Source: an uncultured Ruminococcus sp. (GTDB taxonomy: Bacteria; Bacillota; Clostridia; Oscillospirales; Acutalibacteraceae). Taken from it: 56,745 nucleotides of DNA. The stretch covers positions 1 through 56,745 of the forward strand of contig CACWKD010000032.1 in assembly GCA_902761345.1 (NCBI GenBank), read 5' to 3'. A model generated the notes under the pieces. It had not been told where the DNA came from and did not search any database. It saw only the letters and a list, made by a program, of their open reading frames with translations. A program made the translations under genes and the position numbers. Below, piece by piece: positions 1-56,745 of the stretch (the first letter of the stretch is position 1; each line of letters begins with the position of its first letter).

Positions 1-92
1 GATATTTCGTGTGATATTCTTTTATAAAACATTGTAAATATTCTCAAATATTTATAAAAAAATATAAAGTATTATAACGCCATTATCAAGAA

Positions 93-134
93 AAAACCGC
101 ATGAATACTGAACAAACAGTTTTCATGCGGTTTT
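93..134 (-). terminator. Terminator of the tRNA-Ser pair
   Basis: A perfect inverted repeat (AAAACCGCATGAA at 93-105, TTCATGCGGTTTT at 122-134) lies just downstream of the two minus-strand tRNA genes. It has A tracts on one side and T tracts on the other, so it could act in both directions. Confidence 0.75.
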
Positions 135-151
135 CGTTTTTTCATTAAAAG

Positions 152-238
152 CGGAGGACAAGGGATTCGAACCCTCGCGCCGGTTACCCGACCTACTCCC
201 TTAGCAGGGGAGCCTCTTCACCACTTGAGTAATCCTCC
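152..238 (-). tRNA. tRNA-Ser (anticodon GCT)
   Basis: The reverse complement folds as a class II tRNA. The acceptor stem GGAGGAT pairs with GTCCTCC, followed by a G discriminator, which is the serine identity base. The D stem is CTC/GAG. The anticodon stem-loop carries GCT, the long variable arm is GTCGGGTAACCGGC-like, and the T loop is GGGTTCGAATCCC. No CCA is encoded. It reads serine codons AGC/AGU and is second in a two-tRNA transcript. Confidence 0.95.
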
Positions 239-269
239 GTACGGTAAAGTCCTTATAAAATATAAAAAG

Positions 270-355
270 CGGAGGGGAAGGGATTCGAACCCTTGGTACC
301 TTTCGGTATCACTAGTTTTCAAGACTAGCTCCTTAAACCGCTCGGACACCCCTCC
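270..355 (-). tRNA. tRNA-Ser (anticodon TGA)
   Basis: The reverse complement has the acceptor GGAGGGG pairing with CCCCTCC plus a G discriminator. The anticodon loop CTTGAAA between CTAGT and ACTAG gives anticodon TGA. The variable arm GATACCGAAAGGTACC is long and the T loop is standard, as in class II serine tRNAs. It reads UCN codons, mainly UCA. It lies first in the minus-strand pair, 31 bases ahead of tRNA-Ser(GCT). Confidence 0.95.
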
Positions 356-368
356 GTGGAACTACTAT

Positions 369-397
369 ATAATATCACTTTTTGTTTTGTTTGTCAA
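369..397 (-). promoter_or_regulatory. Vegetative promoter for the tRNA-Ser pair
   Basis: On the minus strand TTGACA (397-392) is followed after exactly 17 bases by TATTAT (374-369). This ends 13 bases upstream of tRNA-Ser(TGA). It has sigma-A consensus form. Confidence 0.75.
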
Positions 398-508
398 TAG
401 TTTTTTTAAAATATCTCAAAAAAATTTTCGCTCTAATGTAATGCTTTGAATTTACTGCCTTTTATACGGCAATACTACATATATACCGCATTATGGGAGG
501 AATTTATT

Positions 509-1294
509 TTGCAGTATAATAAAGTCGAAATCTGCGGAATAAACACCGCAAATCTTGAGGTGCTTAAAGATGCCGAACAGAAAAAGCTTTTGCACATCAT
601 CAAAACAGGTACGCCATCTGAACGTGAATGCGCAAGAGAAAAACTTATCAGAGGTAATCTCCGACTTGTACTCAGCGTTATACAGAAGTTTGCTAACAGA
701 GGCGAAAACCCCGACGATTTGTTTCAAGTGGGCTGTATCGGTCTTATAAAGGCGATAGATAACTTTGACGATACTCTTGATGTGAAATTCTCAACCTACG
801 GAGTTCCTATGATCATAGGTGAGGTTCGCCGTCATTTGCGTGACAGCAGCTATATCAGAGTAAGCAGAAGTATCCGTGACGTAGCATATAAAGCTATGCA
901 GGCAAAGGAGGAACTTACTAACCGCCTTGACCGTGAACCTACTGTTGAAGAATTGTCCCGCGAACTGAATATTCCTAAAGAAAATATTGTCCTTGCGCTC
1001 GAAGCAATAGTAGAGCCGGTTTCGCTTTATGAGCCTGTGTTTTCGGACGGAAGCGATACTATATATGTTATGGATCAGATAAGCGACAATAATTCAGATA
1101 TGAATTGGCTCGAAGAAATCGCTATAAAGGACGCTATGGAGGGATTGAGCGAGAGAGAAAAGAAGATTTTGTCAATGAGGTTCTATATCGGAAAAACTCA
1201 GGTAGAGGTTGCCCGTGAGATAGGGATTTCTCAGGCACAGGTAAGCAGAATAGAAAAGGGTGCGCTGGAGCAAATAAAGAAAAGCTGCAGATAA
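509..1294 (+). CDS. sigG: RNA polymerase sporulation sigma factor SigG (forespore)
   Basis: Late forespore sigma factor, about 261 residues. The N-terminus QYNKVEICGINT is the family signature (B. subtilis SigG has NKVEICGVDT). Region 2 includes GNLRLVLSVIQKF, DDLFQVGCIGLIKAIDNFD and FSTYGVPMIIGE. Region 3 has RVSRSIRDVAYKA, and region 4 ends in an HTH, GISQAQVSRIEKGA. The start chosen is TTG at 509, preceded by GGGAGG at 495-500; upstream in-frame ATGs would add an unconserved leader. A partial SigF-like -10, GGCAATACTA, begins at 468 but no good -35 pairs with it, so control by SigF is only suggested. In many clostridia sigG follows spoIIGA-sigE; here it stands alone beside tRNA genes. The SigG-type site upstream of spoVAC (21150-21179) is a plausible target of this factor. 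Confidence 0.95.
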   Translation: MQYNKVEICGINTANLEVLKDAEQKKLLHIIKTGTPSERECAREKLIRGNLRLVLSVIQKFANRGENPDDLFQVGCIGLIKAIDNFDDTLDVKFSTYGVPMIIGEVRRHLRDSSYIRVSRSIRDVAYKAMQAKEELTNRLDREPTVEELSRELNIPKENIVLALEAIVEPVSLYEPVFSDGSDTIYVMDQISDNNSDMNWLEEIAIKDAMEGLSEREKKILSMRFYIGKTQVEVAREIGISQAQVSRIEKGALEQIKKSCR

Positions 1295-1325
1295 CGGCGG
1301 CGCTATTGAAAGTCAAAAGTGTTTA

Positions 1326-1411
1326 GTTTATAGTTCAAAGTTCAATGTTTTAAGTTCGATTATTTATTACTCGAAAATTTAGACGCAGAACTTTGGACTA
1401 TAAACTTTTTT
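1326..1411 (+). terminator. Long repeat-derived hairpin with T tract after sigG
   Basis: GTTTATAGTTCAAAGTTC (1326-1343) pairs with GAACTTTGGACTATAAAC (1388-1405) over 18 positions with one G-U. TTTTTT follows immediately. The arms belong to the AACTTTGAAC-type repeat family seen in five other gaps. It probably terminates sigG. The rest of the 1295-1513 gap is AT-rich, and I see no gene in it. Confidence 0.6.
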
Positions 1412-1513
1412 GAAAAAATTTAAAAAATTTTTATTTTAGGTGTAATATTTTGCCTTTGTAAATTGTTTATTATATGAAAGGACTTTCAAAGACAACGGAG
1501 AGGAGGATCTATA

Positions 1514-1990
1514 ATGGACGCAGGCGAATACATACAGGCGGCGGGGAAGTACATAGACACAGTTTACAGAGCAGCTTACAGCTACTGTAAAAAAAGGGAG
1601 GACGCAGAGGACGCTGTACAGAATGTGTTTCTGAAGCTGATGAATACCGATGTAACATTTATAGATGACGAACATTTGAAACGCTGGCTGATAAGATGTG
1701 TGATCAACGAATGCAAGAATAATTTCGGTTCGTTTTGGCACAGAAACAAGGTATCGCTTGACGATCTTGATACAGCCCCCTCTTACAGTGATACACATAC
1801 ACAAAGCGGAGAGCTTTTGGCGGCAGTAATGAAGCTGCCAACTAATTACAGCACGGTCATACACCTTTATTATTACGAGGGGTATGATGTGAAAGAAATA
1901 TCGCAGATACTCGGGATCTCCGAGTCAAACGTACAGATCAGATTAATGAGAGCAAGAAATAAGCTAAAGACGATCATAGAGGAGGCATGA
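1514..1990 (+). CDS. ECF-type (extracytoplasmic function) sigma-70 factor
   Basis: A 158-residue alternative sigma factor with only regions 2 and 4. Region 2 spans about residues 10-75 (YSYCKKREDAEDAVQNVF, then LKRWLIRCVINECKN). A short linker leads to region 4 at about 100-155 with the HTH KEISQILGISESNVQIRLMRAR. The ATG at 1514 has GGAGAGGAGG upstream. The stop is followed three bases later by the ATG of a membrane protein with the layout of an anti-sigma factor, so the two form a pair. Such factors recruit RNA polymerase to a small regulon in response to an envelope signal sensed by the partner. The signal and targets cannot be read from the sequence. Confidence 0.88.
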   Translation: MDAGEYIQAAGKYIDTVYRAAYSYCKKREDAEDAVQNVFLKLMNTDVTFIDDEHLKRWLIRCVINECKNNFGSFWHRNKVSLDDLDTAPSYSDTHTQSGELLAAVMKLPTNYSTVIHLYYYEGYDVKEISQILGISESNVQIRLMRARNKLKTIIEEA

Positions 1991-1993
1991 GCT

Positions 1994-2785
1994 ATGACAA
2001 GAGAAGATGAAAGAATAAAGAGATTATACACAGAAGCGTTTGATAACATTCATGCGTCCGACGAATTGAGAAGAAAGGTGATTAAAATGACAGAGAATAC
2101 GAGTAAAGAAAAGAAGAACATCAGCAAGATAAGAAAAATAGCATTTGTTGCAGCAGCCGCAGCGATTTTGGTTGTAGGCGGCGGAATGATAGCAGCTCAC
2201 GCAGTGAGAGGCGCATACAAAGATGAAACAGTAAGTAGGGTAATGTTTAACGGCGAGGAGAAAGAGGCATACTTCCACGACTTTGGTACAGGCGTAGGTT
2301 CTTGGAGATTTTACGAGGACGATATGGAGTATTCCGTATTTATGCACGGCAATATTGATATAGATACTACTGTGTATGTAGTGGATATGGGCTCGTATGT
2401 TATGGCGTCTGATGTTCCCGAACCGACACTCAACCTGTACACCGATATGGAAAAATCACCTTTTGTAGAGATAAGTGACGACGGCTATATGATCATAAAA
2501 ACAAATCTTGATACCGACAGACCTATGACAGAGAGGATTTTGTGGACGCTCGATGCAGAGGACGGTACAGAGGACGGTATAGCAGGACTTGGCATAGATG
2601 ACGTTGTATCGACATACACAATAATGTCCGACGGTACGGTTGCAGAAACCTTCAAGCAGGATGTCAGCGGCATCAATGGTATAGTAAAATACTTCCTCAA
2701 GAAGAGTGTTGATAACTATGTTGACGAGGACGAAGATCCATATACATACGGTATGGAGGATATTGTAGAAACCAATGATTATTAA
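1994..2785 (+). CDS. Putative membrane anti-sigma factor paired with the ECF sigma
   Basis: A 263-residue protein that starts three bases after the ECF sigma stop. The N-terminal ~45 residues are charged and cytoplasmic, starting MTREDERIKRLYTEAFDNI, and probably bind the sigma. One membrane helix follows at about 47-68 (IAFVAAAAAILVVGGGMIAA). The remainder is an acidic extracellular domain of about 190 residues with FNGEEKEAYFHDFG, GSWRFYEDDMEYSVFMHG and VPEPTLNLYTDMEKSPFVE. I do not recognise the outer domain. Function is assigned by position and layout, not homology. An internal AGAAAGGTGATTAAAATG around 2072-2089 looks like a second ribosome-binding site and start (Met32). The same element starts the downstream duplicate. 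Confidence 0.65.
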   Translation: MTREDERIKRLYTEAFDNIHASDELRRKVIKMTENTSKEKKNISKIRKIAFVAAAAAILVVGGGMIAAHAVRGAYKDETVSRVMFNGEEKEAYFHDFGTGVGSWRFYEDDMEYSVFMHGNIDIDTTVYVVDMGSYVMASDVPEPTLNLYTDMEKSPFVEISDDGYMIIKTNLDTDRPMTERILWTLDAEDGTEDGIAGLGIDDVVSTYTIMSDGTVAETFKQDVSGINGIVKYFLKKSVDNYVDEDEDPYTYGMEDIVETNDY

Positions 2786-2891
2786 TAACAGATGACTGAA
2801 ATTAAAAGCAGGGCATTTCGATGTCCTGCTCTGCGTGCAATTTGGAACAGCGTTTGTAATTGAGAGTGAACCGTGAGGAAAGGTGATCAAG

Positions 2892-3476
2892 ATGACAGAT
2901 AATAAATCAAAGAAAAACGGCGGTACTATTGTATTTGTTGTAGCAATAATAGCAGCGATAGCAGCAGTGGTTTTAATAACGATGGCGGGAGTGAAAAAGA
3001 ATCAGCCGAAACAAGAAATAGACGAAAAAGAAACGGTGGGAAGCGTGATTTTTAACGGCGAGGAGAAAGAGGCATACTTCTTTGACTATGGAGGAGGAGT
3101 AGGCTATTGGAGATTTTACGATGGCAAAATGGAATATTGCGTATATATGCACGGCAATATTAATATGGATACTACTGTGTATGTAGTGGATATGGATTCG
3201 TATGTTATTGCGTCCGATGTACCCGAGCCGACACTTAACTTTTACACCGATATGGATAAATCACCTTTTGTAGAAATCGACGACGACGGTTACTTGGTAA
3301 TAAGAACAAACATTAATACCGACAAACCGAAAATCGAGAGGATATTGTGGACGCTTGACGCAGAGGACGGCAAAGAGGACGGTATAGCAGGACTTGGTAT
3401 CAGTCAAGATGTTTCAACATATACTTTATTTTCTGATGGTACGGTTGCAGAAGCATTTAAGAGTATTGATCAATGA
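2892..3476 (+). CDS. Truncated tandem duplicate of the anti-sigma protein
   Basis: About 194 residues with one N-terminal helix (IVFVVAIIAAIAAVVLITMAG) and an outer domain closely matching residues ~75-230 of the preceding protein. Shared segments include FNGEEKEAYF, SPFVEI, ERILWTLDAEDG and EDGIAGLGI. Homology begins at the internal AGGAAAGGTGATCAAGATG, which matches the codons for RRKVIKM in the upstream gene, so the sigma-binding N-terminus is missing. ATG 2892 is chosen because AAAGGTG lies 6-7 bases upstream. It could be a decoy or sensor-only copy that still sees the envelope signal but cannot hold the sigma. That role is inference. A small hairpin (AGCAGGGCAT/ATGTCCTGCT, 2807-2830) without a T tract lies between the two genes. 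Confidence 0.75.
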   Translation: MTDNKSKKNGGTIVFVVAIIAAIAAVVLITMAGVKKNQPKQEIDEKETVGSVIFNGEEKEAYFFDYGGGVGYWRFYDGKMEYCVYMHGNINMDTTVYVVDMDSYVIASDVPEPTLNFYTDMDKSPFVEIDDDGYLVIRTNINTDKPKIERILWTLDAEDGKEDGIAGLGISQDVSTYTLFSDGTVAEAFKSIDQ

Positions 3477-3535
3477 GTTGTTTTATTTAATGTCTAAAAC
3501 TAAATTAACTCGTTGTGCTATTAATACACCTAATA

Positions 3536-3705
3536 AAGTTTTTTGTCAAACTTTTTTCAAAAAAGTTTGCGAGGGTTTGGGGCGAGTAGCCCCAATATGC
3601 TCTGCTCGGCGGAGAGGGGGCACGATAAACTTTGACTAATCAAATTGTCGGATGGGGGAGAACCTGACGACAGTGGTTCTCCCCCCCTACTCAAACAGTA
3701 GGATT
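3536..3705 (+). repeat. Intergenic repeat element, copy 1
   Basis: This ~170 bp element shares three blocks with an inverted copy at 47686-47878. They are a CAAACTTTTTTCAAAAAAG palindrome, GGCGGAGAGGGGGCACGATAAA, and GGGGGAGAACC...GGTTCTCCCCCC, which is itself a hairpin. There is no transposase gene. Together with the hairpin at 3768-3812 and the glyA promoter it fills the 3477-3940 gap. Confidence 0.8.
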
Positions 3706-3767
3706 ATTTGTAAAATATAAAGAAAATCAAGTAATAATTTAATAGCGCAACGAGTTAAATTAACCTG

Positions 3768-3812
3768 TAAAAACTCCCTCGATCATCAAACAAGGTGATC
3801 AAGGGAGTTTTA
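3768..3812. terminator. Strong hairpin with flanking A and T tracts
   Basis: AAAACTCCCTCGATCATC pairs with GGTGATCAAGGGAGTTTT. T/A tracts on both sides suit a bidirectional terminator. A look-alike starting AAAACTCCCTC sits at 30380-30419. Confidence 0.65.
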
Positions 3813-3852
3813 TTAATGAAATTGAAAATTTACAAAAATATTCCGTTAAATA

Positions 3853-3881
3853 TTGCAAACTGCCTTTTTATATTGTATAAT
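3853..3881 (+). promoter_or_regulatory. glyA promoter
   Basis: TTGCAA (3853-3858), a 17-base spacer, then TATAAT (3876-3881). It ends 59 bases before the chosen glyA start, and no riboswitch-like structure is evident between. Confidence 0.75.
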
Positions 3882-3940
3882 TAAACTGTAATATTGTGTA
3901 TCTGTGTGTTTATGCGGATACAAGAAGGAGTATGATCACA

Positions 3941-5194
3941 ATGTACAGTGAATATTTGGATACAATAGGATTTGTGTCACAGTTTGATAGCGAGGTTGCA
4001 GACGCTATGGGTCTGGAACTTAAAAGACAGAGAAGAAATTTAGAGCTTATCGCTTCTGAAAATCTTGTTTCTCCTGCTGTTATGGCAGCTATGGGAAGCG
4101 TACTCACAAATAAATATGCAGAGGGCTATCCGGGCAAGAGATACTACGGCGGTTGTCAGTGCGTTGATATAGTTGAGGATATTGCAAGAAAAAGAGCTTG
4201 CGAGCTTTTCGGAGCAGAACACGCAAACGTACAGCCACATTCCGGTGCGCAGGCAAATATGGCAGTTTATTTTGCTATGCTTGAAACAGGCGATACTGTA
4301 ATGGGTATGAACCTTGCAGAGGGCGGTCATCTTACGCACGGCTCACCTGTAAATATGTCGGGTAAGTATTATAACTTTGTACCTTACGGCGTTGACCCCG
4401 TTACACACAGAATAGATTATGATAAGGTAATGCAGATCGCTATGGAGGTTAAGCCGAAGCTTATTGTTGCAGGTGCAAGCGCTTATCCGAGAGTGATCGA
4501 CTTTGCAAAGTTCAGAGAGATAGCAGACGCTTGCGGCGCTTTGCTTATGGTAGATATGGCGCATATTGCAGGACTTGTTGCGGCAGGAGTACACCCCAAT
4601 CCTGTACCATACTGTGATTTTGTAACAACTACTACACATAAGACGCTCAGAGGACCGAGAGGCGGACTTATTCTTTGTAAGGAGCAGTACGCAAAGGCAA
4701 TAGACAAAGCAGTGTTCCCCGGCACACAGGGCGGCCCGCTTATGCACATTATCGCTGCAAAGGCAGTTTGCTTGGGCGAGGCTTTAAAGCCTGAGTTCAA
4801 GGCATACGGCGAGCAGATAGTAAAGAATGCTAAGGCGCTTGCAGATGGTCTTACAAAGAGAGGTCACAAGCTTGTATCGGGCGGCACTGATAACCATGTA
4901 ATGCTGCTTGACCTTTCGGGTACAGAGCTTACAGGCAAGGAGCTTGAGCATAATCTCGACGAGGTTTATATTACAGCCAACAAGAACACTATCCCCAATG
5001 AGCAGAGAAGTCCGTTTGTAACAAGCGGTGTTCGTCTTGGTACGGCAGCAGTTACTTCAAGAGGTCTTGTTGAGGAGGATATGGATAAGATAGCAGAGTT
5101 TATTCACCTTGTAATAGAGGACTTCGAGGGCAATAAGGAGAAGGTTCAGGCAGGCGTTACAGAACTGCTTGAAAAGTATCCGCTTTACGAGTAA
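3941..5194 (+). CDS. glyA: Serine hydroxymethyltransferase
   Basis: Cytosolic PLP enzyme, 417 residues, that converts serine plus tetrahydrofolate to glycine and 5,10-methylene-tetrahydrofolate, the main one-carbon source. The family landmarks are intact: [10 protein letters not shown] (37-46), [14 protein letters not shown] (59-72), [11 protein letters not shown] (100-110), [13 protein letters not shown] (204-216) and the PLP-lysine motif [14 protein letters not shown] with Lys234. ATG 3941 is preferred over ATG 3932 because the AAGGAG at 3925-3930 leaves 10 bases to it but only one to the other. It is transcribed alone from a consensus promoter. A weak GGGGAGGGGC/GCCTCTCC hairpin follows the stop at about 5204-5223. 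Confidence 0.98.
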
Positions 5195-5239
5195 TTAACT
5201 TTCGGGGAGGGGCATAGCCTCTCCTTGATTTGCATTTAT

Positions 5240-5435
5240 AGCAGACGGCGGACTTAATGAATAATGAAGATTGAATAATGAATAGTGAATAATGAATAAT
5301 ATCGGAAAGCCTTGCGGCTTTGGATCTATAGGTTGGTAGTTATTAGTTGTTAGACAAATGTTGCTTTGAACTCTAAACTAACGACTTTGAGCTTAAAACT
5401 AAAAACTTTGAACTAACAACTTATAACTTTCGTCA
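5240..5435 (+). repeat. Intergenic repeat: AATAATGAA tract, hairpin, AACTTTGAAC tract
   Basis: It starts TTATAGCAGACG, then short tandem AATAATGAATAGTG-like words (5259-5302), a hairpin AAAGCCTTGCGGCTTT (about 5305-5321) and a degenerate TAGTTATTAGTTG / CTTTGAACT section. The first two-thirds are almost identical to 51495-51625 after dnaE. It fills most of the 5195-5509 gap. AT-rich sequence with two overlapping TATAAT words at 5467-5477 follows. Confidence 0.75.
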
Positions 5436-5509
5436 CAATAGAGTAAATAATGTGTTTCGTCCTGCGTATAATATAATATGTACAAAGAAACAGGACGGAG
5501 GTATTTACT

Positions 5510-5704
5510 ATGAACGAAAAAGACGCTTGGAGAAACTTTGTCAGCAGCGGAAGTGTGAGCGATTATCTTCTCTATGCTTCGATAAAAGAACAAAAAGGTT
5601 TAACCTCGGAGGCAGCACATGAATTTCAGCACAGACGGACTGGTGATAAGAGAACAGAGGATAAAAGAGGGCGACAAGGTAATAACAATTCTAACCAGGG
5701 ATAA
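5510..5704 (+). CDS. YqzL-like small protein upstream of recO
   Basis: A 64-residue protein with a good ribosome-binding site (GGAGG, 5497-5501). The N-terminus MNEKDAWRNFVSSGSVSDYLLY fits the short YqzL family (pattern W..F...G....YL.Y), which sits directly upstream of recO in many Firmicutes. The family is usually about 45-50 residues. Here the frame runs on 86 bases into recO, giving a basic, Asn-rich C-terminus (RGRQGNNNSNQG) that looks like an accidental extension. The function of the family is unknown. Translational coupling with recO is likely. Confidence 0.65.
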   Translation: MNEKDAWRNFVSSGSVSDYLLYASIKEQKGLTSEAAHEFQHRRTGDKRTEDKRGRQGNNNSNQG

Positions 5705-6377
5705 AGGTGTTATACGCTCGTTTGTCAACGGCGCAAACAATATCAAAAGCCCCAAAACTACGGCAACGGGGCTTATTACATATTCTCAGTTCGATATATA
5801 TTTAAATTCTAAGGGTAACTATATTATTGACGACGCACACGCTAAAGAGGTGTTTATGCCGCTTCGTCAGGATATAGACAAAATGGCGCTTTCTCAGTAT
5901 TTCTGTGAACTATGCGAACAGTTTGCGCCTCGTGACGCAAATGCCGAGGAGATACTCAGACTTACGCTGAATTCTCTTTATATGCTTGCGCACAATAAGC
6001 TGCCGATCGAGCTTATCAAATGTATTTTCGAGTTAAGGCTTATGTCTGTTTCGGGATATATGCCCGATCTTGTCGGATGCTGCGAGTGTCATATTTATGA
6101 GGACGATAATATGTATTTTCTGCCCGACAGCGGTCAGCTTATCTGCAAAAGCTGTAAGACGGAAAATACAGGCAGGAGCATATTGACAGGAAAAACCGTC
6201 ACAAATGTAATGCGGCATTGTGTATATTCCGAGCTTAACAAGCTTTTCTCTTTTACATTATCCGAAAAGTCGACAAAGACACTTGGTGTCGTTACGGAAA
6301 ATTACTGTACACTGCATCTGGATAAACATTTGAATACTCTTGATTTTTATAAACAAATAAGAAATTTAAGCGAATAG
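5619..6377 (+). CDS. recO: DNA repair protein RecO
   Basis: 252 residues. RecO helps RecR load RecA onto SSB-coated single strands in the RecFOR pathway and anneals complementary strands. It has the N-terminal OB-fold (STDGLVIREQRIKEGDKVITILTRDKGV..FVNGA, about residues 4-40), a helical middle and a C-terminal zinc site formed by CCECH (about 151-155) and CKSCK (about 174-178). ATG 5619 has GGAGG at 5608-5612. The gene overlaps the yqzL-like frame and is followed by mutS2 after 10 bases, so the three probably form a DNA-maintenance operon. Confidence 0.93.
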   Translation: MNFSTDGLVIREQRIKEGDKVITILTRDKGVIRSFVNGANNIKSPKTTATGLITYSQFDIYLNSKGNYIIDDAHAKEVFMPLRQDIDKMALSQYFCELCEQFAPRDANAEEILRLTLNSLYMLAHNKLPIELIKCIFELRLMSVSGYMPDLVGCCECHIYEDDNMYFLPDSGQLICKSCKTENTGRSILTGKTVTNVMRHCVYSELNKLFSFTLSEKSTKTLGVVTENYCTLHLDKHLNTLDFYKQIRNLSE

Positions 6378-6387
6378 AAGTGAAAAA

Positions 6388-8766
6388 ATGGAAAATAATA
6401 CAGACACTACACAAAGACATTATCATGCGTTGGAGCTTGACAAGATACTGCTTCGTGCAGCGGATCTTACAAGCTGCGAGGACGCAAGAAATGCTATGCT
6501 GTCGCTTACGCCTTCAAAAAAGCTTGATAAGGTAAATTCTCTTTTAAAGGAAACAAGCGACGCACATTCTTTATCAGGCAGGTTCGGTTCACCGTCGTTC
6601 GGGGGGCTTGCTGATATTACCGACTCACTCAAACGTGCAAAAACAGGTTCTTCTCTATCGACGGCGGAGCTTTTGCAGACAGCAAGGGTCTTGCACGTAA
6701 TACGTACCCTAAAGGACTGGAGAAATAAAGCTCAGGCAGGGTCATCTGTACTTGATGTATATTTTGATACGTTAATGCCTGCACGATATGTTGAGGATAA
6801 AATAACAACCTCTATAATATCAGAGGACGAAATAGCAGATAATGCATCTAATGAGCTTGCCGCGATTAGACGTAAAATAAGAATGACTTCGTCTAAGGCA
6901 AGAGAACAGCTTGAAAAGATGATCAGGAGCAGCGTCGTGCAGAAGTATTTGCAGGACAACATCATCACTATAAGAAACGGACGTTTTGTTATTCCCGTAA
7001 AGGCAGAGTGCAGGGGCAATATTCCCGGACTTGTGCATGATACATCGGGCAGCGGTCAGACGATATTTGTAGAGCCTATGTCGGTAGTAGAGGCGAATAA
7101 CGAAATTAAGGTGCTTGAATCAAAAGAACTTGACGAGATAGCGAGAATATTGTATCTGTTGTCAAGCGAGGTTGCAGACGTTGCGTCAAGCGTTATAAAA
7201 AGCTATGAGGCGGCTGTGAAGCTTAATGTTATCTTTGCAAAAGCCGAGCTTGCGTATAAAATGAAAGCCACTGTTCCGCTAATGAATAATAGGGGCATTA
7301 TCGAACTGAAAAAAGCACGACACCCGCTTATTGCTCCCGAAAAGGTTGTGGCGTCAGATGTATCTTTAGGTGAAAGCTTTGATACTCTTATTATTACAGG
7401 ACCGAACACAGGAGGTAAGACAGTATCTTTAAAGCTGATAGGATTATTAAGCTTAATGGCTATGTGCGGCTTTATGATACCTGCCTCTGATAACTGTAAG
7501 CTGAGTGTGTTTGACAACGTATTTGCCGATATAGGAGATGAGCAGAGTATAGAACAGTCGCTGTCAACATTTTCGGCTCATATTACGAACACAATAGATA
7601 TTCTTAAAAAATGTACGTCAAATTCCCTTGTACTGCTTGATGAGCTTGGCGCAGGTACAGACCCGATAGAGGGTGCGGCGCTTGCAATAGCAATACTGGA
7701 GGAGTTCAGGGCAAAGGGCGCAAGGATAGCCTGTACAACGCATTATGCCGAATTAAAAGAGTTTGCATTACAGACCGGCGGTGTTGAGAACGGAAGCTGT
7801 GAGTTTGATGTGGCAACGCTCAGACCTACATATAAGCTCCTGATAGGAGTACCCGGACGTTCAAACGCTTTTGCTATATCTTTAAGGCTTGGTATGGAGC
7901 ATAAGCTTATCGAACGTGCAGAGCAGCTTGTATCGAGTGAGAGCCGTGAGTTTGAGAATGTCGTTACGGCGCTTGAAACAAGACAGCAGGAGATCGAGAA
8001 AAAGGCAAAAGAGATAGAGAACGCCCAAAGAAAAGCTGTTAAGGCTCAGATGAAAGCCGAACAAGAGCTTGAACGTGTAAAGAAAGAGGCACAGCGTGAG
8101 CTTGACAGGGCAAAGCAGCAGGCTCAGGAGATACTTACTAAGACAAGAGCACAGGCACAATCTCTTATAGACGAATTGGACGCCGCAAAGAAAAATACAG
8201 AATCGGTAGAAGCCGACAAAGCAAAACTCAGGAGCAAAATAAAGGAGCTTGAAAAGACGGCAGACCCCGTTGCAAAGAAAGTAAACGAGGGTTATATACT
8301 TCCACGTCCGCTTAAAGTAGGCGACGAGGTACTGATATTTGATATTGACAGAAACGCAACTGTAATCGAACCGCCCGACAGCTCGGGAAAGGTACTTGTA
8401 CAGGCAGGCATTATCAAAACGCGAGTACACGTATCAGACCTCAGGCTTGTAACATCAACGAAAAAGAAAGTTACCTACACAGGCTCCAAACGAGCAGTAA
8501 ACCGCAGTAATGTTGATGTAAAGGCTGTAACCGAGGTTGATCTGAGAGGAATGACGGCAGTTGAGGCGATAATGGAGCTTGAGAACGCTATTGACTCTGC
8601 TATACTTATGAATATCGGAAGATTAACTATAATTCACGGCAAGGGAACGGGAGTTCTCAGAACCGAGGTACACAAGTATCTTAAAACCTGTAAGTATGTG
8701 AAGACGTTCAGACTTGGCGTATATGGCGAGGGCGAAGCAGGCGTTACAATAGCCGAACTAAAATAG
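6388..8766 (+). CDS. mutS2: Endonuclease MutS2
   Basis: 792 residues, full length. MutS2 is an ATPase/nuclease that acts on branched or recombination DNA, and in some Firmicutes rescues stalled or collided ribosomes. The clamp/core region GRFVIPVKAECRGNIPG (about 198-214) and TSGSGQTIFVEP are present. Walker A is GPNTGGKT (338-345), with the downstream VLLDELGAGTDP Walker B and signature. A long coiled coil (about 510-630, rich in KAEQELERVKKEAQ-type heptads) follows. The C-terminal Smr nuclease domain starts at DLRGMTAVEA and includes IIHGKGTGVL. Nothing is missing. It lies in the recO operon. Confidence 0.96.
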   Translation: MENNTDTTQRHYHALELDKILLRAADLTSCEDARNAMLSLTPSKKLDKVNSLLKETSDAHSLSGRFGSPSFGGLADITDSLKRAKTGSSLSTAELLQTARVLHVIRTLKDWRNKAQAGSSVLDVYFDTLMPARYVEDKITTSIISEDEIADNASNELAAIRRKIRMTSSKAREQLEKMIRSSVVQKYLQDNIITIRNGRFVIPVKAECRGNIPGLVHDTSGSGQTIFVEPMSVVEANNEIKVLESKELDEIARILYLLSSEVADVASSVIKSYEAAVKLNVIFAKAELAYKMKATVPLMNNRGIIELKKARHPLIAPEKVVASDVSLGESFDTLIITGPNTGGKTVSLKLIGLLSLMAMCGFMIPASDNCKLSVFDNVFADIGDEQSIEQSLSTFSAHITNTIDILKKCTSNSLVLLDELGAGTDPIEGAALAIAILEEFRAKGARIACTTHYAELKEFALQTGGVENGSCEFDVATLRPTYKLLIGVPGRSNAFAISLRLGMEHKLIERAEQLVSSESREFENVVTALETRQQEIEKKAKEIENAQRKAVKAQMKAEQELERVKKEAQRELDRAKQQAQEILTKTRAQAQSLIDELDAAKKNTESVEADKAKLRSKIKELEKTADPVAKKVNEGYILPRPLKVGDEVLIFDIDRNATVIEPPDSSGKVLVQAGIIKTRVHVSDLRLVTSTKKKVTYTGSKRAVNRSNVDVKAVTEVDLRGMTAVEAIMELENAIDSAILMNIGRLTIIHGKGTGVLRTEVHKYLKTCKYVKTFRLGVYGEGEAGVTIAELK

Positions 8767-8780
8767 GGGAGTGAGTACAA

Positions 8781-9518
8781 ATAAAAAGCAAAATAAAGAA
8801 CTTTTTCAAAGTGATTTTAATACTGCTTCTGCTTGCGGTATTGGGAATTCTTATATGTGTAGCGCTTGTTTTTCAGAAAGACGATATAGACAGGTTTACC
8901 GCAGAGCCGTCCAACGCTATTGTAAAGACGCTTGCAGTAAGCGCAATAAAAGACAGCGAAGCGTATCTTGACGAGGACGGTATTAATTCTCTGCTTGCCT
9001 ATCTGGTAAACGGTGTTAACGAACAGGGGATTTCAAGCGGTGACGTAAAGCTCAAAGCAGCTGCCGTAGATATTAACGCAGATAAACCGTGCAAGGTGTA
9101 TTTTCAGGTAGAATATATGGAAAAAGAGATACAGCTGTCGGCAGATATTTCTATACAGGTAACAGATGAAAGCATAAAAATTTCATTTGATAATGCTTAT
9201 GCAGGAAAGCTTAAAATCCCACGCTATGCCGTTACCTATATTTTAAGCAAAACAAATTTGCAGAGTAAGAATAATAAAATCTCTGTGGACGATCTTTCTG
9301 TGGAGATACCCTCGCATTACAGCTTGGATATAGGCGATATAGGTACTCTTGTAAATATAGATATTATAGAGTTAAAGATCGATGATAATTCCATTTACAT
9401 AAAGACTAATCCTGTTGTGAGCGATACAATACAAAATATTTTTGATATTATAGGCGGAGATACATTTAATGATATTAAGGATAAAATAAGCGGATTTTTC
9501 GGTGAAGATAATGAGTGA
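8781..9518 (+). CDS. Single-pass membrane protein, YpmS/DUF2140-like (tentative), possible AUA start
   Basis: About 245 residues if it starts at ATA 8781. The frame then reads KSKIKNFFK, a typical positive N-terminus, before the helix VILILLLLAVLGILICVALVF. AGGGGAG (8765-8771) lies 9 bases upstream of that ATA. The first standard in-frame start is GTG 8811, which begins inside the helix with no ribosome-binding site. The outer part alternates beta-like segments (VYFQVEYMEKEIQLSADISIQ, VEIPSHYSLDIGDIG). It resembles the DUF2140/YpmS group only in layout, so the name is a guess. Its stop overlaps the start of the next gene (ATGAGTGA), so the two are coupled. Confidence 0.6.
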   Translation: MKSKIKNFFKVILILLLLAVLGILICVALVFQKDDIDRFTAEPSNAIVKTLAVSAIKDSEAYLDEDGINSLLAYLVNGVNEQGISSGDVKLKAAAVDINADKPCKVYFQVEYMEKEIQLSADISIQVTDESIKISFDNAYAGKLKIPRYAVTYILSKTNLQSKNNKISVDDLSVEIPSHYSLDIGDIGTLVNIDIIELKIDDNSIYIKTNPVVSDTIQNIFDIIGGDTFNDIKDKISGFFGEDNE

Positions 9519-10863
9519 TAACAGCAAAAAACTTTTTGAAGAGCTTTTAAAATATTCGCAGTCCGATATGTATCCGTTTCATATGCCGGGACATAAGAGA
9601 AATATGGATTTTTTGCCGTATAAACTTCCCTTTGATATTGATATTACGGAGATATACGGATTTGATAATCTCCACGACGCACAAGGAATACTCAAAAATT
9701 CAAACGATAAAGCAAGACGTGCGTTTGGTTCAAAGTATTCCTATATGCTTGTTGGAGGGAGTACCTGCGGAATACTGTCTGCCGTATCGTCTATTGTTAA
9801 GTCGGGAGATGAAATAATAATAGCAAGAAACTGTCACAAGTCGGTTTATAATGCCTGTACGCTAAATAGTCTTGACGTACATTTTATCTATCCCAAACAG
9901 GATAATGAAAGCAGAGTATGTATGTCTGTCGATACTGATAGTGTAAAGGCTTTGCTTGAGAAGTACCCGTTTTCTAAGGCTGTGGTTATAACCTCGCCGA
10001 CTTATGAGGGTGTTATAAGCGATATAAAGTCGATTTCCGATATTGTGCACAGCTACAATATACCGCTTATAGTGGATAATGCGCACGGGGCACATCAGAG
10101 GTTTTGCAGGCTGAGCAGAGAGGGAGAACCGATAGAGAACGGTGCGGATATTGTGATTTCAAGTCTGCATAAAACCTTGCCTGCGCTTACTCAGACAGCA
10201 GTTGCTAATTTACAGGGGGATATTGTAAAGCAAGATTTATTTGAAAAAAAGCTTTCCGTATTTGAAACAAGCAGTCCGTCCTATGTGCTTATGTCGTCTA
10301 TGGATATGTGTTTTGATTTTCTGATGCACTGTGAAAATGCGTTTGAGGAATACTGTGTAAGGTTAGCGAGCTTCAGTCAAAAAATGACAAGTCTTGAAAA
10401 ACTAAGTGTGTTGTGTCACGGTGGGGATAGTATCGGGAAACACGGTTTCTTTGGGTTTGATAAGGGTAAGATAGTTATTGTCACAACTCATACGAACATC
10501 AGCGGAATACAGCTTACAGAGATACTAAGGGAGAATTATCATATTGAGCTTGAAATGGCATATCCATCATACGCTGTTGCTATGACATCTGTATGCGACA
10601 GTGAGCAGGGGTTTGACAGACTTGCTTTTGCATTAACAGAGATCGACAAAAGCCTTGAATATGTTGTAACACCAAAATGTTTTCCTGATATTCCAAAGCC
10701 TGAGAAAGCTAACAAGAATACAGATAAAGCAGACGTAAGCGATAAGTATGTTTATGCATATCCCCCGGGAGTACCTATTGTGATACCCGGTGAGGTGATA
10801 GATACAGAAACGAGAAATTACATAGAAAAGCTGAAAAAAGCAGGTGTCGAGGTTACCCGGTAA
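9511..10863 (+). CDS. Orn/Lys/Arg decarboxylase-family PLP enzyme
   Basis: 450 residues of the group III (fold type I) decarboxylase family that makes polyamine precursors or agmatine/cadaverine from basic amino acids. The N-terminus has the usual PFHMPGHKRN (22-31). The PLP site includes GGSTCGILSAV, VITSPTYEGVISD, VDNAHGAH (188-195) and the Schiff-base lysine in SSLHKTLPALTQTA (Lys221). The C-terminal part ends with AYPPGVPIVIPGEVI, as in YaaO/SpeA-like proteins. Substrate (arginine or lysine) cannot be decided. ATG 9511 is preferred over GTG 9502 because it forms the ATGAGTGA overlap with the upstream stop. Its own 3' end forms half of the terminator. Confidence 0.9.
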   Translation: MSDNSKKLFEELLKYSQSDMYPFHMPGHKRNMDFLPYKLPFDIDITEIYGFDNLHDAQGILKNSNDKARRAFGSKYSYMLVGGSTCGILSAVSSIVKSGDEIIIARNCHKSVYNACTLNSLDVHFIYPKQDNESRVCMSVDTDSVKALLEKYPFSKAVVITSPTYEGVISDIKSISDIVHSYNIPLIVDNAHGAHQRFCRLSREGEPIENGADIVISSLHKTLPALTQTAVANLQGDIVKQDLFEKKLSVFETSSPSYVLMSSMDMCFDFLMHCENAFEEYCVRLASFSQKMTSLEKLSVLCHGGDSIGKHGFFGFDKGKIVIVTTHTNISGIQLTEILRENYHIELEMAYPSYAVAMTSVCDSEQGFDRLAFALTEIDKSLEYVVTPKCFPDIPKPEKANKNTDKADVSDKYVYAYPPGVPIVIPGEVIDTETRNYIEKLKKAGVEVTR

Positions 10864-10883
10864 ACCTTGGCATCTGCTTTTTG
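10836..10883 (+). terminator. Terminator overlapping the decarboxylase stop
   Basis: AAAAAGCAGGTGTCGAGGTT pairs imperfectly with AACCTTGGCATCTGCTTTTT, so the last codons form the 5' arm. A short T tract follows. Confidence 0.7.
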
Positions 10884-10891
10884 ACAGAAAA

Positions 10892-10917
10892 AAAGAGCGA
10901 CTAACTCGCTCTTATTT
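10892..10917 (-). terminator. Bidirectional terminator between convergent genes
   Basis: AAGAGCGA CTAAC TCGCTCTT, with seven Ts following on the minus strand and TATTTT on the plus strand. It probably ends the minus-strand histidine kinase transcript. The 10920-11060 stretch that follows shows nothing recognisable. Confidence 0.7.
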
Positions 10918-11067
10918 TCGGGAATCGTATTTTTAGAAAGAGGTCAAATCAAACTTAATGATTATCAGTCTTAGCAATCATTGACTGTGTAACTATTGTA
11001 TCTCAAATAAAATAAAAATTCAATACCTTTTGTCCATTTGGTACTTTTTGATGTTTATTTGGGTAAT

Positions 11068-11217
11068 GTATAGTTGTTAGTTATTAGTTGTTAGTTGTTA
11101 GTCCAAAGTTTAATTTTAACTCCCAACTTTGAACTATAAACTTTGAACTATAAACTTTGAGCTAACAACTCCATTTCTAACTCCTAACTCAAAAAAACAA
11201 CTCCACACTCCAAACTT
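11068..11217. repeat. AACTTTGAACT-type intergenic repeat tract
   Basis: Runs of TTAGTTGTTAGT, then CCAAAGTTT, then AACTTTGAACTATAAACTTTGAACTATAAAC words. Opposite-sense words allow stem formation. The same vocabulary occurs at 1326-1405, 5331-5430, 15461-15585, 30471-30512 and 51627-51716. Confidence 0.7.
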
Positions 11218-11224
11218 AAAAAAG

Positions 11225-12547
11225 CTACTTGTATGTTTTCTTTGGAAGTCTTACAATAAAATGTATAATATCTTCGTCCGTTTCAACATAGGCAACGCCC
11301 TTGTAGCTTTCTGCGATACGCTGAACTGTTGTAAGTCCTAATCCCTCGTGCTTATCTTTGCCGGAATAATTATAATCGAAGAAATGAGAAAGCTTTGTTA
11401 TATCTCCGAAAAATTTATTCGATACGTCGATAACACTGCTACCGCCGCTGCCGTATATTTTTACATGTATACCGTATTCTCTGTCTTTTGAGGAACTTAC
11501 TTCGTCAATTGCATTTTGCAGGAGATTACCGATAATACGGTTGATTTCGTATGGTTCGGGGGCAAGTCCTTTAAGATTGTTTGTTATGTCAAAGTACATA
11601 TGTATACCCTTGCTTTCGGCGTCTGAACGGTAAGCGTACATCATCGCACTGATAGACGTATCATATACCGGAAGTACTTCGTTGACATACTCTGTTTCGG
11701 CAACCATTTTTGCAACGTACTCTTTACATTCGGTATATTTTTGAGCGTCGATAAGTCCGTTTATAGCGTGTACATGAAGATTGAAATCATGACGCTGCGC
11801 TCTTATCATTTTAATAAATGATTCAAGCTCTGCCTGGTGCTGTTTTTCTTGTTCGGTAACATCGGAGAGTATAGAGTATTCAACGAGTATTTTCAGCATT
11901 GCAAAGCTCACTATAATATATGTAAACGAGAAGAAAAATTCAAGTCCCAGATAGAACACAGCACGTTCTGTTTCTTCGATAATGCCAAGTGACATATATA
12001 TTCCAAACACTATAATAAACGTCAACACAATGAGCGCAAGAAAGATTATAGTTCTGTTGTGTTTTACTTTTGCGTCCTCGGGGTGGAAAAAGTCTTTTAC
12101 CCACGCGCTGTTGAAAAACGATATTTTTTGTATCCACAAAATGAAGAATATGGCTGTTATCAGCAGAAGATATACACCCATATAAATAAGTGTAACTTTG
12201 GATTTGCCGTCAACTCTCAGCCCTATAAACGTGATATATATATAATAATTAAGCATTATTATTGTACTCATTGCAAATGAAAGCATTTTTTCAAGAGAAT
12301 TTCTCTTGTCAAAAAGTAAACGCAAAAGCGTCCATACTACCATGAGGGCGAGCATTATAATATCGGAGAAATTTCCGCTTGTAACGTTCCATACTATACT
12401 GCTCAGCATAACAAAGCAGACTATCATAAAAAATTCCTTGAATGTAAATCGTGTGTTAAGCCACAGTACAAGACACATTATCACACCCACGGTAAATCCA
12501 AATATAAGTGATACTGCAAATTGCAGCACATCGCCACCGCCTTTCAT
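11225..12547 (-). CDS. GHKL sensor histidine kinase (AgrC/LytS-like), orphan
   Basis: 440 residues. The N-terminal half holds about six membrane helices (for example LQFAVSLIFGFTVGVIMCLVLWL and TIIFLALIVLTFIIVFGIYM). The dimerisation/phosphoacceptor segment is IRAQRHDFNLHVHAINGLI (phosphorylated His in RHDFNLH). The ATPase domain has the N-box NRIIGNLLQNAIDEV and G-box GLGLTTVQRIAESYKG, and there is no PAS or HAMP. This is the layout of peptide-sensing HPK10 kinases. No LytTR response regulator or autoinducing-peptide gene is near. The ATG begins immediately after a terminator hairpin. A GTG at 12529 preceded by AAAGGCGGTGGC is an equally good start. How it is transcribed is unclear. Confidence 0.85.
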   Translation of the reverse strand: MKGGGDVLQFAVSLIFGFTVGVIMCLVLWLNTRFTFKEFFMIVCFVMLSSIVWNVTSGNFSDIIMLALMVVWTLLRLLFDKRNSLEKMLSFAMSTIIMLNYYIYITFIGLRVDGKSKVTLIYMGVYLLLITAIFFILWIQKISFFNSAWVKDFFHPEDAKVKHNRTIIFLALIVLTFIIVFGIYMSLGIIEETERAVFYLGLEFFFSFTYIIVSFAMLKILVEYSILSDVTEQEKQHQAELESFIKMIRAQRHDFNLHVHAINGLIDAQKYTECKEYVAKMVAETEYVNEVLPVYDTSISAMMYAYRSDAESKGIHMYFDITNNLKGLAPEPYEINRIIGNLLQNAIDEVSSSKDREYGIHVKIYGSGGSSVIDVSNKFFGDITKLSHFFDYNYSGKDKHEGLGLTTVQRIAESYKGVAYVETDEDIIHFIVRLPKKTYK

Positions 12548-12552
12548 AAACT

Positions 12553-12590
12553 AAAACCGATAACCGTTTTTCGGCTATCGGTCTTTTATC
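12553..12590 (-). terminator. mscL terminator
   Basis: ACCGATAACCG TTTTT CGGCTATCGGT with T tracts on either side. It lies after the mscL stop and abuts the start of the histidine kinase. Confidence 0.75.
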
Positions 12591-12594
12591 ATAA

Positions 12595-13104
12595 TTATTT
12601 CTTTTTCTTCTCGACAGTGATCTTTTTATCGTCGGCTTTTTTCTCTTCTTCAAGAAGCGCCGTACAATGAGGGCATCGTGTAGCCTTAATAGAGATCTCA
12701 CTGAAACAGAACGGACACTCCTTTGTTGTAACCTCAACTACCTCTTCAACAGGCTTTTTGCCGATAGTCATTATCTTGTTGACTGCTTTTACAAGAGCGA
12801 AGATAATGATCGCCATTATAAGGAAGTTGATAATAGCAGCTAAAAATGCGCCGAATTTAATGGTTCCGACATCAAGAGCTTTTGTCATCATCTCAAAATC
12901 AGGCTGACCTTCTGCGTTAATAAACTTATCGCCCGATACAGTACCGATAAGCAACTGTATTGCCGGCATAATAACATCGTCACAAAGTGATGAAACGATA
13001 CCGCTGAACGCACCGCCGATGATAACACCGACTGCAAGATCCATAACATTGCCTCTTGAAATGAATTCCTTAAATTCCGCTATAAGACTCTTTTTTTCTG
13101 CCAT
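12595..13104 (-). CDS. mscL: Large-conductance mechanosensitive channel MscL with C-terminal zinc ribbon
   Basis: 169 residues. MscL is a homopentameric channel that opens under membrane tension to release solutes after hypo-osmotic shock. The signature EFKEFISRGNVMDLAVGVIIGGAF and the first pore helix occupy residues 10-45. Helix 2 is at about 83-107 (FGAFLAAIINFLIMAIIIFALV). After the channel core, Cys130-x2-Cys133 and Cys144-x2-Cys147 (CPFC and CPHC) form a zinc ribbon followed by a charged tail. Many MscL proteins end in a simple charged helix bundle. The ribbon could tune assembly or gating (inference). It is monocistronic, with its own promoter and terminator. Confidence 0.96.
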   Translation of the reverse strand: MAEKKSLIAEFKEFISRGNVMDLAVGVIIGGAFSGIVSSLCDDVIMPAIQLLIGTVSGDKFINAEGQPDFEMMTKALDVGTIKFGAFLAAIINFLIMAIIIFALVKAVNKIMTIGKKPVEEVVEVTTKECPFCFSEISIKATRCPHCTALLEEEKKADDKKITVEKKKK

Positions 13105-13143
13105 AAGGGATACCCTCTTTCATAAAGATTTATTACGTCTTTT

Positions 13144-13172
13144 ATTATACAATTTTATTGAGAATGTTTCAA
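13144..13172 (-). promoter_or_regulatory. mscL promoter
   Basis: Minus strand TTGAAA (13172-13167), a 17-base spacer, then TATAAT (13149-13144), 40 bases upstream of the mscL start. Confidence 0.7.
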
Positions 13173-13236
13173 TAGTTTTTTGAAATATTATATCCCTGAA
13201 AAATAAATTTTGTAGAAATACAACAAAATATAGTGA

Positions 13237-14511
13237 TTATTTTTTATTGCTGTTTCCCTTGACCTTATCCCAATATGACTTGAAAGCCTGTTCGTTTTTA
13301 TTCTGTCCGAACTCATAATAGACAGATCCTTTCAAAATATCGGGAAGATACTGCTGTTCTACCCAACCGTTCGGATAATCGTGCGGATACTTGTAGAACT
13401 GCCCTTTATTGAGGTTATCCTCGCCGTCATAATGCTTGTTTTGGAGATGACGGGGGATAGAGCCGATTTTACCGCTTTGTATGTCGGCAGTTGCTCTTGC
13501 AATGCCGTTATAGGCAGAATTTGATTTCGGGGCGTTTGCAACCATTACAACAGCGTCTGCAAGAGGTATTCTTGCCTCGGGAAGTCCGACTGCATTTGCT
13601 ATATCTACGCAGGATTTTACTATCGGAATAAGCTGAGGATATGCAAGTCCGACGTCCTCGCATACGCATACCATAAGTCGTCTGCAAGCAGAGGGAAGAT
13701 CGCCTGCTTCCAGTAACCTTGCGAGATAATAGAGTGCTGCGTCAGGGTCTGAACCCCGCATTGATTTTTGATAGCCCGATACAATATCGTAATGCGAATC
13801 GCCGTCACGGTCATATCTTACAGCGCTTTTCTGAGTAAGCTCTTTTGCCGACTCCAGTGTAATTATTTCACAGCCGTCCTGTTTTACCGAGGTAAGGGCG
13901 GTGAGTTCGACTGCATTCATAGCCTTGCGTACATCTCCGCCGCAGGCTGTTGCTATGTACTTAGTTACGCCGTCCTCTATTTTAAAGGTTGTGTTTCTTT
14001 GCTTTGCGGCAAGCTGAAAACCTCTTATAACGGCTTTTTCAACCTCGTCGGGAGTAACAGTTTTAAACTCAAAAACCGTACTTCTGCTGAGGATAGCGTT
14101 ATACACATAAAAGTATGGATTTTCGGTAGTTGACGCTATGAGTGTTATACTTCCGTTTTCGATAAACTCCAATAAAGTTTGCTGCTGCTTTTTATTAAAA
14201 TACTGTATCTCATCTAAATACAGCAAAATACCGTTCATTCCTGCAAATGTATCAAGCTGTGCGACTATGTCCTTAATATCCTGAGTAGAGGCAGTTGTAG
14301 CGTTTAGCTTTCGCAGAGTTTTGTTGGTCTGAGCGGCTATAATTGAAGCAAGGGTAGTTTTTCCGATACCCGAAGGGCCGTAAAAAACCATATTCGGTAT
14401 CTCTCCGGATTCGATTATTCTTCTCAGCGGTTTACCCTGCCCGAGAAGATGTTTTTGTCCGACAACCTCGTCAAGAGATGTGGGTCTTATTTTATCAGCT
14501 AATGGGGGCAT
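13237..14511 (-). CDS. rarA: Replication-associated recombination protein RarA (MgsA)
   Basis: 424-residue AAA+ ATPase related to clamp loaders and eukaryotic WRNIP1. It acts at stalled replication forks. The N-terminus PLADKIRPTSLDEVVGQKHLLG is diagnostic. Walker A is GPSGIGKT (45-52), Walker B LYLDEIQYF, sensor I region IASTTENPYF. The C-terminal RarA tetramerisation region has GSDPDAALYYLARLLEAGD, EDVGLAYPQ and YNGIARATADI, ending near the Y-P-H-D-Y-P-N-G-W segment. The length is normal. The start lies 24 bases after the era stop, so it is probably co-transcribed with era. Confidence 0.95.
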   Translation of the reverse strand: MPPLADKIRPTSLDEVVGQKHLLGQGKPLRRIIESGEIPNMVFYGPSGIGKTTLASIIAAQTNKTLRKLNATTASTQDIKDIVAQLDTFAGMNGILLYLDEIQYFNKKQQQTLLEFIENGSITLIASTTENPYFYVYNAILSRSTVFEFKTVTPDEVEKAVIRGFQLAAKQRNTTFKIEDGVTKYIATACGGDVRKAMNAVELTALTSVKQDGCEIITLESAKELTQKSAVRYDRDGDSHYDIVSGYQKSMRGSDPDAALYYLARLLEAGDLPSACRRLMVCVCEDVGLAYPQLIPIVKSCVDIANAVGLPEARIPLADAVVMVANAPKSNSAYNGIARATADIQSGKIGSIPRHLQNKHYDGEDNLNKGQFYKYPHDYPNGWVEQQYLPDILKGSVYYEFGQNKNEQAFKSYWDKVKGNSNKK

Positions 14512-14535
14512 AGTTTCACCTCTGTTTTGAGCCGT

Positions 14536-15438
14536 TTAATCAAAATTGCTCTCATCGTAACCCAATGAGCGGAGTATTCCCTCACGGTTTCTCCAGTCTT
14601 CCTTGACTTTTACCCAAAGGGTAAGGTTTATTTTGCAGTCGAAGAAATTCTCCATATCCTGCCTTGCGTATGTGCCGATTTTTTTGAGCATAGCTCCGCC
14701 CTTGCCTATTATAATACCCTTATGGTTTGCACGCTCGCAGTATATGGTAGCGTCAATGTCTGTAATACCGCCCTCACTTCTTTGCTTAAAGCGTTCGATA
14801 ACGACAGCTGTACCATGAGGTATTTCCTTATCGGTCAGGCGGAGAATTTTCTCACGAATTATTTCTCCTGCAAGAACTCTTTCGGGCTGGTCTGTGAGAG
14901 TATCGGGGTCAAACATATGTTCTCCCTCGTCTGCTTGTTTTGAGAGAGCGTCTATAAGTTCGTTAATACCGCTGCCTGTCTGTGCCGATACTGGCACAAT
15001 GTCGTCAAAGCTGTGTTCCTTGCTGTATGAAGCGATAGTAGTTATAACATCGCTTTTTTCTTTAAGCTTGTCGATTTTGTTGAGTGCAAGCACAGAGGGA
15101 ATACCCATACTTTCAAATCTCTGCATAAGCATTTTTTCGGTATCGCCGGGCTCTCTGTCACATTCCGCTACAAGCAGGCAGGCGTCTACACCCGCAACAG
15201 ATTCGTTTATCGAGCGAACCATATATTTTCCCAAACTGTTCTTAGGCTTATGAAGTCCGGGCGTATCTATAAACACAAGCTGTACATCGTCTTTTGTATA
15301 CACGCCCATAATTCTTGTTCTCGTTGTTTGCGGCTTAGACGAAACAATTGTAATTTTCTGTCCGAGAATTTTGTTCAGAATAGAAGATTTACCCACGTTA
15401 GGTCTGCCGACTATTGCTATAAAGGCTGTTTTCTGCAT
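14536..15438 (-). CDS. era: GTPase Era
   Basis: 300 residues. Era is an essential GTPase that binds the 3' end of 16S rRNA and assists 30S assembly. G1 is GRPNVGKSS (10-18), the effector region includes SKPQTTRTRI, G3 DTPGLH and G4 NKID. The C-terminal KH domain carries GIIIGKGGAMLKKIGTYAR. It follows ybeY in the same direction, as in many Firmicutes, but a terminator and a repeat tract separate them here. Confidence 0.97.
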   Translation of the reverse strand: MQKTAFIAIVGRPNVGKSSILNKILGQKITIVSSKPQTTRTRIMGVYTKDDVQLVFIDTPGLHKPKNSLGKYMVRSINESVAGVDACLLVAECDREPGDTEKMLMQRFESMGIPSVLALNKIDKLKEKSDVITTIASYSKEHSFDDIVPVSAQTGSGINELIDALSKQADEGEHMFDPDTLTDQPERVLAGEIIREKILRLTDKEIPHGTAVVIERFKQRSEGGITDIDATIYCERANHKGIIIGKGGAMLKKIGTYARQDMENFFDCKINLTLWVKVKEDWRNREGILRSLGYDESNFD

Positions 15439-15460
15439 ATTAATTTACCTCTTTTTCAAG

Positions 15461-15585
15461 TGTGGAGTTTGGAGATTGGAGTTGTTAGTCCAAAGCTCAA
15501 AGTTATAAGCTCCAAGTGATTAGCTTAAAGTTATTAGTTGAGGTGATTCTTTAAACTTTAATCTTTGGACTGAATACTGCCAACT
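15461..15585. repeat. AACTTTGAACT-type repeat between ybeY and era
   Basis: Degenerate words GGAGTTGTTAGTCCAAAG, CTCAAAGTTATAAG, TAAAGTTATTAGTTG and TTTGGACT. The promoter for era must lie in or near this stretch. None stands out. Confidence 0.6.
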
Positions 15586-15589
15586 CAAA

Positions 15590-15622
15590 AAATGCAGCCC
15601 GCAAAGCAGAGCGGGCTGATTT
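15590..15622 (-). terminator. ybeY terminator
   Basis: CAGCCCGC AAAGCAGA GCGGGCTG, followed on the minus strand by CATTTTTTG. It closes the phoH-ybeY unit. Confidence 0.75.
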
Positions 15623-15634
15623 TGGTAAACGGTA

Positions 15635-16138
15635 TCAGTTATCGTCAATGACATATGATGAGGAAGCAGGAAGTCCGAGCTGTTCCATAACAAGTTCTTC
15701 CTTTTCTCTCATATGTACCCTTTCAAGTCCTGTTTCGTGGTCATATCCCAGAAGATGCAGTACAGAATGCGCGGTAAGATAACCTACCTCTCTTTGCAGA
15801 CTGTGACCGTAAAGCTCAGCTTGGTCAACTGCCTTTTCCATGGAAATAACAACATCTCCAAGCATTTTTGCACCGGTTGTCGGGTCAACGTCATAATTAC
15901 CGTTTTCGCCCAGCGGGAACGACAATACATCGGTTGCCGAGTCAATATTTCTGTACTGGAGATTAAGCTTGTGTATTTCCTCGTTGTCAACAAATGTTAC
16001 GCTTATCTCGGCAGATCCCTCAAACTGCTCAAGCTTTAAAACTGCGTTGCAGCAGCGGCGAACAAGCATACGCATACCTGTCGGGATTTTTACTTTTTTC
16101 TGTTTGTTGGTTATTACAACTCTAATTTTATCAGTCAT
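15635..16138 (-). CDS. ybeY: rRNA maturation RNase YbeY
   Basis: 167-residue zinc metalloenzyme that processes the 3' end of 16S rRNA and takes part in ribosome quality control. The metal motif HSVLHLLGYDH gives His124, His128 and His134. The YRNIDSATDVLSFP segment upstream is family-typical. Its start overlaps the phoH stop by four bases, the usual phoH-ybeY coupling. Confidence 0.95.
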   Translation of the reverse strand: MTDKIRVVITNKQKKVKIPTGMRMLVRRCCNAVLKLEQFEGSAEISVTFVDNEEIHKLNLQYRNIDSATDVLSFPLGENGNYDVDPTTGAKMLGDVVISMEKAVDQAELYGHSLQREVGYLTAHSVLHLLGYDHETGLERVHMREKEELVMEQLGLPASSSYVIDDN

Positions 16139-17109
16139 TTGTTATGCCTTGCCTCCTCTATTTTAGCATACGCTTTAATTATATCCTGCACAAGCTTATG
16201 TCTTACAACGTCTTTCTCGCTGAAAGTTACCTGCGCAATATCGTCTATGTTTCTGAGAACCTTAATACATTCCTTTAGTCCGCTGCGGCTGCCGTTTGGC
16301 AGATCGATCTGTGTAATGTCGCCCGTTATAACCATTTTGGAGTTAAATCCAAGTCTTGTAAGAAACATCTTCATCTGTTCGCCTGTGGTGTTCTGAGCCT
16401 CGTCAAGGATAATAAAGCTGTCGTCAAGGGTACGTCCTCTCATATAAGCAAGGGGAGCTACCTCGATGTTTCCTCTTTCAACATACCTCTGATAAGTTTC
16501 TGCGCCGAGCATATCGAAAAGTGCGTCATACAGCGGACGAAGATACGGGTCAACCTTGCTTTGCAGATCTCCGGGCAAAAATCCGAGTTTTTCGCCTGCC
16601 TCAACAGCAGGACGGGTAAGGATTATCCTGTTTATTTCGTGCGCTCTGAATGCCGTAACAGCCATAGCAACAGCAAGGTAAGTTTTTCCTGTTCCCGCAG
16701 GGCCTACTCCAATGGTTATAGTGTTGTTTTTGATAGCGTCACAGTATTTTTTCTGTCCGATAGTTTTTGGCTTTATCGGCTTTCCTTTTGCCGTAACACA
16801 TATACAGTCGCCTGTAAGCTGTGAAAGATTGGTTTCTCCACCCTCGTTTACAAGGGATATACAGTAGCGTACATTCTGTTCGTTGAGAGTTTCACCCTTA
16901 TTAATGAGGGAAAGCAGGCTCTCTATCGCGCGGCAGGCAAGGGATACTTTTTCAGCGTCGCCGCATACTTTAAGCTCCGACCCACGCACGATAACCCGAA
17001 CGCCGTATTCGTTTTCGATCAGCTTGATATTTTCGTCAAAGCTGCCGAAAAGCATAACAGCTTGTTCCATACGCTCTATATTGATTATCTGTTCCGTCAA
17101 TCTTTTCAC
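16135..17109 (-). CDS. phoH: PhoH-family ATPase
   Basis: 324 residues, an RNA-associated P-loop ATPase conserved next to ybeY. An N-terminal KH-like region with VRVIVRGSELKVCG (about 33-46) is followed by the PhoH core. Walker A is GVGPAGTGKT, with LTRPAVEAGEKLGFLPGD, then FIILDEAQNTTGEQMKMFLTR and VITGDITQIDLP. It overlaps ybeY by four bases and has its own upstream promoter. Confidence 0.94.
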   Translation of the reverse strand: MKRLTEQIINIERMEQAVMLFGSFDENIKLIENEYGVRVIVRGSELKVCGDAEKVSLACRAIESLLSLINKGETLNEQNVRYCISLVNEGGETNLSQLTGDCICVTAKGKPIKPKTIGQKKYCDAIKNNTITIGVGPAGTGKTYLAVAMAVTAFRAHEINRIILTRPAVEAGEKLGFLPGDLQSKVDPYLRPLYDALFDMLGAETYQRYVERGNIEVAPLAYMRGRTLDDSFIILDEAQNTTGEQMKMFLTRLGFNSKMVITGDITQIDLPNGSRSGLKECIKVLRNIDDIAQVTFSEKDVVRHKLVQDIIKAYAKIEEARHNK

Positions 17110-17164
17110 CGACCTTTAAAGAGTAGAATGTTCCGATATATATATTATCGGTGGTTCGAGAGAT

Positions 17165-17193
17165 ATTATAACACAAATTTTTGAAAATGTCAT
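17165..17193 (-). promoter_or_regulatory. phoH-ybeY promoter
   Basis: Minus strand ATGACA (17193-17188), a 17-base spacer, then TATAAT (17170-17165), 56 bases upstream of phoH. Between here and 17477 the sequence is very AT-rich, with no gene. Confidence 0.65.
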
Positions 17194-17477
17194 TAAAAAA
17201 ACAATAAATTTATTAATAATTTTGAAATTTTATAAAAATTAACCAAACGCTGAAAACGATTTTCGGGAAAATATACGGTTTTTTTATGTAACTTTTGTAA
17301 AAACTTACAAATTATTAATCTCTAAGAAAAAAACAGTTTGTTACAATTTCAACCTTGAATATTAGATTTTCGTCAATTTAACCTATAACAAAGCAAATTG
17401 TACAAAGCATAAACTTGAGCTTACACCTAATTGCACAAAAATTTTTTGAAAAGATTTAAAAATACCCCGAATAGCTA

Positions 17478-17506
17478 TTGACAAAAATCCATAGGCAGTG
17501 TATAAT
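17478..17506 (+). promoter_or_regulatory. ylxM-ffh-rpsP promoter
   Basis: TTGACA (17478-17483), a 17-base spacer, then TATAAT (17501-17506): exact consensus, 46 bases before the ylxM start. Confidence 0.85.
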
Positions 17507-17551
17507 GTCATCTGTAAAGTAAAAACCTTTACAGCGTTGGGCGGTGAACTT

Positions 17552-17920
17552 GTGGAAAAGAATATGAGAATAGCGTATCTCTATGATTTCTATGGGGAGA
17601 TCCTTTCTGAAAAACAGCAGCTTATATTTGAGATGTACTATAACGACGACTGTTCTCTTGGGGAGATAGGCGAGCAGATAGGTATCAGCCGTCAAGGGGT
17701 ACGGGACTGCGTTAAGAGATGTGAAACCGCGCTTTCCGAGATGGAGCAAAAGCTTGGACTTGCTGCGAAATTTGAGGAAATGACAGAGGATCTGGACAGA
17801 ATAAAACATTCGGCTGTTTTTGCTTATGAGGCGTTAGCGGATAAGAACGGCTGTGACGATATACGGCAGAGTATAGATGATATTATCAAGACTGCCGAAG
17901 CACTAAAAAACAAATTCTGA
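17552..17920 (+). CDS. ylxM: YlxM/p13 family putative DNA-binding/SRP-associated protein
   Basis: 122 residues. The family pattern EKNMRIAYLYDFYGEILSEKQ, then YYNDDCSLGEIGEQIGISRQGVRDCVKR, is a sigma-4-like HTH. It sits directly before ffh, as usual. In streptococci YlxM binds the SRP RNA and modulates Ffh. The start is GTG 17552, with GGGCGGTG upstream. Earlier frames would begin at the promoter itself. Transcribed with ffh, which starts 18 bases later. Confidence 0.9.
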   Translation: MEKNMRIAYLYDFYGEILSEKQQLIFEMYYNDDCSLGEIGEQIGISRQGVRDCVKRCETALSEMEQKLGLAAKFEEMTEDLDRIKHSAVFAYEALADKNGCDDIRQSIDDIIKTAEALKNKF

Positions 17921-17938
17921 CAATAGGGAGTGTATGCA

Positions 17939-19318
17939 GTGGCATTTGAGGGACTTTCCGAAAAGCTGACTAATGCTTTCAAAAAGCTTAAAAATAAGGG
18001 TAAGCTCACCGAGAGTGACGTAAAAGAGGCAATGCGTGAAGTTCGTATGGCTCTGCTTGAAGCTGATGTAAACTATAAGGTTGCCAAGGATTTTACAAAT
18101 AAAATAACAGAACGTGCCGTAGGTTCAGACGTAATGGAGAGCCTTACTCCTGCACAGATGGTAATTAAAATTGTAAACGAAGAACTGACAGAGCTTATGG
18201 GCGGAGAAGAGGTAAGACTGAATTTTCCGAGCAAGCCGCCGTGTGTCATTATGATGTGCGGACTTCAGGGTTCGGGTAAAACAACGCATACGGGCAAGCT
18301 TGCAAAAATGCTCAAAAAACAGAACCACAGACCTCTTGTAGTAGGCTGTGATATTTACCGTCCTGCCGCTATCGAACAGCTTAGAGTTGTAGCGTCGCAG
18401 GCAGGAGTTCCGATATTCGAGCAGGGTACGCAGGATCCTGTAAAAACAGCGCAGCAGGCTATAAAGCATGCCCGTGACCACGGAAACGATATTGTTATTC
18501 TCGATACCGCAGGCCGTCTGCATATAGACGAGGCTTTGATGGGAGAACTCGAGAGAATTAAAAAAGCGGTAGAGCCGCAGGAGATACTGCTTGTAGTTGA
18601 CTCTATGACAGGTCAGGACGCTGTAAATGTTGCAAAGTCGTTTAACGAACTGCTTGACATTACGGGCGTTATTCTTACAAAGCTTGACGGTGATACAAGA
18701 GGCGGCGCAGCGCTGAGCGTAAAAGCTGTTACAGGCAAGCCTATCAAATATGCGGGTACAGGCGAGAAGCTTGATGACCTTGAAATATTCCACCCCGACA
18801 GAATGGCGTCAAGAATACTCGGAATGGGCGATATGTTAACGCTTATAGAAGAGGCTGAGGAAAAGCTTGACAGAAAAAAAGCCGAGGAAATGGCTGAGAA
18901 GCTTACAAAGAGCCAGATGGATTTCAATGATCTGCTTGAACAGTTTGCTCAGATAAAGAAAATGGGACCTATAAAGGGCTTGCTTTCAAAGCTTCCCGGT
19001 ATGGAAAAGCAGCTCCAGGATGTTGAAATAGATGACAGGCAGATAGACAGGATCGAGGCAATAATACTTTCAATGACGCCTGAGGAGAGAGCAAAGCCCT
19101 CTGTTATAAACCCGTCAAGAAAGAGAAGAATTGCGGCAGGTTCAGGTATGAAAGTCGAGGACGTAAACCGTCTTATAAAACAGCTTGAGCAAATGCAGAA
19201 AATGATCAAAAAGGTCACTAACAAAAAAGGCAAAAAGAAGTATAAGAAACTCCCCGGACTCGGCGGCGGTCCTATGGGCGGCGGCTTTGGAGGAATGGGC
19301 GGTTTCGGCGGCTTTTAA
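17939..19318 (+). CDS. ffh: Signal recognition particle protein Ffh
   Basis: 459-residue SRP GTPase that binds signal sequences of nascent membrane proteins and targets ribosomes to FtsY/SecYEG. The N domain starts MAFEGLSEKL (GTG 17939 with GGGAG upstream; the nearby ATG does not match the family). G1 is GLQGSGKTT (108-116), then DTAGRLHIDE, TKLDGDTRGGAAL. The methionine-rich M domain is at about 300-440, with GMGDMLTLIEEAEE and SGMKVEDVNRLIKQ. It ends in a glycine/methionine tail, GGGPMGGGFGGMGGFGGF. FtsY is not in the window. Confidence 0.97.
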   Translation: MAFEGLSEKLTNAFKKLKNKGKLTESDVKEAMREVRMALLEADVNYKVAKDFTNKITERAVGSDVMESLTPAQMVIKIVNEELTELMGGEEVRLNFPSKPPCVIMMCGLQGSGKTTHTGKLAKMLKKQNHRPLVVGCDIYRPAAIEQLRVVASQAGVPIFEQGTQDPVKTAQQAIKHARDHGNDIVILDTAGRLHIDEALMGELERIKKAVEPQEILLVVDSMTGQDAVNVAKSFNELLDITGVILTKLDGDTRGGAALSVKAVTGKPIKYAGTGEKLDDLEIFHPDRMASRILGMGDMLTLIEEAEEKLDRKKAEEMAEKLTKSQMDFNDLLEQFAQIKKMGPIKGLLSKLPGMEKQLQDVEIDDRQIDRIEAIILSMTPEERAKPSVINPSRKRRIAAGSGMKVEDVNRLIKQLEQMQKMIKKVTNKKGKKKYKKLPGLGGGPMGGGFGGMGGFGGF

Positions 19319-19384
19319 AATTTGATTTCAGCCCGAATTTCGGGAGAAATATATAACAACCCTTTGTGGTGGAGGTGAAAAGAA

Positions 19385-19624
19385 ATGGTAAAGATCAGAC
19401 TTCGTCGTATGGGTGCTAAAAAAGCTCCTTTCTATCGTATCGTTGTTGCTGACAGCAGATATCCGAGAGACGGACGTTTTATAGAGGAGATCGGTTACTA
19501 CAATCCTATCTCTGAGCCCGTACAGCTTAAGGTTGACGCTGATAAGGCAAAGAAGTGGCTTGCTGACGGTGCGCAGCCGACAGATACAGTAAGAGCACTG
19601 CTTAAGAAGGCAAATGTACTTTAA
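19385..19624 (+). CDS. rpsP: 30S ribosomal protein S16
   Basis: 79 residues, normal length. It starts [33 protein letters not shown], the S16 signature. GGAGGTG lies just upstream. It is followed by the remains of khpA. In most Firmicutes rpsP-khpA-rimM-trmD-rplS follow in order; rimM, trmD and rplS are absent here. Confidence 0.97.
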
Positions 19625-19705
19625 TTAAAGTGCCTTGATGACTGTACACCCTTTTTTGGTGTGCATTCGTTATTATTATTACAGACTAAAAATGAAAGGA
19701 GCATT

Positions 19706-19836
19706 ATGAGAATGGAAGAGTTACTTGTTACTATTGCTAAGGGGGTAAGCAGGGAAGAATAGCAAAAGCTATCCGTACTGTTGCAAGAGCTGCCGCTGTT
19801 AAGGCGAATACAAAGATAGTTGTAGAGATAGACTGA
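19706..19836 (+). pseudogene. khpA: khpA (KH-domain RNA-binding protein) with internal deletion and frameshift
   Basis: ATGAGAATG at 19706 opens a frame reading MRMEELLVTIAK, the exact KhpA N-terminus, but stops at 19760-19762. One frame over, from about 19742, the sequence reads GKQGRIAKAIRTVARAAAVK and ANTKIVVEID before TGA 19834, the exact C-terminus with the GxxG region cut. The intact family is about 75-80 residues, so roughly 35-40 codons are missing between 19740 and 19745. KhpA pairs with KhpB/EloR in a global RNA chaperone and is dispensable in some species. A second intact copy elsewhere cannot be excluded. The junction has short G-rich microhomology (AAGGG/GGGTAAG). Confidence 0.88.
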
Positions 19837-19850
19837 TTTTCTGTAATGAT

Positions 19851-20636
19851 ATGAGATATTTTATTGATTTCGAAGCTGCGCAGCCGTCTAACGATATAAT
19901 ATCGGTTGGCTGTGTAGATGAAAACGGAAGATCTTTTTATACACTGGTGCAGCCGGGTAAAAACGTTTGCATAAGTGAATTTATTACAGAGCTTACAGGT
20001 ATCACAAGCGAACAGATCAGCGAAGCTCCAAATGCCGATCAAGCGTTTAGAGAGTTGTTTGAGTGGATCGATAAAACCCAGACCGTAAAGTTTATATGTT
20101 ACGGTGATTGTGACAAAGTATTTGTAAAGCGTACAATGAGCTATGTTACGGATTTTATCGCACAGTGTATGCTGAGCTTGATATTTGCAAGAATTGAAGA
20201 TTATTCGTTTGACGTAATGCGCCATTTTAAGATAAACGAACGTATATCGCTTAATACTGCGATGGAGTATTACATGGGAGCAGCAGTGCCGAAGATACAC
20301 AACGCACTTATCGACGCATTACATCTTATGTATATTTACAGCCGTGTGGAAAAGGACGATCCGCCAAAGATATGTCCGTTCCCCGAAAAACAAAGAAAGC
20401 CTAAAGCCAAAGTGAAAAAACCTGCTCCGCAAAAATCCAAGGAAAAAGTTTTTGTGATGAACGGCGAGGAGAAAAAAGGATTTAGATCCTATGCGGCGGC
20501 GTCCGACTGGTTAATATCAGAGGCGAAAAGCTATAACAAAAATAAAGACGGAAATAAAAACCGTGTGGCAAGCAAGATAGCTGCGGCGGCTGCAAAAAAT
20601 AAGAGTTACTTTGGATATGCTTGGTCAACCGAATAA
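19851..20636 (+). CDS. DEDDh-type 3'-5' exonuclease-like protein
   Basis: 261 residues. The N-terminal domain has exo motif I FIDFEA (Asp6, Glu8), a motif II-like ICYGDCDKVFV, and motif III HNALIDALHLMY (His-x4-Asp), as in RNase T/DnaQ and KapD-like nucleases. The C-terminal ~90 residues are basic (KPKAKVKKPAPQKSK) followed by a small helical region ending near YFGYAWSTE, which I do not recognise. The start ATG 19851 lies 14 bases after the khpA remnant with no clear ribosome-binding site. Its place in the S16 operon instead of rimM suggests local rearrangement. Confidence 0.75.
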   Translation: MRYFIDFEAAQPSNDIISVGCVDENGRSFYTLVQPGKNVCISEFITELTGITSEQISEAPNADQAFRELFEWIDKTQTVKFICYGDCDKVFVKRTMSYVTDFIAQCMLSLIFARIEDYSFDVMRHFKINERISLNTAMEYYMGAAVPKIHNALIDALHLMYIYSRVEKDDPPKICPFPEKQRKPKAKVKKPAPQKSKEKVFVMNGEEKKGFRSYAAASDWLISEAKSYNKNKDGNKNRVASKIAAAAAKNKSYFGYAWSTE

Positions 20637-20649
20637 AAGCTGTAATATG

Positions 20650-20683
20650 ATAATAACCGACACTGTTTAGTGCCGGTATTATT
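20650..20683. terminator. Terminator between convergent genes
   Basis: AATAACCGACACTG TTTA(G) TGCCGGTATT with T/A tracts on both sides, between the exonuclease and spoVAC. Confidence 0.7.
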
Positions 20684-21121
20684 TTACCCAAAAATCGCAA
20701 GTATAATTCCGTAGATAACTCCCGCAAGAGTACCATACACGATTACAGGGCCTGCTATTATGAACATTTTTGCGCCAAGTCCGAGAATATAACCCTCTGA
20801 TTTAAACTCTATTGCAGGGGAGGCAACAGAGTTTGCAAAGCCTGTTATCGGGACTAAAGTTCCTGCGCCTGCGTGTTTTGCTATGGAGTCGTAAACCTTC
20901 AGAGCTGTAAGAAGCACACCTATAAAAATAAGTGTTATCGATGTCCAAGCTCTTGCGTTTGTTTCAACAGCGCCGTAATATGTGTAAAGATTAAAGAATG
21001 CCTGTCCTATCATACAGATAAATCCGCCTACAAAAAATGCCCACAGACAGTTTTTAATGAGATTACTGTTGGGGGATTTTTCTTCTGTAAGCTTTTGGTA
21101 ATCATTTTGAGATATATTCAT
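20684..21121 (-). CDS. spoVAC: Stage V sporulation protein AC
   Basis: 145-residue membrane protein. SpoVA proteins form the channel in the spore inner membrane that imports and releases dipicolinic acid; SpoVAC is reported to be mechanosensitive. Family landmarks: an N-terminal cytoplasmic stretch, then NCLWAFFVGGFICMIGQAFF, GAGTLVPITGFANSVASPAIEFKSEG as split segments, and GLGAKMFIIAGPVIVYGTLAGVIYG. Usually spoVAD and spoVAE follow. Here spoVAC is alone. It has a near-perfect SigG promoter. Confidence 0.93.
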   Translation of the reverse strand: MNISQNDYQKLTEEKSPNSNLIKNCLWAFFVGGFICMIGQAFFNLYTYYGAVETNARAWTSITLIFIGVLLTALKVYDSIAKHAGAGTLVPITGFANSVASPAIEFKSEGYILGLGAKMFIIAGPVIVYGTLAGVIYGIILAIFG

Positions 21122-21149
21122 TTACAAATTCCTTTCTTTGGTTTTATAG

Positions 21150-21179
21150 TATTATGAACAATTAGAGGAAGATTTATGC
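21150..21179 (-). promoter_or_regulatory. SigG-type forespore promoter of spoVAC
   Basis: On the minus strand GCATA (21179-21175), an 18-base spacer, then CATAATA (21156-21150). This fits the published B. subtilis SigG form GHATR-N18-CATXHTA at every specified base. It ends 28 bases before the spoVAC ATG, which fits forespore expression. Confidence 0.75.
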
Positions 21180-21346
21180 ACAGTAATATTTTTTGTTTGC
21201 CAAAACCTACAAGATAATTAACAAATTAAACCTTTATTTAAAACAAATTGTAAAATTAATTTTTTTGTCGATGTAATTCTTTATTTTGTAACAATTTTGT
21301 TGTATAATAAGCATTAGTTTGCAGAAGAATATTCGGAGGTTTGAGC

Positions 21347-22480
21347 GTGGAAATTTATCTTGACAATAGTGCAACTACAAAGCCGTGCAAAGAGGCTGTC
21401 GACAAGATGATATATGTGCTTGAAAATGTTTACGGCAACCCCTCGTCGCTGCACACTCTCGGGCTGAATGCAGAAAAAGAAGTTACTGCCGCAAGAAAAA
21501 TCACTGCCAAACAGTTAGGCGCAGAGGCTGATGAAATATACTTTACAAGCGGCGGCACAGAGGCGAATAACACTGCGGTTTTCGGGGCGGCTTATGCAAG
21601 AAGAAAAACGGGGAACAGGATCGTTACCACTGCTATTGAGCATTCATCTGTATATGAAAGCTGTAAGGAGCTTGAACGTCAGGGGTTTGAGGTGATATTT
21701 CTTGAACCCGAAAGAAACGGAAATATTTCAGCAGAGCAGCTTGCTGCGGCGATAGATAAAAATACGATACTTGTTTCGGTTATGATGATCAATAACGAAA
21801 CGGGTGTAAGGCTGCCTGTTGATAAGATCTCAAAGATAATTAAGAAAAATAACGCCCCTGCGCTGTTCCACTGCGACGCTGTTCAGGCGTTCGGAAAAGT
21901 ACCTGTAAAGCCCTCAAAAATAGGAGCAGACCTTTTAAGCGTATCTTCTCATAAGATACACGGGCCAAAGGGAGTAGGCGCATTGTACATTAAAAAAGGC
22001 ACTTATATCAAGCCTATTTTGTACGGCGGAGAGCAACAGAAAAAAATACGTCCCGGAACAGAAACTGTACCGCTGATTTGCGGATTTGGTGCGGCAATAG
22101 AAAATATAGGCAGTATGTCGGAAAATATGAATAAAGCTTCACTGCTTCACGATTATGCCGTAAAACGATTGTCTGAGATAAGCGGTGTTGAAATAAATTC
22201 TCCCGATGACGGTTTGCCGTACATACTCAACATCTCCGCAGTAGGCGTCAGAAGCGAAACTATGCTGCACTTTCTTGAAAAACAGGGCGTTTATATATCG
22301 AGCGGTTCAGCTTGCGCAAAGGGTAAGAAAAGTCACGTTCTTACTGCAATGGGACTTGACGGCGCAAGAATAGATTCGGCGCTGAGGATAAGTTTTTCAA
22401 AGTATTCGGAAATATCCGAGATAGATACTCTGGCGGCTTTTTTGCAGGAAGGTATGAGTACGCTTGTACATTCAAAATAA
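21347..22480 (+). CDS. iscS: Cysteine desulfurase (IscS/NifS-like)
   Basis: 377-residue PLP enzyme that takes sulfur from cysteine as a persulfide. EIYLDNSATTKPC opens the protein; TSGGTEANN, HCDAVQAFGK, then the PLP lysine in SVSSHKIHGPKG (Lys203). The sulfur-carrying Cys323 is in SSGSACAKGKKSH. GTG 21347 is chosen because CGGAGG lies 8 bases upstream; TTG 21341 would be too close. It is followed by thiI after 21 bases, so its main acceptor is probably ThiI for tRNA 4-thiouridine. Confidence 0.93.
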   Translation: MEIYLDNSATTKPCKEAVDKMIYVLENVYGNPSSLHTLGLNAEKEVTAARKITAKQLGAEADEIYFTSGGTEANNTAVFGAAYARRKTGNRIVTTAIEHSSVYESCKELERQGFEVIFLEPERNGNISAEQLAAAIDKNTILVSVMMINNETGVRLPVDKISKIIKKNNAPALFHCDAVQAFGKVPVKPSKIGADLLSVSSHKIHGPKGVGALYIKKGTYIKPILYGGEQQKKIRPGTETVPLICGFGAAIENIGSMSENMNKASLLHDYAVKRLSEISGVEINSPDDGLPYILNISAVGVRSETMLHFLEKQGVYISSGSACAKGKKSHVLTAMGLDGARIDSALRISFSKYSEISEIDTLAAFLQEGMSTLVHSK

Positions 22481-22501
22481 TTATATGAAAAGGAACGAGA
22501 T

Positions 22502-23674
22502 ATGAAAGAGATAATCCTTGCTAAGGTTGGCGAAACAGCGCTCAAGGGACTTAACAGAAAGAACTTTGAGGATATGCTGATAAAAAACATAAAAAGAAAA
22601 CTACATAAGCTGGGCAGATTTGAGGTTGTGTCGTCACAATCTACAATAAGAATCACTCCGCTCGATGATGATATAGATATGGACGATACAGCGCAGGCTG
22701 TCGGTCAGGTTTTCGGTATAGTGGCATACTCGAGAGCGTGTATTGCTCCCAAAGACCTTGAAGAAATAAAAAACGCTGCCGCTGAGTATCTGTCGGATAT
22801 TTTCGAGGATAACGTATCGTTTAAGGTTGAATCAAAGCGTTCGGATAAAAAATTCCCCTACGGCTCGCCTGAGATCTCAAAGGCAGTCGGAGGATTTCTT
22901 GCGGATACCTTCCCGAATACAACGGTAGACGTTCATGATCCCGATGTTATCGTAACCGTTGAGGTAAGAGATTTTGCCGCATATATTCATGCAAATGTAA
23001 TAGAGGGTGCGGGAGGCTTGCCTGTCGGTACGGGAGGTAAAGCCGCAATTCTTATCAGCGGTGGAATAGATAGTCCAGTTGCCGCATATATGATGGCAAA
23101 AAGGGGCGTTGAGCTTACAGCGATACATTTTGCAAGTCCGCCGTACACAAGCGACAGAGCAGAGGAAAAAGTAAAAACACTTCTGGAGCTTGTATCGGAA
23201 TATTCGGGCAAGATGACAATGTATACAGTCCCGTTTACAAAAATACAGGAGCAGATACAGAAAAACTGCCCCGAGGAGCTTTTCACTATCATAATGAGAA
23301 GACTTATGATGAATATTTCCAACCGTATAGCCGAGCAAAACGGCTGTCAGGCATTGATAACGGGAGAGAGTTTGGGTCAGGTTGCAAGTCAGACAATAGG
23401 CGCGCTTGCGTGTACCGATGAGGTGGCGCAGATACCTGTTTTCAGACCCCTTATAGGAATGGATAAGAAAGAGATCATCGCAATTGCGCATAAGATAAAC
23501 ACCTTTGAAACCTCGTGTCTGCCATATGAGGACTGCTGTACGGTGTTTACTCCAAGACACCCAAGAACAAGACCTAAGCTTGATTTGGTAAGAAAAGCTG
23601 AGGCAAGCGTGGATTGGGAGGATATGATAAATGAGGCTGTTGAGAACTTAAAAGTTACAAAAATAGGCGAGTAA
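22502..23674 (+). CDS. thiI: tRNA 4-thiouridine synthetase ThiI
   Basis: 390 residues. It adenylates U8 of tRNA and inserts sulfur from the persulfide of the upstream desulfurase. N-terminal ferredoxin-like/THUMP domains (KVGETALKGLNRKNFE, then EVRDFAAYIHANVIEGAGGLPVGTGGK as consecutive pieces), then the PP-loop ILISGGIDSPVAAYMMAKRG at about 180-199. The C-terminus has TGESLGQVASQT and TCLPYEDCC-like SCLPYEDCCTVFTPRHP. There is no C-terminal rhodanese domain, as in the Bacillus-type enzyme that depends on a dedicated partner. Confidence 0.96.
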   Translation: MKEIILAKVGETALKGLNRKNFEDMLIKNIKRKLHKLGRFEVVSSQSTIRITPLDDDIDMDDTAQAVGQVFGIVAYSRACIAPKDLEEIKNAAAEYLSDIFEDNVSFKVESKRSDKKFPYGSPEISKAVGGFLADTFPNTTVDVHDPDVIVTVEVRDFAAYIHANVIEGAGGLPVGTGGKAAILISGGIDSPVAAYMMAKRGVELTAIHFASPPYTSDRAEEKVKTLLELVSEYSGKMTMYTVPFTKIQEQIQKNCPEELFTIIMRRLMMNISNRIAEQNGCQALITGESLGQVASQTIGALACTDEVAQIPVFRPLIGMDKKEIIAIAHKINTFETSCLPYEDCCTVFTPRHPRTRPKLDLVRKAEASVDWEDMINEAVENLKVTKIGE

Positions 23675-23861
23675 ATTTAATACAATGTTTAAAGTTTATT
23701 GTATTCAATATATTTTCTTGAATTTCTTATTTATCTCTATTGATTTTATCTATTGAAATTTTTCTGCTTTTTCATTAATATATTATTATGGCGAGAAATA
23801 GAATGAAAAAGTTTATGCTGCAATTAATACAGCTTTATATAAGACAGGAGGTTAATCTGAA

Positions 23862-25874
23862 TTGAAAGCGGAAATTTACTCTGTAATGGATAAGTCCTTC
23901 AATCCGAAAACGCTTGACAAGAAGATGAATTCGGTTACAAAACAGCTTCGAGACGCTGATATAGAAATTTTGTATAAAACAGATCTCGAAGCAGATAAAA
24001 TAAAGCTGCTGGAGGCTCTCAGACAAAGCTACGCAACAGACGAGGGTATTCAGCTGATCATAATAGCAAACGCGCTTGACGGAACCGCACAGTGCGATAC
24101 GATAAAGCTTTTCAAAAAACTGTGTCCAAAGCATACCGAACGAACAGACGCAGACGATGAACAGACAGATGTATCCGAATATAAAGACAAAGGCGGTCTT
24201 GACGATCTTGCAACAGAATACGATCGTGACGCTAAATCAGCGAAAAAAAGTTCGAAGAAAAAGTCTAAAAAATCAAAAGCAAAAGAAAAACCTAAAGAAA
24301 CATCAAGAGTTGTAAATGAGATATGGTCAACAGGCGATTTGGGTAAGGGATATGAGGGCTGTTTTATGCTTTATTCCGATAAGCTTGTTTTAGCTCTTCC
24401 AAAGGAATCTCTTACAAAGGTATCTACTGCCGATATGATTATTTCGGGAGCAAAGAAAGCTACTTCCGCAAGAGGAATTACAACAGGTAATCTTGTAGGA
24501 GGCAAGATCACAGATCACTTTGATTACTATTCTATCGCTCAGAATGACTATAAATCAAAGAAAAAGAAAGGCTTCCTTGCAGGAATTATCCCGATGCCCG
24601 GAGATAAGCCGCTTGAAGTAGTAAGAAAAGTAATTCTTATGGCGGCAACAATAACATTTGCTATAACTGCCGTTATTCTCTGTAAGCTTTTGTTTATCGA
24701 GCCTGCTCAAGTTGAGGATAAGTACAACGAAGTAAGAGAGATTATGCACAAAGTAGATGTCAATGATGACGAAACAGATCCCGCAGTTAAAAAGGCTAAC
24801 AGATTTGAAAAACTGCGTGCAATAAATCCGGAAATAATGGGTTGGCTGTATATTCCAAAAACGACATATATAGATTATCCTGTGCTTGAACATAAGGGCG
24901 ATGGCCCGAACTCCCAATTTTATTTGTGGAGAGATTACACGGGCGGCGATTCAAAGTACGGATCACTGTTTATAGATTATCGCTGTGAGGATAGCATTCA
25001 TTCCAAAAATATAATTATCCATGGTCATAATATGGATAACGGAATGGTGTTCCATCAGCTTTTAAGCTATTCGGACATTAATTTCTATAAAAATTCTCCG
25101 ATAATGCAGTTTGATACACCCGAGTATGACGCCGACTGGAAGATCATTTCTATATATAAGACAAATACACTCGGAGTACATGGTGAGTTCTTTAACTATC
25201 TGAGAGGTACTTTTGATAAAGAAGAGGACTTTATGGACTTCGTTTATAACACAATGGAAAGATCTCTGATAGATACGGGAGTTACCGTAAATGAGAACGA
25301 TCAGCTTTTGACCCTTTCAACTTGTTCATATGAGTTTAACGAATTCAGAACGGTTATTGTTGCAAGACGTGTACGCAAGGGCGAGGAATCATCGGTAGAT
25401 GTTTCAAAAGCTGCATATAATCCCGACGCTGTATGGCCTCAGTGCTATTATGCAAGAAACGGTGGAGTGAGAAAAGAGCTTACAAACTTTGTGACAGCTT
25501 GTAAAGCCAATCAGACTCCGTGGTATGACGGTGATTATAAGCTTGACGGAGTTGACTTCAGAAAGGTAAAGGATTCCGATACTGATACGGAAGAAGAAAC
25601 GGACACCGAGGAAGAAGAGGAAAACCAGGAGGAAGAAAGTCAAGAGGAAGAAAGTCACAAGGAGGAGAGCCACGAGGAGGAATCTCATGAGGAGGAATCT
25701 CACGAGGAACAAACAAGCAGTGAAGAAGAGCCATGGTCTGAACCGGAGCCGGAACCTGAACCGGAGCCTGTAAGCAGTGAAGAAGAGTCCTCATGGTATG
25801 AACCCGAGCCTGAACCCTCGGAACCTGAGCCGGAACTTGAAGAACCGTATTACGATGATACTACTCAGGAATAG
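23862..25874 (+). CDS. Class B-like sortase with cytoplasmic MoaB/CinA-like domain and acidic tail
   Basis: 670 residues, about three times a normal sortase. Residues 1-90 resemble a degenerate molybdopterin-binding (MoaB/CinA) fold (LRDADIEILYKTDLEADK, IQLIIIANALDG). A Lys/Ser-rich linker (124-145) and a basic domain follow, then a membrane helix at about 256-278 (VILMAATITFAITAVILCKLLF). The SrtB-type catalytic domain is at about 315-505: IIIHGHNM with His389, TLSTCSY with Cys488, and FNEFRTVIV with Arg496. After it, about 110 residues are Glu/Ser/Pro rich (EEESHEEESHEE, PEPEPEPEP). Start is TTG 23862 with AGGAGG upstream. Sortases join surface proteins to the wall or to each other. The cytoplasmic and acidic parts suggest a regulated or scaffolded form (inference). 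Candidate substrate: the protein at 53493. Confidence 0.85.
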   Translation: MKAEIYSVMDKSFNPKTLDKKMNSVTKQLRDADIEILYKTDLEADKIKLLEALRQSYATDEGIQLIIIANALDGTAQCDTIKLFKKLCPKHTERTDADDEQTDVSEYKDKGGLDDLATEYDRDAKSAKKSSKKKSKKSKAKEKPKETSRVVNEIWSTGDLGKGYEGCFMLYSDKLVLALPKESLTKVSTADMIISGAKKATSARGITTGNLVGGKITDHFDYYSIAQNDYKSKKKKGFLAGIIPMPGDKPLEVVRKVILMAATITFAITAVILCKLLFIEPAQVEDKYNEVREIMHKVDVNDDETDPAVKKANRFEKLRAINPEIMGWLYIPKTTYIDYPVLEHKGDGPNSQFYLWRDYTGGDSKYGSLFIDYRCEDSIHSKNIIIHGHNMDNGMVFHQLLSYSDINFYKNSPIMQFDTPEYDADWKIISIYKTNTLGVHGEFFNYLRGTFDKEEDFMDFVYNTMERSLIDTGVTVNENDQLLTLSTCSYEFNEFRTVIVARRVRKGEESSVDVSKAAYNPDAVWPQCYYARNGGVRKELTNFVTACKANQTPWYDGDYKLDGVDFRKVKDSDTDTEEETDTEEEEENQEEESQEEESHKEESHEEESHEEESHEEQTSSEEEPWSEPEPEPEPEPVSSEEESSWYEPEPEPSEPEPELEEPYYDDTTQE

Positions 25875-25885
25875 GTTATAGATAA

Positions 25886-25922
25886 AAATAAAGGGCGAGC
25901 GTACATAGTGCGTTCCCCTTTT
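25886..25922 (+). terminator. Terminator after the sortase gene
   Basis: AAAGGGCGAGCGTA...AGTGCGTTCCCC followed by TTTTTT. The stem is imperfect but the T tract is strong. The next gene starts 20 bases later, so some read-through is likely. Confidence 0.6.
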
Positions 25923-25941
25923 TTGCAGGGAGGGAAAAATA

Positions 25942-26541
25942 TTGGTTTGCAGTATTATATACTATATCGCTTATAAAACAGGCTATATACAAAGAGCTAT
26001 TAGCAAGAAGCTTGCAGGGGTAAAGAATTTGACATTGGGAAATTCCGTTGCAGCAGTATCGCGGGATGACTTCTGCTCAAAATTTCAAAAAGCACTGCAG
26101 AATTCTGATTTTATCATAGTAATAGGAGGTCTGAGCGCAGGAAGTGACAGGAACGTAATGACTGTACTTTCAGACTATGTAAACGATACGGAAATGGAGA
26201 TCACATTTAACAAACGTGTGCTTAATCCTGTGGGAGGCAAGGACGGGTATCTTATAAGAAGTCTGAATAAATATATTGCGGTATTGCCTGATGACTATGA
26301 TCAGGTGGATAAGATGTTTGGAAGCGAGCTGCTCAAAAATATTGATATAAGTCCCGATACAGCCGCTGAACTTCCGGAACCTGTTATTACTCATACGGTA
26401 GTGTTTGCCCCCGAACAGTACGATCCGCTTGAACAGCTTAGCAGGAAAAAATCAGTTAATCCGTTTGTAATAGCAGCGGTGGTTTTCGGAGCGTTGACGG
26501 TTGCGGCAGCATCGGTATGGATAATTTTGCAATATTTGTAA
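25942..26541 (+). CDS. Membrane-anchored MoaB/CinA-like domain protein
   Basis: 199 residues, TTG start at 25942 with AGGGAGG 9 bases upstream. The core contains SDFIIVIGGLSAGSDRNVM (about 54-72), which matches the GG-x-G...D loop of molybdopterin-binding MoaB/Mog/CinA domains. The N-terminus includes KLAGVKNLTLGNSVAA. A C-terminal helix (NPFVIAAVVFGALTVAAASVWIILQYL, about 173-199) anchors it with the domain in the cytoplasm. The sortase upstream has a related, more degenerate N-terminal domain, so the two cytoplasmic domains may interact. No molybdenum-cofactor genes are near, so a binding or signalling role is more likely than cofactor synthesis (inference). Confidence 0.6.
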   Translation: MVCSIIYYIAYKTGYIQRAISKKLAGVKNLTLGNSVAAVSRDDFCSKFQKALQNSDFIIVIGGLSAGSDRNVMTVLSDYVNDTEMEITFNKRVLNPVGGKDGYLIRSLNKYIAVLPDDYDQVDKMFGSELLKNIDISPDTAAELPEPVITHTVVFAPEQYDPLEQLSRKKSVNPFVIAAVVFGALTVAAASVWIILQYL

Positions 26542-26623
26542 AATAAATTTGTTGTTCCTATTGCAGGAGTTACCGCTTTCGTAGTAAAATATTAAGGCAA
26601 AGTTGTATGAGAGGACAGTGATT

Positions 26624-27688
26624 ATGAAAAAGTCAAATAAACTATTAAAAACACTATTGGGTATCGTGATAGTGGCGGTACTTGCTGCGGCAGGCGGTGT
26701 TGTGTATATTAGCGTAAACGAATACAAGCCCGATGATACACAGGATATACTTGTACAGGGAGCGACAACGAAGCCTATATCACCCGGAGATACTGTAACT
26801 GCGTTGACTTATTCTATCGGCTTTGGAATACACGATAACAGCTTTGACTGTAAGGCTGAGGGCGGCACTATGAGTATGGCTGCCGATGAAAATGTTATAG
26901 CACAGAATATTGAGCCGATACTCTTTAATATAAAATCTGCCGACCCCGATATTGTTTTTTTGCAGGAGGTTGACAGAGATTCAAAGAGAAGCTTTAACTG
27001 TAACGAGGAGGAAATGATTTCCTCGGATTTAGAGGATTATAACAGCGGTTTTGCAAACAATCAGCTTTGCAGCTATGTGCCTGTTGGTTTATCGGGAAAA
27101 ACAGACGCAGGACTTCAAACTCTTACAAGGCTTTATATAGAGGAAAAGGGAGAGAGAGTATCACTGCCCGAGGCGGAAAAATGGCCTGAAAGTACAATAG
27201 GAACAAAGGAATGTATGCTTGTCGAGAGAGTAGAGCTGAAAGACAGTTCAAAGCAGCTTGTGCTGATAAATGTACAGCTTACACAGAATGATACAAACCT
27301 TGAACAGTACAAGGAGCTTGCAAAGTTTATGCAAATGGAGTTCGCAAACGGAAATTATGTTATAGCAGGCGGTAACTTTAACGCTATGCTGCCGTCTGTA
27401 AGCGCTGCAAAATACCCCGCGCTTGAGGTACAGGGTTTCTATCCTCAGCAGCTTCCGATGAGTGTGCTTACGGGAGGCTGGAAATATTGTACAGATGATA
27501 CTTGCCCCACAGCAAGACGCTGTGACAAAAAGTATGAGGAGGGCAACATAAAAAAAGTACAGACGTATGTTACAGACGGCTTTATATGTTCGCCGAATAC
27601 TATTGTTGAAGAAACAAAGACAATAGATACGGAATTTATAAGAGCGGCTCACAATCCTGTTTCGGTAAAAGTTACTCTTGTAAAATAA
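26624..27688 (+). CDS. Membrane-anchored EEP (endonuclease/exonuclease/phosphatase)-fold protein, probably inactive
   Basis: 354 residues from ATG 26624 (GAGAGGA upstream). An N-terminal anchor (LLGIVIVAVLAAAGGVVYI) leads to an extracellular EEP domain. Glu115 in FLQEVDRDSKRSF is kept and YVTDGF keeps Asp318. Other catalytic positions differ: TYSIGFG has Ser64 where YNIGFG-type enzymes have Asn; LINVQL has Gln218 where N-x-HL is usual; GGNFNA has Asn251 in place of the GDFN Asp; and AAHNPV replaces SDHNPV. So hydrolase activity is probably lost and the fold may bind lipid or phosphate headgroups (inference). A weak promoter TTGCAG-N18-TAAAAT may start at 26561. Confidence 0.72.
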   Translation: MKKSNKLLKTLLGIVIVAVLAAAGGVVYISVNEYKPDDTQDILVQGATTKPISPGDTVTALTYSIGFGIHDNSFDCKAEGGTMSMAADENVIAQNIEPILFNIKSADPDIVFLQEVDRDSKRSFNCNEEEMISSDLEDYNSGFANNQLCSYVPVGLSGKTDAGLQTLTRLYIEEKGERVSLPEAEKWPESTIGTKECMLVERVELKDSSKQLVLINVQLTQNDTNLEQYKELAKFMQMEFANGNYVIAGGNFNAMLPSVSAAKYPALEVQGFYPQQLPMSVLTGGWKYCTDDTCPTARRCDKKYEEGNIKKVQTYVTDGFICSPNTIVEETKTIDTEFIRAAHNPVSVKVTLVK

Positions 27689-27725
27689 TTCCAATGTTTA
27701 AATTTGATTGTTTTGTAATTTCCTA

Positions 27726-27754
27726 TTGAAATTATTAGAATTAAGTGCTATAAT
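27726..27754 (+). promoter_or_regulatory. Promoter of the zinc-ribbon repeat protein
   Basis: TTGAAA (27726-27731), a 17-base spacer, then TATAAT (27749-27754), 66 bases upstream of the start. Confidence 0.7.
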
Positions 27755-27820
27755 AAAACTGTCCACATTTGTCGGACAATTTGTTAAATATGAGTAATAC
27801 TCATGAGAGGAGCAAATAAT

Positions 27821-29170
27821 ATGGCACTTTTCAATAAGAAACTTTGCGATATATGCGGCGGTTCAATGGGGCTTATTATTGACAATAAGGCAGCGGACGG
27901 TAACTTCTGTCACAACTGTGCGCATAAGCTTTCACCGTTTTTCCATGGAGCTAAGAACTCAACTTTGCAGCAGATACAGCAGCAGATCGCTTACAGAGAG
28001 CAGAACAAGCAGGCTTTAAACTTTTTCTCACCTACAAAGGTTATTGGAAATACGACAAAGGTATATATAGACGAAGCTAAGAGAAAGTTTGTAGTATCGA
28101 AGAAAAGCGACTACAAGTCCGAAAATGCAGATATTATAGATTTTTCGCAGGTACTCAGCGTAATTCCCGATGTGAAGGAGCATAAGAAAGAGCTTTATAT
28201 GAAAGACTCTGAGGGTCATAATAAATCCTACAATCCTCCGAGATATGATTATACATATGAGTTTATTATAAAAATAACCGTAAACTGCCAGTATTTCAAT
28301 GAGATTAAGTTTGAACTTACAGACAGCAGCAACCGTCCTAAGGGCAGAAATACTCAGGAGTATATGCAGTATGAGCAGATGGCTAACCAGATAGTAACAT
28401 ATCTCAAGGGCGGCACAGTACAAGGCGGAGTTATGGGCGGCATAGGTAATGCGGTAGGTTCTGTAATGGGCGGTACAGGCGGCTTAGGCGGTGTTGTAGG
28501 CGCTGTTATGGGCGGTATGAACAACAACGGTATGGGCAATATGAACGCTATGAACAACGGCATGGGCAATATGAACGCTATGAACAACGGCATGGGCAAC
28601 ATGAACGGTATGAATAACGGCATGGGCAGCATGAACGGTATGAATAACGGCATGGGTAATATGAACGGTATGAATAATAACGCTATGGGTTCAAATGGAC
28701 TTGGCGGTATTGTAGGCTCTGTAATGGGCGGTGCAAACGGCGGTAATGTCGGCGGCGGTTTAGGCGGAGTTGTCGGTGCGGCTATGGGTGCTTTGGGACT
28801 TGGCACTATGGGTGGTCAGCAGAACAATATGGGTTACGACCAGACTAACGCATACGGTCAGCAGAACAATATGGGTTACAATCAGAATAACGCATACGGT
28901 CAGCAGAACAATATGGGTTACAATCAGAATAACGCATACGGTCAGCAGAACAATATGGGTTACAACCAGACTAACGCATACGGTCAGCAGAACAATATGG
29001 GTTACAACCAGAATAACGGATTTGGTCAGCAGAATAATATGGGTTACAATCAGACTAACGGATTTGGTCAGCAGAATTTCGGTATGGGCGGGTTCCAGTG
29101 GGTATGCCCTAACTGCGGTACTACTAATACTGCTGATTATTGTCAAAGCTGCGGCAGACAAAAGGGCTGA
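27821..29170 (+). CDS. DUF4428-like zinc-ribbon protein with N/Q/G/M-rich tandem repeats
   Basis: 449 residues from ATG 27821 (GAGAGG upstream). Residues 1-40 form a zinc ribbon (CDICGG...CHNCAHKL) followed by a PH-like ~110-residue domain (KVYIDEAKRKFVV, YEFIIKITVNCQYFNEIKFEL), the usual DUF4428 arrangement. About residues 195-425 are low complexity: glycine-rich GGIGNAVGSVMGG, then 10-residue NNGMGNMNAM repeats, more glycine-rich sequence, and 14-residue GQQNNMGYNQNNAY repeats. The C-terminus is a second zinc ribbon, WVCPNCGTTNTADYCQSCG. The N/Q/Y/M composition is prion-like and could drive condensate formation (inference). No signal peptide is seen, so it is probably cytoplasmic. The strong promoter suggests high expression. 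Confidence 0.8.
   Translation: MALFNKKLCDICGGSMGLIIDNKAADGNFCHNCAHKLSPFFHGAKNSTLQQIQQQIAYREQNKQALNFFSPTKVIGNTTKVYIDEAKRKFVVSKKSDYKSENADIIDFSQVLSVIPDVKEHKKELYMKDSEGHNKSYNPPRYDYTYEFIIKITVNCQYFNEIKFELTDSSNRPKGRNTQEYMQYEQMANQIVTYLKGGTVQGGVMGGIGNAVGSVMGGTGGLGGVVGAVMGGMNNNGMGNMNAMNNGMGNMNAMNNGMGNMNGMNNGMGSMNGMNNGMGNMNGMNNNAMGSNGLGGIVGSVMGGANGGNVGGGLGGVVGAAMGALGLGTMGGQQNNMGYDQTNAYGQQNNMGYNQNNAYGQQNNMGYNQNNAYGQQNNMGYNQTNAYGQQNNMGYNQNNGFGQQNNMGYNQTNGFGQQNFGMGGFQWVCPNCGTTNTADYCQSCGRQKG
28523..28672 (+). repeat. 30-bp tandem repeat inside the zinc-ribbon gene
   Basis: Five near-identical 30-base units starting AACAACGG at 28523, 28553, 28583, 28613 and 28643 encode NNGMGNMNAM/NNGMGNMNGM. In-frame copy-number change would alter protein length without a frameshift. 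Confidence 0.9.
28814..29083 (+). repeat. 42-bp tandem repeat inside the zinc-ribbon gene
   Basis: Units start GGTCAGCAG at 28814, 28856, 28898, 28940, 28982 and 29024, with a partial unit at 29066. Each encodes the 14-residue GQQNNMGYNQNNAY type. The copies are very alike, indicating recent expansion. Confidence 0.92.
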
Positions 29171-29202
29171 TATTCGGTACATAATATAGATTAATAATAA
29201 AA

Positions 29203-29242
29203 CGGTGTTATGAGAGTTATTTTTCTTGTAACACCGCTTTTT
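29203..29242 (+). terminator. Terminator of the zinc-ribbon gene
   Basis: CGGTGTTA (29203-29210) pairs with TAACACCG (29229-29236), followed by CTTTTT. Confidence 0.8.
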
Positions 29243-29326
29243 ATTATATGTACAAGCATACTTGATATTAAATCCTGCATATAATGCTACAAAGGTAATT
29301 AATCAAACGAGTATGGGGGAATTTTT

Positions 29327-29569
29327 ATGAATAACACGAGTAACGGCGGCAATGACATTAATGAGATTATGAAAAAAGCAAGCAAGCAGCTTAATACTAC
29401 GCCCGAACAGCTTACCGCACTCGCAAAAAACGGCGGAGTAGAGCAGATTTTGTCACCTCAGCAGACGGAGAGGGTCAAACAAATTCTTGCAGATGAAAAC
29501 GCTATAAAAAAACTGCTCGGCTCAAAGCAGGCGCAGGAGCTTTTAAAAGGACTAAAGAAGAATGAGTGA
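29327..29569 (+). CDS. Small helical protein, unknown, first of three-gene unit
   Basis: 80 residues, not recognised. It is predicted all-helical, with two related amphipathic stretches (IMKKASKQLNTTPEQLTALAK and EQILSPQQTERVKQILADENA as consecutive pieces) and a lysine-rich end. Its stop overlaps the next start (ATGAGTGA), so translation is coupled. GGGGGAA lies upstream of the ATG. The upstream region contains GCATA-N17-CATATAA (29256-29284), a partial match to a SigG-type promoter, so sporulation expression is possible but unproven. Confidence 0.6.
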   Translation: MNNTSNGGNDINEIMKKASKQLNTTPEQLTALAKNGGVEQILSPQQTERVKQILADENAIKKLLGSKQAQELLKGLKKNE

Positions 29570-29927
29570 TATTGCTTCTCAGATAAACAGTATTCTCAGC
29601 GACCCCGAGATGATGAAACAGATACAGGGGTTAAGCGGATTGTTCGGGCAGTCTGAAAATAAGGAAAGTGTATCGCCCGCTCTTGCACAGCCGTCTGCTT
29701 CACCGCTTGATATGCTCGGTGCGGACGGTATGCAGACTGTAATGAAAATAATGCCTCTGCTAAACAAGCTGAAACAGGAGGACGATACAACACGTCTGCT
29801 TTATGCAATAAAACCGTTTTTGTCACAGCAGCGGCAGGCAAAGCTTGAAGAGGCAGTAAAGCTTATCAGGATAATAAACCTTGTTCCGCTTATAAAACAG
29901 CAGGGTTTATTTAACGGATTGTTCTGA
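29562..29927 (+). CDS. Small helical protein, unknown, second of three-gene unit
   Basis: 121 residues, no signal peptide. The N-terminus MSDIASQINSILSDPEMMKQ and the C-terminal KPFLSQQRQAKLEEAVKLI/RIINLVPLIKQQGLF are helical. A Ser/Pro/Ala linker lies between. Arrangements like SDPEMM...MKIMPLLNKL...PFLSQQRQ occur in small uncharacterised clostridial proteins found in gene pairs like this. I cannot name the family. It overlaps the upstream gene by eight bases. Confidence 0.6.
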   Translation: MSDIASQINSILSDPEMMKQIQGLSGLFGQSENKESVSPALAQPSASPLDMLGADGMQTVMKIMPLLNKLKQEDDTTRLLYAIKPFLSQQRQAKLEEAVKLIRIINLVPLIKQQGLFNGLF

Positions 29928-29937
29928 GGTTGTGTAT

Positions 29938-30300
29938 ATGAGTGATATTGACAGAATGCAGCAGGACGCAATTGACCGTGCAAGGGAAATGTACAGCAGG
30001 AGAACGCCTGCGTATAATTCGGGTGGATTTCCAAGCGGATATAACGGCAATATTAAAAGACGAACATCATCTGCAAACAGCAGGGGAGAAAGTTTTCCTC
30101 AAAAAGAGAGTGTTACTGTGGAAAACAATGCCGATGAAGAGGAAGAGAAAACCGAACAAACGGAAAAGCCTGCCGAAAGTTTTATTGATACTCTGTTTGC
30201 AGATAAGGAGCGTACACTAATAATATTGCTGCTTGTACTGCTGAATGAGGAGAAAGCTAATACATCGTTAATGCTTGCGTTGTTGTATATTATAATGTGA
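29938..30300 (+). CDS. Small protein with hydrophobic C-terminus, unknown, third of three-gene unit
   Basis: 120 residues from ATG 29938, 11 bases after the previous stop. The N-terminal ~85 residues are polar (IDRMQQDAIDRAREMYSRR, then a Ser/Gly/Asn region and a Glu-rich stretch EEEEKTEQTEKP). The C-terminus has two hydrophobic pieces, ERTLIILLLVLLNEEKAN and TSLMLALLYIIM, so it is probably membrane attached. With the two genes before it, it could form a small membrane complex (inference). Confidence 0.6.
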   Translation: MSDIDRMQQDAIDRAREMYSRRTPAYNSGGFPSGYNGNIKRRTSSANSRGESFPQKESVTVENNADEEEEKTEQTEKPAESFIDTLFADKERTLIILLLVLLNEEKANTSLMLALLYIIM

Positions 30301-30382
30301 AGTTTTATTTAGTAAAGAATTCAGATTGTGCCAAAAAGCATTTTTACAAATTATTAATACTATTTTTGTCTGAATTGATAAA

Positions 30383-30419
30383 ACTCCCTCAGTCAGCGTA
30401 GTGAAGTGACGGAGGGAGT
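30383..30419. terminator. Hairpin downstream of the three-gene unit
   Basis: ACTCCCTCAGTCA pairs with TGACGGAGGGAGT. The T tract is better on the minus strand. The stem opening resembles that at 3768. Confidence 0.5.
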
Positions 30420-30470
30420 AATATTAATTCTTAGTGTTCTATATGTTTGTTACTTTTTGCACGGTCTGAA

Positions 30471-30512
30471 TAGGGAGTTAGGAGTTGTCAGTTCAAAGTT
30501 TATAGTTAAGTT
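30471..30512. repeat. Short AGTTCAAAGTTTATAG-type repeat
   Basis: TAGGGAGTTAGGAGTTGTCAG followed by TTCAAAGTTTATAGTTAAG, the same vocabulary as the other intergenic tracts. Confidence 0.55.
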
Positions 30513-30544
30513 TTTTATGGAATAACAGTCAATAACTAAAAAAA

Positions 30545-30572
30545 GGGAGAGCCTGCCAAGCTCCCCCTAATT
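30545..30572 (-). terminator. proA terminator
   Basis: AGGGAGAGC CTGCCAA GCTCCCCCT with T tracts on both strands, between convergent genes. Confidence 0.75.
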
Positions 30573-30575
30573 TTT

Positions 30576-31817
30576 TTATCTTATCTGTCCGTTACCTCTG
30601 ATGATAAACTTCATTGAAGTAAGCTCGTTTAGTCCCATAGGGCCTCTTGCGTGGAGTTTCTGAGTTGAAATACCTATTTCTGCACCCAATCCAAACTCTC
30701 CGCCGTCTGTAAATCTTGTGGACGAATTGACATATACAGCAGCAGAATCTACCTCGTCTGTAAACTTCTGTGCGTTTGCATAATCTTTGGTAACAATACA
30801 CTCGCTGTGACCTGTGCTGTATTTAGCAATATGAGAGATAGCTTCGTCTATACTGTCAACTACCTTTACAGCAAGGATATAGTCACCGTACTCGGTTGCC
30901 CAGTCTTCTTCTGTTGCGTTCTCAACACCGCTGAGGATTTTCGCACTTCTCTCACAGCAGCGAAGTGTAACATCTTTTTCATCAAGTCTTGCTTTTATAC
31001 TTGGCAGCGCAGTTTCCGCAATATCCTTATGAACAAGTATAGTTTCTATTGCGTTGCATACGGACGGACGAGATGTCTTTGCATTAAATATGATATTTGC
31101 AGCCATTTCTATATCTGCCGTATCATCTACATAGACGTGACAATTTCCTGCACCTGTTTCGATAACGGGAACTTTGGAGTTTTGTACTACGGCATTAATG
31201 AGGTTTGCACTTCCTCGGGGGATCAGCACATCAAGATAATCGGAAAGCTGCATAAGCTCCACAGAGGACGCGCGAGTTGTATCCTCAACAAGTGAAATAC
31301 AGTCCTTAGGAAGTCCTGCTTTCTCAATTGCATTTCTCATAATATCGGCAATGGCTTTATTTGAGTTGATAGCCTCTTTGCCGCCTCGAAGTATAACAGC
31401 GTTGCCCGACTTTAAACAGAGGGCGGCAGCGTCTGATGTAACATTTGGACGTGCCTCAAAGATAATTCCAACTACGCCCAACGGAACACGTACTTTTTCA
31501 ATTTTCAGACCGTTCGGGCGGCTTGAACCGCTAAGCACAGTGCCGATAGGGTCGGGGAGTGCCGCAACCTGTCTGACACCCTCAGCCATACCCTCTATTC
31601 TTGCAGGAGTGAGAGTAAGTCTGTCTATAAGGGAGGCTCTTGTGTTGTTTTCTTTTGCAGCAGCGATGTCAATATCGTTTGCATTAATGATAGTATCACA
31701 GTTTTCTGTGAGTGCGTCGGCAATAGCAAGCAGTGCCTTGTTTTTTAAATCGCCTGCCGTAAGCAGAAACCTTGCAGCCTGCTTTGCGTTTGCACCCATA
31801 ATTTCCATAGTTGTCAT
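30576..31817 (-). CDS. proA: Gamma-glutamyl phosphate reductase
   Basis: 413 residues. NADPH-dependent second step of proline synthesis, making glutamate-5-semialdehyde. Landmarks: ANDIDIAAAKENNTRASLIDRL (as two adjacent parts), KVRVPLGVVGIIFEARPNVT, SGNAVILRGGKEA, the catalytic Cys in SRPSVCNAIETILVH, and TGHSECIVTKD. ATG 31817 has GAGGTG 6 bases upstream; GTG 31826 would lie within that site. It is third in the unit after proB, separated from it by an unrelated membrane-protein gene. Confidence 0.97.
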   Translation of the reverse strand: MTTMEIMGANAKQAARFLLTAGDLKNKALLAIADALTENCDTIINANDIDIAAAKENNTRASLIDRLTLTPARIEGMAEGVRQVAALPDPIGTVLSGSSRPNGLKIEKVRVPLGVVGIIFEARPNVTSDAAALCLKSGNAVILRGGKEAINSNKAIADIMRNAIEKAGLPKDCISLVEDTTRASSVELMQLSDYLDVLIPRGSANLINAVVQNSKVPVIETGAGNCHVYVDDTADIEMAANIIFNAKTSRPSVCNAIETILVHKDIAETALPSIKARLDEKDVTLRCCERSAKILSGVENATEEDWATEYGDYILAVKVVDSIDEAISHIAKYSTGHSECIVTKDYANAQKFTDEVDSAAVYVNSSTRFTDGGEFGLGAEIGISTQKLHARGPMGLNELTSMKFIIRGNGQIR

Positions 31818-31835
31818 TTTTATCACCTCATAAAT

Positions 31836-32723
31836 TTAATGTCTTGCACCTATTATTAATCCTACAATTGCCAGCAAGATAATCGATCCGCCCCATACCA
31901 AAAGCATATATGTAACATTTGCTGCTAAGAAAGAATTTTGGGGATTGGCAGAATCAATTATTACATCAATATCATCATTAACTTCGGCGGAAAACTTTAT
32001 TGTATCCTTGCCTGTGTACTCTTCACCGCCGTAAGAATACTTATAGTTTATCATATATTCTGTATAAGTATCTTCATCGTCTTCATAAACATATTTGTTT
32101 ACTTCTGTGACTGTGCCTGCTGTAAGCTTACATTTTGTTATATCCATATTTTGCGGTATGGACATATAAGCGAATAATCCCATAACAACGGTTACCAGTA
32201 AAATTGTCATAAGAGAGATACTGCACCCTATTTTTTTTCGGGGATTATTCGGGCGGCTGTTTGCAGTCGGAACAGGTGCGGGCATATTTTGAGGAATTTG
32301 ATTGTATTGATTATACATCATATTATTGCCGTAGTAAGTACTGTTTACAGGATACTCCACAAAATCCCCCTGTTGAGCATTGAGCATTGCGGCGGCAGCC
32401 ATTCCTTGTTCAAGGTTCTGATATGTACCCTGCAAATACTTGTACTGCTTTATTACATAAGAAACTACAATGAAAACAGCTATCAGTAAAGACGCAAGTA
32501 TAAGCAGAGGTATAGTTCTTGCGGGAAGATGAATGCTTGTGTGTTTGTTTATAAGGATTTTACCTATACAAAGTGCCACACATAAAAACAAATTAATGAC
32601 CAGGGGAATGACTATCCCCTTTGCAAATGTTTTCGGCGGAGCAGTTGGCGTGTTCTGTACAGGCATAGCTGAAGTACCGGATTGCTGCCGTCTTTGCTGA
32701 TTTCTCGAATGATGTGTGCTCAT
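31836..32723 (-). CDS. Membrane protein, DUF3592-like, inside the proline operon
   Basis: 295 residues with GGGAGG before the ATG. A basic Gln/Pro-rich N-terminus, two helices (GIVIPLVINLFLCVALCIGKIL and IPLLILASLLIAVFIVVSYVI), a Tyr/Asn/Met-rich cytoplasmic stretch (YYGNNMMYNQYNQIPQN), then a third helix. An extracellular beta domain (LTAGTVTEVNKYVYEDD, INYKYSYGGEEYTGKDTI) and a last helix complete it. The YEY-x-GEEYTG pattern and flanking helices are typical of DUF3592. The function is unknown and no link to proline synthesis is evident. It has probably been inserted between proB and proA. Confidence 0.7.
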   Translation of the reverse strand: MSTHHSRNQQRRQQSGTSAMPVQNTPTAPPKTFAKGIVIPLVINLFLCVALCIGKILINKHTSIHLPARTIPLLILASLLIAVFIVVSYVIKQYKYLQGTYQNLEQGMAAAAMLNAQQGDFVEYPVNSTYYGNNMMYNQYNQIPQNMPAPVPTANSRPNNPRKKIGCSISLMTILLVTVVMGLFAYMSIPQNMDITKCKLTAGTVTEVNKYVYEDDEDTYTEYMINYKYSYGGEEYTGKDTIKFSAEVNDDIDVIIDSANPQNSFLAANVTYMLLVWGGSIILLAIVGLIIGARH

Positions 32724-32739
32724 ACCGTAAACCTCCCGT

Positions 32740-33525
32740 TTATTTCTTTACAGTAAAGCGAGTGCCTATATTTTTGCCCTCCATAAGGTCATAAAGACGT
32801 TTGGGATTTTCTCCGTTCATAATAACACATTCTATGCCCTTAGATGTAGCAAACTCCGAGGCTTGTATCTTAGTTATCATACCGCCCGTACCTCTGTTAG
32901 AGCCTGAACCTCCTGCCATAACTTTTATTTCATCTGTTATCTCAGTCACTGTGTCTATCTTTACAGCGTCGGGATCATTTCTCGGGTTGCTTGTGTAAAG
33001 TCCGTCAATGTCGGTGAGCATAATTAATGTATCTGCATTAACAAGGTCTGCAACGATAGCGGAGAGGTTGTCGTTATCTCCGAAATTATCACCGTCAAGC
33101 TCGTCAATAGCACAGGTATCGTTTTCGTTTACAATGGGTATTATTCCCATTGCGATAAGGGTTTCAAGTGTGTTTACTGCATAGTGTCTTTTGAAGTCTG
33201 TATCAATAGAATATTTTGTAAGCAAAACCTGAGCAATGTTATGGTTGTACTCTCCGAAAAGCTTATCATAGATAAACATAAGCTCACATTGTCCGACTGC
33301 TGCAACCGCTTGTTTTTCTCTTGTAAGAGAGGGGCGTTTTTTTAGTCCAAGTTTTCCTACTCCTACGCCGATAGCACCGGAACTTACAAGTACAACTTCT
33401 TTGCCCGAATTGTTAAGGTCACAGAGAACCTTAACAAGCTGTTCAATACGTCTAAGGTTAAGTCTGCCGCTTTCATGTGTAAGTGTTGACGTACCAACCT
33501 TTACTACAATACGTTTACCGTCCAT
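32740..33525 (-). CDS. proB: Glutamate 5-kinase (short form without PUA domain)
   Basis: About 261 residues. First step of proline synthesis, phosphorylating glutamate. KRIVVKVGTSTLTHESG at the N-terminus, LVSSGAIGVGVGKLG, PIVNENDTCAIDEL, FGDNDNLSAIVADLVNAD and GTGGMITKIQAS are the amino-acid-kinase landmarks. The E. coli enzyme is about 367 residues with a C-terminal PUA domain. This one ends after the kinase, as in several clostridia. ATG 33525 fits GAGGAAAG upstream. Confidence 0.95.
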   Translation of the reverse strand: MDGKRIVVKVGTSTLTHESGRLNLRRIEQLVKVLCDLNNSGKEVVLVSSGAIGVGVGKLGLKKRPSLTREKQAVAAVGQCELMFIYDKLFGEYNHNIAQVLLTKYSIDTDFKRHYAVNTLETLIAMGIIPIVNENDTCAIDELDGDNFGDNDNLSAIVADLVNADTLIMLTDIDGLYTSNPRNDPDAVKIDTVTEITDEIKVMAGGSGSNRGTGGMITKIQASEFATSKGIECVIMNGENPKRLYDLMEGKNIGTRFTVKK

Positions 33526-33548
33526 TTCTTTCTTTCCTCGCATAATTA

Positions 33549-35207
33549 TTATAATGTAAGTCCGTCACAGGTGTTTATAAATTTGTTTACCTGTTCAAGG
33601 ATCATCTCAACTCCGCCCTCATCGTTGCTCTCAATATTGAGCGGCATAATCGGGTCGTGTACGCTTAATCTGAGCAAGAACCAGCCGTTGCCGTGTTCTT
33701 TATCGAGTGATACACGAACACCCTCTCTGCTGTCGTCTGCAAGCGTCCAGCCGTCCTGAGTAAGTGCATACTCGTTAAGCTTTTCAATAACGCTCTCGCC
33801 GTATGAGCGGAAATCTTTTTTTGTAATTTTGTAGCGGACTTCTGTTTCCTCTTTAGCCTCTTTAAGCTGAGATAAGTATTCTTCAAGAGTTTTTCTTTCT
33901 TTGCTGAGCTTAGCCATTTTGATGATAAGCTTTGTGCAGAGGTATGCGCCGTCGTCAAGGAAGTAATTCTCACGCATAGCGGCATGACCCGAAGTTTCTA
34001 TTGCAAGAGGACAGTTGATACCCTCGTTGTTAAGTCTGATAGCCTCGTTGATAACATTCTTGTATCCCCTTTTAAATCTATGGTGTTTTCCGCCTAAAGT
34101 CTGTTCGATAAACTCCTTTAATCCGTCCGATGTTATAGAGTCGGTAACGATCGTACCGCCTTCATTACCCTCAAGTGCGATAGCGGCAGCACAGGCAACA
34201 AGTCTGTTTCTGTTGATCTCGTTTCCGCTCTTGTCAACAGCGCCGCCTCTGTCAACATCTGTATCGAATATAACGCCCATATCGGCATTACTTTCAAGCA
34301 CAGCTTCGCATATAGACTTCATAGCCTCTTTGTTTTCGGGGTTAGGCACATGATTTGGAAACATTCCGTCCGGATCTAAATAACGGCTGCCCGTTGTATC
34401 TGCGCCGAGCGGTTCAAGAACCTTGTCTGCGTAGAAACCGCCTGCGCCGTTACCGGCATCAACGACTATCTTAAATCCTTTGAGGGGATGTTCGTAGTCC
34501 TCAGCGTTTACCTCGGTTTTGATCATATTTTTAAGTCTTTCACAGTATGTTGACATATAATCTGTGGGAATAATCTTCTTAGTAGAGGAAGTTTCGGGCA
34601 ACTCGCCGTTTTCCATATCTGCAACCATAACCTTGTACATATCCATTGCTCTGTCAAAGCTTTTTTGCATCACATCTACTCTGCTGCAAGCCATATTGTT
34701 AATATGAATGAGATCCGATACGTCAAGCAGCGGCAGAATTTCATTATAACTTGACTCTTGGCAAATTTGAGTAAACAAAAGGATAATCTCTATATCCTCA
34801 CTCTCCAATCCGCCGTCACGAGTGAAAAACTTCAAACCGTTGCGATTAAAGGGGTGGTGGCTTGCTGTAATTTGTACCGCACCGTCACATTCAAGGTCAA
34901 CGGTTGTCATAAACATTGACGGAGTAGAGGCAAGACCGCAGTCAAGTACTTTAACACCCATTTCAGCGAGGGTGTTTGTAACCGTTTTTGCTATATCGGG
35001 TCCCGAAATTCTCGAATCTCTGCCCACGGAAATACAAAGTTCGTCGACTTTCTTGTCCGTTTTTTCACAAAGCCAGTATGCAAATGATTCTGTGATTTTC
35101 TTGCATACGTCGAGTGTAAGGTTTACTTCTTCTCCGGGAACACCCTGCGTTGCCACACCACGAATATCAGTACCGCTTTTTAAACGGCTGTAAAAATCGT
35201 TTAACAT
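33549..35207 (-). CDS. Alpha-D-phosphohexomutase (phosphoglucomutase/phosphomannomutase)
   Basis: 552 residues. It interconverts hexose 1- and 6-phosphates through a phosphoserine. SGTDIRGVA opens the protein. The phosphoserine loop is TASHHPFNRNGLKFF, Ser116, with His-His-Pro where HNP is usual. The metal loop is FDTDVDRGGAVD and the sugar loop ETSGHAAMRENY. The C-terminal domain has REGVRVSLDKEHGNGWFLLR. It would link glucose-6-phosphate from starch breakdown to glucose-1-phosphate. The proB-DUF3592-proA genes follow closely, probably co-transcribed. Confidence 0.9.
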   Translation of the reverse strand: MLNDFYSRLKSGTDIRGVATQGVPGEEVNLTLDVCKKITESFAYWLCEKTDKKVDELCISVGRDSRISGPDIAKTVTNTLAEMGVKVLDCGLASTPSMFMTTVDLECDGAVQITASHHPFNRNGLKFFTRDGGLESEDIEIILLFTQICQESSYNEILPLLDVSDLIHINNMACSRVDVMQKSFDRAMDMYKVMVADMENGELPETSSTKKIIPTDYMSTYCERLKNMIKTEVNAEDYEHPLKGFKIVVDAGNGAGGFYADKVLEPLGADTTGSRYLDPDGMFPNHVPNPENKEAMKSICEAVLESNADMGVIFDTDVDRGGAVDKSGNEINRNRLVACAAAIALEGNEGGTIVTDSITSDGLKEFIEQTLGGKHHRFKRGYKNVINEAIRLNNEGINCPLAIETSGHAAMRENYFLDDGAYLCTKLIIKMAKLSKERKTLEEYLSQLKEAKEETEVRYKITKKDFRSYGESVIEKLNEYALTQDGWTLADDSREGVRVSLDKEHGNGWFLLRLSVHDPIMPLNIESNDEGGVEMILEQVNKFINTCDGLTL

Positions 35208-35242
35208 AAAACAAATCTCCTTATTAAAAATATTCCTTTTAT

Positions 35243-35271
35243 ATTATACATTATATTTTTGAAAATGTCGA
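35243..35271 (-). promoter_or_regulatory. Promoter of the phosphohexomutase-proBA unit
   Basis: Minus strand TCGACA (35271-35266), a 17-base spacer, then TATAAT (35248-35243), 36 bases upstream of the start. Confidence 0.7.
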
Positions 35272-35299
35272 TAATAAAAATAAAAAAAGAGGTGCAGTA

Positions 35300-35934
35300 A
35301 TGAAACATTTAATAGAGTTAAGGTCGGTAGAGACCACAATATTACATTATATATAGAAAAGGGTGAGTTTGCAGCGATAACAGGCAGCAGCGGTTCGGGC
35401 AAGTCAACTTTAATGAATATACTCGGCTGTCTTGATACTCCCACAAGCGGAGTGTATCGTCTGTGCGGCAGGGATATACTCAGAGTAAACGACAAAACAC
35501 GAGCAAAAATCAGAAACACGGAGATAGGGTTCATTTTTCAGGGGTTTAATCTAATTCCTGCCCTTACCGCATTGGAAAACGTGGAGCTGCCGCTGATATA
35601 CAGAGGTTTGCAGTATAAGGAAAGAGTAAAGCTAGCGAAAGCCGCGCTTGCAATGGTGGGTTTGAGCCACAGAATGTCGCACAAGCCTTATGAATTATCG
35701 GGCGGACAGCAGCAGAGGGTAGCTATTGCAAGGGCAATTGCTGCAAAACCGCCGATAATTCTTGCCGATGAGCCAACAGGCAACCTTGACAGCGAAGCGG
35801 GAAAGACAATATTACAGGCGCTAAAGCGATTAAACTCACTCGGTACAACGATAGTATTAATAACACACGATAAAGATGTAGCGGAAAGCGCTGATAGGGT
35901 CATAAAAATTGCGGACGGCAGGATAACTTTGTGA
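35300..35934 (+). pseudogene. MacB/LolD-type ABC transporter ATPase, frameshifted and without permease
   Basis: ATG 35300 with GAGGTG upstream gives MKHLIELRSV and then hits TAG at 35354. The -1 frame continues RDHNITLYIEKGEFAAITG, Walker A GSSGSGKST, the Q-loop FIFQGFNLIP, signature LSGGQQQRVAIARA, Walker B IILADEPTGNLD and the His switch LITHDKD, ending at 35934. About 10-15 residues normally found between LIELR-V and the TLYIEKGEF strand (where ..Y..G.. and AL... occur) are missing, so a small deletion caused the frameshift. Translation from the internal ATG 35413 would lack Walker A. No permease follows, only a 22-residue frame starting GTG 35931, so the transporter is probably dead. Confidence 0.82.
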
Positions 35935-36232
35935 GTAAACGTAATGATAAAGTTACGGATAACTCAGATTTAAAGAAAATTATTTCTAAAGACGAATAAT
36001 AACAACTAAAATTCTGCAAAAATCAAAAAATTTAAAAAACGGCAAAAGTAACAAAAGCGTTAAAATTTACAAAAGTGTTTTCGCATTATTCTATAAAAAG
36101 TGGGATTGATTTTGTAACCATATTTTTGAAACGAACAAATTTTGTTGTGATAATTAACAAAAATAAATGCAAAAATTCAATATAACGAATACACGACTAT
36201 CGCCCTTGCACAAATAAATTTTCATTTTTTTG

Positions 36233-36260
36233 TTGACATTCACATAAAATGTGGTATAAT
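36233..36260 (+). promoter_or_regulatory. Strong promoter for the 88-residue protein
   Basis: TTGACA (36233-36238), a 16-base spacer, then TATAAT (36255-36260). The 36000-36230 stretch before it is very AT-rich, with no gene. The 5' leader is about 80 bases. Confidence 0.85.
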
Positions 36261-36347
36261 ATAATCACAGGTTAAGAAAAGACCTGCAGTACTCCGAAAT
36301 GAGAATAAAATCAAAGTAGGCACGAAATTTAGAAGGAGGAATAATTT

Positions 36348-36614
36348 ATGACACCATATCTTGAATTACATGACATTGATGTTACTGCATTCCTTGCCGT
36401 GCTTGACACTTGCGTAGGTAATGTATACTTAGTAACAGAGGAGGGTGACAAGCTGAACCTCAAGAGTAAGCTTTGCCAACTCATCGGCTTGACACAGCTC
36501 ATCGAGGGTGGTAAGATCGTATCTGCAAAGATCCTTGCCGAGAACCCGGACGACGAGAGCAAGCTGTTCAGATTCAACCTGCTTGGCGACACAGGCAACG
36601 CAGTTGTTGACTAA
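36348..36614 (+). CDS. Small conserved cytoplasmic protein, function unknown
   Basis: 88 residues, excellent ribosome-binding site (AAGGAGGA). It is intracellular and neutral-acidic. Recognisable blocks are HDIDVTAFLAVLDTCVGNVYL, TEEGDKLNLKSKLCQLIGL and ENPDDESKLFRFNLLG. I recall similar short proteins in many clostridia but no function. A consensus promoter, a strong site and a tight terminator indicate a highly expressed monocistronic gene. Codon use is enriched for C-ending codons (ATC, AAC, GAC) compared with neighbours, also consistent with high expression. Confidence 0.78.
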   Translation: MTPYLELHDIDVTAFLAVLDTCVGNVYLVTEEGDKLNLKSKLCQLIGLTQLIEGGKIVSAKILAENPDDESKLFRFNLLGDTGNAVVD

Positions 36615-36660
36615 TTAAATTAGCTATTTCCTTGTAATTTTGATGTTAGATGTTAGACCC

Positions 36661-36690
36661 AAAAAGAGATCGCTTCGGCGGTCTTTTTTT
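36661..36690 (+). terminator. Terminator of the 88-residue protein gene
   Basis: AAAAAGAGATCGC TTCG GCGGTCTTTTTTT, a stable UUCG-capped stem with a T tract. Confidence 0.88.
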
Positions 36691-36711
36691 GTTGGGTGAA
36701 TATAAAAAACA

Positions 36712-36742
36712 AAAATCCCTCGAGCAGAACTGTTCGGGGGAT
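36712..36742 (-). terminator. Terminator of the CHAP-dockerin gene
   Basis: AATCCCTCGAGCAG AA CTGTTCGGGGGATT, followed on the minus strand by TTTTGTTTTT. Confidence 0.75.
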
Positions 36743-36749
36743 TATATTG

Positions 36750-38924
36750 TTATCTGATAATAACCGATCGTCCGATCGAAGAGTCGTTTTCAATTCCGAC
36801 AGCGTACTGCAAGATTTTCATACTGTCGGCAGAAGTAATTCTTCCGTCAAAATTAATATCGTGAAGAATTTGCGATATTTCATCAAGCTTGTACAGACCA
36901 ATTGCACATCTTAAAAGCAGGAGTGAGTCACCTGTACTAACCTTACCGTCGGAGTTTACATCTCCTATCAGACGTAAGGGCTTGTCGGGTGTATCGTTTG
37001 TATCAATACCGGGTTTGTCGGGCGTATCGGGCGAATGATAAGGGATAGTCTTAGTTTGTGTTTCTTCTGTAACTGTACAAACATAATTTGCGTATCCGTC
37101 TGCATTATCTGTTGGTTTGCATATTTCTGTGAGTGTGTAGCTGTGAGGTGTGTCGATATATTCTAATCGGATAGCCTCAGTTTTACAGTCTTGCGAGCGG
37201 TCAATATACGCTTCACCGTCGGTAAACGTAAGCAGCTTTGTTTTATCGAATGCAGACACAAAAATAAATCCGTCTAAAGTTTCAACAGGAATCCACTTTT
37301 GCAGAATAGTATCAGCAGGGTTTGACAGAATTACAGCGCCCTTACTGCCAATCGTAATAGCCTCGCCTGTTTTGCAGTTTGTAATAGTGTAAGTGTTATC
37401 TGCCTGTTGTACAAAATGCCATTTATGTGACAAAAGGTTTGAATTTGCTTTAAGTGTAAGCGAATTACTTGCAGTTAAGCTGAGGTCATTATTGTAAAGC
37501 TTTGCATAGAATTCTTTATCCAAATGTGCAGCTTCAACTTTATTTGTACTGAAACGTATAGTTTCGCTCTGTGAAGAAACCGTTTCATTTTTTGCAACAA
37601 GATATGCGGAATACTCGCCTGCCGCTAAAAATATAGTATGTGAATAATCTGTAATATTTGTAATGGCTTTATATGTATTACCGTTTGTATCGGCAATATA
37701 CAGATCATAAGCGGTAGTATTATCTGTGGGTTTCCACGAGAATACGGCAGGGACGGTGTTTGTATTGTCTATTGCCAATTCGGGAGTATCGGGAAGAGGG
37801 TCGGTTACGGTAAAAGAAATATTTGCAGCCGAACTATCACCGTACTTGTTTCTAAGCGTACAGCTTGCCGTAAAATTGCCTTTTCCGAAAGCCCTTGCAG
37901 GAATAGGGGTTGAAACGGAAAAGTCATTGTTAATATATACAGTTTCTCCGTTTTCGTCTTTAATAACCATTTTTACGGTGTCATAATTAGTGCCGCTTAT
38001 ATCGAATAAAATCTCTTTGTCTAAGTAAAAGCTGCTTTGAGCAGAGAAGTTGTCAAGTTTAGGCTTGTACAGGTCATCATATAATGCTTTAAGTTTATCA
38101 ATAGTATCAAATCGGGTGACACCGTCTGCGTAAAGATTATTGTCCGACTGAAAACGTTCTATTGCATTTTTTGTTTTAATATCATAAATGCCGTTTACTG
38201 TATCGGAGTAACCTGTACGTTTTAGTATCGTCTGTACCCAGCATACATCAAATCCGCAGCTTGCGGGATCAGTGTAAAGCTTTTCGGGTGGCTTGCCGTA
38301 ATTGGGTCTTACATAAAACCTTTTTACATGACCCGATAATGTTGTATCTACTTCATCATTATGCATATAACAGCCAAACTCGTAGTTGAATTTAGAGCGT
38401 ATAACTTCCTCACGGTCTTTTGCAGTTGTAATGTTTCCCTCTAAATAATATTTGGAACTTTCAACAATTGCAACGTGAAGATAAAAATCAGAGTTCGGAC
38501 AGTAATAAAATACAAGGTCCCCCGACATTACATCATTTTCATCTGTAATGACCTCTGCACCGCAGTAATCGAGAATATAGCTGTAAAAAAACCTGCACCC
38601 TGCAACAAGCGAATAGTCGTAGGGTATAATGTTGTTTGGCATTTCTGTAAGCCTTGCACAGTCTGCCACAAAATTAGCACACCAATCCTCGCTGTAACCG
38701 GCTTCTTTAGTGGTTAATCCCAACTGAGCTTGTGCTACGTTTATTAAATCGTCTGCATAGTTCCCCGTTAATGTATAGTTGTCGTGAAAGTTATATGAAC
38801 GGTTCTGAGTTCCTGAAACAGGTATCTCTTTCGGCTGTTCATAAGCATATACTGCAGGGGAGAAAGCGGCTGTCATTGTCACACAAGCCAAAGCAAGTGC
38901 GGCAATCTTTTTAATGTGGTTCAT
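36750..38924 (-). CDS. Secreted CHAP/PG-binding/RICIN-like protein with C-terminal type I dockerin
   Basis: 724 residues from ATG 38924 (AAGGAGG, spacing 7). Signal peptide at 1-27 (IAALALACVTMTAAFSPAVYA). CHAP-like amidase/peptidase at about 60-205, with Cys82 in EDWCANFVADCA and His150 in LHVAIVES. A peptidoglycan-binding-1 domain is at about 223-280 (VQTILKRTGYSDTVNG, AIERFQSDNNL). A fibronectin-like region (about 285-450), a RICIN-like beta domain (about 470-590) and a Pro/Asp linker follow. The dockerin has two Ca-binding repeats, GDVNSDGKVSTGDSLLLLR and DINFDGRITSADSMKILQ. It probably trims peptidoglycan while attached to a cohesin scaffold on the cell surface. It shares dockerin use with the amylase next to it. 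Confidence 0.85.
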   Translation of the reverse strand: MNHIKKIAALALACVTMTAAFSPAVYAYEQPKEIPVSGTQNRSYNFHDNYTLTGNYADDLINVAQAQLGLTTKEAGYSEDWCANFVADCARLTEMPNNIIPYDYSLVAGCRFFYSYILDYCGAEVITDENDVMSGDLVFYYCPNSDFYLHVAIVESSKYYLEGNITTAKDREEVIRSKFNYEFGCYMHNDEVDTTLSGHVKRFYVRPNYGKPPEKLYTDPASCGFDVCWVQTILKRTGYSDTVNGIYDIKTKNAIERFQSDNNLYADGVTRFDTIDKLKALYDDLYKPKLDNFSAQSSFYLDKEILFDISGTNYDTVKMVIKDENGETVYINNDFSVSTPIPARAFGKGNFTASCTLRNKYGDSSAANISFTVTDPLPDTPELAIDNTNTVPAVFSWKPTDNTTAYDLYIADTNGNTYKAITNITDYSHTIFLAAGEYSAYLVAKNETVSSQSETIRFSTNKVEAAHLDKEFYAKLYNNDLSLTASNSLTLKANSNLLSHKWHFVQQADNTYTITNCKTGEAITIGSKGAVILSNPADTILQKWIPVETLDGFIFVSAFDKTKLLTFTDGEAYIDRSQDCKTEAIRLEYIDTPHSYTLTEICKPTDNADGYANYVCTVTEETQTKTIPYHSPDTPDKPGIDTNDTPDKPLRLIGDVNSDGKVSTGDSLLLLRCAIGLYKLDEISQILHDINFDGRITSADSMKILQYAVGIENDSSIGRSVIIR

Positions 38925-38953
38925 TGACATTCCTCCTTAAAACCAGTAAAAAT

Positions 38954-38982
38954 ATGATAACATTTTTTAGTATATAAGTCAA
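38954..38982 (-). promoter_or_regulatory. Promoter of the CHAP-dockerin gene
   Basis: Minus strand TTGACT (38982-38977), a 17-base spacer, then TATCAT (38959-38954), 30 bases upstream of the start. It follows the amylase terminator. Confidence 0.65.
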
Positions 38983-38990
38983 CAAAAAGA

Positions 38991-39020
38991 CAGAACAGAG
39001 ATGTAAAATCTCTGTTCTGC
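38991..39020 (-). terminator. Amylase terminator
   Basis: AGAACAGAGAT GTAAA ATCTCTGTTCT, followed on the minus strand by GTCTTTTTG. Confidence 0.8.
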
Positions 39021-39049
39021 TGAAAATTGAATATAGGAGTTATATAAAA

Positions 39050-41137
39050 TTAAACTGCTTTCTTAACTGTTGTACCAATAACGTTGGACGGATATCCAAT
39101 ATCGTATCTCTGAATTTCAAGCGAGTCGGCTGCTGTAATTTTTTCGTTGCTGTCAACATCTCCGGCAACAAATGCAGCGCCTTCAAGTTTAGCTTTATTA
39201 ACTGCTGCTTTCAGTGTGAGTGAAGCATCTCTGAGGTTGATTTTACCGTCCTGGTTAGCGTCACCCATAAGAACGCTTATTTCTTTATTTGTATCTGTTT
39301 CAGAGGGTTTATCGCTTGCAGTCTGAGTATCGGTTGTAGTCTGTGTATCAGTTTCGGAAGGTTTGTCGGATTCAGTTTTAACCTCTTCTTTATAGTCCTC
39401 CCAAACGTAATTAGCTTTAAGTATCTTAGATGAACCACCGATTGCAAGACCCGGTTGCTGGTCAGCAGGATAACGCTTGCTATCGTCATTATTTCCATCG
39501 CTAAACATTGCATTACCTGTCTTTACGCTGTCAGCATTACACTTGTAAAGACCTGTTGCAGCATCCTTTTCCATCTTAACGCCAGGCCACTTTTTATTTT
39601 CACCTGAAGGAGTTGTGTATACATAGCAGTAAACATTATCCCAGTTGTAAGATGAATTGTCGAAGTAAATGTTTACGCTACCGCCTGATGTGGAAGTATC
39701 TGTGCTTGTATCTGTGTTTGTGTCTGTGTTTGTGTCTATAATATCGGAACTGTCATAGATAACAGCAATACCGGTATCGCCGATGTCACCTGAAATAGTA
39801 GTTTTTGTTACAGTAAATGTATTACCGCTGATCTCGTCTTTGTATGTACCTTCTTTAGCGTATCCGCCGCCGTTTTCGACCTCTACATGACCGCTGCCGT
39901 CACCCTTAACGATAACAGCGCCGCCGCCCTCACGAGTGATAACAGCACAGTTGTTGGATTTTACATACCAGTCTTTCTTTGTACCCATAGCATTACGGAA
40001 GTGGTTAACTGCTGTAACTTCCTTTGAGAAAGCAGCAGCTGTTTCACCCTTAACACCGTAAACTGCTGTGCCGTGCTGATTGTTGCTGCCCTGACGTGAC
40101 ATATAGAGAGCCTGTGAACCGTTACGGCAAGCAATAGCTGCATAAGCCTTGTTTATGATGTATGTGTTACACTCCTGAGATTCCTGGTGATTGTAATATG
40201 TATCGTGGCTTTCTGCCCAATATACCATACATGCTGCAGAAACACCATCAGCCGACCAACCGCCGAAACCGTCTGATACAGTACCGTTTTTAATATTTTC
40301 TCTCATGCCGTTACTGTATCTGTTATCTGTAATGCTCATATATTTTGTGCATTCTTTTATAACTTCAGCACCGTTGCCGCCGGGGCTGTCAAGGATCTCA
40401 CCGTAGTGATACATTCCCGTACCCTCTGTAACTGCAGGCCAAAACTGGCAGCCCTCTGAAGGAAGTGCGATATGCTTTGCAGCGTCCCAACGGATACCGT
40501 CAACACCGTCTGCTTTAAGCTGATCAACATAGTTGCGGACAAACTTCTGAACAGTCGAATTCTCAGAGTTAAGGTCGGGCATACCGATTGCGCATACAGT
40601 TACCTGCCAACGGTCGTTCCAGTCGCAGTTCTGATCTGTGATACCGTAATTGTGCCAGCAGTCGTCACCCTTGAGTTCATCAGGGATATTTGAATGGTTG
40701 CCTGCGAGGTGGTTTGCAACAACGTCAACTACTACCTTAACACCGTACTTGTCTGCCTCGGAACAAAGATCTTTAAGATCCTGCTCTGAACCGAGGTCAC
40801 TGCCCGGCCAAAAATTTATAGGCTGATAGAGCCAGTACCAGTTACCGCTTGAGTCGTGCGCCTGTATAGGGGAAGTCTGAACTGCGGTAAATCCTGCTGC
40901 TGCGATGTTTGGAAGTTCTGCTGTAATGTCGGAAATTTTCCAGTTAAGGCAGTGCAGAATATTACCGTTTTTAATTTCGCTTGCAAGACCGTAGCTTGCT
41001 GCCGAAACTTCCTCGGTTACAGCAGCTCCGGAAGTTTGATTGCTCTCTGCTGCAGATGCCGTACTCTGAGTAAGAACAACGCCTGTTGTAAGCATTGATG
41101 CGGCAAGAATTGCACACACCGTTCTTTTTAGATTCAT
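39050..41137 (-). CDS. Secreted GH13 alpha-amylase with CBM26 and type I dockerin
   Basis: 695 residues. Signal peptide at about 1-30. GH13 catalytic domain at about 48-460: region I DVVANH (138-143), region II GIRWDAAKH with nucleophile Asp218, acid/base Glu247 in GEILD, region IV ESHDT with Asp312. After a Thr/Asp linker (467-485) comes a CBM26-type starch-binding module (about 488-582: YFDNSSYNWDNVYCYVYTT, KWPGVKM, MFSDG). A second Ser/Thr/Asp linker precedes the dockerin (about 622-682: GDANQDGKINLRDASLTLK and GDVDSNEKITAADSLEIQR). It endo-cleaves starch alpha-1,4 bonds and should dock on a cohesin-bearing scaffold, as in the R. bromii amylosome. No cohesin gene is in the window. It has its own consensus promoter with a ~185-base leader. 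Confidence 0.96.
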   Translation of the reverse strand: MNLKRTVCAILAASMLTTGVVLTQSTASAAESNQTSGAAVTEEVSAASYGLASEIKNGNILHCLNWKISDITAELPNIAAAGFTAVQTSPIQAHDSSGNWYWLYQPINFWPGSDLGSEQDLKDLCSEADKYGVKVVVDVVANHLAGNHSNIPDELKGDDCWHNYGITDQNCDWNDRWQVTVCAIGMPDLNSENSTVQKFVRNYVDQLKADGVDGIRWDAAKHIALPSEGCQFWPAVTEGTGMYHYGEILDSPGGNGAEVIKECTKYMSITDNRYSNGMRENIKNGTVSDGFGGWSADGVSAACMVYWAESHDTYYNHQESQECNTYIINKAYAAIACRNGSQALYMSRQGSNNQHGTAVYGVKGETAAAFSKEVTAVNHFRNAMGTKKDWYVKSNNCAVITREGGGAVIVKGDGSGHVEVENGGGYAKEGTYKDEISGNTFTVTKTTISGDIGDTGIAVIYDSSDIIDTNTDTNTDTSTDTSTSGGSVNIYFDNSSYNWDNVYCYVYTTPSGENKKWPGVKMEKDAATGLYKCNADSVKTGNAMFSDGNNDDSKRYPADQQPGLAIGGSSKILKANYVWEDYKEEVKTESDKPSETDTQTTTDTQTASDKPSETDTNKEISVLMGDANQDGKINLRDASLTLKAAVNKAKLEGAAFVAGDVDSNEKITAADSLEIQRYDIGYPSNVIGTTVKKAV

Positions 41138-41330
41138 TTTTATTCCTCCTTGTAATTATTCGTCGAACCTGTCTTTCGTTAAGAAAGCAAACACGAGTTT
41201 AGGGAAAGTGTACTAACTTTTACATTGCGATTTATAACTTCTGCACAAATTTCAAAGGTTGAATTTTATTAAAAAATAAAGCTGTAAGTAAAAAAAATAT
41301 TGTACAAAATCCCCCAACTCTATTAATAAT

Positions 41331-41359
41331 ATTATAAAGTTTTCTATTCGCAATGTCAA
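41331..41359 (-). promoter_or_regulatory. Amylase promoter
   Basis: Minus strand TTGACA (41359-41354), a 17-base spacer, then TATAAT (41336-41331): exact consensus. The ~185-base 5' leader contains a short CTTTC/GAAAG hairpin near 41180. I see no clear CcpA (cre) operator. Confidence 0.8.
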
Positions 41360-41407
41360 GAATTAAATGGGTGATATATGTGATATTTTTATGAAAAATG
41401 GGTGTAT

Positions 41408-42937
41408 TTATCTATGCCAGTATTTTCGGTCAAGACTTCGGTACTGAATTGCTTCGGTGACGTGCTTAACTTTGATGATCTCACTGCTGTCAAGGTCGGC
41501 GATAGTTCTTGCAACTTTAAGAACCTTTGTATACGCACGGGAAGAAAGACCAAGTTTTTCAAATGCGTTTTTAAGTATCGTATCTGCACTTTTATCAAGA
41601 GTACAAACCTGCTGAAGCATTCCCGAGGGTATTCTTGCGTTACAGTTAATGTTGGTATTTTTAAATCTTTCCGTCTGTATTTTTCGTGCGGCGTTAACTC
41701 GTTTTTGAATTTCGGCAGATGATTCGGAGGGAATGTTTGACGACAGTTCTTCATACTTTACGGCAGGTACTTCAATATGTATATCAATTCTGTCAAGCAT
41801 TGGACCCGACACTTTGTTTAAGTATCTTCGTATTTCGGTAGGCGTACAGGTACATTCTTTTGTAGGATCTCCAAAGAAACCGCACGGACACGGGTTCATA
41901 GCACAAATCATACTGATGTTGCAAGGATATGTTAAAGTGCCGTTTACTCTTGATATAGTAACCTGTCCGTCCTCTAAAGGCTGGCGGAGCGCCTCCATAG
42001 TAAGTCTTGAAAATTCAGGGAGTTCGTCAAGAAACAGTACCCCGTTATGTGCAAGGGAGATTTCGCCGGGTTTGGGAGTTCTGCCGCCTCCTGTAATACC
42101 CATAGGGGAGGCGGAGTGGTGAGGTGAACGGAAAGGGCGTCTGTCGATAAGAGATACCCCCTCGGGCAGAAGTCCTGCTATTGAGTAAATTTTAGTAGTT
42201 TCGATTGTTTCTTCAAATGTCATATCGGGGAGTATTCCCGGCAGACGCTGGGCGATCATACTCTTTCCCGAACCCGGAGGGCCTATCAAAAGTACGTTGT
42301 GACTTCCGGCAGCGGCGATTTCCATAGCACGTTTAGTCATAAGCTGCCCTTTTACTTGTGAAAAATCAACTGCATTATCCCTCGGAGGAGTTTTAGTAAG
42401 CAATTTGGGATCGGCTTTAGCGATTTGTTTCCCGCCTATAAGATGCTCGTATAATTCAGGTACGTTTTTTACAGGGTACACGTCTATTCCGCGAATGACG
42501 GCAGCTTCCGCACGATTATCAAACGGAACAAATATTTTTTTAAAGCCTTTGTTCTTGGCTTCAATAGTCATTGGCAGAATACCGTTTACAGGACGAACTA
42601 ACCCCGCAAGAGAGAGTTCACCGATAAATACGCAGTCGCTTATATCGGTATTAAGCTGAGATGACGATTTAAGCAGTGATATGAGTATAGGAAGATCGTA
42701 CAGAGGGCCTTCCTTGCGTATATCGGCAGGAGCGAGATTTACCGTTATTCTGCCTAACGGAAAGTCAAACCCGCAGTTTGTCATAGCGGATTTAACTCTG
42801 CCTCGAGATTCCTTGACGGCAATATCCGGAAGTCCCACTACATCAAATGCAGGTATGCCTCGTGCCAGATCAGCCTCTATACTTACAGTAAACGCCTCAA
42901 TGCCCGAAAGTCCCATACTTGTACAATATTCTATCAT
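41408..42937 (-). CDS. comM: Mg-chelatase-like AAA+ ATPase, YifB/ComM family
   Basis: 509 residues. ComM-type hexameric helicases drive branch migration during natural transformation in Gram-negatives; in Firmicutes the role of YifB is less certain. The N-terminal Lon-protease-like domain has GLPDIAVKESRGRVKSA and LGRITVNLAPADIRKEG, Walker A GPPGSGKSM, HNGVLFLDELPEF (Walker B) and MICAMNPCPCGFFGD. The C-terminus is SSRAYTKVLKVARTIADL. Full length, monocistronic, divergent from the sigH-like gene. Confidence 0.92.
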   Translation of the reverse strand: MIEYCTSMGLSGIEAFTVSIEADLARGIPAFDVVGLPDIAVKESRGRVKSAMTNCGFDFPLGRITVNLAPADIRKEGPLYDLPILISLLKSSSQLNTDISDCVFIGELSLAGLVRPVNGILPMTIEAKNKGFKKIFVPFDNRAEAAVIRGIDVYPVKNVPELYEHLIGGKQIAKADPKLLTKTPPRDNAVDFSQVKGQLMTKRAMEIAAAGSHNVLLIGPPGSGKSMIAQRLPGILPDMTFEETIETTKIYSIAGLLPEGVSLIDRRPFRSPHHSASPMGITGGGRTPKPGEISLAHNGVLFLDELPEFSRLTMEALRQPLEDGQVTISRVNGTLTYPCNISMICAMNPCPCGFFGDPTKECTCTPTEIRRYLNKVSGPMLDRIDIHIEVPAVKYEELSSNIPSESSAEIQKRVNAARKIQTERFKNTNINCNARIPSGMLQQVCTLDKSADTILKNAFEKLGLSSRAYTKVLKVARTIADLDSSEIIKVKHVTEAIQYRSLDRKYWHR

Positions 42938-43134
42938 AGAAATTATCTCCGATCTGCTGTTTATATATTAATTATATACAAAAAAGAGAAAGCGTGCAAT
43001 ATAAATTATAAATAAAATTGCTTTTTTTGAAAAAACATAATTCTAAATTCGACAATAAATAACAAGGTTTATAATATATTTACAAATTTTCTTTTTCAAA
43101 CACGAAATTTTTAAATAAAATTTTGTAAAAACTA

Positions 43135-43163
43135 TTGACAGAAAAGAAATATTGTAGTATGAT
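43135..43163 (+). promoter_or_regulatory. Promoter of the sigH-like gene
   Basis: TTGACA (43135-43140), a 17-base spacer, then TATGAT (43158-43163), 37 bases before GTG 43201. An open frame runs through it, which shows that earlier starts are not real. Confidence 0.75.
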
Positions 43164-43200
43164 ACATTATAGAGAAGTAACACTCACGAGAGGTGATTCA

Positions 43201-43815
43201 GTGACCGCAGGAGTTTCTCAGGAAAATCCACGTTCAAAACCGGACGAGGTGCTTATCGAGTTGTACAGACATGGCAGTCAAACGGCATTTGCCGAGCTTG
43301 CTAACAAATATCTTTGGCTTATACGTTCGATAGTTTCAAGGTATAATATATCAGGTCTTGACGCCGATGATTTGACGCAGGAGGGTATGCTGGGATTGCT
43401 TGACGCAGCCAAGACGTACAGTGCAGATAAGGGAGCTAAATTTCAGACCTATGCTTCAATTTGTATAAAAAGACGGCTGATAGCTTTGCTGGATCATTCT
43501 GTGACAAACAAAAGCAAGTCTATGAATAACTATATATCTATCGAAAACAGCAGTAAAGAGATTCCCATACAAAATAACGGCAGCAACATTAATCCCGAAG
43601 ATATGTATATATCAGATGAAAATGTTGCCGAGATACAAAGGAAGATAAACGAATCGCTTTCTAAAAAAGAAAAGAGCGTTTTTGATTTGTATATAGCGGG
43701 GGAGAGTTATAATTCTATTGCTCAAATTCTATCTATGAGCGTAAAATCAGTGGATAATGCTTTGCAGAGGATAAGAAGAAAGCTTAAAAAACAGTTTTCC
43801 GATAGTTCCCTTTAA
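43201..43815 (+). CDS. sigH: Sigma-70 family factor, SigH (sigma-30)-like
   Basis: 204 residues from GTG 43201 (GAGAGGTG upstream). Region 2 includes DADDLTQEGMLGLLDAAKTY and FQTYASICIKRRLIALLD. The NPEDMYISDENVAEIQRKI linker and the region 4 HTH, YNSIAQILSMSVKSVDNALQRIRRKLKK as adjacent pieces, match SigH of B. subtilis (NPEEMII..., VKSIDNALQRVKRKL). SigH turns on early stationary-phase and sporulation genes. In B. subtilis sigH neighbours yacP and rpmG; here it stands before a zinc-ribbon protein. Some related clostridial sigmas are called SigH without proof, hence moderate confidence in the symbol. Confidence 0.8.
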   Translation: MTAGVSQENPRSKPDEVLIELYRHGSQTAFAELANKYLWLIRSIVSRYNISGLDADDLTQEGMLGLLDAAKTYSADKGAKFQTYASICIKRRLIALLDHSVTNKSKSMNNYISIENSSKEIPIQNNGSNINPEDMYISDENVAEIQRKINESLSKKEKSVFDLYIAGESYNSIAQILSMSVKSVDNALQRIRRKLKKQFSDSSL

Positions 43816-43863
43816 GGGGAATTGGAATATATTATTTTTACACAAAGAAACGAGGTAATTCAA

Positions 43864-44145
43864 ATGTACGAGGACAAGACACTTATTTGCAAGGACTGCG
43901 GGAACGAATTTGTATTTACGGCAGGAGAGCAGGAGTTTTATGCTGAAAAGGGCTTTGAGAATGAGCCTCAGAGATGTAAGGCTTGCCGTGACGCAAGAAA
44001 GAATGCTTCGAAGCCTGCAAGAGAGCTGTTTGACGCTGTATGTGCAAGATGCGGTGGCCCTGCAAAAGTTCCGTTCAAGCCCAGAGAGGGACGTGACGTG
44101 TTCTGCAGTGAGTGTTTCGCAGCTATGAAAGCAGAGCAGGAGTAA
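43864..44145 (+). CDS. Small protein with two zinc-binding motifs
   Basis: 93 residues from ATG 43864 (GAGGT upstream). Residues 8-42 form a probable zinc ribbon, ICKDCGNEFVFTAGEQEFYAEKG then RCKACRDAR. A second Cys pair set, VCARCGGPAKVPF and VFCSECF, follows. This matches a widespread small bacterial zinc-ribbon family of unknown function. It is 48 bases after the sigma gene and probably transcribed with it. Confidence 0.85.
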   Translation: MYEDKTLICKDCGNEFVFTAGEQEFYAEKGFENEPQRCKACRDARKNASKPARELFDAVCARCGGPAKVPFKPREGRDVFCSECFAAMKAEQE

Positions 44146-44276
44146 TTTCCGCGTAGAATAATTTCGTAGGATTTATAGGAAAATGAGCTTTGTTTTGATT
44201 GGATTATACTTGTCTGTATTTCGTGGTTTGACAAGCCCGTTACACTGAATAGATACTATGTTTTATTTTGCAAATG

Positions 44277-44310
44277 ACCGCTCTTGTAATATAGAGCGGT
44301 TTATTTTTTG
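44277..44310 (+). terminator. Terminator of the sigH-like/zinc-ribbon unit
   Basis: GACCGCTCT TGTAATAT AGAGCGGTTT then ATTTTTTG. Confidence 0.8.
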
Positions 44311-44349
44311 CGTTTTTGAAAATTTCGTTGAAAAATTTATCATCAAAAA

Positions 44350-44378
44350 ATCCGTTGGTTCAAACGCTCCGACGGAAA
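44350..44378 (-). terminator. Terminator of the GNAT gene
   Basis: Minus strand TCCGTCGG AGCGTTTGAA CCAACGGA followed by TTTTTTGATG. Confidence 0.7.
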
Positions 44379-44383
44379 TTTTT

Positions 44384-44800
44384 TTATAGATCTTTTTTCA
44401 TAAAAATGTGCGGACAAAATTCATCGTAGTACATTTCGCCCTCCTCGATAAAGCCGAGCTTTTTATAAAAATCAGAAACACGGCACTGTGCGGATACTCC
44501 GAGATTTTTTCCGCCTATGCTCTTGACGTAGTTTTCAGCTTCAACCATAATCATAGACCCCAAATGCTTTGAGCGGTACTCCTTAACTACGGCAACTCTT
44601 CCGATCATAAATGATTGTTTTTCATGATAGTAGAAAATACGGCAGGTGGCAACAGGTACTGTATCATCGTACATTACAAAATGAACAGCCTTATCGTCTA
44701 TGTCGTCAAACTCAACGTCAAATCCCTGTTCGTCTATGAATACCGATAGACGAATTGCTTTTGCTTCTTCGGGTAAATATGAATATTGTTTTGTTATCAT
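44384..44800 (-). CDS. GNAT-family N-acetyltransferase
   Basis: 138 residues from ATG 44800 (GAGGTGAG upstream). The fold shows EAKAIRLSVFIDEQGFD, then FIMIGRVAVV-type beta4 (MIGRVAVVKEYRSKHLGS, acetyl-CoA loop RSKHLG) and a C-terminal FYKKLGFIEEGEMYYDE. The ElaA/YjcF-like pattern VF..EQ.... suggests a small-molecule acetyltransferase; the substrate is unknown. It is 87 bases after valS with a GC-rich hairpin (44825-44867) between them, so expression may be partly separate. Confidence 0.85.
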   Translation of the reverse strand: MITKQYSYLPEEAKAIRLSVFIDEQGFDVEFDDIDDKAVHFVMYDDTVPVATCRIFYYHEKQSFMIGRVAVVKEYRSKHLGSMIMVEAENYVKSIGGKNLGVSAQCRVSDFYKKLGFIEEGEMYYDEFCPHIFMKKDL

Positions 44801-44887
44801 AAAAAAGCTCACCTCATTTTCCAAAACACCTGCCCGAGCGGAGAAAAGTCCGAAACGGGCGGTGTTTGTTTTTTTACCTGTTGTATA

Positions 44888-47506
44888 TTATTTCAGTGCG
44901 TCAATTGCTGCAAGGATCATAGCAATTTTCTCTTTCTCCTTGGCTGCCTGACCCCTGATTTTTTCGATAACCTTTTCGGGCGCTTTTGACATAAAGCCTG
45001 CATTGTTAAGCTTACCCTCGTCCTGCGCAAGCAGCTTCTTTGTAGCTTCAAGCTCTTTGTTAAGCCTTTTGAGTTCAGCCTCTTTGTCAACAAGCTCGTC
45101 CATAGGAATGTATATTTTAGCGTCTGCCGTTACTACTGTTACAGCGCCGTCAATGTTAAATGCTTCTCCGACTTCAACCTCACTTGCAGAAGCAAGCTTA
45201 ACTATAAACTTAGCGCCGCTTGTGAATGTATCTGCAAACTGTGAAGCAACATATACCTTTGCTTTTCTTGACGGCGGTACATTCATCTCCGAACGTCTGT
45301 TGCGGATAGCCTTAACAGCGTCCATTATTCGTGTCATTTCGGCAGAAGCCTCGGTGAAGTTCAGGCTTTCGTCATACTCGGGGAACTTCTGAAGCATAAT
45401 TGTTTCGCCGTCATGAGGGATAGTCTGCCAGATTTCCTCTGTAATAAACGGCATAAACGGGTGCAGAAGTCTGAGAGCCTTTTCAAGTACCCAAACGAGA
45501 ACCTGTCTTGCGTTCTGAGCCGATTTACCCTCACTCTGCAAACGAGCCTTAGCAAGCTCGATGTACCAGTCGCAGTAGCAGTCCCATATAAAATCGTAAA
45601 CCTTTGATACAGCAATACCGAGTTCATATTTATCGAGATTTTCTGCAACCTCTTTAGCAGTCCGGTTAAGTGTGCTTATTATCCACTTATCCTCTGTTTC
45701 AAGCTCCTCGGGGAGTTTGTTTTCAACATCGAAGTCGTCAATGTTCATATGTACGAAACGGCTTGCGTTCCACAGCTTGTTTGCAAAATTTCTGCTTGCA
45801 GTCATTTTTTCCTCGGAATAACGCATATCGCTTCCCGGAGCATTTCCTGTGATAAGAGTAAGTCTGAGTGCGTCTGCGCCGAATTGTGAGATGACTTCAA
45901 GCGGATCTATACCGTTACCCAAGGATTTACTCATCTTTCTGCCCTGTGAATCACGGATCAGTCCGTGTATGAGTACAGTCTTGAACGGAACTTCTCCGAC
46001 ATGCTCAATTCCGCTGAACATCATACGCATTACCCAGAACGGGATTATATCGTAGCCTGTAACGAGTACGCTTGTGGGGTAGAAATATTCCATTTCGGGA
46101 GTTTTCTCAGGCCAGCCGAGTGTGCTGAACGGCCACAAAGCCGATGAGAACCAGGTATCGAGAGTATCGGGATCTTGACGCATTGGCTTTCCGCACTTCG
46201 GGCATACGGCAGATGTTTCCTTTGTAACCGTAAGTTCTCCACAGTCGTCGCAGTAGAATGCAGGTATCTGATGACCCCACCAAAGCTGACGTGAAATACA
46301 CCAGTCACGGATATTTTCAAGCCAGTGAAAGTATGTTTTTTCAAAATGCGAGGGTACAAACTGAGTATCGTCATTTTTAACGGCGTCTATTGCAGGGCCT
46401 GCAAGCGGTTTCATTTTTACGAACCACTGCTTAGATACTCTCGGCTCAACTGTTGTTGAACAGCGATAACAAGTACCTACGTTATGAGAATAGTCTTCGA
46501 TCTTAACTAAAGCGCCCTCTGCTTCCAAGTCCTCTACGATAGCCTTTCTTGCCTCGTATCTGTTCATACCCGCATACTTCGGATAGTCGTCTGTAATTTT
46601 AGCGTCATCTGTCATTACATTAATAACAGGGAGATTATGTCTTAATCCAACTTCAAAGTCGTTAGGGTCGTGCGCAGGAGTGATTTTTACAACGCCTGTA
46701 CCGAAATCCATTTCAACGTAATCATCGGCAACTATCGGAATTTCTCTATGTACGATAGGCAGGATAAGCGTCTTGCCTACCATATCCTTGTATCTTTCGT
46801 CATTTGGGTTTACGGCAACCGCTGTATCTCCGAGTAAAGTTTCGGGTCTTGTTGTGGCAAGGTTAATGTAACCCGAGCCGTCTTTTAGCGGGTATCTGAG
46901 GTGCCAGAAATGTCCTGCCTGCTCCTCATACTCAACCTCTGCATCGGATATAGAAGTAAGACACTTCGGACACCAGTTGATGATACGTTCGCCTCTGTAA
47001 ATAAGTCCCTTTTCGTAAAGACGAACGAAAACCTCTTTAACAGCCTTGTTACAGCCCTCGTCCATAGTAAAGCGCTCACGCTCCCAGTCTGCCGAAGAAC
47101 CAATCTTGCGAAGCTGTTTTACAATACGTCCGCCGTACTCTTTTTTCCATTCCCATGCACGCTCAAGGAATTTTTCACGTCCGATGTCCTCTTTGGTGAT
47201 ACCCTCCTTACGCATAGCCTCAACAATTTTAGCCTCGGTTGCGATAGAAGCGTGGTCTGTGCCGGGAAGCCACAATGCGCTGTATCCCTGCATTCTTTTA
47301 AATCTGATAAGAATATCTTGCAAGGTATTGTCGAGTGCGTGACCCATATGGAGCTGACCTGTGATGTTCGGCGGCGGCATAACGATAGTATAAGGCTTTT
47401 TATCCTTGTCTATCTCTGCGTGAAAAAAGCCGTTATTCATCCAAAAGTCATATATTCTGTTTTCAAACTCTGCAGGCTCATAAGCCTTAGCAAGCTCTTT
47501 AGCCAT
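44888..47506 (-). CDS. valS: Valyl-tRNA synthetase
   Basis: 872 residues. Class I synthetase charging tRNA-Val. HIGH-type motif [16 protein letters not shown] (His53, His56), the editing domain (CP1) in the middle with the zinc-binding CDDCGEL...[13 protein letters not shown] in [14 protein letters not shown], an anticodon-binding helical domain, and the C-terminal coiled-coil arm ([19 protein letters not shown] as a typical heptad). There is no T-box leader on its upstream side, which is unusual for a Firmicutes valS. The promoter is directly upstream. Confidence 0.98.
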
Positions 47507-47552
47507 AATTTTTACCTCCGTTACTTTGTTTTATCCTAAACACTTATCTTAT

Positions 47553-47581
47553 ATTATCTCATTCAAGGGGGATTTTGTCAA
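47553..47581 (-). promoter_or_regulatory. valS promoter
   Basis: Minus strand TTGACA (47581-47576), a 17-base spacer, then GATAAT (47558-47553), 46 bases before the start. The leader is too short for a T-box. Confidence 0.7.
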
Positions 47582-47685
47582 TAGAGAATGTATAAACAAA
47601 TGGGGCAGCCTCCCAAAAAAAACATTGGATCTTGCATTAATGATAAATTGATTTTTGTTATTTGGTAGTCCGGCGTTTTAGTTTG

Positions 47686-47878
47686 GGTGGAGAACCACTG
47701 TCAGCAGGTTCTCCACCCATCAAGCTTTTTATTTTCACAGCTTTATCGTGCCCCCCTCTCCGCTGAGTGGAGCATGGGGTGTTTCGCCGACGGCACGCGG
47801 CGACCAAAGGCGCTGCCTTTGGAAACCGCAAACTTTTTTGAAAAAAAGTTTGATCAAAAAACTTTAGATTATGGTTAT
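47686..47878 (-). repeat. Intergenic repeat element, copy 2 (inverted to 3536-3705)
   Basis: On the minus strand it reads AAAGTTTTTTGATCAAAC, CTTTTTTTCAAAAAAGTTTGCG, then GCGGAGAGGGGGGCACGATAAA and GGGTGGAGAACCTGCTGACAG/TGGTTCTCCACCC. These match the three blocks of copy 1. The middle differs: here it contains GCCGTCGGCG and CCAAAGGCAGCGCCTTTGG hairpins. It fills most of the valS-dnaE gap. Confidence 0.8.
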
Positions 47879-47976
47879 TCTGTTCAATGTTAATCTAAAT
47901 TTTTCGTGCGGTTGCCCTGTATAAACAAATGTGCAGTCAAACGACAAACTCATAACGAAAAGCTTTCCTCCCCTAA

Positions 47977-48005
47977 TTGACAGCTTTAATTTTTACAATT
48001 ATACT
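47977..48005 (+). promoter_or_regulatory. dnaE promoter
   Basis: TTGACA (47977-47982), a 17-base spacer, then TATACT (48000-48005), 36 bases before the ATG. Confidence 0.65.
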
Positions 48006-48041
48006 ATAATCAGAAACAAAAATCCGAGGTGATTTTATACT

Positions 48042-51000
48042 ATGTCATTTGTACATCTTCATCTGCACAGCGAGTACAGCCTGCTTGACGGTGCGTGCAG
48101 ATTAAAAGAGCTTTTATCCTCTGTAAAGGAAAAAGGTATGAACGCAGTTGCCGTTACAGACCACGGAAATATGTTTGCGGCAATTGATTTTTACAGCAAG
48201 GCAAAGGAAATGGGAGTTAAGCCTGTTATAGGCTGCGAAGCGTATGTTGCCGCCCGTTCGAGATTTGATAAGGAGAATAATCTTGATTCAAAAAACTTTC
48301 ATGTAATACTGCTGTGTAAAAATAATACGGGATACCAAAACCTTATGAAAATGATTTCTCTCGCTTGGACGGAGGGGTTTTACCGCAAGCCGAGGATAGA
48401 CCATGAACTGCTTGAAAAATATCACGAGGGTTTGATATGCCTTTCCGCCTGCCTTGCAGGGGAGATACCGAGTGCGATAAATGACGGAGATAATGAGAAA
48501 GCCTATACTCTTGCGAGGTACTATAAAAGTATATTCGGCAGTGATTTTTATTTTGAACTGCAAAACCATTCCCTGCCCGAACAGCAAAAGGTAAACCGTG
48601 TGCTTACTCAAATGTCACGAGAGCTTGATATACCTCTTGCGGCAACGAATGACTGTCATTATGTTGACAAAAAGGACGCAGTTGTTCAAGATGTTTTGAT
48701 GTGCATACAGACGGGCAGAACATTATCTGAACCCGATCGAATGAAGTTTCCCTCCGACGAGTTTTACATAAAGACGGAAGATGAGATGAGAAAGCTTTTT
48801 CCCGATGATCCCGAGGCGATAGAAAACACCGCAAAAATTGCCGAAATGTGTAATGTGGAGATAGAGTTCGGCAAACTCAAGCTGCCGCATTTTGAAGTGC
48901 CGAACAATGAGGATCATTACGAATATTTTCGCAGACAGTGTTTTGAGGGGCTGTACAAAAAATACGGAAAATCGCCCGATATTGATACGGTAAAGCGTCT
49001 TGAATACGAGCTTGACGTAATAAATAAAATGGGCTTTGTAGATTACTATCTTATAGTAAACGACTATGTTCAGTATGCTAAGTCGAGAGATATTCCCGTA
49101 GGGCCGGGACGAGGTTCGGGAGCGGGAAGTCTTTGCGCATACTGTATAGGGATAACCGATATAGACCCGATGAAATACGATCTGCTCTTTGAGAGGTTCT
49201 TAAACCCCGAACGTGTCAGTATGCCTGATTTTGATATAGATTTTTGTACGGCAAGACGTCAGGAGGTAATAGATTACGTTGTAAGAAAGTATGGTCCGGA
49301 TCATGTTTCGCAGATAATTGCTTTTGATACAATGGCTGCAAAAGGCGCTGTTCGTGACGTAGGCCGTGTAATGGGAATGTCTTACTCCGAGGTGGATACA
49401 GTAACAAAGCTTATACCGCCCGAGCTGAATATTACGATCGACAAAGCTTTACAGCAATCCTCACCCCTGAAAAAGCTGTACGATACAAACCAGAGTGTAA
49501 AACAGCTTTTAGATACTGCAAGATCGATCGAGGGTATGCCAAGACATACATCTAAACACGCAGCAGGCGTAGTAATAACAAGAGATCCTGTAAACTGCTA
49601 TGTACCGCTTGCAAAAAACGATGACGCAGTAGTAACGCAATATACAATGACGGGACTGGGAGATCTCGGACTTTTGAAAATGGATTTTCTGGGACTTCGC
49701 AACCTTACTGTTTTGCACAATGCAAAGACGATGATACAACAAACAGACCCGTACTTCAGCGATGATATGATAGATTATGACGAAAAAGAAGTATATGAAA
49801 TGATCGGTGCGGGATATACGGACGGTGTTTTCCAGTTTGAATCGGCGGGTATGAAAAATGTAATAGTACAGATGAAACCCGAGAGTATAGAGGATCTCAC
49901 TGCGGCATTGGCTTTGTACAGACCCGGACCTATGGATTCTATACCGAAGTATCTGGAGTACAGACATAATCCAAAGAAGATACGCTACAAACACCCTCTG
50001 CTTAAAGATATACTTGAAGTTACATACGGGTGTATAGTGTATCAGGAGCAGGTTATGCAGATATTCAGAACGCTTGCAGGATACTCTTTGGGGCGTGCGG
50101 ATATAGTAAGACGAGCTATGTCTAAAAAGAAAAAGGATGCTATGGAACATGAGCGTAATATTTTTATAAACGGACTTACAGACGAGAACGGAAACGTTAC
50201 TGTTGACGGCTGTCTGAGAAGAGGAATAGACGAAAAAACCGCCGCCGATATATTTAATGAAATGGAGAGCTTTGCGTCGTATGCGTTCAACAAATCACAC
50301 GCAGCGGCATACGCAAAAATATCATACATTACAGCGTGGTATAAATATCATTATCCAAAGGAGTATATGTCATCACTTATCACAAGCGTGCTTGAAAGTA
50401 CGGAGAAAATACATCTCTATACCGCAGATTGCAAGAGAATGGGAATAGAAGTCTTGCCGCCTCATATAAACAAAAGCTTTGCAGGTTTTACGCCGGAGGG
50501 AAGAAATATTCGTTTCGGACTTTTGGGAATAAAGAATGTCGGTATCAATTTTATAAATGCGATAGTTCGTGAACGTGAAAACGGCGAATATAAGTCTGCG
50601 ATTGATTTTGCTCAGAGAGTTTACGGCAGCGGACTTAATTCCCGCGCATTTGAAAGTCTTGTCAAAGCAGGCGCAATGGACGGATTTGAACACAACAGAC
50701 GACAGCTTTTATGGGGAGCGAGAATTATACTTGACAGCGCCGAAGCGGACAGAAAATATGCTCTTGCAGGACAAATGTCTTTTTTTGACAACGGAGAAGA
50801 TACGGGTATAGAACTAAAACCGCTTAAGGACTTTACATTTATGGAAAAGCTTAAAATGGAGCGGGAACTTACAGGAATATATTTGTCGGGTCACCCTCTT
50901 GACGAATATATGCCGTATATTAATTCGGTAAAATGTGACCGCATAGCAGATATTATCGGTAAACACGGCAAACACAAGGTAAGGGTAGTTGTGATAATAA

Positions 51001-51491
51001 ATAAGATCTCCTCTGCAATGACGAAAAAACACGAAATGATGAATATTATGCAGGTGTCGGATATGACAGGGGAAATCACAATGATAGTTTTTCCGAAGGA
51101 ACTTGTGCAGTATAGCGCCATATGTGAAGAAGGAACAGTTGCGGAGGTTGTGGCAGACGCTGATATCGGGCAGGACGAAGAGCCTAAGCTGCTTTGCAGA
51201 ACTATGCGTGTATGTCCAAAAACTCCGCAGGAAAAACCCTTGTCAACCGATAGTGCTGCAAGGAAAAATCCTAAAAGACTGTTCCTGAGAGTACCGTCAA
51301 GAAATTCGGTTGTTAAGGTTTATGCGGATAAGCTGCTTGCAGTGTTTGACGGCGCTTTTCCTGTATCATATTACTATACAGATGAAAAGGAGTATGAGCA
51401 TTTGCCGAAATCACGAGGAGTAATGCTCAATGACGTTATGCTTGACGAACTAAGGAGAGTATTGGGAGAGGACTCGGTGGTGCTGAAATAA
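48042..51491 (+). CDS. dnaE: DNA polymerase III subunit alpha, DnaE type
   Basis: 1149 residues, full length. Replicative polymerase. N-terminal PHP domain HLHLHSEYSLLDGA, VTDHGNMFAA and KPVIGCEAYVA. Palm motifs GPGRGSGAGSLCAYCIGITD with the catalytic pair in MPDFDIDFC, then fingers with FGF-like YRPGPMDSIP, and helix-hairpin-helix/OB regions near the C-terminus (KVRVVVIINKISSAMTKK). It lacks the PolC-type exonuclease and zinc layout, so it is DnaE. It has a strong ribosome-binding site (CGAGGTG) and a likely promoter at 47977. A repeat follows it, with no clear terminator. Confidence 0.97.
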   Translation: MSFVHLHLHSEYSLLDGACRLKELLSSVKEKGMNAVAVTDHGNMFAAIDFYSKAKEMGVKPVIGCEAYVAARSRFDKENNLDSKNFHVILLCKNNTGYQNLMKMISLAWTEGFYRKPRIDHELLEKYHEGLICLSACLAGEIPSAINDGDNEKAYTLARYYKSIFGSDFYFELQNHSLPEQQKVNRVLTQMSRELDIPLAATNDCHYVDKKDAVVQDVLMCIQTGRTLSEPDRMKFPSDEFYIKTEDEMRKLFPDDPEAIENTAKIAEMCNVEIEFGKLKLPHFEVPNNEDHYEYFRRQCFEGLYKKYGKSPDIDTVKRLEYELDVINKMGFVDYYLIVNDYVQYAKSRDIPVGPGRGSGAGSLCAYCIGITDIDPMKYDLLFERFLNPERVSMPDFDIDFCTARRQEVIDYVVRKYGPDHVSQIIAFDTMAAKGAVRDVGRVMGMSYSEVDTVTKLIPPELNITIDKALQQSSPLKKLYDTNQSVKQLLDTARSIEGMPRHTSKHAAGVVITRDPVNCYVPLAKNDDAVVTQYTMTGLGDLGLLKMDFLGLRNLTVLHNAKTMIQQTDPYFSDDMIDYDEKEVYEMIGAGYTDGVFQFESAGMKNVIVQMKPESIEDLTAALALYRPGPMDSIPKYLEYRHNPKKIRYKHPLLKDILEVTYGCIVYQEQVMQIFRTLAGYSLGRADIVRRAMSKKKKDAMEHERNIFINGLTDENGNVTVDGCLRRGIDEKTAADIFNEMESFASYAFNKSHAAAYAKISYITAWYKYHYPKEYMSSLITSVLESTEKIHLYTADCKRMGIEVLPPHINKSFAGFTPEGRNIRFGLLGIKNVGINFINAIVRERENGEYKSAIDFAQRVYGSGLNSRAFESLVKAGAMDGFEHNRRQLLWGARIILDSAEADRKYALAGQMSFFDNGEDTGIELKPLKDFTFMEKLKMERELTGIYLSGHPLDEYMPYINSVKCDRIADIIGKHGKHKVRVVVIINKISSAMTKKHEMMNIMQVSDMTGEITMIVFPKELVQYSAICEEGTVAEVVADADIGQDEEPKLLCRTMRVCPKTPQEKPLSTDSAARKNPKRLFLRVPSRNSVVKVYADKLLAVFDGAFPVSYYYTDEKEYEHLPKSRGVMLNDVMLDELRRVLGEDSVVLK

Positions 51492-51494
51492 TTT

Positions 51495-51716
51495 TATAGC
51501 AGACGACATAATTCTTGACGTAATGGATAATTTTGGTAAGTGGAAATAACGAATAATGAAGATTGAATAATGAATAGTGAATAATGAATAATATTGGAAA
51601 GCCTTGCGGCTTTGGATTTATAGGGTGTTAGTTATTAGATTTAGTTTTTAGACAAATGTTACTTTGAGCTTTGAATTATGAACTTTAAGCTTTGAACTTT
51701 GAACTTTGAACTGCAA
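51495..51716 (+). repeat. Intergenic repeat, second copy of the 5240-5435 element
   Basis: Starts TTATAGCAGACG like copy 1. The AATAATGAA-word tract (51550-51592) and the AAAGCCTTGCGGCTTT hairpin (51598-51613) are almost identical to 5259-5321. It ends with AACTTTGAACTTTGAACTG-type words. An insert of about 40 bases separates the head from the tandem words. Confidence 0.8.
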
Positions 51717-51854
51717 CACGCAAACTACTATCGCACAATAGGATCTTTTCAATGACGTTTACTATATATTGATTTATTGATATTATTTCTGCAAGGTTTA
51801 TGACAACAGCGTGAGATGTATAGAAGAAACGATAAGAATATGTATACAAAGGGG

Positions 51855-51950
51855 CGGTCGAGCGACCGCAGGCAATTACCGCCCAGCTTTATATGCAGCT
51901 TAACTTTATTGCCGCATATTTAATATGTTCTTCCTGCAGCCAACTAACCG
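51855..51950 (+). promoter_or_regulatory. Structured leader upstream of the 66-residue gene
   Basis: Two stems can form: GGGCGGT (about 51853-51860) with ACCGCCC (about 51887-51893), enclosing a GGTCGAGCGACC hairpin; and ATATGC with GCATAT. No known riboswitch is recognised. The 51717-51854 stretch before it has no gene and no clear promoter. Confidence 0.4.
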
Positions 51951-51963
51951 GGAGGTTGTGACA

Positions 51964-52164
51964 ATGTTGGCGGATTTATTCGATGAGCAAGCACAGAGAG
52001 AACAGTACGATGAGGCTGTAAAAAGTGAGTATAAAGAAGAAGGTTTACTGGAAGCATTTGTACGACTTGTAAAGAAAGGAATGCTTACACTTTCTCAGGC
52101 AGCAGAGGAAGTCGGAATGACGGTTGCCGAGTTTGAAGAAAAGACAGGACTTAATAATATTTAA
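51964..52164 (+). CDS. Small protein resembling the C-terminal tail of Rpn/PD-(D/E)XK transposase-like nucleases
   Basis: 66 residues from ATG 51964 (GGGAGG 9 bases upstream). The pattern YDEAVKSEYKEEGLLEAFVRLVKKGMLTLSQAAEEVGMTVAEFEEKTGL, read in pieces, resembles the last part of Rpn-family proteins (..G..EG....LV..GLLS...AA..LGMS..EF). The nuclease domain itself is missing and no remnant of it lies upstream. So it is either a stand-alone tail-like regulator or a relic with a rebuilt start. A good ribosome-binding site and its own terminator argue for expression. Confidence 0.6.
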   Translation: MLADLFDEQAQREQYDEAVKSEYKEEGLLEAFVRLVKKGMLTLSQAAEEVGMTVAEFEEKTGLNNI

Positions 52165-52169
52165 AATTT

Positions 52170-52208
52170 AATTCCTTGCTCGTTTGAGTGAGGAATTATT
52201 TTTGTTTT
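52170..52208 (+). terminator. Terminator of the 66-residue gene
   Basis: AATTCCTTGCTC GTTT GAGTGAGGAATT followed by ATTTTTG and more T residues. Confidence 0.75.
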
Positions 52209-52260
52209 TATTTTATAGAAAATACACAATAAAAAATCCTGTAAATTTCTCAAATAAATC

Positions 52261-52289
52261 TTGTTATTTTAACTCATATGTATTATAAT
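52261..52289 (+). promoter_or_regulatory. pfkA promoter
   Basis: TTGTTA (52261-52266), a 17-base spacer, then TATAAT (52284-52289), 32 bases before the ATG. Confidence 0.7.
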
Positions 52290-52321
52290 GTTAATGATTG
52301 GAATATAAAGGAGGACTTTTT

Positions 52322-53290
52322 ATGTCAGAGAAAGCCATTGCAGTATTGACGAGCGGCGGCGACGCACCGGGAATGAATGCTGCTGTAAGATCCGTGGTCA
52401 GAACAGGCATTTCAAAGGGTATGAAAGTTTACGGTGTATATCGTGGATATAACGGACTTCTCTCGGGAGATGTCAAGGAAATGAACCTCAGAAGTGTTTC
52501 AGATATAATACACAGAGGCGGTACAGTGTTGTACACAGCAAGAAGCCCCGAATATAATACACCCGAGGGAGTTAAGAAAGCAGCGGAGTTTTGCCGTAAG
52601 CTTGGAGTATCGGGCGTAGTTGTAATAGGCGGCGACGGTTCTTTCAGAGGAGCAAGAGATCTTACCGCAGAGGGTATTCAGTGCGTAGGAATTCCCGGAA
52701 CTATCGATAACGATATTGCGTGCAGCGAATATACAGTCGGCTTCGATACTGCTATGAACACAGCTATGGAAATGGTAGATAAGATCCGTGATACTGCTCA
52801 GTCGCATGACCGCTGTTCGGTAGTAGAGGTAATGGGCAGACGCTGCGGAGATATTGCTTTGCAGACAGGTATTGCAGTTGGTGCTGCGGCTATACTTGTA
52901 CCTGAGGTGGAGTACGATCTTGAAAGAGATGTCATTGCAAGAATTCTTGAAAACCAGAACACAGGCAAGAAGCATTTTATCATTGTAGTTGCAGAGGGCG
53001 TTGGCAAGGTAAACGAGATCGCTACATATATCCAGACAAGAACAGGTATCGAATCCAGAGCTACTATTCTTGGTCACGTTCAGAGAGGCGGTTCTCCGAC
53101 ATTGCGTGACAGAGTGGTTGCAAGCGCTATGGGTCATAAGGCTGTATCTTTGCTTGAAGAGGGTATAGGAAACAGAGTTGTTGCTATGAAGAATGGCGTT
53201 ATTGTTGATTACGATATTACTGAAGCTCTTAATATGGAAAGAGTTTTTGATAATGAGCTTTACAAAATTGCGCACACAATTTCTATTTGA
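52322..53290 (+). CDS. pfkA: ATP-dependent 6-phosphofructokinase
   Basis: 322 residues from ATG 52322 (AAGGAGGA upstream). Committed step of glycolysis, ATP + fructose-6-phosphate. AVLTSGGDAPGMNAAVR (ATP site), VVIGGDGSFRGARDL, the substrate loop GIPGTIDNDIACSEYTVGFDTAMNT with catalytic Asp, EVMGRRCGDIAL, and GHVQRGGSPTLRDRV. Gly in the GGDGS motif supports ATP over PPi. It is monocistronic and would feed on sugar from starch breakdown. Confidence 0.97.
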   Translation: MSEKAIAVLTSGGDAPGMNAAVRSVVRTGISKGMKVYGVYRGYNGLLSGDVKEMNLRSVSDIIHRGGTVLYTARSPEYNTPEGVKKAAEFCRKLGVSGVVVIGGDGSFRGARDLTAEGIQCVGIPGTIDNDIACSEYTVGFDTAMNTAMEMVDKIRDTAQSHDRCSVVEVMGRRCGDIALQTGIAVGAAAILVPEVEYDLERDVIARILENQNTGKKHFIIVVAEGVGKVNEIATYIQTRTGIESRATILGHVQRGGSPTLRDRVVASAMGHKAVSLLEEGIGNRVVAMKNGVIVDYDITEALNMERVFDNELYKIAHTISI

Positions 53291-53404
53291 GTAAAATTAC
53301 ACAAAAAAGTGTTTGACTTTTTAGAAATATTCATCTGCATTTTTTCAGCAAATCGAAATCTGAAAAAATATTTAAATAATTGTAAACTTTTTTAAAAATA
53401 GGTG

Positions 53405-53433
53405 TTGCAATTTTTTTACGAGTGATGTATAAT
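53405..53433 (+). promoter_or_regulatory. Promoter of the secreted single-module protein
   Basis: TTGCAA (53405-53410), a 17-base spacer, then TATAAT (53428-53433), 59 bases before the ATG. Confidence 0.75.
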
Positions 53434-53492
53434 GTAGATACTGATATATGCCTTTAAAAAAGGCGGACTTTATTAACAGGAGGAATACTATT

Positions 53493-54542
53493 ATGAATAA
53501 GAAGTTTATCAGTGTTATTATGGCTGCTATCCTTGCTGTTTCTTCAGCTGCTATTTGTGCAAGTGCTGCTGAGGTAGAGGTTGAGAAGTCAGGCGACACA
53601 ACAGGTAAGATCAGATTTGATTTGGGCGACTGGAATCATGATGATAACATTGCTTTCTACATTTGGGCAAAGAATGGCGATGAAACACGTCATCTTTCAA
53701 AAGAGGGCTGGGAGCCTGATGATAACTGGGGTCGTAAGAAGCTTTACGGTGAACATGTTGAGGGTGAAGACGGTATCGTTGAGTCTTATGAAATCGAGTT
53801 CTGGGACGGTTGGGATTACTATGTAATTTTCCACGATGTAAACACAGATGCTCAGACATATGACTGCGTTATTACACCTGCTGCTATCGGTCAGACTGCT
53901 CATCTTACAGGTAATGTACTTGAGAACCCTGTAGACAGTGCTAAGACTGTTATCGAGGCTAACTTTGACGGTGTTGACGGTTGCGGTCCTTATCTCCAAA
54001 TCACATCTACAGGTAATATCTGCGGTAGTGCTAAGGCATCTCAGGATGACGGTACAAAGATCGTTGGTGACTATGTATTTGAGAAGATGGGTGCTTTAGA
54101 TAAGAACGGTGAAGAGTGCTGCACAGAGGATAAGGTACAGAACGCTATCAACGTATTCGGTACAACAGCTGATGATGTATGGGCTTACTTCCAGACAAAA
54201 GAAGGTCATGAGGAGAAGGACGAAGAAGCTAAGAAGCTTATTAAGCCTACTGAGGAGACAACAGACAGCGATACAAGTTCTAACAGTGAGGCTTCTTCAA
54301 GCTCAAGCAGCTCAAGTTCAAGCTCAAGCAGCAGCTCAGGCTCAACAGGCGGTTCAAACACAGGTTCTTCTAAGTCTGCAGGCGGTTCAACAGGTACAGC
54401 AGGTACATCAAGCACAGCAGCTTCAACAGGCGATACAACAACAACTGAGACAGGTGACGCAAGAGGCGTTGCAGCATTTGCAACAGTTCTCCTTGGCGCA
54501 GCAGCTGCAGTAATCGCTACACGCAAGAAGATTGAGGAGTAA
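53493..54542 (+). CDS. Secreted single-module protein with Ser-rich linker and sorting-signal-like C-terminus
   Basis: 349 residues from ATG 53493 (AGGAGG). Signal peptide at 1-26 (FISVIMAAILAVSSAAICASAA). One module at about 38-255: IRFDLGDWNHDDNIAFYIWA, YYVIFHDVNTDAQTYDCVITPAAIGQTAH and NPVDSAKT in the first half, then GCGPYLQITSTGN, ECCTEDKV and FGTTADDVW in the second. The first half resembles a CBM25/26-type starch-binding fold in aromatic spacing (weak). A Ser-rich linker (about 270-300) and Gly/Thr stretch follow. The C-terminus is TTETGDARGV, a hydrophobic helix FATVLLGAAAAVIA and TRKKIEE, like a sortase sorting signal with a non-LPXTG motif. It could be a substrate of the sortase at 23862 (inference). 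Its module is repeated in the next gene. Confidence 0.78.
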   Translation: MNKKFISVIMAAILAVSSAAICASAAEVEVEKSGDTTGKIRFDLGDWNHDDNIAFYIWAKNGDETRHLSKEGWEPDDNWGRKKLYGEHVEGEDGIVESYEIEFWDGWDYYVIFHDVNTDAQTYDCVITPAAIGQTAHLTGNVLENPVDSAKTVIEANFDGVDGCGPYLQITSTGNICGSAKASQDDGTKIVGDYVFEKMGALDKNGEECCTEDKVQNAINVFGTTADDVWAYFQTKEGHEEKDEEAKKLIKPTEETTDSDTSSNSEASSSSSSSSSSSSSSSGSTGGSNTGSSKSAGGSTGTAGTSSTAASTGDTTTTETGDARGVAAFATVLLGAAAAVIATRKKIEE

Positions 54543-54565
54543 TTCTCGATTAGATTGAATTTTTT

Positions 54566-54597
54566 TCCCCCCGATTTTGGTCGGGGGATTTTTTTGT
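54566..54597 (+). terminator. Terminator of the single-module protein
   Basis: CCCCCCGA TTTT TCGGGGGG-type stem followed by ATTTTTTTG. Confidence 0.9.
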
Positions 54598-54692
54598 GTT
54601 TTCTTCAATTAAAAAACAGAGATCGGTCTTGAATGTAATTACAGCACAGATACATATTACATCAATAATGGATAATGAATAATTCTAATACG

Positions 54693-54722
54693 GTAATCGG
54701 ACACAATTCGGTTACTTTTTTT
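54693..54722 (+). terminator. Second terminator-like hairpin
   Basis: GTAATCG (54693-54699) pairs with CGGTTAC (54709-54715), then TTTTTTT. A backup terminator upstream of the next promoter. The remaining 54598-54692 stretch holds a few AATAATGGATAATGAATA words and no gene. Confidence 0.55.
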
Positions 54723-54755
54723 AAATATAATTTTAATAAAAAATTAAAAGAACTA

Positions 54756-54784
54756 TTGAAATTATTGTCTTAATGGTATATAAT
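54756..54784 (+). promoter_or_regulatory. Promoter of the multi-module protein
   Basis: TTGAAA (54756-54761), a 17-base spacer, then TATAAT (54779-54784), 77 bases before the ATG. Confidence 0.75.
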
Positions 54785-54861
54785 AAATTTGCAAGTGAAC
54801 ATTTAATATAAAAATTGAGTGTTCAAAGTAAAAAAATTTATAAAATAGGAGAAGACGCTTT

Positions 54862-56745
54862 ATGAACAAGAAATTGTTAAGCATCACGCTGGCAATGCTT
54901 CTTGCAGCAGCACCTTTATCTGTTGCAGCAGCGGCAGACGAAGCAGATACTGCAGAAGCTCAGGGTGTAACAGGCACTATTAAGTTTGATATGGGTGACT
55001 GGAACCATGACGACAAAGTGTGTTTCTTTATTTGGGACACAACAACAAATCAGTATGCAACTAAGAACGGTTGGCAGGACGGCAACACATGGGCATCTAA
55101 GAAGATTCTCGGTACACCCGTAGAGGGTGAGGACGGTATTGTGGAGTCGTATGAGCTTACACTTTATGAAGGTCATGATACTTTTGTAATCTACCACGAT
55201 CAGACAACAAATGATCAGACATTCAACTGTGTTCTTACACCTGCAGCTATCGGACAGACAGCACATATGGCAGATGAGAAGATCGAGAACCCTGTTGACA
55301 GCGAGAAGCAAGATACAGCAGCAGTATTTGACGGAGTAGAGGGTTGCGGACCTCAGCTTACTATCACATCAACAGGTAACGTAGTAGGACAGTATTCTGC
55401 ACCTAACGCAAACGGAGCTGCAACAGTTGCACAGTATATCTTTGACAGAGTGGGCACAGTAGATAAGTCAGGCGTAGAGTGCTGCACAGAGGAAAAGGTA
55501 GCAACAGCTATCGAGAAGTTTGGCACAACAGCAGACGATGTATGGGCAGAGTTCCAGAAGTTTGCAGACAAAGAGGGATATGCAGACAAAGAGGCTACAG
55601 CAAAGGAACTCCTTAAAATAAGTGATGAGAACACGGACGAACCTAAGACAGTAACAGGTACGATCTTCTTCGATATGGGTTCATGGAACCATGACGATAA
55701 AGTTTGCTTCTATATTTGGGACGCAACAACAGGTCTTAACGCAACAAATAAAGGTTGGCAGGAAGGCAATACATGGGGTTCAAAGAAATTGTTCGGTACA
55801 CCTGTAGAGGGTAAGGACGGTATAGTAGAATCCTATGAGCTTACACTTACAGAAGGTCACGATGTATTTATAATCTTCCACGATCAGACAACAAATGATC
55901 AGACATTCAACTGCGTTCTTACACCTGCAGCTATCGGACAGACAGCACATATGGCAGATGAGAAGATCGAAAACCCTGTTGACAGCGAGAAGCAGGATAT
56001 TGCAGCAGGCTGTGGACCTCAGCTTACTATTACATCAACAGGTAACGTAGTAGGACAGTATTCCGCTCCTAACGCAAACGGCGCAGAAACAGTTGCACAG
56101 TATATCTATGACAGAGTAGGTACAGTAGATAAGTCAGGCGTAGAGTGCTGTACACCTGAAAAGGTAGCGACAGCTATCGAGAAGTTTGGTACAACAGCAA
56201 AAGATGTATGGACAACATTCATTGAGAAGTTCTCTGAGAAGGAGGACTACACAGATAAGGAAGGTCCTGCACATAAGGTTGTTTTCCCCGGCGCTAATAT
56301 TGATACCCCCGATCCTATTGTTTTCGATACCCCGGATCCTGTAAATGATGATACACCTGATCCGGAAAATCCTGATGATTCTAAGACAGTAACAGGCACG
56401 ATCTTCTTCGATATGGGTTCATGGAACCATGACGATAAGGTCTGCTTCTTTATTTGGGATACAACAACAAATCAGTATGCAACAAAAAATGGTTGGCAAG
56501 ATGGCAACACATGGGCATCTAAGAAAATTTTGGGTACTCCTGTTGAGGGTAAGGACGGCGTAGTAGAATCATATGAGCTTACTCTTACAGAAGGTCACGA
56601 TACCTTCGTGATTTTCCACGATCAGACAACAAATGATCAGACATTTAACTGCGTTCTTACACCTGCAGCTATCGGACAGACAGCACATATGGCAGATGAG
56701 AAGATCGAAAACCCTGTTGACAGCGAGAAGCAGGATATTGCAGCA
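54862..56745 (+). CDS. Secreted tandem-module protein (partial, runs off the window)
   Basis: The frame is open from ATG 54862 to the last base (628 residues, no stop), so the C-terminus is missing. A signal peptide (LLSITLAMLLAAAPLSVAAAA) is followed by three copies of the module of the preceding gene, starting at about residues 36, 264 and 510; the third is cut. Each has FDMGSWNHDDKVCFFIWD, KKILGTPVEG, VIFHDQTTNDQTFNCVLTP, AAIGQTAHMADEKIENPVD, then GCGPQLTITSTGN and VDKSGVECCT. A Pro/Asp linker (DTPDPIVFDTPDPVNDD) separates modules 2 and 3. Copy 2 lacks a few residues before GCGP (VFDGVE in copy 1). Repeats are nearly identical in DNA over long stretches, showing recent expansion. Surface carbohydrate binding is a reasonable guess, not shown. 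Confidence 0.82.
   Translation, partial: MNKKLLSITLAMLLAAAPLSVAAAADEADTAEAQGVTGTIKFDMGDWNHDDKVCFFIWDTTTNQYATKNGWQDGNTWASKKILGTPVEGEDGIVESYELTLYEGHDTFVIYHDQTTNDQTFNCVLTPAAIGQTAHMADEKIENPVDSEKQDTAAVFDGVEGCGPQLTITSTGNVVGQYSAPNANGAATVAQYIFDRVGTVDKSGVECCTEEKVATAIEKFGTTADDVWAEFQKFADKEGYADKEATAKELLKISDENTDEPKTVTGTIFFDMGSWNHDDKVCFYIWDATTGLNATNKGWQEGNTWGSKKLFGTPVEGKDGIVESYELTLTEGHDVFIIFHDQTTNDQTFNCVLTPAAIGQTAHMADEKIENPVDSEKQDIAAGCGPQLTITSTGNVVGQYSAPNANGAETVAQYIYDRVGTVDKSGVECCTPEKVATAIEKFGTTAKDVWTTFIEKFSEKEDYTDKEGPAHKVVFPGANIDTPDPIVFDTPDPVNDDTPDPENPDDSKTVTGTIFFDMGSWNHDDKVCFFIWDTTTNQYATKNGWQDGNTWASKKILGTPVEGKDGVVESYELTLTEGHDTFVIFHDQTTNDQTFNCVLTPAAIGQTAHMADEKIENPVDSEKQDIAA
54967..56745 (+). repeat. Tandem ~680-740 bp coding repeats
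   Basis: GTAACAGGCAC/GTAACAGGTAC marks the starts of the units at 54967, 55651 and 56389. Unit spacing is 684 and 738 bases; the third runs to the window edge. Conserved stretches include ATGGGTTCATGGAACCATG and CCTGCAGCTATCGGACAG. Such repeats may change copy number by recombination and can be collapsed in assembly. Confidence 0.9.

Follow-up and report, generated by a model that had tools for sequence, protein, structure and literature searches.

Class B sortases, such as SrtB of Bacillus anthracis, Clostridium difficile and Staphylococcus aureus, carry a His-Cys-Arg domain on an N-terminal membrane anchor and, to our knowledge, sortases are generally held to be constitutive and to have no cytoplasmic part to speak of. 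The first domain of CinA belongs to the MoCF (COG1058) family, for which the available text of PMC3680494 names the motifs GxEx3G and GGL/IGPx3D with three catalytic acids. In Thermus thermophilus CinA the COG1058 domains dimerise, and ADP-ribose, ATP and AMP are ligands of the parent domain, according to the text available (PMC4246079); Glu156 is ribose-binding. Gephyrin and Glp/GlpR of Corynebacterium are metabolic MoCF proteins repurposed as membrane scaffolds, Glp being a molybdotransferase with a separate membrane receptor (PMC10522489, as far as its available part describes). Plant FAD synthetase is fused to an inactivated COG1058-type domain (available parts of PMC9678776 and PMC3680494).

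The window analysed here, the whole 56,745-nucleotide stretch from an uncultured Ruminococcus sp., encodes a protein, P0001, comparable with these systems. It has the His-Cys-Arg domain and membrane anchor of class B sortases but adds about 240 cytoplasmic folded or linker residues and an extended acidic tail; for comparison, unlinked class B-like sortases (47 rows) measure 241-417 aa, one truncated row of 163 excepted. With CinA/COG1058 and PncC it shares the predicted MoCF fold, the gene position and the existence of fused or adjacent intermediates, but it lacks the catalytic acids, both signature motifs and the KH and PncC domains, and is membrane-anchored and fused to a sortase. As in the plant enzyme the fusion partner is a dead COG1058-type domain, joined, however, to a predicted membrane transpeptidase and not to a cofactor enzyme. 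Scaffolding, as by gephyrin and Glp, is what we propose for P0001; unlike in Glp, the domain appears to come from CinA and shares one polypeptide with the membrane enzyme. We consider it probable (about 0.6) that P0001 is a class B sortase fused to a dead CinA MoCF domain, which forms with the neighbouring protein P0002 a non-catalytic membrane pair that positions or gates the sortase. The features of the locus are as follows.

21341..22480, + strand: iscS/nifS-type cysteine desulfurase; synteny anchor, with the same upstream order in the genus, sister lineages and cinA-srtB loci
22502..23674, + strand: thiI; synteny anchor, the position after it being cinA in relatives
23862..25874, + strand: P0001, predicted MoCF-relic/class B sortase fusion, 670 aa, TTG start
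23862..24134, + strand: predicted MoCF lobe 1, aa 1-91; K11, A44 and C78 at the equivalents of Glu11, Asp44 and Asp75, N70-A71 at the GG motif
24135..24305, + strand: hypervariable charged linker, aa 92-148, in place of the MoCF middle; 0/57 columns invariant, mean dN 0.71, low pLDDT
24306..24476, + strand: predicted MoCF lobe 2, aa 149-205; YEGCFMLYSDKLVLALPKESL aligned with CinA GTAPGC...GKxVxxLPGPPxE
24585..24629, + strand: cytoplasmic juxtamembrane motif IIPMPGDKPLEVVRK, aa 242-256, common to many cinA-linked sortases
24630..24698, + strand: single membrane helix, aa 257-279, read by eye from the sequence
24795..25376, + strand: extracellular class B sortase domain, aa 312-505; catalytic H389, C488 and R496
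25542..25871, + strand: Glu/Ser/Pro-rich tail of about 110 residues, aa 561-670; sequence not conserved (3/110 columns invariant)
25897..25915, + strand: terminator-like stem and T-run in the gap from the sortase gene to the MoCF-TM gene
25942..26541, + strand: P0002, degenerate MoCF domain with C-terminal membrane helix (about aa 171-199), 199 aa
26624..27688, + strand: P0003, EEP-fold protein, exported, with replacements at two catalytic positions; a neighbour, outside the core

The three genes lie where a preliminary description had placed them. P0001 scores 163.5 bits with the class B sortase model TIGR03064, whose cut-off is 153.75, and matches PF04203 at 2.1e-9; its best solved relatives are 2oqw and 1rz2. 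The catalytic His, Cys (of TLSTC) and Arg, which that description had found intact, are kept in 20/20 genus members compared, and the acidic tail that it described is present as well. By the positive-inside rule, applied to the helix as read by eye, the N-terminal ~256 residues are predicted to be cytoplasmic. The juxtamembrane pattern, picked after looking at the sequences, occurs in 24 of the 38 linked sortases versus 0 of the 47 unlinked ones. A phage origin of P0001 was rejected, since none of the 20 records that tblastn gave against phages spans 80 percent of its length; the five matches listed reach only aa 241-534. LPxTG-type ends, candidate substrates of P0001 or of another sortase encoded at C77, exist in the genome.

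Pfam MoCF gave no match in P0001 at E 1. Profile comparison of the genus N-domains with eight intact CinA MoCF domains (seven free and one from the G027 fusion) gave an hhalign probability of 95.5 (P 1.4e-8, 157 columns), with a reversed control at 0.5 (P 0.11). The same genus set did not match eight fused, degenerate CinA N-termini (hhalign 0.5, P 0.11), which counts against our reading. AlphaFold2 modelled the domain at pLDDT 79.6 and pTM 0.77 from a 45-row alignment including CinA; genus sequences alone gave an unusable model with pLDDT 41, as they hold too little diversity. Foldseek of the confident model against PDB placed MoaB, Mog, Cnx1G, MoeA, gephyrin or CinA entries at all of ranks 1-41 (best E 1.8e-4), so that the MoaB/Mog-like reading of the sortase N-domain given in the preliminary description survives the fold search. 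It is a further point against our interpretation that this model relies on an alignment already holding CinA and that the superpositions are loose, with rmsd about 10-12 Å for MoaB-type entries and only 9 matches at E 0.001 or better. The extent of the fold has to be revised, from residues 1-90 to 1-91 plus about 149-200, with the linker 92-148 between.

The domain lacks the catalytic acids of COG1058 but is under constraint no weaker than that on the sortase domain. Glu11 and Asp75 are found in 8/8 intact CinA rows versus 0/20 genus and 0/10 sister rows, and Asp44 in 8/8 versus 8/20 and 0/10 (alignment of 20 of 22 genus rows, without L018 and L023, 10 sister, 8 intact-CinA and, without L146, 7 fused rows); neither COG1058 motif with its catalytic acids is present in the P0001 N-domain. 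The Glu156 column is still Glu in 6/10 sister rows, so that site residues are not all gone there, and this too speaks against the proposed reading. Mean dN across the genus is 0.083 for aa 1-91 and 0.113 for aa 149-227, compared with 0.132 for the sortase domain and the far higher value of the linker; of the 91 columns of aa 1-91, 56 do not vary at all among 20 species, in contrast to the freely varying linker and tail (20 of 22 genus proteins, leaving out L006, which has an early in-frame stop, and L023, cut at a contig end).

P0002 lies below the Pfam MoCF cut-off (17.9 bits versus 26.6, E 0.0026), and its relative in G011 passes it (27.4). The P0002 set, 20 of 21 homologues with L040 left out, matches CinA MoCF with an hhalign probability of 96.7 (P 3.8e-10, 87 columns); the reversed control, run with a wider set, gave 0.6 (P 0.1). 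GGL is present in 20/20 rows, and the catalytic Asp position of GGL/IGPx3D is Asp in 0/20. These profiles agree with the preliminary assignment of P0002 as a MoaB/CinA-like domain on a C-terminal helix (the helix read by eye), and so for both proteins profile comparison bears out the MoaB/CinA reading, joined for the sortase by the fold search. A sequence search of P0002 against PDB returned one match only, chance-like. Descent of P0002 from the degenerate CinA-TM-SpoIID gene of G023/G024 was not supported (hhalign 1.2).

That the three genes belong together, as the preliminary description had it, holds for two of them in sister lineages. A P0002-type gene lies directly 3' of the sortase, or of its tandem copy, in 11/11 sister-lineage loci (eight first found by blastp; L130, L131 and L134 by profile only, that profile being built from rows including eight of these 11). 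The picture in the genus is mixed: of 11 relatives with both genes on the same contig, 5 have them adjacent, at most 0.6 kb from each other, and 6 have 5-7.4 kb between them. This separation weighs against the pair, as does the terminator-like stem between the genes, although such matches are near chance in the region (7 versus a shuffled mean of 6.3).

The order iscS-thiI-[P0001 gene] is found in the window and in 11/11 genus loci fetched with context. In relatives the P0001 site is taken by cinA then srtB, by both fused, or by a CinA-sortase-SpoIID fusion: iscS-thiI-cinA-srtB in G023, G024 and G032, iscS-thiI-[CinA-SrtB fused] in G027 and iscS-thiI-[PncC-SrtB] in G038. G023 and G024 also have a degenerate CinA joined to a SpoIID domain, and in G022 an apparently intact PncC goes with a sortase-like domain that has lost Cys, His and Arg. 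Of 151 placed cinA/pncC genes, at least 20 have a sortase within 3 kb, six of these being fused (149 listed places from 175 matched genomes, own genome excluded, and two more); this is a lower bound, since the entered sortases are 67 rows from 61 of 100 genomes. The sortase tree was built quickly and has many open forks and, in G022, one very long row; on its starred branches, the only ones used, the fused label requires at least three changes (link test on 83 of 86 rows). Neither the own genome nor any of 21 genus relatives yielded an intact MoCF domain, an absence weakened by the incompleteness of several assemblies; the eight Pfam MoCF matches in these relatives are all P0002-type. Stand-alone PncC occurs in 20/22 genus genomes including the own, there as a separate 164-aa frame at G000:C79, and P0001 contains no PncC domain. 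Literature searches found no published description of a CinA-sortase link. On sequence and synteny, from which both the CinA origin and the loss of catalytic residues are read, the P0001 N-domain is a relic of cinA, and it is with cinA that sortases of this subfamily are linked or fused throughout the order. Fusion, CinA origin, residue loss, strong purifying selection on the relic and the sister two-gene pair are all supported at the level of sequence and synteny.

From these we infer dimer pairing and inside-to-outside control. The MoCF domain of CinA would have become fused to a class B sortase, losing the ADP-ribose-pyrophosphatase site residues and the NMN-deamidase half (PncC) occurs as a gene of its own; what remains would be a cytoplasm-facing, membrane-tethered pseudoenzyme, one helix away from a wall-facing transpeptidase with an intact catalytic set. 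The most likely mechanism, since COG1058 domains act as dimers in CinA, is that the sortase N-domain pairs with P0002, or with itself, on the inner membrane face. Compared directly, N-domain and P0002 match weakly, at 4.8 (hhalign, genus sets) or 53.8 (P 1.3e-4, wider sets), which counts against our reading, and it is their common descent from CinA that argues for the pairing. Such pairing would cluster the sortase or place it where substrates exit the Sec machinery, and ligand or partner binding might gate it; in either case the cytoplasmic domain would regulate or scaffold the sortase. This suggests that in a group of gut and rumen bacteria the disabled remnant of CinA, a housekeeping enzyme unrelated to sortases, now serves a surface enzyme as an internal handle for control or assembly, and it clearly exemplifies how a metabolic domain can turn into a conserved pseudoenzyme at a membrane.

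More tentatively, and with the odds somewhat against it, CinA-SrtB(-SpoIID) may be an unrecognised inside-to-outside wall system of the order. The cytoplasmic half of wall-acting membrane enzymes would then be CinA or a dead descendant of it, and selection would keep the physical coupling and not the catalysis, so that either half can die, as the CinA part in the clade of the window and the sortase-like domain in G022; in the former the ancestral COG1058 dimer would have become a hetero-pair of sortase-linked and helix-linked copies. Neighbourhood and repeated gene fusion tie one sortase subfamily to a protein with roles in NAD recycling and competence and, in some lineages, to a SpoIID-type protein as well. 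Were this coupling functional, it would offer gut and rumen bacteria a way to adjust the anchoring of surface proteins to the state of the cytoplasm. The old question of what CinA does apart from its two enzymatic activities also becomes testable, since non-catalytic versions single that role out.

The conserved relic could instead have given up hydrolysis but not binding: as a ligand sensor for ADP-ribose, AMP or some other metabolite of the NAD cycle, it would switch the sortase and make wall anchoring track the NAD state. The ligands of the parent domain, the linkage to intact CinA in other lineages and a segment almost invariant in the genus, like a binding surface (aa 197-227, AKKATSARGITTGNLVGGKITDHFDYYSIAQ), fit such a sensor; we nonetheless think it unlikely, as neither the GG motif nor two of the three metal-site acids occur in any genus row, the third acid is missing from 12/20, and the segment is gapped in CinA and nearly all sister rows. 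An active enzyme with new chemistry is far less probable still. It would draw on Cys78, at the former Asp75 position and invariant in 20/20 genus rows, or on Cys167, invariant in 22, but the sister rows have E, S, Q, K or R in the C78 column.

Fusions of neighbouring genes arise readily, and the coupling might concern gene order and translation only, the fused stretch being an N-terminal membrane-insertion anchor of no specific function. The thiI-linked sortase L138, with no N-domain at all, and the 131 of 151 placed CinA/PncC genes that have no entered sortase closer than 3 kb (order sample) favour this; the three or more changes that the fused label needs and the invariance of aa 1-91 beside a varying linker and tail make it quite improbable. 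We are equally doubtful of a three-protein module including the EEP protein, as the preliminary description proposed. EEP and MoCF-TM genes lie within 0.2 kb of each other in 13/20, and within 1.7 kb in 16/20, genus relatives with both, but that pair is 5-7.4 kb from the sortase in six genus members, blastp at E 1e-3 showed no EEP homologue in the sister loci, and the EEP homologues of G023 and G027 are on contigs other than that of the cinA-linked sortase. EEP membership was rejected outside the genus.

P0003 itself falls just under the Pfam EEP cut-off (23.1 versus 24.5 bits). Several of its catalytic residues had been described as replaced; this stands for two positions, GGNFN for GGDFN and AAHNP for SDHNP, so that neither the GDxN nor the SDH motif is present, whereas DG for DH is a family trait, common to all 22 aligned rows (22 of 29 matches). 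Both motifs are retained in 7/16 genus relatives. An ATG start at 26624 agrees better with the aligned relatives than one at 26603.

The window lies on contig C32 of an assembly of 2.09 Mb that is 89 percent complete. The three neighbouring genes from which the preliminary description started (for a sortase, a 199-aa protein and an EEP protein) are indeed there, downstream of iscS and thiI:

21341 (start), iscS, upstream of the P0001 gene
22502 (start), thiI, between iscS and the P0001 gene
23862-25874, + strand, P0001 gene, 670 codons with a TTG start, sortase fusion
25942-26541, + strand, P0002 gene, 199 codons, degenerate MoCF protein with a C-terminal membrane helix
26624-27688, + strand, P0003 gene, EEP-fold protein

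P0001 is a class B sortase, which scores above the cut-off of NCBIfam TIGR03064, matches Pfam Sortase and has solved relatives such as 2oqw. Its catalytic H389, C488 and R496 are present in 20 of 20 genus members, and the TTG start, preceded in the window (23862) by an AGGAGG-like site, in all 22 genus copies read. We searched 40 genomes, comprising the window's own and 39 relatives (21 of the same genus and 18 outside it). The full architecture, with a cytoplasmic domain ahead of the membrane helix (N-domain), was found in 21/21 same-genus relatives, the homologue being split into two contig fragments in G018 and interrupted in its tail region by an in-frame stop in G013; matches in other genera were limited to parts from the membrane segment onward. 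Among the best 80 loci of a scan of named genomes, the five records closest to the window sortase come from rumen-project assemblies with RUG numbers, entered as uncultured Clostridiales or Ruminococcus. An exported protein at 53448-54542, which ends in a sorting-signal-like TETGD segment, a hydrophobic stretch and RKK, is a possible sortase substrate.

The N-domain was identified as a CinA relic because of the loci in which the best sortase matches outside the genus lie. In three of these genomes (G023, G024 and G032) cinA is directly upstream of the sortase gene; G027 encodes MoCF, KH, PncC and sortase domains in a single 745-aa protein, and G038 joins PncC to sortase in 907 aa. The 877-aa protein of G022 (locus L109, 4867-7500) has a degenerate MoCF domain, KH, a good PncC match, a hydrophobic segment and, on the outer side, a sortase-like domain in which the catalytic Cys, His and Arg are all replaced. 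It is thus the mirror image of the window case, with a well-matching PncC and a sortase-like domain devoid of catalytic residues. In all six loci, as at the window gene and in 11/11 genus loci fetched with context, iscS and thiI are directly upstream.

Gene content was compared across the 40 genomes. Pfam MoCF has no match in the window genome, and we found no ordinary MoCF domain in the genus; its 21 relatives give P0002-type matches alone, in 8 of 21, at 19.5-27.4 bits, one of which exceeds the cut-off of 26.6. Outside the genus, 14 of 18 relatives have a MoCF match at E < 1e-32. A stand-alone PncC frame of 161-230 aa is present in the window's own genome and in 19/21 genus relatives, and the AESCTGG segment is kept in all eight genus copies read.

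Profile comparison (hhalign) of 22 genus N-domains with eight intact CinA MoCF domains gave a probability of 95.5 (P 1.4e-8, 157 columns), against 0.5 (P 0.11) for a reversed-CinA control. The charged linker (aa 92-148) between the two lobes lies within this match, and none of its 57 columns is invariant. Related sortases outside the genus that carry a degenerate N-domain (sister lineages) supply intermediates. Their N-domains are 21-28 percent identical to that of the window and matched both the genus set (98.6, P 1.4e-15) and CinA (78.8, P 1.7e-5). Counting against the CinA reading, the genus set did not match eight degenerate, sortase-fused CinA N-termini (0.5, P 0.11).

AlphaFold2 gave an unusable model from the genus rows alone (pLDDT 41). 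With sister and CinA rows added, pLDDT was 79.6 and pTM 0.77, with ten-residue pLDDT means of at least 90 for aa 1-90 and 151-200. Foldseek ranks 1-41 for this model, which include nine matches at E ≤0.001 and a best E of 1.8e-4, were exclusively chains of MoaB, Mog, Cnx1G, MoeA, gephyrin or CinA, with target-normalised TM of 0.41-0.63 and rmsd of about 10-12 Å for MoaB/Mog-type entries. Because CinA rows were in the model input, the structural result counts for less as independent support, a weakness from which profile comparison and synteny are free. We put the probability that the N-domain originated from CinA at roughly 0.93. The MoaB/CinA-like fold originally guessed for both proteins was thus correct, for the sortase by profile comparison and Foldseek, and for P0002 by profile comparison.

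The P0002 family matched CinA MoCF at 96.7 (P 3.8e-10), the window protein itself scoring under the Pfam MoCF cut-off; GGL is kept in 20/20 rows and the catalytic Asp in 0/20. Homologues are present in 20/21 genus relatives, the one genome lacking it being 68 percent complete. In 11/11 sister loci (L127-L136 and L139, 8 of the 11 being among the rows that built the search profile) a P0002-type gene directly follows the sortase or, in L133, L135, L136 and L139, a tandem second sortase; the protein of L134 has no visible helix. A profile search (E 0.01) found no separate P0002-type copy in those loci with a free cinA that it covered. Where both genes are on one contig in the genus (11 relatives), at most 0.6 kb separates P0002 from the sortase in five, and 5-7.4 kb in the other six, where P0002 adjoins the EEP gene.

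EEP homologues are present in 21/21 genus relatives. The window protein has GGNFN and AAHNP; among 16 genus relatives aligned, these motifs are common to two, GGDFN and SDHNP are both kept in seven, SDHNP alone in two more, and five have other substitutions in both. All five rows from other genera or paralogues retain the GD Asp and DH, and DG replaces DH in all 22 rows aligned. Some members of the genus have thus lost the active site, and the EEP protein accompanies the module without defining it. The three-gene module first proposed is partly right: the sortase and P0002 genes are kept together in the sister lineages, and the EEP gene is not a core member. The DUF4428 protein encoded at 27824-29170 contains long repeats of two types, GNMNxMNNGM and NNMGYNQNNAYGQQ, and has a zinc-ribbon-like C-terminal end.

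We compared the COG1058 signature motifs and catalytic acids, as PMC3680494 defines them, by alignment column. Glu11, Asp44 and Asp75 are each present in 8/8 intact CinA; the acids are kept in 0/20, 8/20 and 0/20 genus N-domains, in 0/10, 0/10 and 0/10 sister rows, and in 1/7, 1/7 and 3/7 fused CinA rows. Glu156 is absent in genus rows; a Glu aligns there in 6/10 sister rows. Lobe 1 (aa 1-91) has 56/91 invariant columns and a mean dN of 0.083, the sortase domain 109/194 and 0.132; in the linker and the tail, mean dN is 0.71 and 0.64. As synonymous sites are near saturation (across the two lobes and the sortase domain, dS has a defined value in 62-75 of 190 pairs), dN is a safer measure than dN/dS. 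The pattern argues for a retained function of the N-domain other than the parental CinA reaction. By eye, the genus tails are E/S/P-rich or consist of ESERLESERL repeats, and the C-terminal 300 aa of sister sortases L128-L135 and L139 form long, apparently helical repeats with charged AEESRKAEESR-type runs; both may be outer stalks.

The link extends beyond the window. The 80 sortase loci examined in named genomes are the best of at least 556 candidates. We classed 33 of them as relic carriers or as linked to thiI, cinA or pncC: 5 from the window genus, 10 relics in sister lineages, 5 with a free cinA, 3 with a free pncC, 5 CinA-sortase fusions, 4 CinA-sortase-SpoIID fusions and 1 sortase that follows thiI with no N-domain. 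The other 47 comprise 1 tandem second copy and 46 with no link in the DNA examined. Tandem second sortase genes adjoin a relic-type or fused sortase in L133, L135, L136, L139 and L105. On the sortase tree, linked versus unlinked rows need four changes. The window genus sits with the sister relics in a 19-row group (96 SH-aLRT), which also holds L137 (preceded by a full-length cinA as a free gene), L138, L136 (a tandem copy) and the unlinked L140. The fused label is scattered over the tree and needs six changes, at least three of which the starred branches force; fusion or separation thus occurred more than once. In an order-wide draw, CinA or PncC was found in 175 of 197 genomes; at least 20 of 151 placed genes have a sortase no more than 3 kb away, and 6 of the 20 share its frame.

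In G023, G024, L152, L153 and L162, the gene that follows srtB encodes a degenerate CinA-like protein that also has a hydrophobic segment and an outer SpoIID-like domain; in L149 the two parts are separate genes. Such proteins, directly after srtB, lie at:

L103, 9145-11538
L104, 1472-3847
L152, 8722-10857
L162, 8703-10928

Six cytoplasmic parts of this kind matched full CinA at 96.9 (P 1.7e-10, 286 columns), against 0.1 for a reversed control. Two kinds of wall protein therefore carry a CinA descendant on the cytoplasmic side. L141, L145, L146 and L147 join CinA, sortase and SpoIID in single proteins of 948-1252 aa, the shortest (L145) from the named strain Merdimmobilis hominis Marseille-P2769T of the family Oscillospiraceae. 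A better account than the original module is that a class B sortase carries a pseudoenzyme domain derived from CinA, and that this is one of the end states of a broader association between CinA, sortase and, in some loci, SpoIID. We found no published description of a CinA-sortase, sortase-SpoIID or sortase-MoCF link, or of such a sortase fusion, in a literature search that covered few subscription journals.

A cytoplasmic juxtamembrane motif (for example FIPxxGDxPLEVxRK; IIPMPGDKPLEVVRK at 24585-24629 in the window) is common to many cinA-linked sortases. The pattern, picked after inspection, occurs in 24/38 linked sortases, among them some whose cinA or pncC is a separate gene, and in 0/47 unlinked ones. 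Ancestral CinA, made beside the sortase, may have come into contact with it; fusion would then have fixed this contact permanently, leaving the enzyme activity free to be lost or moved out. The COG1058 domains of CinA are described as dimeric, and a rotation of the dimer is proposed to switch it between an open and a closed state (PMC4246079). The window clade retains two MoCF copies, the first attached to the sortase and the second to a helix of its own. Together they could re-form the former dimer, with the putative effect of clustering, placing or gating the sortase. We hold this mechanism as a whole to be somewhat better than an even bet. The nearest functional parallel is Glp/GlpR of Corynebacterium, in which a repurposed molybdotransferase is described as acting with a membrane receptor (PMC10522489).

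Elsewhere in the window, at 36750-41137, exported amylase-like and cell-wall-hydrolase-like proteins end, by eye, in dockerin-like repeats, which suggests an amylosome-like system.
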